The notes beneath the pieces are model-generated. The model did no database searches. It saw only the letters and a program-made list of their open reading frames with translations, and was not told where the DNA came from. From contig JACCWM010000200.1 in the NCBI GenBank assembly GCA_013697635.1, forward strand, positions 1 to 46,834: a stretch of DNA of 46,834 bases, written 5' to 3'. A program made the position numbers and the translations under genes. Of the stretch, positions 1 to 46,834 are shown one piece after another. This DNA comes from Lujinxingiaceae bacterium. GTDB lineage: Bacteria > Myxococcota_A > Bradymonadia > Bradymonadales > Bradymonadaceae. Positions within the stretch are counted from its first letter, which is position 1, and every line of letters starts with the position of its first letter.

Positions 1-1
1 G

Positions 2-1723
2 CGCTGGATCGCCGATTTTCTGGCCCGCGCATGTCTGGCAGGCGAGCCGCTCAATAAGGTTCCAAGCGTCTGTGATCCGGCAGTCGGCGGCGGTCAGATG
101 TTGCTCGCTGCCTTCGATGCGCTGCGCCAAAACTACCCACAAGCCTCGCTGCTGGCCCTGGTCGGTGCGCTGCACGGCTGTGATCTCGACGCGCGCGCGG
201 TCACCATGGCCAGGCGAGGCCTCAAGCTTCGTGTGGCTCAAGTTCACGGCGCACGCCACCGCAGTGCCGAGGCCTGCATCGACCGCCAGCTCGTCGTGGG
301 CGACGGCCTCTTTGGCCCGCTCGAGCGCCACGACATCGTCTTGACCAATCCGCCTTACATGGGCGCGCGCTCGATGCCCGTTGCGCTCAAGGAGCGGCTG
401 CGCGCCGAATGGCAGCCCTTTCACGGCGACTTGTACCTGGCCTTTTTGCGCCGCTGCCAGCAGATCGCGCGCCGCTCGGTAGGCGTGCTCGCCCAGCAAA
501 CGGTCTGGTATCTGGCGAGCTACACCGAGGCGCGCCGCCTGCTGCTCGAGCACGGCCAGCTCGAGATCTTCTTGCACCTTGGTCCACACGCATTCGTGAA
601 TCTTAATGGCGAGAAGGCGAGCGTCGTGGCTTACGTGCAGCGCGTCGACCGCTCGGCTAGCAAGGAGCAAACGGCAGTGTTCATCGACCTGCGCGAGCAC
701 AAGACGCCGGACAAAAAACGCGCTGCCTTGTCGCGTCTGCTGCACAACGACGCCTCTGAGACGCAGCGACCGGAGACGCGCTCAATAGCGCTGTCGAGCT
801 TTGCGCAGATTCCGGCCAGCCCGCTGGCCCACTGGCTGCCCCCCGCGCTGGCCGGATGGTTTGGCCGCGCTGCCACCACCCTCGGCGAGTTGGCCGAGAT
901 CCCCGGAAGCCAGAACAAGACCGGCGACAACGCCCGCTTCGTTCGCCGCTTCGAGAGCGTCGATCCGGCCCAGATCACCAACGCCGAGGGGCTCTGGACC
1001 AGCGGCGACCCCGAGCAGGCCCGCTGGCGCTTCTACAGCAAGGGCGGCAGCTACGCGCCCTGGTGGGGAAACTGGCAGCATGTGGTCGACTGGTCGCCCC
1101 AGGCGCGCGCCTTTTATGCGAGCCACCGCACGGCCAACCTGCTCGACGAGCGCTTTTGGGCACGCGAAGGGCTTTGCTACACGGATTTTTGCGGCGACCA
1201 CTTCAACGCCCGTTGGATGCCCGCCCACTGCCTCTTCGACATGAGCGGCCCGGCCATCTTCGCCCGCACCACCACCGATGAGCGCCGCCGCCTGCTCGCC
1301 CTGATGGCCCTGCTCAACTCCACGCCGGCGCGCGCCCTGCTCAACGCCATGAACCCCAGCCTGCACTGCCAGGTGCGCGAGCTGCGCCTGCTCCCCATCC
1401 CGAGCTGGGACGACGCCATCGAGGCGCGCCTGGCCCAGAGCGCACAAACGCTCGTCGAAACGATCCGCGAGATGGCGCACATGGTCCCCGGCGATCCGCT
1501 GTACGTCGCCGGCCTGCGCGCCCACGAGCGCGACGGCGCGCTCGCAGCGTTGCAAGGCTATGCTGTGGCGGAGCGGGCGTTGGATTGCATGGTCTGTGAG
1601 TTGTATGGTTGCCCCGAGCTTGTGGACAGCACGCAGCAGCGAGAACACGCGACGGTCATGGCGGTGCGTGCGGTGTTGAGCCGCGCCGCCGGACGCGATG
1701 GCGAGCCGGGTCGGTCGGAGTAG
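2..1723 (+). CDS. PglX-like adenine-specific DNA methyltransferase, 5' truncated by window
   Basis: The frame is open from the first bases of the window, so the gene begins upstream; 573 residues are visible. Seen: an SAM-binding motif I (DPAVGGGQ) at the very start, then motif IV NPPYMG about 85 residues later, the N6-adenine methyltransferase signature. After it come the blocks 'HLGPHAF..LNGEKASVVAYV' and, near the C-terminus, 'LLNSTPARALLNAMNPSLHCQV..LRLLPIP'. In PglX and Eco57I-type enzymes, equivalent blocks belong to the target-recognition and helical C-terminal regions. Family knowledge: PglX is the host-protecting methyltransferase of BREX phage-defence systems; full-length proteins are about 1200 residues, so roughly half is missing here. 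The neighbouring BREX genes would lie upstream, outside the window. A stand-alone type IIG restriction-modification enzyme is the main alternative. Base composition matches the neighbours, so there is no sign of recent transfer. Confidence 0.8.
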   Translation, partial: RWIADFLARACLAGEPLNKVPSVCDPAVGGGQMLLAAFDALRQNYPQASLLALVGALHGCDLDARAVTMARRGLKLRVAQVHGARHRSAEACIDRQLVVGDGLFGPLERHDIVLTNPPYMGARSMPVALKERLRAEWQPFHGDLYLAFLRRCQQIARRSVGVLAQQTVWYLASYTEARRLLLEHGQLEIFLHLGPHAFVNLNGEKASVVAYVQRVDRSASKEQTAVFIDLREHKTPDKKRAALSRLLHNDASETQRPETRSIALSSFAQIPASPLAHWLPPALAGWFGRAATTLGELAEIPGSQNKTGDNARFVRRFESVDPAQITNAEGLWTSGDPEQARWRFYSKGGSYAPWWGNWQHVVDWSPQARAFYASHRTANLLDERFWAREGLCYTDFCGDHFNARWMPAHCLFDMSGPAIFARTTTDERRRLLALMALLNSTPARALLNAMNPSLHCQVRELRLLPIPSWDDAIEARLAQSAQTLVETIREMAHMVPGDPLYVAGLRAHERDGALAALQGYAVAERALDCMVCELYGCPELVDSTQQREHATVMAVRAVLSRAAGRDGEPGRSE

Positions 1724-1756
1724 CCCGCCTGGGGGGACAAGCGTGTGGACGGGCAC

Positions 1757-1846
1757 CGTTTCCGTTTCCGTTTCCGTTTCCGTTTCCGTTGACGTTTCCG
1801 TTTCCGTTTCCGTTTCCGTTGACGTTGACGTTTCCGTTTACGTTTA
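1757..1846. repeat. Imperfect hexanucleotide tandem repeat, 15 units
   Basis: Fifteen contiguous 6-base units read on the plus strand as CGTTTC x5, CGTTGA, CGTTTC x4, CGTTGA x2, CGTTTC, CGTTTA x2. It fills most of the 124-base gap between two convergent genes and ends one base before the stop-codon complement of the downstream minus-strand gene. There is strand asymmetry: pyrimidine-rich on plus, purine-rich on minus. The array has no spacers and so is not a CRISPR. The ordered variant units suggest past slippage or duplication. Any terminator or other function is unproven. Confidence 0.95.
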
Positions 1847-1847
1847 T

Positions 1848-2600
1848 CTAGCGCAAGCCCGCCAGGTCCATGTACAGGCCGCTGACGTGGCCGTCGAGCT
1901 GGCGTGGCCAGTCTGGATAGGCGACGGTCAAGGCCTCGATCGCGTCTTCGAGGCGTGAGAGTTCGGTGCGAAAGTCTTCCAGCCTGGTTTGGGCTGCGCG
2001 CCAATCGCTCGAGGAGTACTGGGGGCGGCGGCGCTCGAGTTCGGCCTGCGCCTGGCGAAGCTCGGCGCGTTGATCCTCGAGCAAGCCCTGGCTGGTGCGG
2101 ATGGTCTGGGGGATGCGGGCGATGCGGTGACGAAGGGTGCTGCGCACCTGGCGTAGCTCGTCGACGAGCTTGAGCATCTCCAGGGCCGTGCGCCGGCGCT
2201 CGGGCGGTACCTGCTCGAGGCGAAGCAGCAAATCGTCGAGAAACGTTGGCCGGCAAAGCAGCTCAGCGCTGGGCACGGTGTTGCCGGGTTGCTCGCCAGC
2301 GGCGTTGGACTCCTCATTGAGGCAGCTCACGACGACGAAGCGAAACTGCTCGATCGGAAACGGCGGCTGATTGAGCTCGATGCCGGCGTGCAGAAAGCGG
2401 CTGCGCAACGAGACGAACTGGTCGAGGTCGTCGGCCATCTGGATCTGAATGCTGTCGATCTGAGCGGTCTGACGGGTGGTGGCGTTCAAAGCGGCGTCGA
2501 TGTCCGGCCCGGCAGGGCTCTGGGCGGCGCCGCAGGCCATCAGCAACGCGGCGGTCACTAAGAAGAGCCCCCCCGCGATGAGCTGATGGCCTGTACTCAC
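1848..2600 (-). CDS. Predicted lipoprotein, coiled-coil rich, unknown function
   Basis: A 250-residue protein if the GTG at 2600 is used. That start lies one base after the stop of the upstream OmpA-like gene and gives a clean lipoprotein signal peptide with lipobox LMAC (Cys23). An ATG at 2624 would overlap the upstream gene and add a non-signal-like N-terminus, so it is less likely. Residues about 120-240 are rich in Glu, Arg, Leu and Gln with heptad-like spacing and look coiled-coil. No enzyme motif is visible. It is very probably co-transcribed with the OmpA-domain lipoprotein and may be an envelope partner of it; this is inference from adjacency. Confidence 0.75.
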   Translation of the reverse strand: MSTGHQLIAGGLFLVTAALLMACGAAQSPAGPDIDAALNATTRQTAQIDSIQIQMADDLDQFVSLRSRFLHAGIELNQPPFPIEQFRFVVVSCLNEESNAAGEQPGNTVPSAELLCRPTFLDDLLLRLEQVPPERRRTALEMLKLVDELRQVRSTLRHRIARIPQTIRTSQGLLEDQRAELRQAQAELERRRPQYSSSDWRAAQTRLEDFRTELSRLEDAIEALTVAYPDWPRQLDGHVSGLYMDLAGLR

Positions 2601-2601
2601 G

Positions 2602-3447
2602 TCATGCGCCTTCGAGCAGGGCATCGGAGAGACCAGGCAGCTCCTCGATGTTGGGCATCAAGATGATCTCGATGCGCCGGTTGAGCGAGCGCGTCTCTTT
2701 GGACTCGTTGCTCGAGACCGGATCGTGCTCGCCGTAGCCGGCTGCAGCCAAACGCTTGGGGCTGACGCCGGAACCCTCGAGAAACTTCACGACCTCGACC
2801 GCGCGGGCGGTTGACAGCTCCCAGTTCGACTTGAAGCGCGCCGAGCTGATCGGCACGTTGTCGGTGTGCCCGGCCACCAGGAAATTGCGGTCGTTGATGC
2901 CGACCAAGACCGCTGAAAGGCTCCTGAGCGCGTTCTGTCCATCGGCCTTGATCTCGGTGCGACCGGCATCAAAGAGGATGTTGTCGGCGAGCTCGATGAC
3001 CATCTTGCCGTCGCGAATCTTGACGGCGAGCTGGCCGGACTCGACCATGCTGGCGAGCTTGGAGGCAAGCTCGCGGTAGGCTTGGAGGCGTTTTTCGGTC
3101 TGCGCACGCGCCTTGCGAAGCTCGGCCAGCTCGCCGCGCGTCGCCTGCAAGGACTCCTCGAGGCTGCCCGTGCGCGACTCGTAGACGGCCAGCGAGGCCT
3201 GCGACTCGTCGAGGTCGTTGGTCAACCTGGCCAGGCGCTCCTCGGCGTCGGTGATGCGGGCGGTGAGCGTCTGAATCTGAGCGTTGAGCTCGTCTTCGCT
3301 CTCCGACTTGGAGCGCTGCGTGTCGGCCAGCGCGATCTTGGTCTCCTCGAGATCCTTGAGAACAGCGGCGTGCTGATCCTTGGCAATACCGCAGCCGGCC
3401 GCGCCAATGGCGATTGCCAGGCTGAGTACCAGTGTCTTGATCATCAT
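2602..3447 (-). CDS. OmpA-family peptidoglycan-binding lipoprotein
   Basis: Starts at the ATG at 3447: a GGAG six bases upstream serves this codon, whereas the in-frame ATG at 3459 overlaps that ribosome site. The protein is 281 residues. A signal peptide ends in lipobox AAGC (Cys19). Residues about 25-135 form a long heptad-rich coiled coil, followed by an OmpA/MotB-type domain to about residue 270 with the typical 'VAGHTDN', 'LSTARA..V..FL' and 'AAGYGE..P' blocks and the 'RSLNRRIEI' end. In this family the domain holds diaminopimelate residues of peptidoglycan non-covalently. The likely role is linking a membrane (outer, by default sorting) to the cell wall, with the coiled coil as spacer. 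It resembles Pal but is longer and coiled. It heads a two-gene unit with the following lipoprotein. Confidence 0.9.
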   Translation of the reverse strand: MMIKTLVLSLAIAIGAAGCGIAKDQHAAVLKDLEETKIALADTQRSKSESEDELNAQIQTLTARITDAEERLARLTNDLDESQASLAVYESRTGSLEESLQATRGELAELRKARAQTEKRLQAYRELASKLASMVESGQLAVKIRDGKMVIELADNILFDAGRTEIKADGQNALRSLSAVLVGINDRNFLVAGHTDNVPISSARFKSNWELSTARAVEVVKFLEGSGVSPKRLAAAGYGEHDPVSSNESKETRSLNRRIEIILMPNIEELPGLSDALLEGA

Positions 3448-3561
3448 ATTGAACTCCATTTCTTATCCCGGCGGCTGACGAAAACCACAGCGGGGGTTAA
3501 GTGGTGCACGAGTCAGATAAAGCGACCCCAACGCCTGCAGGCGCACTTCAGGGCGGCGGCC

Positions 3562-3590
3562 AGTCTAGTCGTCTCGGCGCGATAGCGCAA
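3562..3590 (-). promoter_or_regulatory. Candidate sigma-70-type promoter for the OmpA-like lipoprotein operon
   Basis: Read on the minus strand: TTGCGC (3590-3585), 17-base spacer, TAGACT (3567-3562). It lies about 115 bases upstream of the chosen start codon, in the 164-base gap after the end of the SDR-like gene. The match is moderate and was found by eye only. Confidence 0.35.
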
Positions 3591-3611
3591 CCCAGCGCCC
3601 TGAACACCTCG

Positions 3612-4928
3612 TCAGCCCCCGCCGTGGCGTCCCAAATAGCGGCCAAAGCGGCGCATGACAACGACGTGCACGAGCGCCTGGGAGACGCGGTAGAGCGGCC
3701 ACCACAGACTGGGTACGAAGTCGTGAATTGCAGCAAGGACGTGCTGATCTCCGGCGACCCGGAGAAACTCCAAGAAGCCGCCCGGGCGCTTGACGAGCAG
3801 CCCGCCACAGATGGCGTAGCGAGCACGTCCGGGCTCGCCATGATCAACCACGCGCGCGAGCACCAGCGCCGGCCAGGGCAGCGGACGCACATACATGCGC
3901 CAGACCTCGTCGGCCTCGTGATCGCGCACGACATGGATGATGTGAGCCGGCAGCGTCAGCCATCGAAAGTAGGCGTGCGCGACCTGCTCGGCGTCAAAGC
4001 CCGCCGGCAGCGGCAAGCGCTGCACCGAGCGCACGTTCTTCGAGCCGGCCATGTGCAGAGACAGCTCGCGGCTCGCGGCTGGCATAATGAGCTTTGTGGC
4101 GAGGGCATCGCTGAGGGCGACCTCAAAGGAGCAAAAATTTGCCTGCGGCTCACGCACACCGTGTTCCAGCGGGCCGATCGGCGTGCGCCGTCGCCCCAGC
4201 GCCAGGCCGAGCAAGCGCGGGTTAAGCCCTTGTAGTTGCGCGGTGCGTTCGACCATCTGGCGAAAGCTCATGCGTTGGGGCCCAACGAGCACAAGGCGCT
4301 CCTTGTCAGCCCCCTGCTGCTCGAGCGCGCTCACCAAACACACCACGACATCGCTGAGCGCAACGGGCTGGGCGGTTTGCGCCGTCCACGGCGCACAGAC
4401 GACGAGCCCCCGCCGCCTGCTCATGGCCAGCAAAGTGTTGGTCAGGGCCGTGCCCTCGCCCACGATCGGCGCACAATAGACGGTCGTCACGGCCACGCCA
4501 TGGCCACCAAGCGCCTGCTCGGCGGCGAGCTCGCACTCAGGCTCGGCGTCGAGGCGCGCCAGACAGCGAAGCGCTACGATGTGTCGCACGCCTTGGGCGC
4601 CCGCTGCGCGCGCGAAGTTGTCGGCACGGATTAACTCGAGGTCAATAGGTCGGCCCTGGGTCAGACGTGCGCCCGATCGAGGCTGATCGCCCGCCAGATA
4701 AAATGCCAGCGTGGCGCCACAAAGCCCATCGTGGACCTCGGGCTGATTGAACAGCTCACAGCGACGCCACTCTTCGATGTCGGGAGAAAATAGCGAGGCG
4801 ATGGCCGGCTCGCGCCGGCTCAGGCCGATCAGCCGGTAGTGGCCAACGAGCTTTGCGGCCAGCGCCCGGCCGACCGCACCCGTAGCGCCGGCGATCGCCA
4901 CGCGCTCACGTATCTCGATCGGGTTCAC
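3612..4928 (-). CDS. NAD(P)-binding SDR-like protein with C-terminal DUF2867-like region
   Basis: A 438-residue protein starting with GTG at 4928, three bases after the stop of the histidine kinase gene, so probably the last gene of that transcript. Seen: a dinucleotide-binding motif GATGAVG at about residues 14-20, then an atypical extended SDR (NmrA/YbjT-like) fold over about the first 290 residues. The Tyr-x-x-x-Lys catalytic pair of classical SDRs is not obvious. The last 120 residues resemble the DUF2867 domain often fused to YbjT-type proteins, with 'GGLLVKRPGGFLEFLR' and a Trp-rich 'SLWWPLYRV' stretch. Substrate unknown. Proteins of this group are often annotated as epimerases or quinone-related reductases; I would not choose between these. 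Confidence 0.75.
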   Translation of the reverse strand: MNPIEIRERVAIAGATGAVGRALAAKLVGHYRLIGLSRREPAIASLFSPDIEEWRRCELFNQPEVHDGLCGATLAFYLAGDQPRSGARLTQGRPIDLELIRADNFARAAGAQGVRHIVALRCLARLDAEPECELAAEQALGGHGVAVTTVYCAPIVGEGTALTNTLLAMSRRRGLVVCAPWTAQTAQPVALSDVVVCLVSALEQQGADKERLVLVGPQRMSFRQMVERTAQLQGLNPRLLGLALGRRRTPIGPLEHGVREPQANFCSFEVALSDALATKLIMPAASRELSLHMAGSKNVRSVQRLPLPAGFDAEQVAHAYFRWLTLPAHIIHVVRDHEADEVWRMYVRPLPWPALVLARVVDHGEPGRARYAICGGLLVKRPGGFLEFLRVAGDQHVLAAIHDFVPSLWWPLYRVSQALVHVVVMRRFGRYLGRHGGG

Positions 4929-4931
4929 AGC

Positions 4932-6647
4932 CTAGTCGGCCAGCGCCGTGCGCACCATCTTGGCCAGCCGCTCGGGCGTAAACGGCTTCTCGAGAAAGGA
5001 GGTTTCGATGTCGATGCCACGCTCACGGCACACCACTTCGCGATCGTGGCCAGACATATAGAGCACTTTGAGCTTGGGGTGAAGAGTTTGAAGACGCTCG
5101 ACGAGCTCGCGCCCGCTCATGCCCGGCATCGTCACGTCGGTGACCACGAGATCGATCGGACCACGGTGATTCTCACACATGGTGATCGCCTCTTCGGGCG
5201 AGGGCGCATTGAGCACCAGGTAATCGTATTCGGTGAGCACGAGCGCGGCGAAATCGCGCAGATCGTGTTGATCGTCGACGATGACCACGGTCTCCATCTG
5301 CGCCGAGACATCTTCACCGAGCTCGACCGGCTGGCTTATCGGGCCCAGTTCGCCGTGAACAAAGGGGAAATAAACCGAGAAGATCGAGCCCTGCCCGACC
5401 TCACTTCGCACGTCGATCGAGCCGCCGCTCTGATTGACGATGCCATAGGTCGTCGCCAGTCCGAAGCCATGGCCTTTGGTGTCGCTCTTGGTCGTGAAGA
5501 AGGGCTCGAAGATGCGCGCAAGAGTTGGCTTGTCCATGCCGCAGCCCGTGTCCGTGACACGCAACATGATGTAGCGACCTGGGCTGAGGTCGTGGGCGTG
5601 GGCGATCACCTCGGAGAGCACGACGTTGCGGGTTTCAATCGTGATCTTTCCGCCGTTTGGCATGGCCTCGCGCGCGTTGACCACCAAATTGAGCATGACC
5701 TGGGTCATCTGCGAGGGATCCAGGCGCGAAGCACCGAGCTCGGCGGCAAGCTCGGTGACCAACTCGACGTCATCGCCCGTTACGCGGCGCAACATCGGTT
5801 CGACGTCGAGCACCAGATTATTCAAATTGACCGTGCGGCGCTCGGCCTCATGGGTGCGGCCAAAGGAGAGCAACTGATCGATGAGCTCCGCGGCGTGGTT
5901 GCCCGCTTTGTTGACGTGAGCAATGTAGGAAAAAAACGTGTCGCTCGGCTCCATGCCGTTCATCGCAAGCTTGCTGTAGCCAATTATGAGCGTTAGCAAG
6001 TTGTTGAAATCATGAGCAATCCCGCCAGCAAGCCGTCCAAGCGCCTCCATCTTGTGAGCCTGCTGAAGCTGCTGCTCGAGCATTAGCTTTTCGCGCTCGG
6101 TCTCCTTGCGCGAGGTGATGTCGGTCAGCATCGTGCGACACTGCGTTCCATCCCCGCTCGAGCACTCCACGGACACGCTCTGGAGCTCGAGGTCGCGACG
6201 CTGTCCACCGGGCAGATCGAGCACCACCTCACAACTCTGGGGCTCCTTGGCCGTCAAGACCTTGCGAAGATGCACGTGGAAGGTATCGCGGCTGTGCGGG
6301 GTCAAAAATGCCGCTAAAGGCCGCGACAGGATGCTCGCGCGCTCGACCTCGAGCAGCTCGGCCGCCCGAATGTTGACGTTCTCGATACTGCCGTCTTTGC
6401 CAATGGTGATGTAGCCCACCGGTGCATGAAAATACAGATTGGCAAAGCGCTCACGCGACACCTCGAGCTGTTCCTGAAAACGGCGCAGCTCCTTGTTTTG
6501 TAGCTCGAGTTCGATTTTGTGGATGCGCAGTTCATGGACCAAGCGCAGCGAGTCACCATCCTCGTCATCGGTAGGTTTCACGTGGGAATCTCCTTCAGCG
6601 ATTCTTCGTGCTCTTTGACGCAAACTATCGTTGTCCCATGTTGCCAT
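4932..6647 (-). CDS. PAS-containing hybrid sensor histidine kinase with C-terminal receiver
   Basis: 571 residues from the ATG at 6647; an upstream open extension to 6713 carries no signal or domain, so the shorter form is preferred. Order: a short N-terminal helix (about 35-70), PAS domain (about 63-178), HisKA with phospho-acceptor His212 in 'GIAHDFNN', a HATPase_c domain with N-box Asn324, G1 'DTGCGM' and G2 'GHGFGLAT', then a receiver domain with phospho-acceptor Asp504 in 'VVTDVTMPG' and the switch-region Lys in 'LEKPF'. No membrane segment is visible, so it is predicted cytosolic. It lies downstream of the CheR-PAS protein on the same strand and directly upstream of the SDR-like gene. 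The output partner is not in the window; the attached receiver may pass phosphate to an unlinked phosphotransfer protein. Confidence 0.92.
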   Translation of the reverse strand: MATWDNDSLRQRARRIAEGDSHVKPTDDEDGDSLRLVHELRIHKIELELQNKELRRFQEQLEVSRERFANLYFHAPVGYITIGKDGSIENVNIRAAELLEVERASILSRPLAAFLTPHSRDTFHVHLRKVLTAKEPQSCEVVLDLPGGQRRDLELQSVSVECSSGDGTQCRTMLTDITSRKETEREKLMLEQQLQQAHKMEALGRLAGGIAHDFNNLLTLIIGYSKLAMNGMEPSDTFFSYIAHVNKAGNHAAELIDQLLSFGRTHEAERRTVNLNNLVLDVEPMLRRVTGDDVELVTELAAELGASRLDPSQMTQVMLNLVVNAREAMPNGGKITIETRNVVLSEVIAHAHDLSPGRYIMLRVTDTGCGMDKPTLARIFEPFFTTKSDTKGHGFGLATTYGIVNQSGGSIDVRSEVGQGSIFSVYFPFVHGELGPISQPVELGEDVSAQMETVVIVDDQHDLRDFAALVLTEYDYLVLNAPSPEEAITMCENHRGPIDLVVTDVTMPGMSGRELVERLQTLHPKLKVLYMSGHDREVVCRERGIDIETSFLEKPFTPERLAKMVRTALAD

Positions 6648-6773
6648 ACGATTCAACAATCCTTTTGGGGAAAGCCACGCGTACCTGCGCTTGGTGCAGG
6701 TCAGGTCAATCACATCTTCAAGAAGCCGACTGTACTGCTCTCGACTTCGGTCAGCAACCTCGAAAGTAGTTCT

Positions 6774-8753
6774 TCAGTCGCCGCGCTGCTTTTGCCAGGT
6801 GACGTCGGTCAAAGTTAGCAGCGCGCCATCAATCGTGTGATCGCTGATACGATACGGTGTGATCACAACACGAAACCAGCGCCCGAACTCGATCTCGATG
6901 TCCCGGCGGCTACGGACCAGCGTGTCGATCACGCGCTGGATATCGTCGGCCAACATCCTCAGGCAGTGCGAGAGGTCAAAGCTTGCAATCGAGCGCCCGA
7001 TCGCGTCGTCATCGAGCATCAAGATCTCCTGGGCAAAGGGCGTCAGGCGCTTGATTTGCAATTCGTTGTCCAAGAAGAGTGCGGCGATCTCCAGACCCAT
7101 GGTCAGGTTTTTCAAGTCGTCCTGAGCGCGGGCCTGCGCGCTAGTCTTGGATTTGAGCAGCATGAAGTGCTTCTCGAGCTGCTCATTGACGGCTTTGAGC
7201 TCGGCCATGGACGCCTCGAGCTCTTCATTGGTAGTCTGCAGCTCTTCGATGTTGGACTGTAAGTCTTCGTTGATCGCCGGCAAATCGCGATTGACCGTTT
7301 CGAGTTGGCTGACCGCATGGTGCAGATAGGCACGGGTGAGCTCGAGCTCGTGGGTGACCTCCTGAATGGTGCTCAACGCGCCCTGAGAGGACTCCGATGG
7401 CGCATCACCGATCTCGGTGACCGTGAAAAGCGGCGCAGGCTGGCGCTCCAAGAATACGACGATGATCAGATCCTGCCATGAGCCTGGCAACCGATCTGGC
7501 CGCGCGATGGGAAAGAACACCAGATCGACGCTCGCCTCGGTGCCGCGATAATCGTAGACCACCTGCCCGCGCACCACCCGCTGGTTGGTGACGAGCACCT
7601 GCTGAATGCCTGCCAGGATCTCTGTGCGAAGCGAGCTGTGTGCCATGGCCAGCAAATTGAGCTCGACCTTGCTCGAGACTGTCTCGAGATAGCGCCCCAT
7701 TGAGCCGTGAATGTATACGACCTCACCGGCGCGCGTCACGATCGCCGAAGGCGGCGTAAAACCGTCGAGGAGCTGGCGCTCGATTTGGCCGATCAACTCG
7801 CCTTTGTGCGAGTTCCGCATGACGTCGGCCATCCATGACGTGCCCGCGCGAACGCTGGGAAGACGCACCGAAATGCGAGGCAGGCTCGACCAGCTGGCAT
7901 CCGCAGCGGGCGGCTCTTGCTTGCGATCGAAGATCTTGTAACGCTTGTCGCGGGCTTGAAACATCTTGCCATCCTCGCCGGCGGATTCCGACGAGCCCAG
8001 AAACAAGATGCCCTCGGCCTTGAGCACGTAGTGGAACATGCTCAGCAACTTTTGCTGGGAGGTCGCATTGAGATAGATCAACAGGTTGTGACAACTGAGC
8101 AAGTCGATCTTGCTAAACGGCACATCGCAGAGCACGTCCTGGACGGCAAAGATGACCATCTCACGCACGTCTCGGCGAATTCGAAACATCTCACCCTGGC
8201 GCGAGAAAAACCTCAGCAAGCGCTCGGGCGAAACGGATTCGGCGAGCGAGGCGTCGTAGAGCCCATCGCGAGCCTGTTGGATCGCCGCCGCGTTGACATC
8301 CGAGGCGAAAATCTTGATGTCGAGGTTGATGCCGTTCTCGGCCATCAACTCGAGCAAGACAATGGCCAACGAGTAGGCCTCTTCGCCCGTTGAGCAACCG
8401 GGAACCCAGACGCGAAAGCTCTGTGCCCGAGCGGGCGCCTCACCAACAAAGCGCAGCGCCACGACCTCTTTGAGGCGTTCGAAGGCCTCCGGATCGCGAA
8501 AGAACTGCGTGACGCCGATCAACAACTCCTTGTAGAGGATCTGGCGCTCATGCCAGGTCATGCGAAAATAATCCAAATACTCCGTCACGTTGGCGAAGCG
8601 ATGCACCTTCATGCGCTGTTGAATACGCCGAATCGCGGTCGCCGGCTTGTAATGGGAGAGATCGTGGCCGGTGTCGTTTCGCAGCAGGCCATGGATGTCA
8701 TCGAGCTCGCTGGAGCTCAGCGTGATCGATTGGTTGTCTTCTATTGATGTCAT
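6774..8753 (-). CDS. CheR-type methyltransferase fused to PAS and coiled-coil domains
   Basis: 659 residues from the ATG at 8753, served by GGGAAG eight bases upstream; a longer reading to 8795 has no such site. Residues about 15-275 are a CheR methyltransferase: an N-terminal helical part, then the SAM site 'VWVPGCSTGEEAYSLAI', and 'LLSCHNLLIYL' (the NL.IYF-type motif). A PAS-like region follows (about 300-440), then a coiled coil with the repeating 'NEELQ..NEELE' pattern (about 470-545), and a second PAS (about 555-655). This is the arrangement of CheB/CheR/PAS hybrid proteins, but the CheB methylesterase domain is absent. CheR enzymes methylate glutamates of chemoreceptors; no receptor or other che gene is in the window. 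Probably co-transcribed with the hybrid histidine kinase 126 bases downstream. Confidence 0.9.
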   Translation of the reverse strand: MTSIEDNQSITLSSSELDDIHGLLRNDTGHDLSHYKPATAIRRIQQRMKVHRFANVTEYLDYFRMTWHERQILYKELLIGVTQFFRDPEAFERLKEVVALRFVGEAPARAQSFRVWVPGCSTGEEAYSLAIVLLELMAENGINLDIKIFASDVNAAAIQQARDGLYDASLAESVSPERLLRFFSRQGEMFRIRRDVREMVIFAVQDVLCDVPFSKIDLLSCHNLLIYLNATSQQKLLSMFHYVLKAEGILFLGSSESAGEDGKMFQARDKRYKIFDRKQEPPAADASWSSLPRISVRLPSVRAGTSWMADVMRNSHKGELIGQIERQLLDGFTPPSAIVTRAGEVVYIHGSMGRYLETVSSKVELNLLAMAHSSLRTEILAGIQQVLVTNQRVVRGQVVYDYRGTEASVDLVFFPIARPDRLPGSWQDLIIVVFLERQPAPLFTVTEIGDAPSESSQGALSTIQEVTHELELTRAYLHHAVSQLETVNRDLPAINEDLQSNIEELQTTNEELEASMAELKAVNEQLEKHFMLLKSKTSAQARAQDDLKNLTMGLEIAALFLDNELQIKRLTPFAQEILMLDDDAIGRSIASFDLSHCLRMLADDIQRVIDTLVRSRRDIEIEFGRWFRVVITPYRISDHTIDGALLTLTDVTWQKQRGD

Positions 8754-8803
8754 GAAGTGTACTTCCCAGACATTCCGTTGTTTAAGGGCACGCAAAGGTC
8801 AGA

Positions 8804-10498
8804 TCAAATGAGTCGACGGTAATCGGGTGGCGAGGCGTGTTTGGAGATTTCCAGGCGCTCACAATGCGCCATGGCCGCCAGCACGCTTGCCTCGTCCCAG
8901 GCGTCACCGATGAACTGCAGACCCACGGGCATGCCAGCCTGCAGGCCCACGGGCACCGAGCCCGCCGGCAGCCCGGTCAGATTGGCCAAGAAGGTGAAGC
9001 GGCACATGTCGCGTGTAGCCTGCTCGTCGGCGATATGAACGCGGTTGTCACTAACCTCGTAAACGGCCGCCTGCGCCGCCGTTGTGGGCATGGCGAGCAG
9101 ATCGAGCTGGCCAAACACAGCGCGCACTTGCCGACGAAGCTGCTCGCGGGTTCGCTGGGCCTTGAGAAAATCACGCGCCGAGATTGTGGCCAGCAGATGT
9201 AAAATCAGCCGCAGCTCCTCACTCATCGACTCGCCGTAAAGCTCAAAGTCGTCGGTGAGATTGCCCATCGTCTCGGTTCCGATCGTGACCACACCCAGGG
9301 CAGGCGCGTGGGCAGCAAGCGGCAAGCTGACGTCGACGAGCACGGCGCCCTCACGCTCGAGCTCCTTGAGCGCGGCGTGGGCAGACAAGGCGAGCGCGGC
9401 CGGCGCGTCGCGCCACTCGCTCTCGATAATCCCGATGCGACAGCCCCGCACCCCGCGGCCAAGCGCGGCCCGCCACTTGCTCACCAGATCGGCGTCTTCG
9501 GGCGCCCACCAGCTCGTCGGATCGTGTGGGTCGCGCCCGCTTGCGGCGACCTGCAAAAAGTCGACGAGGTCGGTGGTCGATTGGCCAAGCGGCCCCACCG
9601 TGCTCACGGTGCCACTGCCAAAGTCGTCGCCGCTTCGCCCAATTCGCACGAAGCTCGGCTTGATGCCGAAGATCCCGTTCATCGCCGCCGGGATGCGTAC
9701 CGATCCGCCGCCGTCGGAGCCGCTCGCCAGCGGGCTCAGCCCCAGCCCCACGGCGACCGCGGCACCGGTCGACGAGCCGCCCGCGCCCCGATCGCGGTGA
9801 AAAACATTGCGCGGCATGTCAAAGTGCGGATTGAAGCCGGCCGGGTTCATCCCCCACTCCGTGGAGTGAGTCTTGGCGTAGACCAGGGCACCGCCGGCAC
9901 GCAACATGCGCACCAAATAGCCATCAGCCGCGGCGCGCTCGTTGCGATAAGCCGTGCCACAGCGCGTGGGCAGGCCCTCGAGGTGGTGTTGATCTTTGAC
10001 GGGCACCGGCACCCCGTCGAGCGGGCCCAACGAGCGCTGGTTCAAATAACGCTCGCTGCTCTCACGCGCCGCCTCACGCCCACGTCGCATATCGAGCGCG
10101 ACAAACGGGCTAAAGACGGCCTGGCCAAAGTCGGCGCTGTCGATGCGGCGCGCCAGGGCGTCAAAGACCTCGAGCGGCGTAAAATCTGCGGCAAGATAGC
10201 CGGCGCGAAGCTCGGCAGCGCTCTGGCGAGCTGGATCGAGGCCAGGAGCGCCCAATTCAGCGTCGTGCCAGCCGCGTGGCGGCGCTCCCGTGAGCGGGCG
10301 CGCATCAAATTGCAGATCGCAGCGCGCCTCGGCCTCCAGGGCAAGCAACCGGTCGATGCCATAGGAGCTAAAGGTTCGCCCCAACAATAAGGCCTGGCCC
10401 GCGCGGGTTTGAGCGACGCGGCGAACCAGGGTCAACGCCGCGCCGCTAAGGCGCGGCGTGGCAAGCAGGGCAGCCAGATTGAGGGGTCCAGGTTTCAT
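8804..10498 (-). CDS. Amidase-signature family hydrolase
   Basis: 564 residues. The amidase signature catalytic triad is intact: Lys168 in 'PVPVKDQ', cis-Ser242 in 'GGSSTG' and nucleophile Ser266 in 'DGGGSVRIP'. The 24-residue spacing of the two serines equals that of fatty acid amide hydrolase. The family hydrolyses carboxylic amides; substrate cannot be read from sequence. The N-terminal 110 residues are an extra segment preceding the usual fold. The start codon overlaps the stop of the crotonase-family gene (ATGA at 10495-10498), which implies translational coupling and a shared pathway, perhaps degradation of an aryl or acyl amide through a CoA ester; that link is inference. GatA is unlikely because no gatC/gatB neighbours are present. 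Confidence 0.9.
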   Translation of the reverse strand: MKPGPLNLAALLATPRLSGAALTLVRRVAQTRAGQALLLGRTFSSYGIDRLLALEAEARCDLQFDARPLTGAPPRGWHDAELGAPGLDPARQSAAELRAGYLAADFTPLEVFDALARRIDSADFGQAVFSPFVALDMRRGREAARESSERYLNQRSLGPLDGVPVPVKDQHHLEGLPTRCGTAYRNERAAADGYLVRMLRAGGALVYAKTHSTEWGMNPAGFNPHFDMPRNVFHRDRGAGGSSTGAAVAVGLGLSPLASGSDGGGSVRIPAAMNGIFGIKPSFVRIGRSGDDFGSGTVSTVGPLGQSTTDLVDFLQVAASGRDPHDPTSWWAPEDADLVSKWRAALGRGVRGCRIGIIESEWRDAPAALALSAHAALKELEREGAVLVDVSLPLAAHAPALGVVTIGTETMGNLTDDFELYGESMSEELRLILHLLATISARDFLKAQRTREQLRRQVRAVFGQLDLLAMPTTAAQAAVYEVSDNRVHIADEQATRDMCRFTFLANLTGLPAGSVPVGLQAGMPVGLQFIGDAWDEASVLAAMAHCERLEISKHASPPDYRRLI

Positions 10499-11277
10499 CG
10501 TGAGCCGAGCTCCTCGAGAAGTTGGGTGACGGCATCCTGATGCTCATCGGTGCGCTGAATGAGCCCCTGCAAGGCGGCGGTGAGTTGCAGCGCCGTCTCC
10601 AGATCGCGGTCCACGCTTCGATACAGCGCCGCCTTGGCCATGCGCAAAGCCTTGGGCGGCAAGGCTGCCATCTGCTGCGCCATCTCCAATGCCTCCTCGA
10701 GCACGCGCTCCGGCGCGACGACGCGGTGCACCAGATCGATCGCCAGCGCCTCGGGCGCCTCGATCACGCGCGCGGTCAGGATAAGCTCCAGCGCTCGCGC
10801 AAAGCCGACGACGCGGGTCAGCAGGTAGGCGCCGCCGTCACCGGGGATCAGCCCGACCCGGGCAAAGGTCGAGCCGAATTTGGCCGTCTCGCTGGCGATA
10901 CGAATGTCGCACATCAAGGCCAGACCCAGCCCGGCACCAATGGCCGCGCCGTTGATCGCGGCGATCGTGGGCTTCTCGAAGCTGTGGAAACGCCGTGGGA
11001 TGCTCTGCATGCCGCGCAGGTAGAGATCACGAAGCTCTACCGGATCTCCGGCGAACATGCCGGTGCGATCGCGCATCGCCTTGAGATCACCGCCAGCACA
11101 AAATGCGCTTCCCGATCCCGTGACCACGACCACGCGCACATCGGCCTCGCGCTCGGCGCGATCCAGGGCCGCGACGAGCTCAACGACCATCTCGTCGGAG
11201 TAGGCATTGCGCGCGTCAGGCCGGTTGAGCGTGATCGTCGCCACATAATCCTGCGAATTATAAAGGATGTGCGCCAT
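10495..11277 (-). CDS. Enoyl-CoA hydratase/isomerase (crotonase) family protein
   Basis: 260 residues from the ATG at 11277; the reading extends upstream to 11355, but a good promoter overlaps that part, so the short form is taken. Crotonase fold marks: 'GSGSAFCAGGDLKAM' (first oxyanion-hole strand) and 'AAINGAAIGAGLGLALMCDIR' (second), then 'FARVGLIPGDGG'. The two catalytic glutamates of true hydratases (rat Glu144 in GGGCE and Glu164 in QPE) align with Gly and Phe here; an Asp in IPGDGG is the only nearby acid. It therefore binds an acyl-CoA but may act as isomerase, thioesterase-like or other crotonase enzyme rather than as a simple hydratase. First gene of a unit with the overlapping amidase. 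Confidence 0.88.
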   Translation of the reverse strand: MAHILYNSQDYVATITLNRPDARNAYSDEMVVELVAALDRAEREADVRVVVVTGSGSAFCAGGDLKAMRDRTGMFAGDPVELRDLYLRGMQSIPRRFHSFEKPTIAAINGAAIGAGLGLALMCDIRIASETAKFGSTFARVGLIPGDGGAYLLTRVVGFARALELILTARVIEAPEALAIDLVHRVVAPERVLEEALEMAQQMAALPPKALRMAKAALYRSVDRDLETALQLTAALQGLIQRTDEHQDAVTQLLEELGSR

Positions 11278-11326
11278 ACGTCCTGAAATCCGTTGTGAGG
11301 ATAATTTATTTTTTGTTTCTGCGAAA

Positions 11327-11355
11327 AATGTAGCGTTTTGGACCGCGAGCATCAA
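11327..11355 (-). promoter_or_regulatory. Candidate promoter for the crotonase-amidase operon
   Basis: On the minus strand: TTGATG (11355-11350), 17-base spacer, TACATT (11332-11327). It lies about 50 bases upstream of the ATG at 11277 in AT-rich sequence, and its position argues for that start codon over the longer reading. Confidence 0.5.
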
Positions 11356-11399
11356 CTACTAACTGCATAATTGGCATTCTAGTTTTGGCAATACGGCGC

Positions 11400-12500
11400 T
11401 CAACCACCCCGGACAAGTTGGGCGAGCAGTGCGCGGTAGCCAGGCGCCAGCGCATTCCACGAGAGAGCTTCGACGTTGACCGGCGCGCTCCTGCGCAGCG
11501 ACTCGGGGTCGTTGCAAAAACCGCGCAATGCCTCGACCAACGCCGCGACCTCGCGCGCGGGCTCATCAGGATAGGAGCCGTAGCGCCACGGCTCGGGAAT
11601 GAACTCGCGATAGGCCAAGCGATCGGGCACGAGCGGACGACAGCCGGCGGCGACCGCCTCGAGCACGGCCAGGCCCTGGAATTCGTGCAAGGCCGTTGAG
11701 ACGACCAGATCGGCGGTCGAAAGCAACTCACGATAGGCCTCGACCGAAGCAAGGAAACCCCAGGTGCGAATATGCGATGCCAGCCGCTCACGGGCCTGCT
11801 CGAAGACAGGCGGAACCTGGCGAAAGCTCTGGCCGACTACATGCAGATCAAAGGCGTATCCATGCTCCGAGAGTTGAAACAGAGCCTCAAAAAAGCGCTC
11901 CGGTGCCTTGTCGTATTCCCACCGATGGTTCCACACGATCGAGAGCGGCCCGTGACAAAGGCCGCGGGCCGCGTAACACTTTGCCTCGAGCGGCACCGCC
12001 AGCAGCTGCGCGCGTTCACGCAGCCGATTGACGATACCCGGGGGAACATGATCGGGCATCGCCGCCAGCAACAAGCCGGCGCCCTTCAAAAAGCTGTCGC
12101 GATTGAAGGCCGAGTTGAACAGCAGGCGATCGCCGCAAAGCGCCGTGTAGAGGCTGGTAAGTTGCTGATCGAGGTTAGCTCGCTGGCCAGAGCGCAGCGG
12201 ATATTCGAACTGGTTTTCGTGGAAGTAGACGGCCGTTGGCAGCCGCGACAACTCCGGCACAAAACCGCGCAGACTGGCCAGATCCGTCATCGACGTGGTG
12301 ATGAGCGCGTCGTAGGGCTGCGCGAGCAGCTCACGGCGAGCGAGGCCAAAATGAAGGCTGTTTCCCCGACTTCGCCAGGCAAAGTGGCGCGGGGCCATCG
12401 TCTCGACGCTCCATTGATGCTCGTCGAGATGGGCGACCAACGCATTGCGCCAACGCTTGTGGCTGGCCGCATCGTAGGCCGACAACAAGAGGATCCTCAT
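11400..12500 (-). CDS. Bacterial homologue of tRNA-queuosine alpha-mannosyltransferase (DUF3524-type glycosyltransferase)
   Basis: 366 residues. The N-terminal half carries the blocks typical of the family of human GTDC1/QTMAN: 'SHKRWRNAL' near residue 13, 'RHFAWRSRGNSLHF' near 38, 'LITTSMTDLASLRG' near 66 and 'AVYFHENQFEYP' near 90. The C-terminal half is a GT-B fold with 'VWNHRWEYDKAPERFF', 'LHVVGQSF' and the donor-site 'HEFQGLAVLEAVAAGC..LV'. In vertebrates QTMAN transfers mannose from GDP-mannose to queuosine in tRNA-Asp. That the bacterial protein does the same is inference; queuosine-tRNA modification or another nucleoside/sugar acceptor are both possible. Its start overlaps the stop of the ExbD-domain lipoprotein gene by four bases (ATGA), indicating coupled translation. 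Confidence 0.82.
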   Translation of the reverse strand: MRILLLSAYDAASHKRWRNALVAHLDEHQWSVETMAPRHFAWRSRGNSLHFGLARRELLAQPYDALITTSMTDLASLRGFVPELSRLPTAVYFHENQFEYPLRSGQRANLDQQLTSLYTALCGDRLLFNSAFNRDSFLKGAGLLLAAMPDHVPPGIVNRLRERAQLLAVPLEAKCYAARGLCHGPLSIVWNHRWEYDKAPERFFEALFQLSEHGYAFDLHVVGQSFRQVPPVFEQARERLASHIRTWGFLASVEAYRELLSTADLVVSTALHEFQGLAVLEAVAAGCRPLVPDRLAYREFIPEPWRYGSYPDEPAREVAALVEALRGFCNDPESLRRSAPVNVEALSWNALAPGYRALLAQLVRGG

Positions 12501-12994
12501 TGCCGGCTGATGACTTCGATGCGGGTCATGCCACTGGAACGCGCTCCTGCCACCAGATCGCCGACAAGCTCTGGCGAGACCTGCGCGCTCTCGATATTGA
12601 AGGTGACCGCACGCTGTCCGCTGGCCGCCGCGTCCTCGAGCAACGCCAGCAACTCCTGGCGGTCCGTCGTGCGTCGCTCGCCAAGCACCATGGTGCCATC
12701 GGCCAACAGGTTCACGTTCAAGCGCGCGGGCGCAGCCGCGATCGGGGGGTCGCTCTCAGCCGCCTGGTCCTGGGGCAGCTGGCCATCGACGAGCAGCTCT
12801 CCGGGGGTGCTCGTCTCGAAGATGACGCCGGTCTGGCCCTCGGCCTCGAGGCGTCGCGCGTCCGCGCCAGCCTGCTGAGCGACCGACTCCGCAGTGGGCA
12901 GCATGGCCGTGTTAGGCGCCGGCTGAGGCGGCGCAGCGCATGCCGCAAGCGATAGTGCCAGGATCGATGCAACCAACGTGATCTTCGTGTTCAC
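12497..12994 (-). CDS. Lipoprotein with ExbD/TolR-like periplasmic domain
   Basis: 165 residues from the GTG at 12994; an AAGGAG ten bases upstream fits this start, and it gives a lipoprotein signal with lipobox LAAC (Cys19). A reading up to 13060 has no signal logic and runs close to the rpsD terminator. After a low-complexity linker, residues about 90-165 look like the periplasmic domain of ExbD/TolR: a 'VNLLADGTMVLG' strand pair, 'DRQELLALLEDAAASG', 'VTFNIE..V' and 'ARSSGMTRIEVIS'. Real ExbD has an N-terminal transmembrane helix with a proton-path Asp; here a lipid anchor replaces it, so it cannot couple to a proton channel in the usual way. Overlaps the mannosyltransferase-like gene (ATGA). 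Function unknown. Confidence 0.7.
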   Translation of the reverse strand: MNTKITLVASILALSLAACAAPPQPAPNTAMLPTAESVAQQAGADARRLEAEGQTGVIFETSTPGELLVDGQLPQDQAAESDPPIAAAPARLNVNLLADGTMVLGERRTTDRQELLALLEDAAASGQRAVTFNIESAQVSPELVGDLVAGARSSGMTRIEVISRQ

Positions 12995-13060
12995 CGATGC
13001 ACCTCTCCTTGAAAATGCGAGACTTTGGCGATGGAATCGACGCTTTACCAAGAAAAACAC

Positions 13061-13114
13061 AAAAAGGCGCGATGAGGCGATCTCTTCTTAAAAAGAAGAG
13101 AACTTCATCGCGCC
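13061..13114 (-). terminator. Strong nested-stem intrinsic terminator of rpsD
   Basis: Read on the minus strand, an outer stem pairs 13114-13105 with 13075-13066 (GGCGCGATGA and its complement) and an inner stem pairs 13101-13093 with 13089-13081 (TCTCTTCTT and its complement). A T-rich run follows immediately in the transcript (complement of 13065-13061 and beyond). Two perfectly matched nested stems plus the T tract make this a confident Rho-independent terminator. Confidence 0.92.
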
Positions 13115-13142
13115 CGTTCAGATGTTTCGAAAACGCCGCGGA

Positions 13143-13754
13143 TTACAGACGCGGTGAGTAATACTCGACCACAAGGTTCTCTGCGACCTGCACAGGCACG
13201 TCTTCACGGCCCGGCAGTGAGAGACAGCGTCCGGTAAGCGTCTTCGAGTCAAAGCTCAGGTAGCCGGGCAAGCGCAACGAGGGGTTGGCCACGGACTCCT
13301 GAATCGACTGATTGTCACGGCTCTTCGGGCGCACGGTGATCTCTTGACCCGGTGCGACGCGGTAGCTGGGACGATCGACCTTGCGGCCATCAACCATGAA
13401 ATGGCCGTGGACGACGAGCTGGCGCGCGGCCGGGATGGTCGGCGCAAGACCCAGACGAAAGACCACATTGTCAAGGCGCTGCTCGAGAAAGCGCAAGAGC
13501 ACCAGGCCGGCCGGATCTTTGGAGCGCTGGGCTTCGGTGAAGAGGTTTCGAAGCTGACGCTCTCCAATACCGTAGTTGAAGCGCAACTTCTGCTTTTCGT
13601 AGAGCTGCTTCTTGAACTCACTGAAACGCTGGCGCCCCTGCCCGTGTTGACCGGGAGGATAGGGGCGCTTGTCAGCAACCTTGCGCGTCAGGCCGGGAAG
13701 ATCCGTGCCGAGACGGCGGGCAATACGCAAACGTGGACCTCGATAACGTGCCAT
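13143..13754 (-). CDS. rpsD: 30S ribosomal protein S4
   Basis: 203 residues from the ATG at 13754, beginning 'MARYRGPRLRIARRLG', the standard S4 N-terminus. The S4 RNA-binding domain lies at about residues 92-150 ('LEQRLDNVVFRLGLAPTIPAARQLVVHGH...VDGRKVDRPSYRV'). No Cys is present, so it is of the zinc-free type. S4 binds 16S rRNA early in assembly of the 30S body and regulates its own synthesis in several bacteria. It stands alone here, away from rpsM, rpsK, rpoA and rplQ that accompany it in many proteobacteria. It has its own promoter, a leader of about 100 bases and a strong terminator. Confidence 0.97.
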   Translation of the reverse strand: MARYRGPRLRIARRLGTDLPGLTRKVADKRPYPPGQHGQGRQRFSEFKKQLYEKQKLRFNYGIGERQLRNLFTEAQRSKDPAGLVLLRFLEQRLDNVVFRLGLAPTIPAARQLVVHGHFMVDGRKVDRPSYRVAPGQEITVRPKSRDNQSIQESVANPSLRLPGYLSFDSKTLTGRCLSLPGREDVPVQVAENLVVEYYSPRL

Positions 13755-14071
13755 AACGATTGTTTTCCAGTTGAACGTTGTCTGTTCCATCTCAGCTTGT
13801 AGGGCCGAGACACTAACGATTTTTGGGCTTTAAAAGCTCGAAAGCGCGCCAAAGGGCGCACAACATAGAGCTTGGTACAGAACTTTTCAAGGAGCAAAGA
13901 TACTCCCCAGTCCTGAGCGATGGCGTTTCTTCCATATTTTGCCGGCCGACGCAAGTACATTGTTTTGGTCATGGTCTTTCGACCGACGGGCCTAGCTTCG
14001 ATCCCATCAGGTAAAGCCTGTGCGCGTGCGCGTGCCGGCCACAAAGAGGACCGAGTTCCAAGGGAGTAACG
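13755..14071. other. Divergent intergenic region between rpsD and the azurin-like gene, with rpsD leader
   Basis: 317 bases without a convincing gene. On the minus strand it holds the rpsD promoter and a leader of about 100 bases with two small inverted repeats: GCGCC/GGCGC at 13846-13850 and 13855-13859, and GCTTT/AAAGC at 13827-13837. These could form leader hairpins; S4 represses its own mRNA in other bacteria, but I cannot show an S4 site here. On the plus strand no promoter for the azurin-like gene stands out. The 118-codon minus-strand reading frame across this gap runs over the rpsD start and matches nothing known. Confidence 0.5.
13862..13890 (-). promoter_or_regulatory. Promoter of rpsD
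   Basis: On the minus strand: TTGAAA (13890-13885), exactly 17 bases, TATGTT (13867-13862). It is about 110 bases upstream of the rpsD ATG and is the best sigma-70-like match in this gap. Confidence 0.6.
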
Positions 14072-14560
14072 ATGTACACATCACGGCGAACAAAAGTGAT
14101 CACCTTGAGCATCGTACTGATCGCTTCGCTCATGGCGCTGGCCGGCTGCGAGCCGGCCAATGGCGAGCGCGCCGAGCGCCAGGCAGCGCTCGAGCCGGTG
14201 CGCGTGAGCATTTCGGCGGTCGGCAATCAGATGCTCTTCGACACCGACGAGCTTCGCATCCCGGCCAACAGCCAGGTCACTTTGGTGCTGGTCAATCCGG
14301 CGGACTCGCCGGCCATGGCTCACAACTGGGTGCTCGTCGAGCACAACCGCACCGAGGAGGTCGGCATCGCCGGGGGCATGGCCGGCCTTGAGCGCGAATA
14401 CATCCCCGATCACCATGCCGTGCTGGCTCACACCGCGTTGGCCCAGCCTGGCGAGACCGTCGAGGTCACCTTTGAGGCGCCGCCCGCCGGCACCTATAGC
14501 TACGTGTGCACCGTGCCTGGCCACTACGCCAGCATGCGCGGCACATTGATCGTGGAATGA
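14072..14560 (+). CDS. Azurin-like blue-copper lipoprotein
   Basis: 162 residues with a lipoprotein signal (lipobox LAGC, Cys26), so membrane-anchored outside the cytoplasm, followed by a single cupredoxin domain. All type-1 copper ligands are seen: His84 in 'AHNWVLV', Cys146, His151 and Met155 in 'YVCTVPGHYASMRG'. The Cys+5=His and Cys+9=Met spacing is that of azurin, as are 'HNWVL' and the final 'GTLIVE'. Role: one-electron carrier, probably linking a membrane complex to a periplasmic acceptor; the partner is not in the window. Ribosome site AAGGGAG about six bases upstream. It faces the SDR-like gene on the other strand, with stop codons four bases apart. Confidence 0.93.
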   Translation: MYTSRRTKVITLSIVLIASLMALAGCEPANGERAERQAALEPVRVSISAVGNQMLFDTDELRIPANSQVTLVLVNPADSPAMAHNWVLVEHNRTEEVGIAGGMAGLEREYIPDHHAVLAHTALAQPGETVEVTFEAPPAGTYSYVCTVPGHYASMRGTLIVE

Positions 14561-14576
14561 TCCGTCACTGGATCAT
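14557..14576. repeat. Inverted repeat spanning the convergent gene ends
   Basis: ATGATCC (14557-14563) and GGATCAT (14570-14576) with a six-base loop. The plus-strand stop codon is in one arm and the minus-strand stop begins in the loop. No T tract follows on either strand, so it may be a 3'-end protecting hairpin or a weak bidirectional terminator. Confidence 0.5.
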
Positions 14577-15143
14577 CATCGCGTCGCCGTAGTCGTCGAT
14601 CGCGTCGTTGTCCAAGATCCCCTGCATCGCCTCTTCGAGTGCGGCGCGAAGGGCAGCCATCGCCACACGCTCGACCGGCAGCGCGCGGGTCAATTCCTGA
14701 CCGAGCACGTCGAGCGGATGACCCTCGCCAAAGATGGCCGCCGGGCGCAAGATGGTCGTCGTGAAAGCGCGCGCGAGCAGATCGGACTCGACCTCGGCCG
14801 CCTGAGCCAAGGTCGCAGCGGCATTGGCTCTTGAAACCAACACGAATTTTCGCGCACCGGCGCGCTCGGCTGCGGCGCCAAGCAAGGCGACCAGCTGGCC
14901 TTCAAGCTCAGCCTCTTCACAAACGACGACGCTGTAGCATCCCTCGAGCCACTGTTGCCAACTCTCGAAGCCGGCGGCCTCCCCGATGACCCAACCCACA
15001 CCTTCGACCCAAGGCTCGTCGAGCGCGGGCCGTCCATCGGGCGAGATACTGAGCATCTCGTGGCCAAGTGCACGACCCAGCCGACAAACCTCACGCCCTA
15101 CAAAGCCACTTCCGCCAATTACGACGATCTTTTCGATTTTCAT
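14565..15143 (-). CDS. Small NAD(P)-binding Rossmann-fold protein (NmrA/SDR-like)
   Basis: 192 residues from the ATG at 15143, supported by GAGG six bases upstream and by the family-typical start 'MKIEKIVVIGGSGFVGRE', where GGSGFVG is the dinucleotide-binding loop. Downstream marks are 'FVLVSRANA' and 'TTILRPAAIFGEG', as in NmrA-like or NDUFA9-like atypical SDR proteins. It is short, with no C-terminal substrate domain beyond about 60 residues and no clear catalytic Tyr-Lys pair. Function unknown; such proteins are often sensors or accessory factors rather than enzymes. It diverges from the NERD-kinase gene, with 107 bases between starts that could hold shared control sites. Confidence 0.75.
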   Translation of the reverse strand: MKIEKIVVIGGSGFVGREVCRLGRALGHEMLSISPDGRPALDEPWVEGVGWVIGEAAGFESWQQWLEGCYSVVVCEEAELEGQLVALLGAAAERAGARKFVLVSRANAAATLAQAAEVESDLLARAFTTTILRPAAIFGEGHPLDVLGQELTRALPVERVAMAALRAALEEAMQGILDNDAIDDYGDAMMIQ

Positions 15144-15250
15144 GCCAAGCCTCGTGATGTAAACGGAGATGACGCTTGGAGCGTCTGCTCTTCTCGGCCA
15201 GTCGGGGAAGTTCAACGGCTCCCTATTGCTTCGAGACCGGTTCGCGCCTT

Positions 15251-16666
15251 ATGGCCCACTATATACCAATTGGCACGCCTGCAAACGATGCAGAAACAGA
15301 GGGGATGCGTCTTTTGCGCGATCTCCTTCCAGACCATTTCACCGTTATCGGCAACTTTGATCTGCAGATGCCACGACGGCGTAATTCCATGGAGTTCGAT
15401 GCCGTCGTGATCAGCGAGCATGGAATCTATGCCGTGGAGATCAAGGGCTGGAGCGGCGTGATCGAAGGTGACGCGCGCAGCTGGTATCTGAGCTGGGGCC
15501 GCCAGCAAAACCCCCTGATCCTCACCGATAGAAAGGCCAAGGCACTGCGCGATCTGATCGCGCGTCATGTGCCCGCGCTTCCACGCAGTGTTTTTTGCAC
15601 GCCGGTGGTCTTTTTGCCGCGTGCCGACGTCAAGCTCAACCTCAACGAGCAGCAGATCGCGAACGTGATCAAGGCGCAAGACGTCTTCGAATTCTTCGCC
15701 GACGATCGGCTCATCTACGAGATGGGCCCCGGGGCCTTTATCGATCCGCTGCTGCGCCAGCAGGTCGTCGACGCGATCGTTCCGCGCGCGCGCCCGTCGG
15801 TGCACCTGGCCCAGATCGCGGAGTACGAGGTCGAAGGCGAGTTGGAGGGCCGCGAGCGCCCCTATCGCGAGTTCGTCGGCCACCACACCCGCCTGCGAAA
15901 CCGCGGCAAGGTGCGCATCAAGGCCTACGTGATGGATCCATTGGCACCGCCCGACAAGGCCAAGGCCGACTTCAACCGGGTGTTTCGTGACATGGATGCG
16001 CTCTGCTCGCTGGAGGATAATCCCTATGTCGCGCGCGCCTATGAGACGCACCCGGATCGCGACGATCAGATGATCTTCTATTTGATCAGCGAATGGGTTG
16101 GCCCGCGAAACCTCGGTGAATACATCGCCGATGGCCAGCAAGGCGCCATCGCGCTCAACGCCGACACGATTGGCGAGCGCTGGGGCTACGCCCTGCATTT
16201 GTGCAAGGCCGTCTCCTTCATGCACAGCCGCAGCATCGTGCATCGCAACCTGCATCCTGCTGTGATCTATCTCACCCATGAGCCAAGTCGGGTGCCCTTG
16301 AAGGTCGCCGACTTCGAATACGCGCGTGTCGCCAACCTGCAATCGATCGCCGCGGCGATCACGCGCATCGGCACCCAGGGTTATACGGCGCCGGAGCTGT
16401 GGTTGGAGCAAGACTACGACCACCGCGTCGATATCTTTGCCCTCGGCGCGATCTTGTACGAGTTGCTCACCATGCGCGCCCTGTATCGCAGCCTGCCCGA
16501 TATTTTGCAGCATGAGGAAATATGGAAGGATCGCAGGAGGTTGCTTCCGTGCGAGAGGACTCGCCGGGTATTTGATCGCTTGCTGGCCCTGGAACCTGAT
16601 CGGCGTGCAAGTAATCTCGACGAGGCCGTCGCGCTCTTCGAATCCGAACCGAACATCGACTTTTAG
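15251..16666 (+). CDS. NERD nuclease-like domain fused to a degenerate protein kinase
   Basis: 471 residues from the ATG at 15251; an upstream TTG at 15176 is in frame, but the family-like N-terminus 'MAHYIPIGTPANDAE' begins here. Residues about 11-130 are a NERD domain with the PD-(D/E)xK core intact: Asp50, Glu63 and Lys65 in 'AVEIKGW'. Residues about 205-465 are a protein kinase fold with Lys224 in the VAIK position and an intact APE (380-382). The catalytic loop reads HRN (331-333) in place of HRD, the loop Asn is Val338, and DFG is DFE (354-356). It therefore probably lacks phosphotransfer and may bind nucleotide as a sensor controlling the nuclease-like domain. NERD-kinase fusions are known in bacteria but their role is unclear; nucleic-acid damage response or defence is a guess. 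It stands alone upstream of rpoB. Confidence 0.85.
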   Translation: MAHYIPIGTPANDAETEGMRLLRDLLPDHFTVIGNFDLQMPRRRNSMEFDAVVISEHGIYAVEIKGWSGVIEGDARSWYLSWGRQQNPLILTDRKAKALRDLIARHVPALPRSVFCTPVVFLPRADVKLNLNEQQIANVIKAQDVFEFFADDRLIYEMGPGAFIDPLLRQQVVDAIVPRARPSVHLAQIAEYEVEGELEGRERPYREFVGHHTRLRNRGKVRIKAYVMDPLAPPDKAKADFNRVFRDMDALCSLEDNPYVARAYETHPDRDDQMIFYLISEWVGPRNLGEYIADGQQGAIALNADTIGERWGYALHLCKAVSFMHSRSIVHRNLHPAVIYLTHEPSRVPLKVADFEYARVANLQSIAAAITRIGTQGYTAPELWLEQDYDHRVDIFALGAILYELLTMRALYRSLPDILQHEEIWKDRRRLLPCERTRRVFDRLLALEPDRRASNLDEAVALFESEPNIDF

Positions 16667-16729
16667 AGCCTGATTTGGCTTTCGGCGTATCCCCTGCTTG
16701 CATGGATCGCGCCCAGACCAAAAAAGTAA

Positions 16730-16758
16730 TTGACACGTTCAAACTCATCCTCTAGGTT
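16730..16758 (+). promoter_or_regulatory. Candidate rpoBC promoter
   Basis: A perfect TTGACA (16730-16735), 17-base spacer, then TAGGTT (16753-16758). A start near 16765 would give a leader of about 455 bases before rpoB. The -10 is weaker than the -35. Confidence 0.6.
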
Positions 16759-17223
16759 GTGGCGCCTTATACTAGGAGCCCTTTTTGGAAGGGTTTGAAG
16801 CAATCTGCACTTTTCGGCACGAGCACTGGTTGAATTTGGGAAATGACATCATGCTTTTCTGCTCGGATCTTTGATTCCGCGCAAGGCCACGTCATGAGGT
16901 TCCACTTCGAGGGCAAACCGTGGGTTCCTTCGAAGGCAGGGGCCTTTTTGTACTTTCCAAATCCAAGCGCTGCACGTTCGCCGCAGCTCCACAGGCGTAT
17001 GAGACTTTTCTTAACCGACATCGGCCGTACTGACACGCTAGGAGCGTGCTAGGCCCTTTAACCGGGGTTTGTCTGGCATCACGGCAAGACCGTGGTTCGC
17101 TCAGGCTTTTGCACGTTCTTGCTCCAGCTTTTGAGCGCGTGAACTCCCTCCATACGGGGAAGCGAGCGGTCAGTAGATGGCGGCGATACAAATTTACAAC
17201 AAGCAGCACTAGAAGGAGAGACG
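16759..17223 (+). other. Long untranslated leader of rpoB
   Basis: With 16667-16758 this makes a 557-base gene-free gap. No open frame in it looks coding and I see no tRNA. It carries several hairpins: CCCTT/AAGGG at 16779-16793, AAGGC/GCCTT followed by a T run at 16933-16949, CACGCT/AGCGTG with a three-base loop at 17034-17048, and CACGG/CCGTG at 17080-17094. The second resembles a short intrinsic terminator inside the leader and could attenuate rpoBC transcription; its stem is only five pairs, so this is tentative. AAGGAGAG four bases before the rpoB ATG is a strong ribosome site. Confidence 0.5.
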
Positions 17224-20200
17224 ATGGGTCCAGCGATCAAGTCGAACTTCCGCGCACGTAAAAACTACGGAAAGATCAAGAAGATTGTCGATATCCCAAA
17301 CCTCATCGACGTCCAACGACGCTCCTATGAGGACTTTCTTCAGGCGCACTCCGATTCCGACTCGCGCAAAGACGTCGGACTTCAGGCCGTCTTCAAGAGC
17401 GTCTTCCCGATCAAGGACTTCAACGAGACCTCGACCCTGGAGTTTGTCAGCTATCATCTCGACAAACCCAAGTACGATATCGACGAGTGCATCGCGCGCG
17501 GCATGACCTATGCCGCCCCGGTCAAGGTCGTGATTCGTCTGGTGGTCTGGGATGTCGACGAGGACACTGGCACGCGCTCGATTCGCGACGTCAAGGAGAA
17601 GGAAGTCTTCTTCGGTGACATCCCGCTGATGACCGAGAAGGGTACCTTCATCATCAACGGCACCGAGCGCGTCATCGTCAGCCAGCTTCACCGCTCGCCA
17701 GGCACCTTCTTTGACCACGACAAGGGCAAGACGCACTCGTCGGGCAAGCTGCTCTACTCGGCGCGTGTGATCCCCTACCGTGGCTCCTGGCTCGACTTCG
17801 AGTTCGACGCCAAGGACATCTTGTACGTGCGCATCGATCGCAAGCGCAAGATGCCGGCCACCGTGCTGCTGCGCGCGCTGGGCTACTCCACCGAGGAGCT
17901 GCTCAACTACTACTACGACACCGAGACGGTGTTCGTCGAAGGCACGAGCTACTTCAAGATCGTCGATCTCGAAGTGCTTCAGGGCCAGGTTGCCTCGGTC
18001 GACGTCGTCGATGACGAGGGCAACGTGATTGTGCGCGAGGAGAAGAAGTTCACGCGCAGTGCGATCCGCAAGCTCGCCAAGGCCGGCATCACCCGCATCC
18101 CGATCTCGCGTCGCGAGCTTTTGGGCAAGGTGGCCGCCGAGGACGTCTACGACATGGAGACCGGCGAGATCATCCTCGAGTGCAACGAGGATCTCACCGA
18201 GGCCGCGCTCGAAGAGCTGCTTAGCCGCGGGATCAACTCGATCAACGTCTTGTTCATCGACAACGTCAACGTCGGTCCCTACCTGCGCCATACGCTGATC
18301 GCCGACAAGATCACCACGCCCGAAGAAGGCATCCTCGAGATCTACCAGCGCCTTCGCCCGGGTGATCCACCGACGATCGAGCAGGCTCAAAACCTCTTTG
18401 ACAACCTATTCTTCAATCCCGAGCGCTACGACCTGAGCAACGTGGGTCGTCTCAAGCTCAACTACAAGTTCCACCGTCACATCGTCGAGCCTCTCGAGGA
18501 GCGTGAGCGCGTGGTCCTTGCCCAGATCGAGGGCGCCAAGAGCGCCAAGGAGCGCCAAAAGCTCGAAGCCGAGCTTGCGGTCGTGCTCGAGCAGCTCGAT
18601 CCCTGGCGCATCCAGACGCTTCGCGAGGAAGACATTCTCGAGGCGGTCAACTACCTGATCGAGCTTCGCAACGGCCGCGGCTCGATCGACGACATCGATC
18701 ACCTCGGTAACCGCCGCGTGCGCACCGTCGGCGAGCTCTTGGAGAACCAGTACCGCATCGGCCTTGTGCGCATGGAGCGTGGCATCAAGGAGCGTATGAG
18801 CATCTCCCAAGAGATCGAGACGCTGATGCCCGACGATCTGATCAACGCCAAGCCGGTCAGCGCCGTGATCAAGGAGTACTTCGGCTCGAGCCAGCTCTCG
18901 CAGTTCATGGACCAGACCAACCCGCTCTCCGAGGTCACGCACAAGCGTCGTCTCTCGGCTCTCGGACCCGGTGGTTTGACCCGCGACCGCGCTGGCTTCG
19001 AAGTGCGCGACGTTCACGTCACTCACTATGGGCGCATCTGCCCGATCGAGACGCCTGAAGGCCCGAACATCGGCCTGATCGCCTCTTTGTCGACCTATGC
19101 GCGCATCAACGAGTATGGCTTCATCGAGACGCCGTACCGCAAGGTCGTCAACGGCCAGACCACCGAGGAGACGCGCTACTTCTCAGCACTCGAGGAGGAG
19201 AACAACGTCATCGCTCAGGCCAACGCCGAGTTGGGCGAAGACATGCGCTTCGTCAACGATCTGGTCGCCTCGCGCGAGAATGGCGAGCCGACCTTCGTGC
19301 CGGCCGAGCGCGTCACCTTGATGGACGTCAGCCCCAACCAGCTTGTCAGCATTGGCGCCGGTCTGATTCCATTTTTGGAGAACGACGATGCCAACCGCGC
19401 CCTGATGGGCTCCAACATGCAGCGCCAGGCGGTGCCGCTTCTTCGCACCTTCTCGCCGCTTATTGGCACGGGCATTGAGGGGCTGATCGCTCGCGACTCC
19501 GGTGTCACCGTCGTCGCCAAGAACAGCGGTCTGATCGAGACGGTCGACGCCGAGCGCATCGTGGTTCGCCCTGACGGCGAGCCCGGCGCGCTCTTTGTCA
19601 AACCGGACATCTACAAGCTGACCAAGTTCACCCGCTCCAACCAGGGAACGTGCAACAATCAGCGTCCGATCATCAACGTGGGCGACCGCGTCGAGAAGGG
19701 CGAGATCATGGCCGACGGTCCCTCGACCCAGCGCGGCGAGCTCGCGCTTGGATGCAACATGGTCGTGGCCTTCATGCCCTGGGGCGGCTACAACTTCGAG
19801 GACTCGATTCTGCTCAGCGAGCGCCTGGTCAAAGAGGACCTCTACACCTCGATTCATATCGAGGAGTACGACTGCATCGCGCGCGACACCAAGCTTGGCG
19901 CCGAGGAGATCACGCGTGATATCCCCAACGTCGGTGAGGAAGCCCTGGCTAACCTCGACGAGGCAGGCATCATCCGCCTCGGTGCCGAGGTCAAGGCCGA
20001 CGACATCCTCGTGGGCAAGATCACGCCCAAGGGCGAGTCACAGCTCTCCCCCGAGGAGAAGCTGCTTCGCGCGATCTTCGGCGAAAAGGCCGGCGACGTG
20101 CGCGATACCTCGTTGCGGATGCCGCCAGGCACCAACGGCACGATCATCGGCGCTCAGGTGTTCATCCGCGAGGATACGCCCAAGGACGACCGTACCCGCG

Positions 20201-21441
20201 CCATCGAGGATGCCGAGGAAGCCAAGCTGCTCAAGGATCAGAACGACGAGATCCGCATCCTTCGCGACGCGGCCTACCGCAACATGCGCACCCTGTTGCT
20301 TGGTAAGAGCGTGCAGACGGACCTTATCGACGAGTCCAAGAAGGTGCTCGTCAAGAAGGGTAGCAAGCTCTCCGATTCCGTGCTCGACGAGATTCCGCGC
20401 CGCTACTGGCCCGATCTCGATACCGAAGAGGAAACCAACTTCCAGTTGATGCAGATTTTGGGTGACGTCGAAGACCAGATCCTGATCATCCGCATGAACT
20501 ACGGCGAGAAGATTAAGAAGCTTCGCAAGGGCGACGAGCTGCCGCCGGGCGTGATCAAGATGGTCAAGGTCTACGTGGCGATCAAGCGCAAGCTGCAGGT
20601 CGGCGACAAGATGGCCGGCCGCCACGGAAACAAGGGCGTAATCAGCCGCATCCTTCCCGAGGAGGACATGCCGTACCTCGACGACGGAACGCCGGTCGAT
20701 TTCGTGCTCAACCCGCTCGGCGTTCCCAGCCGTATGAACATCGGCCAGATCCTCGAGACCCATCTTGGATGGGGCGCTCGCGGCGTGGGTCATCGCATCG
20801 GCGAGATGGTCGACGAGGCGCGTGATCCGGAGAACATCCGCAAGTTTCTAAAGGAGGTCTACGACAACCCGGAGACCGTCGCGCTCATCGATACCCTCGA
20901 TGCGCACAACGTCGTCGAGTTTGCCAAGACTTGCCGCCTGGGCGTGCACGTCGCGACGCCCGTCTTCGACGGAGCGCCGGAGACGGCAATCCACGAGATG
21001 CTCGAGCGCGCAGGCCTCAACATCAGCGGACGCAGCATCCTCTACGACGGTCGCACCGGCGAGGCTTTCGAAAAAGACGTTACGGTAGGCGTGATGTACA
21101 TCATCAAGCTCCACCATCTCGTCGACGACAAGATCCACGCGCGTTCCATTGGGCCCTACAGCCTGGTGACTCAGCAACCTCTCGGCGGCAAGGCCCAGTT
21201 CGGCGGTCAGCGCCTGGGCGAGATGGAGGTCTGGGCTATCGAGGCTTACGGCGCAGCCTACACGCTGCAAGAGTTTTTGACGGTTAAATCAGACGATGTT
21301 CAGGGTCGTACACGTATCTATGAATCGATTGTGAAGGGTGACTTCACGCTCGACCCCGGCCTGCCGGAGAGCTTCAACGTTCTCATCAAGGAGCTGCACT
21401 CACTTTGCCTCAACGTCGAGTTGCTCGAGGACGTGGCATAA
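17224..21441 (+). CDS. rpoB: RNA polymerase beta subunit
   Basis: 1405 residues, the length usual for proteobacterial beta. Together with beta' it forms the catalytic cleft. Seen: the rifampicin region '[24 protein letters not shown]' segment and '[22 protein letters not shown]', with the Asp, His and Ser that determine rifampicin sensitivity (E. coli 516, 526, 531) all in the sensitive state. Also seen are '[14 protein letters not shown]', '[12 protein letters not shown]' and the C-terminal '[18 protein letters not shown]'. Strong ribosome site AAGGAGAG. In most bacteria rpoB follows rplK-rplA-rplJ-rplL; here the upstream gene is the NERD-kinase and rpoB appears to have its own promoter and a long leader. 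Confidence 0.99.
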
Positions 21442-21456
21442 AGTGGGGGTATTTGA

Positions 21457-21486
21457 GGGCTGGCCCGGAGCGATCCGGACCGGCCC
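21457..21486 (+). other. GNRA-capped hairpin between rpoB and rpoC
   Basis: A 13-position stem (21457-21469 with 21474-21486) containing one mismatch and one G-T wobble, closed by a GCGA tetraloop of the GNRA class. No T run follows, so it is not an intrinsic terminator. It sits in the 99-base spacer after rpoB and may be an RNase processing site or a stability element. Confidence 0.7.
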
Positions 21487-21540
21487 TTAGGGGATCATCG
21501 TCGTTCATAGATTTACCAAACAGGCCCTGAGGAGGTTACC

Positions 21541-25701
<4,161 letters not shown>

Positions 25702-25725
25702 GAGCGCCTGCTGAACCAAGAAATA

Positions 25726-25765
25726 AAAAGGCCGCGCTACCCTCTCGAGGGTGGCGCGGCCTTTT
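25726..25765. terminator. Bidirectional intrinsic terminator after rpoC
   Basis: Nearly perfect inverted repeat, with arms AAAAGGCCGCGC and GCGCGGCCTTTT around an inner ACCCT/AGGGT stem and a short loop. The T run on plus ends the rpoBC transcript; the A run on the other arm gives a T run on minus, ending the convergent TPR-protein transcript. Confidence 0.95.
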
Positions 25766-25788
25766 GCCGTTTAGGCTTAACACAACTC

Positions 25789-26628
25789 TTAGAAACGCCA
25801 ATCCAGACCGAGCAAAGCGCTCTGGGGTGAGACGGCGCCCGTGAGGCTCAGGCTCGAGCCCGGTTGGCCCTCGGAGGAGCTTCGGTCATGAAAGAACAGA
25901 TCGTAGCTGAGCAGACCCGCGCCAACGATTGCCAGGCCCGTGCCCACATAGAGAACGGTCTTACCTGTCGATTGCGTGTCTTCGATCGACGTTTTGAAGC
26001 GGTTCATGCGCTCGGCATTGCGATCAAGGCGTGCACTCTCATAGGAATCGAGGTCATCGTCGAGCGAGGAACTGATGATGCCGGCGACGACCATCAAGGT
26101 CAGCCCGAGCGCGCTTGCACCAACACCACTCCAGCCGATGACGCCCAGCGGAATGCGCGCGAAGAAGCCCGGCCCCTCTTCGACGCCGTCGTCGGGCGCT
26201 TTTAGGGCGACCTGGCTCAGTGCGGCTGCGAGCGACTCGGCTTCGAGCACCACGCCCGTCGAGAAGTAGCGCGCGTCGTTTCGCACCTGCGTGTCGGCGG
26301 GCAAGCCGCGGGCGGCAAGGACGAGACCCGCCGTGCGGTGCGCTTCCTGGGTGTTGCCCAGGCGCGAGTGAGCGACGCTCACGTTGTAGAGAAACATCGG
26401 ATGAGGGTCAAAAGCATAGGCGCGATTGAAAAAGGAAATCGCCAGGGCAAAATCTTCGCTGTGAAAAGCCTCGACCCCTTGTGCGTAGAGCTCCTGTGCC
26501 TGAGTAATTTCATCGTCGGTCTGGGCGGCAGCCACCGAGGGCGCCAACAAGACCAGCGCCAGAGCGATCATGGCAATGGCGCCTGCCACATTCTTGAGGC
26601 CGCCACATTGTTCGGTCCATTTCAACAT
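25789..26628 (-). CDS. Secreted/membrane TPR-containing protein, partner of PEGA kinase
   Basis: 279 residues from the ATG at 26628 (GAGG five bases upstream); the reading to 26790 overlaps the kinase gene and lacks a ribosome site. A signal peptide ends near 'APSVAAAQ'. Residues about 42-110 form one or two TPR-like repeats ('ELYAQGVEAFHSEDFALAISFFNRAYAFDPHPMFLYN'). Two hydrophobic segments follow (about 165-188 and 225-245), and the protein ends in Phe. This architecture is common in Myxococcota next to PEGA kinases, but its job is unknown. It lies seven bases after the kinase stop codon, so the two are one operon. Confidence 0.8.
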   Translation of the reverse strand: MLKWTEQCGGLKNVAGAIAMIALALVLLAPSVAAAQTDDEITQAQELYAQGVEAFHSEDFALAISFFNRAYAFDPHPMFLYNVSVAHSRLGNTQEAHRTAGLVLAARGLPADTQVRNDARYFSTGVVLEAESLAAALSQVALKAPDDGVEEGPGFFARIPLGVIGWSGVGASALGLTLMVVAGIISSSLDDDLDSYESARLDRNAERMNRFKTSIEDTQSTGKTVLYVGTGLAIVGAGLLSYDLFFHDRSSSEGQPGSSLSLTGAVSPQSALLGLDWRF

Positions 26629-26635
26629 AATTGCC

Positions 26636-28609
<1,974 letters not shown>

Positions 28610-28642
28610 GTGGCTCTCATCCCCTTAGGACGGTACAAACGC

Positions 28643-28672
28643 AGTATAGGTGATGTCATCATCATTTGTCAG
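28643..28672 (-). promoter_or_regulatory. Promoter of the PEGA kinase operon
   Basis: On the minus strand: CTGACA (28672-28667), 18-base spacer, TATACT (28648-28643); each box matches five of six consensus bases. It is about 35 bases from the start codon. The spacer contains the palindrome TGATGTCATCA (28651-28661), a possible operator. Confidence 0.65.
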
Positions 28673-28920
28673 CACAATATTTGTGCCCAGAGTTTGTGCT
28701 TCGCTCGGTCCGATCTTCGAGCTGACACTACCATGAAAACTTTGCTGTGACCGCAAGAGTTTTGCACAATGCTCTCAAGCTCGGCCACAAAAGTCGAGCC
28801 TCCACATGTGCTCCACGCTATCAAGGCCATACCATACTCGCAAGAATGATGGCTGCGCGAATTAATCGATGATCTTTGGCGGTTTGCCTTGCATGGGAAT
28901 CTTCCTAGCTTGTTAAACTG

Positions 28921-28937
28921 TGGGGACTATGACCCCA
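28921..28937. repeat. Small inverted repeat upstream of a membrane-protein gene
   Basis: TGGGG (28921-28925) and CCCCA (28933-28937) with a seven-base centre, 35 bases before the start codon at 28972. It could be an operator or leader hairpin. Confidence 0.4.
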
Positions 28938-28971
28938 TAGATGCATAATCGGCGTTGATGCAAGGAGTTTC

Positions 28972-29886
28972 ATGAGCGAAGACAAGGACGAACTGAGCGC
29001 CGACGAGCTTGACGCGCTGCTACGCGATCTCGAAGGCCGTGCCAGCGGGGGGGGTAAGCCGCGCGCCAAAGCGGCCGCCACGGAGGAGGATTCCGAAGAT
29101 CTCGAAGCCTTTTTGAAGGCGCTCGAGGCCGACGACGCGCGTGCCGCTGGCGCAGCGCCCAAGACACGCACGGCCACGGCCGTCGACGATCCTTTCGCCG
29201 CCCAGTTCGCCGAGTTGGAAGCCACCGACGCCAAGGCGATGGCCAAGACGGCCCAGGAGGCGCCGCCCAAGGGCAAAGACAAAAAAGAGGCCGCTGCCCA
29301 GGCCAAAGAAAAAGCCAAGGACGGTGAAAAGCTCGCAAAGACCGACAAAAAGGCCGACGACGGGGCGCCCGGCCGTGGTCGCAGAGCGCTCAAAGTGCTC
29401 AAATGGACGGCGATCGTGGTGCCGGTCTTGACGCTTTGGTGGGTGGTCGGCCTCTACTTGGCCCAGTGGATTTCGGCGGGCTGGCTTGTGGCCGCCGTCG
29501 CCACGAGCTTCGTCTTTGGCTTGCCTGCCCTGCTTCGCCACTTCGCTCGGCGCGGCCACTACGTCTACTGGCTCAGCGGTGCCGCGCTCGCTTTGACCGT
29601 GGGCCTTGTCGCGCCGATGCCCAATACGGCCGGCCAGACCATGGCCGAATATGGCCATTGGCCAGCCAGCGCGCTGGGACTCTCGGGCGATCACTTTTTG
29701 GTCGAGGCCAACGCGGCCCTGGGCCAATTCGTCGGCGGACTGCTTGCCCCCAGCGCGGCCGATCAAGCGGCCCATCGCCTGGGCACCGATCAGCCCCTGG
29801 GGCCAGCCGTCGTCGCGCCGCCTGCACCGCCGGCCGTGCAGCCGGCGCCAACCGAAGCGCCCGTCGTACCCGCTCCGGGCCAGTGA
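28972..29886 (+). CDS. Membrane protein with long charged cytoplasmic N-terminus, unknown function
   Basis: 304 residues with a strong ribosome site (AAGGAG four bases upstream). Residues 1-140 are acidic, then Lys/Ala-rich, and probably disordered; the opening 'LSADELDALLRDLEG' and the later 'EDLEAFLKALEAD' look like two copies of a short amphipathic helix. Three hydrophobic segments follow at about 144-165, 168-188 and 199-215, then an outer region and a Pro/Ala-rich tail. No family recognised. The two helix copies could be binding motifs for a cytoplasmic partner; this is speculation. It converges on mtnC, with seven bases between stop codons. Confidence 0.8.
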   Translation: MSEDKDELSADELDALLRDLEGRASGGGKPRAKAAATEEDSEDLEAFLKALEADDARAAGAAPKTRTATAVDDPFAAQFAELEATDAKAMAKTAQEAPPKGKDKKEAAAQAKEKAKDGEKLAKTDKKADDGAPGRGRRALKVLKWTAIVVPVLTLWWVVGLYLAQWISAGWLVAAVATSFVFGLPALLRHFARRGHYVYWLSGAALALTVGLVAPMPNTAGQTMAEYGHWPASALGLSGDHFLVEANAALGQFVGGLLAPSAADQAAHRLGTDQPLGPAVVAPPAPPAVQPAPTEAPVVPAPGQ

Positions 29887-29893
29887 CAAAGCG

Positions 29894-30649
29894 TTAGAGC
29901 AACGCCTCGAGGCTGGTGATCAAAGCGATGCCGTGGCCCTCGGGCAGCGGCGCATTGCCCGCACGAACGATCAGCCAGGCTTGCATGCCGGCCTCGCGCG
30001 CAGCCCTTGCCTCCTCAAAAACATCGGTGACAAAGACAACATCGCCCGGGTTGTGGCCGCTCACCTGAGCGATCGTGCGGTAACTGGCCGATTCGCGCTT
30101 GGGCCCGGTGGTCGTGTCGAAGTAGCCCGACAGACAGCCGCTCAAATCACCGTAGTCGGTGTGGGCAAAGAGCAACATCTGGGCGGCGACACTGCCCGAC
30201 GAGTAGATGAAGACGGGCACCTTGGCCGCGCTCCAGGCCGCCAGCGCGCGCGCGACGTCCTCGTACACGATCGCCTCGAGCTCACCACGCGCATAGCCAT
30301 GCTGCCAGATGCGCCCCTGCAGCGCCTTGAGACCGGTGGTCTTGCGATCGTTGTCCATCTGCCAGAGCACATTTTCGACCACCGAGCGGCGCACCACGGC
30401 CGGATCCTCACTGAGCGCCAGGGGCCGGGCGCCGGCCACCTGATCAGCTACATCGCGCTCGGCGTCCTCGCGGATCGCGGCCACATCGGACTGGACGCCC
30501 TCGCTTTGCCAATGCTCTTCGAGAAAGCTCGCCAGGTGGGCGCGCGCAAAGGGAAAGAGCACTTCGTAGACAAAGCTCACGGGTGTGGTCGTGCCTTCAA
30601 TGTCCAAAACGACGGCCGCATAGGGCAGCTCTTGTGTGGGCGATGCCAT
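29894..30649 (-). CDS. mtnC: Acireductone synthase (2,3-diketomethylthiopentyl-1-phosphate enolase-phosphatase)
   Basis: 251 residues from the ATG at 30649, with AAGGAG seven bases upstream. HAD-superfamily enzyme of the methionine salvage pathway that enolises and dephosphorylates DK-MTP-1-P to acireductone. Motif I is 'VVLDIEGTTTPVSFV' (nucleophile Asp16), motif II 'IYSSGSVAAQ', and the MtnC-specific 'GYFDTTTGPKRESASY' follows, with the motif III lysine in it; motif IV is 'VVFVTDVFEE'. The fit along the whole length is close. No other methionine-salvage gene is adjacent, so it is a singleton here. It has its own promoter and may be expressed alone. Confidence 0.95.
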   Translation of the reverse strand: MASPTQELPYAAVVLDIEGTTTPVSFVYEVLFPFARAHLASFLEEHWQSEGVQSDVAAIREDAERDVADQVAGARPLALSEDPAVVRRSVVENVLWQMDNDRKTTGLKALQGRIWQHGYARGELEAIVYEDVARALAAWSAAKVPVFIYSSGSVAAQMLLFAHTDYGDLSGCLSGYFDTTTGPKRESASYRTIAQVSGHNPGDVVFVTDVFEEARAAREAGMQAWLIVRAGNAPLPEGHGIALITSLEALL

Positions 30650-30717
30650 GCACGTTCTCCTTGGTCTCGCAGATGTGATCAAAAGGTTTAGACGGAATCA
30701 TTTGCACTCGCGTCTAC

Positions 30718-30745
30718 GTTCTATAGGCAGGCCGCGATCGGTCAA
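30718..30745 (-). promoter_or_regulatory. Candidate mtnC promoter
   Basis: On the minus strand: TTGACC (30745-30740), 16-base spacer, TAGAAC (30723-30718), about 70 bases upstream of the mtnC start. No SAM riboswitch-like structure is seen in the short leader. Confidence 0.45.
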
Positions 30746-30764
30746 TGCGCCACGTCGGCATTTA

Positions 30765-31031
30765 TTACTGGGATAAATCTTGGCAGGAAGCAGGGCACGG
30801 CTGCTCAACAGAAAACTCCTTTGCGCACAGCGTTTGGTTTTTTTGAGGGTCGCCATCGAGCCGGCCGACCAGCGTCTGATAAGCACGCGGGTCGTTTCGA
30901 CGGTGGGCCTCGCAAGCGTCGCGACGCAGTTGCTCCTCGCTGCTGGCGAGGGCGTGGCCGCCATAGGCATAACAGCCTGTGCAGCTCAGTACGATGATGA
31001 AGCTCAAGAGCAGCAGTGGGCGTGCGATCAA
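30765..31031 (-). CDS. Small Cys-containing putative lipoprotein
   Basis: 88 residues if the TTG at 31031 is used. That codon has GAGG seven bases upstream and starts a short, clean signal peptide ending 'SCTGC' (Cys20). The reading extends to 31121, but the extra N-terminus is His/Cys-rich and not signal-like. The mature part of about 68 residues has three further Cys ('DACEAH', 'TLCAKEF', 'PCPASC' region). No family recognised. It lies in the same direction as mtnC and may read into it. The lipobox is not ideal, so plain secretion is possible. Confidence 0.5.
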   Translation of the reverse strand: MIARPLLLLSFIIVLSCTGCYAYGGHALASSEEQLRRDACEAHRRNDPRAYQTLVGRLDGDPQKNQTLCAKEFSVEQPCPASCQDLSQ

Positions 31032-31155
31032 TCCGGCGCCTCGCAATTGGGATCGGTTCGATGCAAGATGATGCCTGTGGGCATCGCAACCTACAAGCGT
31101 ACAGCATTTTCGCGCCGCCACGAAGTGTCAGTGAAGTGTCCGTACAGGAGTTCCT

Positions 31156-31992
31156 ATGTCTCAAGTATTCGGCTACTTATGCAGTGATCATACTTTGACC
31201 CACGCGGTCATGGCACAGGTCAACGATCAACTCAACGCCGTTGCGATCGATGAGCGCGCCGGCCTGGGCCTGGGCTGGGTTCAGGAAGGACGCACCCTGG
31301 TGCGCAAACACCCCGGCCAGCGTGCCAGCGCCGTGGAGTTGGGCGCGCTTTTGGCCGACATCCCCACGCGCGTGCTCGTCGGCCACATCCGCCACGCCGT
31401 CTTGGGCAAGGTTTCCTCGAGCGATCTGCAGCCTTTTCGTTTTCGCAACTGGGTCTACGCCCAGCGCGGCGGCATCGAAGGCATGGAGAGCTTGCTCGAG
31501 CAATTCAGCGACGAGATTCCCGATCATATCCGTCGCAACCTGCAAGGTCAGACCTCGGCCGAGATCATCTTCCACCTGTTGCTCGCCCGCCTTCAAGACC
31601 ATGGCGCCTTCACTTCGGTGATCTCGGCGCATCAGTTTGCCTGCGTGCTCGTTGAAACCATGCTGCATGTCGAAAAGCGCGCCAAGGAGGCTGGCGTCAA
31701 AGCCGTCTCGCCCTTGCTCGCGGTCACGGCCACCGAGCGCCAGCTCACCGCGGCGCGCGTCGGCGAAGCGATGCATTATCGCATCTTTGAGGGCATCGAC
31801 GAGCCCGTCGAAAAATCGCTCTTTGCCGGCCACCGGCCAAAGCCTGTTCAGCATCCGCGCTTTCGCGCCGTGATCATCGCCAACAAGATTGAGCCCGATG
31901 GCGACAAGCGCTGGATCGAGTTGCCCGACCGCCACGTGCTCTGGGTCGAGCCCGGTTGGCAGGTCAAGACGGCGCGCTTCGAAGACATTTGA
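31156..31992 (+). CDS. Class II glutamine amidotransferase-like protein lacking the Cys nucleophile
   Basis: 278 residues, with AGGAG five bases before the ATG. The opening 'MSQVFGYLCSD', then 'VLVGHIRHAV' (76-79 GHIR) and 'NWVYAQRGGI', align with the class II (Ntn) glutamine amidotransferase pattern 'MCRLFGY', 'GHVR', 'FAHNG'. The N-terminal nucleophile Cys is Ser2, and the oxyanion-hole Asn of AHNG is Arg. Ntn enzymes can use Ser, so loss of activity is likely but not certain. Stand-alone members of this family (YafJ-like) hydrolyse gamma-glutamyl compounds. The C-terminal part (about 200-278) ends in a beta-rich region with 'RWIELPDRHVLWVEPGWQ'. Converges on the PEGA protein across a small hairpin at 31993-32006. 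Confidence 0.72.
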   Translation: MSQVFGYLCSDHTLTHAVMAQVNDQLNAVAIDERAGLGLGWVQEGRTLVRKHPGQRASAVELGALLADIPTRVLVGHIRHAVLGKVSSSDLQPFRFRNWVYAQRGGIEGMESLLEQFSDEIPDHIRRNLQGQTSAEIIFHLLLARLQDHGAFTSVISAHQFACVLVETMLHVEKRAKEAGVKAVSPLLAVTATERQLTAARVGEAMHYRIFEGIDEPVEKSLFAGHRPKPVQHPRFRAVIIANKIEPDGDKRWIELPDRHVLWVEPGWQVKTARFEDI

Positions 31993-31996
31993 GCGC

Positions 31997-33157
31997 TTAG
32001 AAGCGCCCGAACAGGCTGACACCGGCCTGACCGCGGCCGGCGGCTGGCGCCAGCTTGACGCTCGCGCCCGCAGCGTTGTCCGGGGCGCTGCTGCTGCCCG
32101 CGAGCCATTCCCAGCTCAAAAGGCCGATGCCGGTGCTCATCAAGACGCCTCCGAGCACGCTGGTCGTGATCGCGGCACCGGCCGTGTCGTAGACTTCGGG
32201 GCAGCGCGAGAATGAACCGTCAACACAAGCCGAGTCTCCGTCGTATCGCGCCAGCACGATGCCCGTCGCGAGCAGCGAAGCGCCCGACAAGGCGGCGATC
32301 CAACCCCAGACCGCGCGGCTGCTGCCCATACGATCGATCGGCCCATCGCCGCGGCTGACGACCGAGCGCGGCGCCGGCGCACTCTGGCTCAAGTGTACTC
32401 GCAACAAGATCAATTCCGGTGAGCTCTCGCCGACGATGACGGCCTCGGTCAAGCCGCGGTGGCCTTCGAGCACGAAGCGCAGCTCGTGGCGGCCCTGATC
32501 GACGGGGATCGTGACATCGCCTTTGCCGATCAAGTTCTCATCGAGGTAGATCGCCGCCTCGGCAGGCACGACGCTGACGCGAAGGCGCACGGTGGTGCCC
32601 TCGCGATCATCGATGGGCTTTTCAACGGGCTTTTCAACGGGCTTCTCGGCCCGCGGCTCGGCATCGACCACGACGCGCTCAGGGATGGCCGTGGCTGAGA
32701 GCAGGTTGTTCAGCGAGCGCGAGTAGCTCTTGGCCACCTCGGCTCGCCCGCAGAGCTCACAGGCGCCCTTGATGCTGTTGAGCACGTTGCCGCTTCGCAG
32801 ATCGTACAAGGTCAGCGTCCAGTCGTAGATCTGTGATTCGCCGGCAAACTGCATTGTAAAGCCCGTGCGCGCATCCAAAGAAGCGCCGGCTTTCTTGAGG
32901 CAGTCCGAGGTAAAACAATCGCGCACGATCGGATTAAGCCTTGCGCGTGCCTTGTCGGCGTCGATGAACGACCAGCCCGTTCGCGCGGCAAAGGTCTGCG
33001 CGGTCGCCTCTTCGATGTCGGCGCGAACGCGCGCGTCGACGCCGCCGGCGATCTCCAACTGTAGGCCGGCCACGGTCTCGGCGGCAACCGGCGCCGCGAG
33101 CGCAAGGCTCGCCAAGACGCCCGCGATCAGAAACGAATAGCGCGCAGATACTGTCAT
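31997..33157 (-). CDS. Secreted PEGA-domain protein with two C-terminal membrane helices
   Basis: 386 residues from the ATG at 33157 (AGGA five bases upstream), one base overlapping the murI stop; the ATG at 33160 is also possible. A signal peptide ends near 'APVAAE'. Residues about 25-165 form a domain with four Cys ('RDCFTSDCLKKAG' and 'GACELCGRA') that may pair outside the cytoplasm. A Glu-Lys-Pro-Val repeat (about 172-183) links to a PEGA domain (about 192-262, 'VSVVPAEAAIYLDENLIGKG'). Two hydrophobic helices follow at about 285-306 and 328-350, and the protein ends in Phe. It resembles the TPR protein downstream of the kinase in its two helices and C-terminal tail. Function unknown. Confidence 0.82.
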   Translation of the reverse strand: MTVSARYSFLIAGVLASLALAAPVAAETVAGLQLEIAGGVDARVRADIEEATAQTFAARTGWSFIDADKARARLNPIVRDCFTSDCLKKAGASLDARTGFTMQFAGESQIYDWTLTLYDLRSGNVLNSIKGACELCGRAEVAKSYSRSLNNLLSATAIPERVVVDAEPRAEKPVEKPVEKPIDDREGTTVRLRVSVVPAEAAIYLDENLIGKGDVTIPVDQGRHELRFVLEGHRGLTEAVIVGESSPELILLRVHLSQSAPAPRSVVSRGDGPIDRMGSSRAVWGWIAALSGASLLATGIVLARYDGDSACVDGSFSRCPEVYDTAGAAITTSVLGGVLMSTGIGLLSWEWLAGSSSAPDNAAGASVKLAPAAGRGQAGVSLFGRF

Positions 33158-34011
33158 CATGTTCCTACCGTCCTACTGGTCATTGCGCTCATGTCGACGA
33201 TGTCGACGTGCTCGCAGCTAAGGATCTCACCGCCGAAAAAGCGCGACGCCGTGCTCACGAAACCATCGGGGATATCGGTCAAGAGGAAGCGGCGCTGGCC
33301 ACAGGAGCCCTCGGCGCGAAGCAGGCCCTGGGCCTGCAACGTCTCTTTGAGAGACTGCGCCGTGGTGGCCGCTGAGTCAAGCAAGGTCACGGCGCCGGCG
33401 ATCCGACGCGCGACCACGCGCGCGATCGCCTCGCCAAGCAACGGATAGTGTGTGCAGCCCAAGATCAACGTGTCGACATCGTGGGTTTGCAGGCCCACCA
33501 GATAGCTCTCAATGATCGTCTCGGCCACGCTACCCGATGTCCAACCCTCCTCGGCCAAAGGCACGAGCAGCGGGCAGGCCACCTGATGCACGGTCAGCGC
33601 CGCATTGATCGCGCACAGTGTCTGCGGATAACTCTGGCTGAGCACGGTGCCCCGTGTGCCCATCACGGCGATCACCCCGGTTTTGGTCAAAGCCGCCGCA
33701 CGGCGCGCCACGGGCTCGACGACGCCGACAATCGGCAGCGCGTGGCGCTCGAGCAAGGCCGGCAGCGCATAGGCCGTCGCCGTATTGCAGGCCACGACCA
33801 GCGCCTTGATGTCCATGGACCGAAGCATCTCGGTGGCGTTGAGCGCATAGCGGCGCACCGTGTCCGCGCCCCGGTTGCCATAGGGCACGCGCGCCGTATC
33901 GCCCAGATAGATCACGTTCTCCGAGGGCAACGCCTCGACCACGGCGCGCATCACCGTCAGGCCACCGACTCCGCTGTCGAAGATTGCTATGGGTCGATCG
34001 TTTCGGTTCAT
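33157..34011 (-). CDS. murI: Glutamate racemase
   Basis: 284 residues from the ATG at 34011, the position where homologues start ('PIAIFDSGVGGLTVMRAV'). Both catalytic cysteines are present: Cys75 in 'VVACNTATA' and Cys186 in 'LGCTHYPLL', with Asp12 and His188 beside them. It supplies D-glutamate for peptidoglycan. The ribosome site is weak. It is the first gene of a two-gene unit with the PEGA protein and diverges from the envelope cluster that begins at 34169. Confidence 0.96.
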   Translation of the reverse strand: MNRNDRPIAIFDSGVGGLTVMRAVVEALPSENVIYLGDTARVPYGNRGADTVRRYALNATEMLRSMDIKALVVACNTATAYALPALLERHALPIVGVVEPVARRAAALTKTGVIAVMGTRGTVLSQSYPQTLCAINAALTVHQVACPLLVPLAEEGWTSGSVAETIIESYLVGLQTHDVDTLILGCTHYPLLGEAIARVVARRIAGAVTLLDSAATTAQSLKETLQAQGLLRAEGSCGQRRFLLTDIPDGFVSTASRFFGGEILSCEHVDIVDMSAMTSRTVGT

Positions 34012-34168
34012 CACAACACGCCGCCAAAAATCAACCGTGGGCTGGACTGCCACTCTGGCGCACTTTAGGACGAATCAGCTGGAAAATCCACATTGTTGCA
34101 AGACGATCGGATATGCTACCGTGCTCGGGCGTGATCCGTCTTTGGATTTGTGGTCATCTGGAGTTGGT

Positions 34169-34939
34169 ATGCTGATTGGGTACAACAACGACGTCCAATA
34201 TCTGGGCAAGACTTTTCACATCCAGACCGAAGATCGGGGCAGCGGCAACGATCAAAGCATCGAAACCCAGCTCTTTCAGGGCGGTCAGATCCTGGATACG
34301 AAGATCACCTCCTACGTCGAGCACGTCGTGGGCCTCGAGGGCGACGATCGCACCAAAAAGATCAAAGCCCTGATGCAGGGCAGCCACAAAAGCTTGTACA
34401 AAAAACTCATGGCCGGCGAGTACAACGCGCTGGTTGGTCTGGCGCCGGTCGAGGGCAGCCACGAGGCCGACGAAGCCGACTTCACCCCCGGCCAGGATCG
34501 CGTTCCCGACGCCGCACGCATGGTCGAAGAAGAAGGAGCCACGGCATTTCCCGACCAGGGCATGGGCGATCACGTCGATCTGGCCTCGCTCAAGAGCAAG
34601 CTGGCGGGACTCAGCGGCGGCGCCGACGACGACGATGAGGAACTCAACGAGATCAGCGACAACGAGCCGGCCACGCAGGTCATGGATGCAAGCGCCCTGG
34701 GTGCGACCCAGCCGAGCTTGAGCTCGATGAGCGGCACCAAACCGAGCACGAAGACCTCGTCGATACCAGCATCGCTCAAGGCTGCGGCAGCCGCCAAGGT
34801 GGCCTTGCCTACACCGGTCAAAGAGTCTGTGGCCAGCCTGGACTTTGCGCCCAGCGGGGCCCTGGCCTGGAAAGGGTGCGAAGCTCCCGCTGAGGACTTT
34901 GCGCTGATCAAGCTCGTGGAGGCGTTTCTGCACGTCTGA
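34169..34939 (+). CDS. Unknown protein with conserved N-terminal module, first in the ftsEX cluster
   Basis: 256 residues from the ATG at 34169, with GGAG five bases upstream. An upstream open frame to 33989 overlaps murI and is not used. The first 90 residues ('GYNNDVQYLGKTFHIQTEDRG', 'IETQLFQGGQILDTKITSY') resemble an N-terminal module that I recall in several Myxococcota proteins of unknown function, with the recurrent 'QTED' and 'GG.IL..K.TSY' features. The middle is Asp/Glu-rich and low complexity; the end (about 225-256, 'AWKGCEAPAEDFALIKLVEAFLHV') is again more regular. No signal peptide or membrane segment, so cytosolic. It lies 24 bases before ftsE and may be a regulator or adaptor of that system; this is inference. 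Confidence 0.75.
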   Translation: MLIGYNNDVQYLGKTFHIQTEDRGSGNDQSIETQLFQGGQILDTKITSYVEHVVGLEGDDRTKKIKALMQGSHKSLYKKLMAGEYNALVGLAPVEGSHEADEADFTPGQDRVPDAARMVEEEGATAFPDQGMGDHVDLASLKSKLAGLSGGADDDDEELNEISDNEPATQVMDASALGATQPSLSSMSGTKPSTKTSSIPASLKAAAAAKVALPTPVKESVASLDFAPSGALAWKGCEAPAEDFALIKLVEAFLHV

Positions 34940-34963
34940 GCCGACGCTGCAGCTGACCACACC

Positions 34964-35683
34964 ATGATCTCCTGTTTTCATCTGTCGATAGCTCACCCTC
35001 GGGGGGAACACATGCTCTTCGAGGATGCCAGCTTCGAGATTGAAGCGGCATCGTGGACCGAGCTCATCGGCCCAGCAGGCTGCGGCAAGAGCTTGCTCTT
35101 CTCGGTGTTGAGCCTGCGTGCTAGCCCCCATCAAGGCCAGATCATCATCGCCGGGCGAAACCTCGATCGTCTCAAGGGTTCGGCCTATGCCGGGCTGCGT
35201 CGGCGTATCGGAAGCTGCAGCCAGTCTCTGGAGCTGCTCGAGCGGCGCACGGTGATCGAAAATCTCGTGCTGCCACTGGTGGTCCGTGGCGAAGCGTCGC
35301 GCGGTGCCGAGGAGGCCGAGCGCATGCTCGATGCGCTGCAGCTTCGCGCGCTGCGCGACGTGGCCGTGGGCCAACTGGGCTCAAACGAGCAGCGCGCGGT
35401 GGGCATCATGCGTGCCCTGATCGGTCGCCCGGCGCTGATCATCGTCGACGCCGGCCTCGATGGCCTCGAAGACTCCCTGGCGCGCGGTTTTGCGGGCTTG
35501 CTCAACGCCAGCCGCGCTCAGGGCAGCACGGTCATTTTGCTGGCCTCACAGCGCTGCACGTTTGCGCCCGACGGCGCGCGCCACCTGGTCATTCGCGACG
35601 CCGGCGTGCATGCCGGCGACGCCCACGCCCCGGCCGCTGTGGAGCCACCGGCAAGCTCGCGCGAAGGTGCGCTGCCATGCTGA
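34964..35683 (+). CDS. ftsE: FtsE-like ABC ATPase of the divisome, degenerate
   Basis: 239 residues; the ATG at 34964 gives the usual spacing to the Walker A motif (GPAGCGKS, 36-43). The Q-loop glutamine (Gln87) is present. Three ATPase features are not standard: the signature reads LGSNEQ (138-143) where FtsE has LSGGEQ, the Walker B catalytic Glu is Ala163 (VDA instead of ADE), and the H-loop His is Gln196. It should bind nucleotide but hydrolyse it poorly. Identity as FtsE rests mainly on context: an FtsX-like membrane protein overlaps it by seven bases and an EnvC-like gene follows. FtsEX links the Z-ring to peptidoglycan hydrolase activation in other bacteria. Confidence 0.8.
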   Translation: MISCFHLSIAHPRGEHMLFEDASFEIEAASWTELIGPAGCGKSLLFSVLSLRASPHQGQIIIAGRNLDRLKGSAYAGLRRRIGSCSQSLELLERRTVIENLVLPLVVRGEASRGAEEAERMLDALQLRALRDVAVGQLGSNEQRAVGIMRALIGRPALIIVDAGLDGLEDSLARGFAGLLNASRAQGSTVILLASQRCTFAPDGARHLVIRDAGVHAGDAHAPAAVEPPASSREGALPC

Positions 35684-36591
35684 GGCCGGCTCTACACACG
35701 TTTTACGACTGCAAGCTGCACACCGGCGTCGTCACCGTTTTGCTCGCCATTGCCTTGGTCGCGCCCGGCACGCTGGCGCTCTTCGCCGCCTGCAGCCACA
35801 GCGCGGCCAACCAGTGGTTGTCGAGTTATCAACCGATCGTCTATCTTGCGCCAGGCACCGCTGCCGAGGCCGCCCAAAAACTGGTCGACGAGCTCACGGA
35901 TTGGTCGACGGTAGCCGCCGTCACCCAGCGCACCCCTGCCGAGGCGCTCAAGCAGCTGCGCGAGCGCCTGGGCAACGATCACGTGCGCGAGCTCGGGATC
36001 ACCGAGGCGATGTTGCCGCAAAGTTTGATCTTGCGCCCTGCCATACCGGTGGCCGGCCACATCGATCTGGTCTCGCGTGTAGCCGGCCTCGAGGCGCGCA
36101 TGGAGGTCGCCTCGATCGACGTGCCCTCCTCGGGCGCGCTCAAGACCTTGAGCATTGTGCGCTGGGCGGCGATCGGCGCGGCGCTGCTGCTCGGCTTGCT
36201 CGGCCTGATCGCGAGCTACGTGATCATCGGATTTTTGCGCGCCTTGCAGAGAAACGAACAAGAAGAGCTCGCTGTGCTCGAGATCTTTGGCGCCGAAGAT
36301 CTCGTGCTGCGCCGCCCGTCGATTGTGCGCGGGCTGGCCGTCGGGCTTTGGGGCGGCGTGGGCGCGAGCATCGTGCTCGGAACAGCCTTGCTCACCTGGC
36401 AAGCCGACGTGGCCTTGGCCCTTGGCCAGATGAGCGTCTCGTCTTTGTGGGGTGCGCTGATCGTGGCCGCGCCCATGGCGATCGGCCCGCTCATCGGTCT
36501 GCTGGCCGGCATGAGCGTTGCCAGAAAGCCACTCGACCAAGATCGCGCCGCCTTGTTGCGCCCACTGCTTCGTTGGGGAGGTCTACGATGA
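35677..36591 (+). CDS. ftsX: FtsX-like permease subunit
   Basis: 304 residues, overlapping ftsE by seven bases and the envC-like gene by four (ATGA). Four hydrophobic segments are seen: one near the N-terminus (about 17-38) and three in the C-terminal half (about 170-190, 222-245, 263-280). Between the first and second lies an outer loop of about 130 residues, the FtsX arrangement that contacts EnvC. The stretch after helix 2, 'RNEQEELAVLEIFGAEDLVLRRPSIVRG', matches the cytoplasmic coupling helix block of FtsX ('R..EI.I..LVGA....IR.PF...G'). Membrane partner of FtsE. Confidence 0.88.
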   Translation: MLRPALHTFYDCKLHTGVVTVLLAIALVAPGTLALFAACSHSAANQWLSSYQPIVYLAPGTAAEAAQKLVDELTDWSTVAAVTQRTPAEALKQLRERLGNDHVRELGITEAMLPQSLILRPAIPVAGHIDLVSRVAGLEARMEVASIDVPSSGALKTLSIVRWAAIGAALLLGLLGLIASYVIIGFLRALQRNEQEELAVLEIFGAEDLVLRRPSIVRGLAVGLWGGVGASIVLGTALLTWQADVALALGQMSVSSLWGALIVAAPMAIGPLIGLLAGMSVARKPLDQDRAALLRPLLRWGGLR

Positions 36592-37640
36592 TGACGAATT
36601 TGCCCGTGCGCTCGGCGCTGCTTTGGGCCGTGCTGCTCGCCGGTGTGGCCGCCGCCTCGACGGCGCTCGCACAGCCCTCGACCTTTGTCGTGCTCGACGA
36701 GACCGAGGCACGCATTGCCTTCTTTGAGGCCGAGGCGCGCGCGACAAGCGCCGAGTTGGTCGAGCTCTCGCGCCGACTCGAGCTGCATACTCACGATGCC
36801 GATACGGCCCAGCGCGCGACCGTCAAGCTGCAGCGCGACACGACCAAACGCATGGCGAGCTGGGAGCGCGCCTGGCGCGCGATCGAGCGCGACGAAGGCC
36901 ACTGGAGCGTCGGCGCCGGCTCGGATACCCGCCAGCTCCTGAGCGCGGCCCAGCCCAAGGCGCTGGCCACGATGGCCCCCGAATTCGCGCTCCTGCGCAC
37001 GGTCCACCAGGACCGCCAGCGCGTCGACCTGCTGCTGGTGCAAAACCTCAAGCTCGGCGTCGAGCTCGCGCAAAACACGGCGCGCAAGAAGGCGGCAGAA
37101 CGTGAGCGCGAGGTGGTCGTTGAGCAGGCAAAATCACCCCAGCAGCGCGCGCGCGCCAGAGCCGAGCTCGACAAGAGCGAGGCCGAGCTCGCCGAAATGC
37201 TCGACACGATGACCCGAAACCAGACGGCTCAAGACTTTCATCGCCTCAAGGGCACCCTGGTGGCGCCGGTCAGCGGCCAGCCCACGCACCCCTTTGGGCC
37301 ACGAAAGCAGCGCGAGTCGATGAGCTACGTGCGCCACACCGGCCTCACCTACCAGGTTGCGGTGGGCACGAGCGTGCGCGCCGTTGCCTCGGGTCTCGTC
37401 GTGCTCGCCCAGCGCTTCGAAGGCTACGGCAACCTGGTGATCGTCGATCACGGCGCCAACTACCACTCGGTTTACGCCCACCTCGAGAGCATCGAGGTGG
37501 GCATCGGAAAGCAGCTCGCGCGAAACGAGGCCCTTGGAACTTCGGGCCAGACCGGTAGCATCGAGGGACCCAAACTGTATTTCGAGCTGCGCCACGAGGG
37601 CCAGCCCATCGATCCAGCACCGTGGTTTCTGAAACGCTAA
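36588..37640 (+). CDS. envC: EnvC-like murein hydrolase activator (LytM domain without catalytic residues)
   Basis: 350 residues from the ATG at 36588 (GGAGG six bases upstream), overlapping ftsX by four bases. A signal peptide ends near residue 29. Residues about 35-215 are predicted coiled coil, as in EnvC, and 222-350 form a LytM (M23) domain ending 'YFELRHEGQPIDPAPWF'. The zinc-binding residues of active M23 enzymes are not all present: His250 is kept, but the Asp four residues on is Thr254, and the HxH pair is Lys329/Tyr331. This is the EnvC/NlpD type of inactive LytM factor that activates amidases. With FtsEX it should act at the septum; the target amidase is not in the window. Confidence 0.88.
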   Translation: MMTNLPVRSALLWAVLLAGVAAASTALAQPSTFVVLDETEARIAFFEAEARATSAELVELSRRLELHTHDADTAQRATVKLQRDTTKRMASWERAWRAIERDEGHWSVGAGSDTRQLLSAAQPKALATMAPEFALLRTVHQDRQRVDLLLVQNLKLGVELAQNTARKKAAEREREVVVEQAKSPQQRARARAELDKSEAELAEMLDTMTRNQTAQDFHRLKGTLVAPVSGQPTHPFGPRKQRESMSYVRHTGLTYQVAVGTSVRAVASGLVVLAQRFEGYGNLVIVDHGANYHSVYAHLESIEVGIGKQLARNEALGTSGQTGSIEGPKLYFELRHEGQPIDPAPWFLKR

Positions 37641-37690
37641 GTGCCCAGACCTGTTTTTGTTGACGTTATGTGCTCCAAAGGTTGTCTTTC

Positions 37691-38416
37691 ATGTTCGAGA
37701 ACGCTCGCGTTGCCGTCGTCGTCCCTGCCTTTTGCGAGGCCCAGTTGCTGCCCCGCACCCTGGCGCGCATGCCCGACTATGTGGACTGGATCGTCGTCGT
37801 CGATGACGGCTCGCCGGATCAAACCTTTTGGGTGGCCAGCGAGTTTGCGCGCCATCATCCCCGCGTCAAGGTCGTGCGCTTGGGATTCAACTACGGCGTG
37901 GGCCGCGCGATCACCGAGGGCTACCGCTGGGCCATGGCGCTGGGCGCCGACGTGGTTGCTGTGATGGCGGCCGACGACCAGATGGATCCGGCCGATTTGC
38001 CCGGCGTGCTCCGCCCGGTGACCGCGGGCTTTGCCGACTACTCCAAGGGCAATCGTCTGATCCACCACGAAGCACGCGCGATGCCGCCGGTGCGCCGCGC
38101 CGGCACGCGTCTGCTCGCCAGGCTGACCGGCTACGTGGCCGGCATCGCCGATCTCGACGATGCGCAGTGCGGCTACACCGCGATCAGCTCGGCGATGCTG
38201 CACAAGTTGCCGCTCGACGACATCTATCCGCGCTACGGCTACCCCAATGACATGCTGCTTCGCCTGGCCGAGCGGGGCGCGCGCATCGTCCAGCCGGTGG
38301 TGCGCCCGATCTACGCCGACGAGATCAGCGGGCTGAGCGTGCCGCGCGTGATCGTTCCAATCTCGAGCATTCTGATGCGCGGCGCGATGCGCCGCGCCGT
38401 GGGGAGGCGAATCTGA
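37691..38416 (+). CDS. Family 2 glycosyltransferase
   Basis: 241 residues from the ATG at 37691 (AAAGG nine bases upstream; a GTG at 37670 is also possible). GT-A fold: 'VAVVVPAFCEAQLLPRTL' at the start, 'WIVVVDDGSPDQT' (nucleotide-binding Asp pair), 'GFNYGVGRAITEGYRWA', then 'VAVMAADDQMDPADL', the DxD-like metal site. It resembles dolichyl-phosphate or undecaprenyl-phosphate sugar transferases, but I see no C-terminal membrane pair. Acceptor unknown. Stop and start overlap the next glycosyltransferase by one base (TGATG), so the two probably make or modify the same polysaccharide or lipid-linked sugar. Confidence 0.92.
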   Translation: MFENARVAVVVPAFCEAQLLPRTLARMPDYVDWIVVVDDGSPDQTFWVASEFARHHPRVKVVRLGFNYGVGRAITEGYRWAMALGADVVAVMAADDQMDPADLPGVLRPVTAGFADYSKGNRLIHHEARAMPPVRRAGTRLLARLTGYVAGIADLDDAQCGYTAISSAMLHKLPLDDIYPRYGYPNDMLLRLAERGARIVQPVVRPIYADEISGLSVPRVIVPISSILMRGAMRRAVGRRI

Positions 38417-39582
38417 TGCGAATCCTGTGTTTGACGAGCAGCTATCCGCGCTATGCCAGCGACATCGCCGGGCGCTTCGTGCTCGAGTTCTGCGACCATC
38501 TGGCCCGCTGCGGCCATGTGGTCGACGTGCTCACCTGGAGTGATGCCGCGGTCGACGACGACTTTGCGCCGATCAACCACTGCATCGAGCGCGTGCGCTA
38601 TGCACCGAGCGGTCTGGACACGCTCTTCTACGGCGCCGGCGTGCCCGAGAACCTCGAGCAAACCCCGCTCAAGGGCGTGCTCGTGCCGGCGGCCATGGCC
38701 ACGATGGCCGCGCGCCTGGTCCAAAAAGTGCGCGCTCGGCGCAACCCCTACGACGTGATCGTCGGCCACTGGCTCTTGCCCGGCGGCATTTTGGCGCGCC
38801 TCTGTGGCAAGCTTTTGGCTATTCGCTCAGTGGTCGTTGGCCACTCCGGGGGCGTGCATCTGCTTGGCCAGATGCCCAAACCGATCGCTCGCCAGCTCGC
38901 GCGCATCGTCGTCGACGGCGCGCTCACCGTGCCCACCGCCGAGCTGCGCGACAAGCTGTGCACCTTTGCCGATGCTCGCCATGCCAGTGTACTGCCCATG
39001 GGTTTTGAGCCGCCGCCCGTCGATCAGAGCGCGATCAAAAGCGAGCGCGTCGACTGGCTGTGCATGGGCCGCCACGTGCCGATCAAGGGCTTTGACGTGG
39101 CGATCGACGCTTTTAGCCGCGCGCGCCTGCACGACGGCTCGAACCTGCACATCGCCGGCGACGGCCCCGATCGCGTCCTGCTCGAAGCCCAGGCGCGCGC
39201 GCGCCCCGACATCCACTTCCACGGTATCGTCACCGGCAGCCAGAAGAGCGCCCTGCTCGCCCGCTGTGGCTACTACCTGCTGCCCTCCAAGACGCTACCC
39301 TCGGGCCGCCACGAAGGCCTGCCCGTCAGCTTTTTGGAGGCCGCCTCGCTGGGCCTGATCGCGCTCAGCGGCCCGGTGCCCGGCATCGACGTCTACCTGG
39401 CTCGCCCGGAGCTGCAACGCGTCGCCGAGGGCGACGTCGCGGCCTGGTCACGCGCGATCGAGCGCCTCTCTCAGCTTGCGTCCAAAGAGCGCGCCCAGCT
39501 CGCGCAGGCCAGCCGCGAGAAGGTCGCGCACCTAGCCTGGCCCCGGCTGATCAAGGATTGGGAGCGCGTGTTGTTCGGCTAG
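38416..39582 (+). CDS. Family 4-like glycosyltransferase
   Basis: 388 residues. GT-B fold: N-terminal 'MRILCLTSSYPRYASDIAGRFVLEFCDHLARCGHVVDVLT' type opening, 'VIVGHWLLPGGILARL', then the donor domain with 'GRHVPIKGFDVAIDAF', 'LHIAGDGPDR', 'HFHGIV' and the 'GRHEGLPVSFLEAASLG' block carrying the Glu-x7-Glu-type nucleotide-sugar site. Retaining transferase; sugar and acceptor cannot be read. Overlaps the preceding GT2 gene. Last gene of the run that starts with the unknown protein at 34169, and converges on the isochorismatase-like gene. Confidence 0.93.
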   Translation: MRILCLTSSYPRYASDIAGRFVLEFCDHLARCGHVVDVLTWSDAAVDDDFAPINHCIERVRYAPSGLDTLFYGAGVPENLEQTPLKGVLVPAAMATMAARLVQKVRARRNPYDVIVGHWLLPGGILARLCGKLLAIRSVVVGHSGGVHLLGQMPKPIARQLARIVVDGALTVPTAELRDKLCTFADARHASVLPMGFEPPPVDQSAIKSERVDWLCMGRHVPIKGFDVAIDAFSRARLHDGSNLHIAGDGPDRVLLEAQARARPDIHFHGIVTGSQKSALLARCGYYLLPSKTLPSGRHEGLPVSFLEAASLGLIALSGPVPGIDVYLARPELQRVAEGDVAAWSRAIERLSQLASKERAQLAQASREKVAHLAWPRLIKDWERVLFG

Positions 39583-39638
39583 AGGGCACAGCCAAGGCGT
39601 TCACCAAACGTCTGGCCGTGCTTTTTCAGGCCACGGCA

Positions 39639-40196
39639 CTACCGGATCATCTTCGAGAATCTCTTGAATGCCGGATGCTCCGCGCTTCGTAGCGCGTCGA
39701 AGACCAGCGACTCGTGGTTGGTGATCGTCGCGCCGGCTACGCGCATCTGTTCGAGACCGTTGTCGCGATAGGCGGGGCGGCGGCTGACGACCGCATCAAA
39801 AGGTACGATCACCTGGTGGCGGCGCTCGATCAGCGCGCGTACCGTGGCGAGCACGCAAATGTGGGCTTCCATGCCGCAGACGACGATCTGGTGAGGCAGC
39901 TCGATCAGTTGCGTGTGGAACTCCGGGGCCAGGCAAGCGTCGAAGGTCATCTTCTCGACGCGGATGGCGGCGCTGGATTTCAGCGCTTCGAGCAGGCCGG
40001 GCTCGGTGGGGCCAAGGCCCTTGGGATATTGCTCGGTGTAGACGATGCGCGTGCCAAGCTCGTGGGCCAGGGCGAGCAGCGTGTTGGTGGCCTTGAGGCA
40101 GAGCGCGCGGTCCTCCTCGGGCATGGCCGGCAAAAGCTTGTCTTGGACGTCGATCACGAGCAGAGCGCTCTCCTTGGAGAGGTAAATCTTGGACAT
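39639..40196 (-). CDS. Isochorismatase-family cysteine hydrolase
   Basis: 185 residues from the ATG at 40196, with GGAG five bases upstream. The triad of the family is complete: Asp16 in 'LLVIDVQDKL', Lys82 in 'VEKMTFDAC' and Cys114 in 'VCGMEAHICVLAT'. The closest named relatives by pattern are YcaC-like and nicotinamidase-like hydrolases; the substrate is open. It diverges from the L,D-transpeptidase gene, with 160 AT-richer bases between starts. Confidence 0.9.
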   Translation of the reverse strand: MSKIYLSKESALLVIDVQDKLLPAMPEEDRALCLKATNTLLALAHELGTRIVYTEQYPKGLGPTEPGLLEALKSSAAIRVEKMTFDACLAPEFHTQLIELPHQIVVCGMEAHICVLATVRALIERRHQVIVPFDAVVSRRPAYRDNGLEQMRVAGATITNHESLVFDALRSAEHPAFKRFSKMIR

Positions 40197-40356
40197 GGGA
40201 ACTCCAGAAGCTGCAAGGTGGCGAAATCTTTGGATTTCAAATTGTTTTACATCGCCGTGGCCTTTGTTAAAGTGGCAGGTGTTTCCATGGATGGCCAAGC
40301 GTTGGCTACACCATAGTGAAAACACGACGTCGATCAAGAGAACCGACTTGCAATAC

Positions 40357-42540
40357 ATGCTGTTCCATTACGCAACGCGGGTGTTTTTTCTCCCGCTCTT
40401 GCTGCTCGTCTGCTGCGGTGAGCCGCCGGCCGTCATCGATGTGCCGCCACCGCTCGAGCCGACACGCGTCTTTGTCGAAGCGCTACTGCCCCAGATCGAT
40501 GGCGAGTTGCGCCGACGCGTCGAGACCAAGGCTGCTGCCGATGCCGTGATCGATTACGTGGGCGTCGAGGCCGAGCGGCCCTTTCGCTCACGCGTCGACG
40601 GCGGCCTGCGCTATGCCAACATCCTGATCAAGATCTATGGGGAGACCGACGGTGAGAAGGTCTTCACCCACGCCGGCGGGCTCAATGGGCGCGGGCGCGC
40701 GCTGCTCGATGTGCTCGTTGACGCCGATCACCATCTGCTCGACAACTCGGCCTTTCACATCGCGCGCATCAACAAGCTCACCGAGCAAATCGGCCAGCTC
40801 ACCGCCGAGGACGCGCTCTGGCAGCCGATCGGGCTGGAGCCGGCCGAGGCCGAGGCTCTGGTCAACTGGCTGATCGAGCAACGCCTCTCACCCGACGATC
40901 CCAAGACCCTTAAAAAGGTGCTCGACGCAATCGTCGAAGGCAGCAAGAAGGGCTCCAAATCGGAGAAAATCACGCCTTTGCCGCGAGTCAGCGAGGCGAT
41001 CCGCGACTTTTTCGAGGCCTTCAGCAAGAAAGCCCGGCTGCTCGGCGAGTTGGAGCTGCGCATCGCCGATGGGGCGATGCGCTATGCGCGCGACATGAAG
41101 CACGGCAACCTCAAGCGCTTCAATTGGACCGAGCTGCGCGATGCCGGCGGCTCGGCCACCGTGACGCTCAATCGTCTGGAACAAACCTTTGGCGAGCTGG
41201 CCGGCGCCGACGACGACGATGTCGGCAAAGTGTTTGCCGGCCTGCTCCCACAACATCCCCAGTACAAGCGCCTGCTCGAGGCACGTGAGCGCTATCGCGC
41301 TATCGCCGCCAAAGGCGGCTGGCAAAGCGTGCGCCCGATGCCCCTTGACCCGGGCTCGCGCTCGCCACGCGTGCGCGAGCTGCGCGAGCGCCTGGCCATC
41401 GAAGGCTACCACTCCCAGCCTGCGGCTGAGCTCGTGCACCACGACGACGCGCCCCTTTCGGCCGCCGTGGTCGACGAGGCCCTCGAGGCTATGGCAAACG
41501 AAGAGCACGTCGAAGAGCAAATCGAGCAGGTGTTGCTCGACGAGCCCAAAATCAAGACCAAAGCCTTGGATCCCGATGTGATCGATCCATCCCTTCTCGA
41601 CGCGATCAAGGCCTATCAGGAGACCCATCAGTTTCGTGCCGATGGCAAGTCGTCACCGGGATTTTGGGCCAGCCTCAACGTGCCGATCGCGCGGCGCATC
41701 GCTCAAATCGATCTCAACCTCGAGCGCTGGCGCGAGAGCTACTACGACGGCGAGTCGGACTTCATCTTTATCAACGTGGCGGACTTTCACGCCGAGGTGT
41801 GGCGCGACCACAAGCGCGCGATGCGCTTCAAGGTCGTCGTCGGAAACAACAACCGCGTCTGCGATGCCAAGACCGGCAAGTGGAATTACACCAACGCCAC
41901 GCCCGTGCAGTACTCCACGCTCGATCACCTGATCCTCAACCCTTCCTGGTACGTGCCCCCACGCCTGTTCGAGGAGGCGCTGCGCCCCAAGATGGGCAAG
42001 AACCCCAAGTGGCTCGAGCAAAACGGCTACGAGCAGATTCGCGTCAAGGGCGGCAAGACCGCACTTCGCCAGAAGCCCGGCCCCGACAACGCCCTGGGCC
42101 TGGTCAAGTTCATCTTTCCCAATCCCCACAACACCTACATGCACGACACTCCCCAGAAGCACTACTTCGACTTCCCCGTGCGCGGCTACAGCTTTGGCTG
42201 CGTGCGCGTCCACACCCCCGTCGAGTTGGCCAAGTACCTGATCGCTTACGATGGCCAGGACTCCGAGATCGATGTCGACGAGCACGTCAGCAGCGGACGC
42301 ACCCGCATGGTCAAGATGCAGCGCGAGCTGCCCGTCTTCACCGAGTATTACACCGTGCGCATCGACGACGACGGCCGCGCCCACTTTTTGGCCGATCTCT
42401 ACCGCAAGGACGCCCGGCGCATGAGCGACAACCCCGAGGAGTTCGACAGCTGCAAGGTCGGAACGAGGCGGCGCATGGACAACGTCGCCGACGCCAGCAA
42501 CGAGGCGCCGGCCGGTGTTTCGAGCGACCTGGGACCATGA
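40357..42540 (+). CDS. L,D-transpeptidase (YcbB/LdtD-like)
   Basis: 727 residues from the ATG at 40357, which gives a signal sequence with a Cys pair at 19-20 (imperfect lipobox, so lipid anchoring is uncertain). A helical N-terminal region (about 30-340) resembles the scaffold domain of LdtD. A peptidoglycan-binding-like stretch (about 345-440) is split by an acidic insertion. The YkuD catalytic domain (about 455-660) has His596 in 'HDTPQKHYF' and nucleophile Cys615 in 'YSFGCVRV'; the usual SHGC reads SFGC, a change tolerated in YcbB-type enzymes. Activity: 3-3 cross-linking of peptidoglycan, or attachment of proteins to it. Unusually long insertions make exact domain ends uncertain. Converges on truA with 20 bases between stop codons. 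Confidence 0.9.
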   Translation: MLFHYATRVFFLPLLLLVCCGEPPAVIDVPPPLEPTRVFVEALLPQIDGELRRRVETKAAADAVIDYVGVEAERPFRSRVDGGLRYANILIKIYGETDGEKVFTHAGGLNGRGRALLDVLVDADHHLLDNSAFHIARINKLTEQIGQLTAEDALWQPIGLEPAEAEALVNWLIEQRLSPDDPKTLKKVLDAIVEGSKKGSKSEKITPLPRVSEAIRDFFEAFSKKARLLGELELRIADGAMRYARDMKHGNLKRFNWTELRDAGGSATVTLNRLEQTFGELAGADDDDVGKVFAGLLPQHPQYKRLLEARERYRAIAAKGGWQSVRPMPLDPGSRSPRVRELRERLAIEGYHSQPAAELVHHDDAPLSAAVVDEALEAMANEEHVEEQIEQVLLDEPKIKTKALDPDVIDPSLLDAIKAYQETHQFRADGKSSPGFWASLNVPIARRIAQIDLNLERWRESYYDGESDFIFINVADFHAEVWRDHKRAMRFKVVVGNNNRVCDAKTGKWNYTNATPVQYSTLDHLILNPSWYVPPRLFEEALRPKMGKNPKWLEQNGYEQIRVKGGKTALRQKPGPDNALGLVKFIFPNPHNTYMHDTPQKHYFDFPVRGYSFGCVRVHTPVELAKYLIAYDGQDSEIDVDEHVSSGRTRMVKMQRELPVFTEYYTVRIDDDGRAHFLADLYRKDARRMSDNPEEFDSCKVGTRRRMDNVADASNEAPAGVSSDLGP

Positions 42541-42560
42541 GCGCACCCGCTACAATTTTT

Positions 42561-43352
42561 TCAACCGTGCGAGCCGCCGATCGACGGCTCCGACTGCGGC
42601 CAGGGGTGGTCTGGATAATGGATCTTGACCAGCGTGAGCCCGGCGGCCGGTGCCGTGTGGCCCGCGTCTGAGCGACGCCCGCTGGCCACGGCGCGTTTGA
42701 CGCTCTCGGCAGATTGTCGGGCGTGGGCGACGTCGACGAGCGTGCCGACGATGATGCGCACCATATTTTTGAGAAAGGCGGTGCCTTCGACCTCGATCTC
42801 GACGAGCGTGCCGGTGGCCCGGATCTCGATGCGTTGGATGCAGCGCACGGTGGTCGGGCTGGCGCAGTCGCCGGCGCGAAAGGCCGAGAAGTCGTGGGTG
42901 CCAATCAGGTGGGCGGCTGCGGCTCGCATCGCGTCGAAGTCCAGGGCCGGTCCAACCTGCCAACTCGTGCGCGCATCAAAGGGATTGACGAAGCGGTGGT
43001 TCCAGATGCGGTAGCAATAGATCTTGCCGCGAGCCGTGTGGCGGGCATGGAAGCTGTCGTCAACCTCGCTGGCGCGGGTGACGAGTAGGTCGTCGTCGGT
43101 CAGCGCGTTGAGGCCGCGCACGAAATCCCAGACCGTACGAGCGCTCTCGTGGCGAAAGTGGGCGACCTGGCCCAGGGCGTGGACTCCGGCATCGGTGCGG
43201 CTCGCGCCCTGAACCTTGATCGGCTCGTCGGTGTGGATGATGCGCATCACGGCGCGCATGAGCTCACCCTCGACGGTGCGCGCGTTCGGCTGAATCTGCC
43301 AGCCGTGGTAATTGGTGCCGTCGTAGGCGATGTGGAGGCGAATCAGAGGCAT
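42561..43352 (-). CDS. truA: tRNA pseudouridine(38-40) synthase
   Basis: 263 residues from the ATG at 43352; a TTG at 43364 is in frame, but the ATG gives the usual 'MPLIRLHIAYDGTNYHGWQIQP' start. Catalytic Asp54 is in 'GASRTDAGVHA'. Other marks: 'ARGKIYCYRIWN', 'GTHDFSAFRAG', 'FLKNMVRIIVGTL'. The enzyme isomerises uridines 38-40 in the anticodon stem-loop of many tRNAs. Last gene of a probable four-gene unit behind asd, the FnIII protein and the barrel protein (spacers of 16, 40 and 21 bases). Confidence 0.97.
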   Translation of the reverse strand: MPLIRLHIAYDGTNYHGWQIQPNARTVEGELMRAVMRIIHTDEPIKVQGASRTDAGVHALGQVAHFRHESARTVWDFVRGLNALTDDDLLVTRASEVDDSFHARHTARGKIYCYRIWNHRFVNPFDARTSWQVGPALDFDAMRAAAAHLIGTHDFSAFRAGDCASPTTVRCIQRIEIRATGTLVEIEVEGTAFLKNMVRIIVGTLVDVAHARQSAESVKRAVASGRRSDAGHTAPAAGLTLVKIHYPDHPWPQSEPSIGGSHG

Positions 43353-43373
43353 TTTCCGGCTCAAGAGCGCGCT

Positions 43374-44099
43374 TTAGAACTCGAAGGCCAAGCCGAACAT
43401 CCACTGATCGTCGCTCAGATCGAAGCCGGTGGAGCCGAAGCCGTCGATACGCGTCATCATGTACTCGACGAAGAGATAGGAGTGGTTGATGCCCCAGTTG
43501 AGATCGAAGGCCGCCGCGCTGGAGGGATCGACCACGTCGAGCAAGAAGTGCAGCCCCAGGCTCGCATGCCAGCCCGCGCGCCCGCCGGAGGCGTTGTTAC
43601 CATTGGAAATAGCCGTCTCGCCATCGGCGCCCTCAATGCTCCACAGATAGTAGTCGAGGCCGGCCTTGAAGACGGGCACCAGCGGGATGCCGTGGTTGAG
43701 CGCGCTGTAGTCGTAGCGGTAAACGGCCGAGGCGCGAAGCGGGATCACGCGAAAGGTGGTCGTGTCGGGCAACGCCTCGTCGATGGCGTCGCGGTTTCGA
43801 ACACTGCCCGTGGTGCTGGCATAGCCGGCGTGCATACCAAGACCCAGCGTGCCAAAGCCTTGCAGCAGGTAGAAGTCGACCTCAAGCTCGCCCATCCACA
43901 GGCTGCTCGTACCAAAGAAGGTCTCGAAGGGGCCGGCGCCGTCACCAAATTCGTTGTCGATCGCCGGATAATAGCCGCCGAGCCTGAACTCGAAGACACC
44001 ATGCTTGTCCGACTGGGCAAAAGCCTGGCTTGAGCACAAAGCCGTGGCGACAAAGACGAACAACACGCTCGCCAGACGGGTGGAGAAGGTTTGAGGCAT
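43374..44099 (-). CDS. Outer-membrane beta-barrel protein
   Basis: 241 residues from the ATG at 44099, with AAGGA seven bases upstream. A signal peptide ends at 'SSQAFAQ'. The rest alternates polar and hydrophobic residues in strands rich in Gly and Tyr ('VFEFRLGGYYP', 'LGLGMHAGYAS', 'AVYRYDYSALN') and ends in 'GLAFEF', the C-terminal aromatic typical of BAM substrates. It looks like the myxobacterial outer-membrane barrel family seen beside envelope genes. Function unknown; perhaps 8-10 strands by length. Confidence 0.82.
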   Translation of the reverse strand: MPQTFSTRLASVLFVFVATALCSSQAFAQSDKHGVFEFRLGGYYPAIDNEFGDGAGPFETFFGTSSLWMGELEVDFYLLQGFGTLGLGMHAGYASTTGSVRNRDAIDEALPDTTTFRVIPLRASAVYRYDYSALNHGIPLVPVFKAGLDYYLWSIEGADGETAISNGNNASGGRAGWHASLGLHFLLDVVDPSSAAAFDLNWGINHSYLFVEYMMTRIDGFGSTGFDLSDDQWMFGLAFEF

Positions 44100-44139
44100 G
44101 TGCACTTCCTTGTATAGATTCAATAGCCGGTATCACGAC

Positions 44140-45177
44140 TCAGGCGTTGATCGAGCGGCGAGTGCGGCGAACGATGAGCAAAGCGGCCGCGAGCAGCCAC
44201 AGAGCGTGACCGACGCTTGACGGGCTGGCCGGCTGCACGGCACAACCGCCGGTCTCCTGGCCGCCCTGTTCGTTGTAATAATCCCAAAAATCGATGACGG
44301 CGGCGACGTCGGTCACAGCCGGTGTGGTCAAGGCGCTGTAATTACCCGTCTCGTCTTGGGCGGCCATGGCCACGTAGACCTCGGTGCCGGCCTCGAGGCT
44401 GACGTCAACCTGGCCCACCCCCTCGCCCAGGCGCGTGACCACGCGCGGCTGCAGGTTGGTGCTGTCGGCGTCGGGAAACTGGCCGGCGCCAATCGGGGTC
44501 GTCGAGACCACGGCAACGTGGCGCGTGACATCCTCCGAAGGTGAGAGCGTCCATTCCAGCCGAATCGTGTTGGGCGTGGCCGTGGCGATGACATCGCTGG
44601 GCGGCTCCGGGCGCACCGTGTCGAGGATGACGCGGCCTTCGGCCTGCTGCCAGACGCCGGTCACGATGTCTGGGCGCACGTAAATGCGCACGAAATACTC
44701 GTGGTCGAGCGCGGCGTCCTCACAGCCCGCCTCTCCGACAATGCCGGTCAGCGTGCGAAAGCGCACCGAGGCCGTGATGCTCGCCTCGGTTTGGGTGATG
44801 TCGGCCTCGGGAATCTCCACACAGGCGTCATCGGTCGTGCACTCGACGGTGGCCGTCGTGCCGCGCGCCAGCGAATAATAGACGGCCTTTTGAAAATGGG
44901 AGAAGCCGTCGCTACCCTCCGCACGCGTGTCGATGCGCGTATCAAAGCGAAAGGTGACAAAGGCGTTGTTTGCGGCCAGTGCCCGGCACTGACTGATCCC
45001 GATCCAGGCGGTTGCCCCATCGGCGCGGTGGGTGCTGACAATGGTCGGCACCACTCGCTCGATCATCGTCGAGGTCGACGGCTCGCGCGCCTGCAGGGAG
45101 AAAGCACTCAAGCTCAACGACAAGCCAGCGAGGAGGGCGACGAGGGCGACGCTTACACGGTGATTCTTGGACTGCAT
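44140..45177 (-). CDS. Secreted protein with fibronectin III-like domain and MYXO-CTERM-like tail
   Basis: 345 residues from the ATG at 45177, with AGGA seven bases upstream; a longer reading frame to 45627 is the shadow of asd. A signal peptide ends near 'FSLQAR'. The mature part contains Cys residues, a beta-rich region and a fibronectin III-like domain (about 205-295: 'PPSDVIATATPNTIRLEWTLS', 'YVAMAAQDETGNYSA'). The last 36 residues are Gly-Gly-Cys, a hydrophobic helix ('WLLAAALLIV') and Arg-rich 'RRTRRSINA', the MYXO-CTERM pattern used for surface sorting in Myxococcota. Probably displayed at the cell surface. Lies 16 bases after asd. Confidence 0.82.
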   Translation of the reverse strand: MQSKNHRVSVALVALLAGLSLSLSAFSLQAREPSTSTMIERVVPTIVSTHRADGATAWIGISQCRALAANNAFVTFRFDTRIDTRAEGSDGFSHFQKAVYYSLARGTTATVECTTDDACVEIPEADITQTEASITASVRFRTLTGIVGEAGCEDAALDHEYFVRIYVRPDIVTGVWQQAEGRVILDTVRPEPPSDVIATATPNTIRLEWTLSPSEDVTRHVAVVSTTPIGAGQFPDADSTNLQPRVVTRLGEGVGQVDVSLEAGTEVYVAMAAQDETGNYSALTTPAVTDVAAVIDFWDYYNEQGGQETGGCAVQPASPSSVGHALWLLAAALLIVRRTRRSINA

Positions 45178-45193
45178 ACAAAAATCCTGATGG

Positions 45194-46231
45194 CTATTGA
45201 AGCCTGCCGATAAGCACCTCGGCGATCTGAACGGCGTTGAGCGCGGCGCCCTTTCGAAGGTTGTCACTGACGATCCAGAAGTGCAATGTCTGCGGCCGGT
45301 GCAAATCGTTTCGCACGCGCCCGATCCAAGTCGCGTCGGTATCGGCGGCAAGGCGCGCGCGTGGATAATGATTTTGAGCGGGAGCGTCGAAGAGCTGAAC
45401 GCCGGGCGCGTCGGCCCACAGCGCGCGGGCCTGCTCGGCGGAAAACGGGGCGGCCAGATCGACGGTGATCGACTCGCTGTGGCCGCGCACCACCGGCACG
45501 CGCGCGCAGGTCGCGGCGAGCTCGAGGCCGGGCCGATCCATGATCTTGCGCGTCTCGTTGACCATCTTGAGCTCCTCGCGCGTAAAGCCCGAGTCCTCGA
45601 AGACATCGATGTGAGGCAGCACGTCAAAGGCCAGCGCGTGCGCGAATTTCTTGGCCGCGGGCTCCTGCTCGCCGTTGATGTAGGCGCGCGTGCCGGCCAT
45701 CAGCTCGTCAACACCTTGCTGGCCGGCGCCGGAGGCCGACTGGTAGGTGCTCACGATCACGCGCTCGATGCCCACGGCTTGCTCGAGCGGCTTGAGCGCA
45801 ACGACCATCTGGATCGTCGAGCAATTGGGATTGGCGATCAGGCCCCTGTGGTCGTCGAGCGCGTGCGCGTTGACCTCGGGCACGACGAGCGGCACGTCCG
45901 GGTACATGCGAAAAGCGCTGGTATTGTCGATCACGACCGCGCCTGCCTCGACGGCGCGCGAGGCATGGGCAAGGCTCACCGAGCCGCCTGCCGAAAAGAG
46001 CGCAAAATCAACATCGGCAAAACCCGCATGATTGAGATCCTCGATCACGATTTGCTGACCGGCATAGTCGACGCTCTGGCCGGCCGAGCGCGCCGAGGCC
46101 ATCGCGCGCAAGCTCGCTACGGGAAAGTTGCGTGCTTCGAGCGTCTTGAGCATCTCGCGGCCCACGGCGCCGGTCGCGCCGACCACGGCCACCCGATAGC
46201 CACCCATCGTATTGCGATTACGGTAATTCAT
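45194..46231 (-). CDS. asd: Aspartate-semialdehyde dehydrogenase
   Basis: 345 residues from the ATG at 46231 (GAAGGAG six bases upstream); the reading to 46300 has no signal. NADP-binding motif 'VAVVGATGAVGREML', catalytic Cys137 in 'NPNCSTIQ' and His251 in 'ARVPVVRGHSE'. It makes aspartate semialdehyde for lysine, diaminopimelate, threonine and methionine, so feeds peptidoglycan. First gene of the unit with the FnIII protein, the barrel protein and truA, none of which is a usual partner. No promoter was picked in the 326-base upstream gap on this strand. Confidence 0.97.
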   Translation of the reverse strand: MNYRNRNTMGGYRVAVVGATGAVGREMLKTLEARNFPVASLRAMASARSAGQSVDYAGQQIVIEDLNHAGFADVDFALFSAGGSVSLAHASRAVEAGAVVIDNTSAFRMYPDVPLVVPEVNAHALDDHRGLIANPNCSTIQMVVALKPLEQAVGIERVIVSTYQSASGAGQQGVDELMAGTRAYINGEQEPAAKKFAHALAFDVLPHIDVFEDSGFTREELKMVNETRKIMDRPGLELAATCARVPVVRGHSESITVDLAAPFSAEQARALWADAPGVQLFDAPAQNHYPRARLAADTDATWIGRVRNDLHRPQTLHFWIVSDNLRKGAALNAVQIAEVLIGRLQ

Positions 46232-46557
46232 CTTCTGCTCCTTCACTGACTCGACTTCAAAGCCCGGCGGGACTCTACAGCCTGCTGCGCGCCGCGGCAA
46301 TGCTTAACAAAAGGAGCAACATGCGCGTGATTATTCCGGCGAGCGAGCCTCAAAGATCGTCTCGATTCTTCTTGTCTGGATCGCCGCTTGGGCGCATAGA
46401 TATTACGCGAAAAACATAACTTGACCCGCCATTGAGGATTTTGTTAGCGTCCGCACTTGCTAACTAAGCGCGAAGCCGCCTGTTTTCGCGATTTGAAGAG
46501 TTACAATCTCAGAAGAAATGGTTTTTTTTAGAAACGTGATCGAACCGGAGGAAATGC
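46232..46557. other. Divergent intergenic region asd / NNT-repeat lipoprotein
   Basis: 326 bases with no gene. The right half is AT-rich and holds a candidate plus-strand promoter (TTGACC at 46421-46426, 17-base spacer, TTAGCG at 46444-46449), giving a leader of about 100 bases. The GGAGG ribosome site before 46558 is strong. Nothing clear is seen for the asd direction. Confidence 0.45.
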
Positions 46558-46834
46558 ATGATGTTCAACAACACTGCTCGAATTTGTCTTATCGCTCTCT
46601 TGACGGCCGGCCTGGCCGTTGCCACAGGTTGTGGTGATGATCCGAAGGTGGACAACAACGCCAACAACACGAACAACACCAACAACACGAACAACACGAA
46701 CAACACCAACAACACCAACAACACCAACAACACGAACAACACCAACAACACCAACAACATTGACCCGGTGCCTTCGCAGCCCAAGTGCAGCGACACGCCG
46801 GCTCCGGAGCGCTGCACGGCCGATCCCGACACCT
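46558..46834 (+). CDS. Lipoprotein with Asn-Asn-Thr repeat linker, 3' truncated by window
   Basis: 92 codons are visible; the gene runs off the window. The ATG at 46558 has GGAGG six bases upstream; ATG at 46561 is next to it. The lipoprotein signal ends in 'ATGC' (Cys25). Residues 33-68 are 12 Asn-Asn-X triplets, ten of them Asn-Asn-Thr, then a Cys-containing region begins ('SQPKCSDT', 'ERCTAD'). Lipid-anchored proteins with this linker, followed by Cys-rich or metal-binding domains, are common in Bradymonadales-type Myxococcota (recalled from family knowledge). Function cannot be read from the visible part. Confidence 0.88.
   Translation, partial: MMFNNTARICLIALLTAGLAVATGCGDDPKVDNNANNTNNTNNTNNTNNTNNTNNTNNTNNTNNTNNIDPVPSQPKCSDTPAPERCTADPDT
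46654..46761 (+). repeat. Nine-base tandem repeat encoding Asn-Asn-Thr
   Basis: Twelve units of AACAACACS type in frame with the lipoprotein: one AAC-AAC-GCC, ten AAC-AAC-ACG/ACC, one AAC-AAC-ATT. Asn is always AAC, while Thr alternates ACC and ACG, so codon choice is not fully uniform. Copy number is probably variable between strains. Confidence 0.95.

Follow-up and report, generated by a model that had tools for sequence, protein, structure and literature searches.

FtsEX is usually described as an ATP-driven mechanotransmitter, and mutants that cannot hydrolyse ATP impair or block division in Escherichia coli. ATP binding without hydrolysis activates in Pseudomonas aeruginosa and has been proposed as the trigger in E. 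coli, in Mycobacterium tuberculosis it is hydrolysis and not binding that activates the partner of FtsEX, and activation of AmiB in Vibrio cholerae is reported to be nucleotide-independent (PMC11139282, PMC10694151). The non-hydrolysing E. coli D162N complex blocks septal synthesis through FtsA, with the N-terminal domain of FtsX forming one side of the contact by which dead FtsE exerts this block; ATPase-dead FtsEX nevertheless supports cell separation in the presence of NlpD, provided that it is unable to block FtsA (PMC7343993). In the E. coli structure FtsE contacts ATP through G40-T43, Q86, S139, G141 and H195, and FtsX through R78, R79 and R94 (PMC11491553). A search of the literature available to us found no report of a naturally degenerate FtsE, nor of FtsE or FtsX in Bradymonadales. 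Here we describe such an FtsE in a stretch of 46,834 nucleotides (the window) from a Lujinxingiaceae bacterium, whose family within Bradymonadales (f1 in our comparison) we take to consist of predatory bacteria.

A degenerate FtsE in a divergent ftsE-ftsX-envC locus

The three genes of the locus are open frames that overlap one another, and all three are divergent, since each of their products scores below its curated NCBIfam cut-off. The FtsE model TIGR02673 was the top of 153 NCBIfam matches to the first protein, at 114.6 bits against an equivalog cut-off of 264.85 that is itself passed in only 7 of 14 control-set genomes. The AlphaFold2 model of this protein (pLDDT 92.3) has an intact ABC fold, and its best match in the PDB is FtsE in the E. 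coli FtsEX-EnvC complex (8hd0_A, TM 0.92 by target). The second protein resembles FtsX most closely (TIGR00439, 98.5 bits, cut-off 255) and carries the FtsX extracellular domain, FtsX_ECD, above cut-off, together with the conserved FGA of the coupling helix; an FtsX profile (A4) finds the solved FtsX 8tzj_C at 3.7e-24. The third matches the EnvC model PRK11637 at 91 bits, below the cut-off of 270, and Peptidase_M23 at 95.7 bits, and the corresponding profile (A3) matches V. cholerae EnvC (8tzk_E) across positions 26-351.

Within the ABC domain the Walker A motif, Asp162 of Walker B and the Q-loop glutamine, Gln87, are present. The catalytic set is thus reduced to K41 and D162, with E163, H195 and the LSGGE signature missing. 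A sequence-only reading of this DNA had reported alanine at the position of the Walker B glutamate and LGSNEQ in place of the signature, both of which we read in the window. It was also right that the H-loop histidine is missing, but not that Gln196 replaces it; an ungapped alignment places the histidine on Ser195, with no histidine nearby.

Table 1. Features of the locus in window coordinates, with conservation counted over the 19 ftsE genes recovered from f1.
Feature	Position	Strand	Evidence or remark
murI	33157-34053		
romY, conserved upstream neighbour	34169-34939	+	NF053858, 89.8 bits, cut-off 50
ftsE, degenerate FtsE, 239 aa	34964-35683	+	single ORF, TIGR02673 best match
Walker A, GPAGCGKS, residues 36-43, kept	35069-35092	+	Gly and Lys of GxGK invariant, 19/19
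ABC signature site, LGSNEQ (residues 138-143) for LSGGEQ	35375-35392	+	G140 0/19, G141 3/19
Walker B, Asp162 kept, catalytic Glu replaced by Ala163	35435-35452	+	D162 19/19, E163 0/19
H-loop, TVILLASQR, no His, Ser195 at the His site	35528-35554	+	H195 0/19
ftsX, 304 aa, 7-base overlap with ftsE	35677-36591	+	TIGR00439, FtsX_ECD
envC-like, EnvC with degenerate LytM	36588-37640 (start at 36588 or 36591)	+	PRK11637, Peptidase_M23

The losses are shared by the whole family and are under selection

We compared 21 genomes of f1, one per species, including that of the window (G000, 99.45% complete in 213 contigs). Eighteen of them, the window included, have an ftsE adjoining ftsX, and a nineteenth gene was recovered by profile search and inspection of the locus (L086 in G012). 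There the degenerate ftsE is followed by an ORF at the ftsX position to which the FtsX model is blind at E 1e-8; the FtsX of this genome is very divergent. No degenerate ftsE was found in G001 and G006, both of them fragmented, with about 900 contigs in the one assembly and 1,270 in the other. As reference we used 44 columns showing 95% conservation or more across 109 FtsE sequences from outside f1, numbered after what we take to be the E. coli FtsE sequence.

All 19 genes carry the same catalytic losses, and alignment of related FtsE, by which the sequence-only reading could have been refuted, gave no f1 homologue with intact residues. G35, G40, K41, R78, G82, A151, P156, D162 and G187 are invariant in f1, with Q86 and G38 kept in 17 of 19 sequences and R79 in 14. 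E163, H195, T194, G140, Q144, R145, P164, T165, G166 and N167 are kept in none and G141 in three, the signature and H-loop columns being aligned across a large divergence. The A-loop tyrosine that stacks against adenine and the D-loop have also gone. Comparing six nucleotide-binding columns that are kept with 14 hydrolysis, signature, D-loop and H-loop columns that are lost gave a Fisher p of 2.6e-5, for column sets of our own choosing. Set against the contacts in the E. coli structure (PMC11491553), these counts indicate that in f1 the phosphate loop and an FtsX-coupling arginine are invariant and the side that serves hydrolysis and carries the signature has been lost.

New near-invariant residues have also arisen in f1, namely W31, E33, C85, P104, V106 and R108, of which P104 and R108 are invariant. 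Position 163 holds glycine in 13 sequences, alanine in four, serine in one and aspartate in one, and the histidine position holds arginine in 17, with serine in the window and threonine in L025. This arginine, or another base, might substitute in a slow hydrolysis of ATP, and residual ATPase activity is known for Walker B glutamate mutants of ABCB1. We regard slow hydrolysis as distinctly unlikely, given that the window itself carries serine, that no conserved acid replaces E163, and that the D-loop and the Gly-Gly of the signature have been lost along with the glutamate.

The ratio dN/dS for ftsE is 0.06-0.12 in pairs among three congeners, where dS, at 0.40-0.56, is unsaturated, and f1 FtsE is therefore constrained and under purifying selection. 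This bears on whether the gene could be a pseudogene, the product of sequencing error or a decaying relic. The complete loss of ftsEX in sister lineages (below) would fit a relic; 19 species with open frames, this dN/dS and residues conserved specifically in the clade speak against it, and we rejected pseudogene and sequencing error on the number of species and the dN/dS, leaving this explanation next to no weight.

Orthology of FtsE, with no intact second copy found

The gene order murI-romY-ftsE-ftsX-envC is common to f1 and families f2, f3 and f7, and FtsE is intact in f3 and f7. The placing of murI and romY beside ftsE is a linkage conserved across families of the class, and it ties the gene of a motility regulator to the division operon. 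In a tree with the other nucleotide-binding domains (NBDs) of the window genome as outgroup, f1 forms a single clade (100/100) that is sister to f2 (97/81) and lies inside FtsE. The f1 stem is long (1.82), which makes the tree alone weak, and the fold and the synteny are needed as support for orthology.

To set the background, we read 104 FtsX-linked FtsE loci outside the order, drawn from a sample of 235 genomes belonging to the phylum and from a further search that followed it. Catalytic loss is absent in 101 of these, two of which are cut before Walker A. The three departures belong to three other families: the histidine is asparagine in L144 (G094) and arginine in L168 (G216), and in L166 (G125) the Walker A lysine, the glutamate and the histidine are lost. 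Degeneration of FtsE is thus rare and, from the tree, arose more than once. With 19 of 19 genes carrying the losses in f1 and intact relatives almost never doing so, the losses are not due to chance.

We saw no intact second ftsEX in the window genome, as the sequence-only reading had asked, and a search with the FtsX model revealed no second FtsX-type locus there, the next FtsX match scoring 36 bits. More than 50 ABC NBD matches are present in this genome, and heterodimeric ABC proteins commonly have degenerate sites (PMC7756269), so FtsE might pair with an intact NBD belonging to a different ABC system to give one working composite site. We judge such a heterodimer very improbable. In 26 genomes of the order there was no NBD over the FtsE-model cut-off, several of the contigs with the closest NBDs also bear matches to Lol/MacB-type permeases, and the presence of just one FtsX gene points to a symmetric complex.

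EnvC, the amidase and FtsA

The EnvC-like protein combines the coiled coil of EnvC with a degenerate LytM domain. As the sequence-only reading had it, the second zinc ligand is missing, the aspartate being threonine (Thr254 when counted from the ATG at 36588, Thr253 from 36591), and the HxH pair reads KLY. That reading had treated the loss of catalytic residues from both the ATPase and the LytM factor as unusual, which holds for FtsE only. The LytM domain is degenerate in EnvC of all the relatives that we compared, throughout the class, and for this reason we do not count an inactive EnvC as unusual; the EnvC half of the finding is ordinary. About 190-240 residues, signal peptide included, precede the LytM domain in f1. 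The AlphaFold2 model shows two long helices forming a hairpin and a third helix of 24 residues (183-206) before LytM; at this place E. coli EnvC carries a restraining arm of 50 residues (PMC7668044).

The partners of the pathway were also examined. Amidase_3 gives exactly one match in every f1 genome, that of the window included, with the exception of G008 (86% complete), and FtsA scores above its cut-off in 19 of 21 f1 genomes and in 51 of 57 of the class. We rejected loss of the amidase and loss of FtsA as explanations on these counts.

A graded series in sister lineages

The sister family f2 shows further stages. In L036 Walker A and the glutamate are kept, with cysteine in the H-loop; L035 lacks the Walker A lysine and the histidine; and L197 (G021) has lost most of Walker A (GGRAEARAA there), the glutamate and the histidine, yet remains an open frame beside ftsX, as L035 also adjoins ftsX. 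In L207 (G022), also of f2, romY is followed directly by an EnvC of which only the LytM part is left, and ftsEX is absent from the interval. Three f4 loci (L199, L202 and L204, from G027, G030 and G036) read murI-romY-envC, again with no ftsEX between, and their EnvC matches only the end of the profile, starting at position 175-183. The coiled coil of EnvC is therefore lost where ftsEX is deleted and kept in f1. The proteins encoded at these three loci and at L207 may be LytM amidase activators that are free of FtsEX.

Families f4, f5 and f6 gave no FtsX match at the threshold we applied, at which very divergent copies such as that of G012 could be missed; the FtsX model at E 1e-14 matched nothing in f5 (G028, G034, G037, G040, G042, G044, G046 and G048) or in G031 of f6. 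In the stretches read from the f5 genomes and G031, romY, where found, lies away from murI. Across the class the series runs from intact FtsE through a degenerate signature and H-loop and loss of Walker A to deletion of ftsEX with a trimmed EnvC, and may represent a stepwise loss of dependence.

This series bears on whether f1 FtsE could be a pure structural scaffold that binds no nucleotide, keeps its phosphate loop for folding and statically holds EnvC. The f2 genes that lack the Walker A lysine or most of the motif beside a retained ftsX would suit such a role, as would the loss of the same lysine in another family (L166) and of the A-loop tyrosine in f1 itself. Set against this, G35, G40, K41 and D162 are invariant and Q86 nearly so in f1, while most other catalytic columns have drifted, and we consider the scaffold unlikely, though the foremost of the alternatives.

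Discussion

We put a probability of roughly 0.6 on f1 FtsEX being a non-hydrolysing complex, either fixed in its state or set by nucleotide, by which EnvC is held at the division site. FtsE would be a conserved pseudo-ATPase in which the NBD fold, phosphate loop, Mg-coordinating aspartate and the arginine that grips the coupling helix of FtsX have been retained, and loss of the catalytic glutamate, the H-loop histidine, the Gly-Gly of the signature and the D-loop would leave it unable to turn over ATP. FtsEX-EnvC would still assemble, keeping the coiled coil of EnvC, and with it the LytM domain that activates the amidase, at the site of division. Its state would probably be either set by nucleotide binding alone or fixed, and timing would come from recruitment or from other partners. 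Because the fold and the grip on FtsX are kept and the hydrolysis residues are lost, the complex most likely holds EnvC without ATP turnover; it is from these residues that we infer the absence of hydrolysis, the nucleotide binding and the EnvC-holding role.

The sequence-only reading had proposed an ATP-gated or static scaffold. The losses, the retained phosphate loop and FtsX contact, the purifying selection and the search that found no intact second copy bear out its premise, but between gated and static the sequence points both ways, as the Walker A glycines and lysine are invariant and the adenine-stacking tyrosine and signature Gly-Gly are lost. Without the A-loop aromatic and the Gly-Gly it is harder to argue for a normal ATP-closed dimer, and the residual ATPase reported for ABCB1 with both Walker B glutamates mutated counts against a non-hydrolysing complex, as does the role of hydrolysis in M. 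tuberculosis. In favour of such a complex are the activation by ATP binding in P. aeruginosa, the similar trigger proposed in E. coli, the cell separation that ATPase-dead E. coli FtsEX supports under the conditions given above, and the EnvC coiled coil, which f1 has kept.

Some rewiring must also be assumed in f1, because in E. coli D162N blocks septal synthesis via FtsA and FtsA is present here. In alignments of the f1 FtsX profile with the solved FtsX proteins, the match begins only at about residue 62 of the E. coli and residue 46 of the V. cholerae protein, and absence of the N-terminal contact to FtsA could make a non-hydrolysing FtsE tolerable.

A more far-reaching proposal, which we offer tentatively and hold to be somewhat less probable than not, is that the Bradymonadales NBD has been re-specialised into a regulator of EnvC that senses a ligand or a partner and does not hydrolyse ATP. 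FtsEX would then serve division without ATP turnover, as one step in the series at whose end, in sister lineages, EnvC is free of FtsEX. The invariant P104 and R108, the near-invariant W31, E33 and C85 and the arginine at the H-loop would be the residues concerned. At least 19 species of f1 appear to divide with a naturally hydrolysis-dead FtsE, and these variants allow the disputed trigger of EnvC, be it the binding of ATP, its hydrolysis or simply recruitment, to be tested without mutants.

Compared with FtsEX-EnvC of E. coli, P. aeruginosa and V. cholerae, the f1 system is alike in gene order, fold, FtsX coupling helix, EnvC coiled coil with degenerate LytM, and amidase gene, and unlike in that its FtsE lacks Glu163, His195, the signature Gly-Gly and the D-loop. 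The N-terminal region through which E. coli FtsX contacts FtsA (PMC7343993) is likewise missing from the f1 profile. Like the laboratory mutants E163Q and D162N, f1 FtsE is expected to bind ATP and not to hydrolyse it; each of those, however, carries one engineered change and impairs E. coli division, whereas f1 FtsE is natural, with several losses and new conserved residues. The degenerate nucleotide-binding sites of the heterodimeric ABC exporters TAP, TmrAB and CFTR have similarly lost the Walker B glutamate, often with a changed H-loop, and kept Walker A, but each of these proteins retains one working site where a homodimeric f1 FtsE would have none. In its EnvC the window follows the LytM activators of the EnvC type (EnvC, DipM), which have also lost their zinc ligands, and there is nothing unusual in it.
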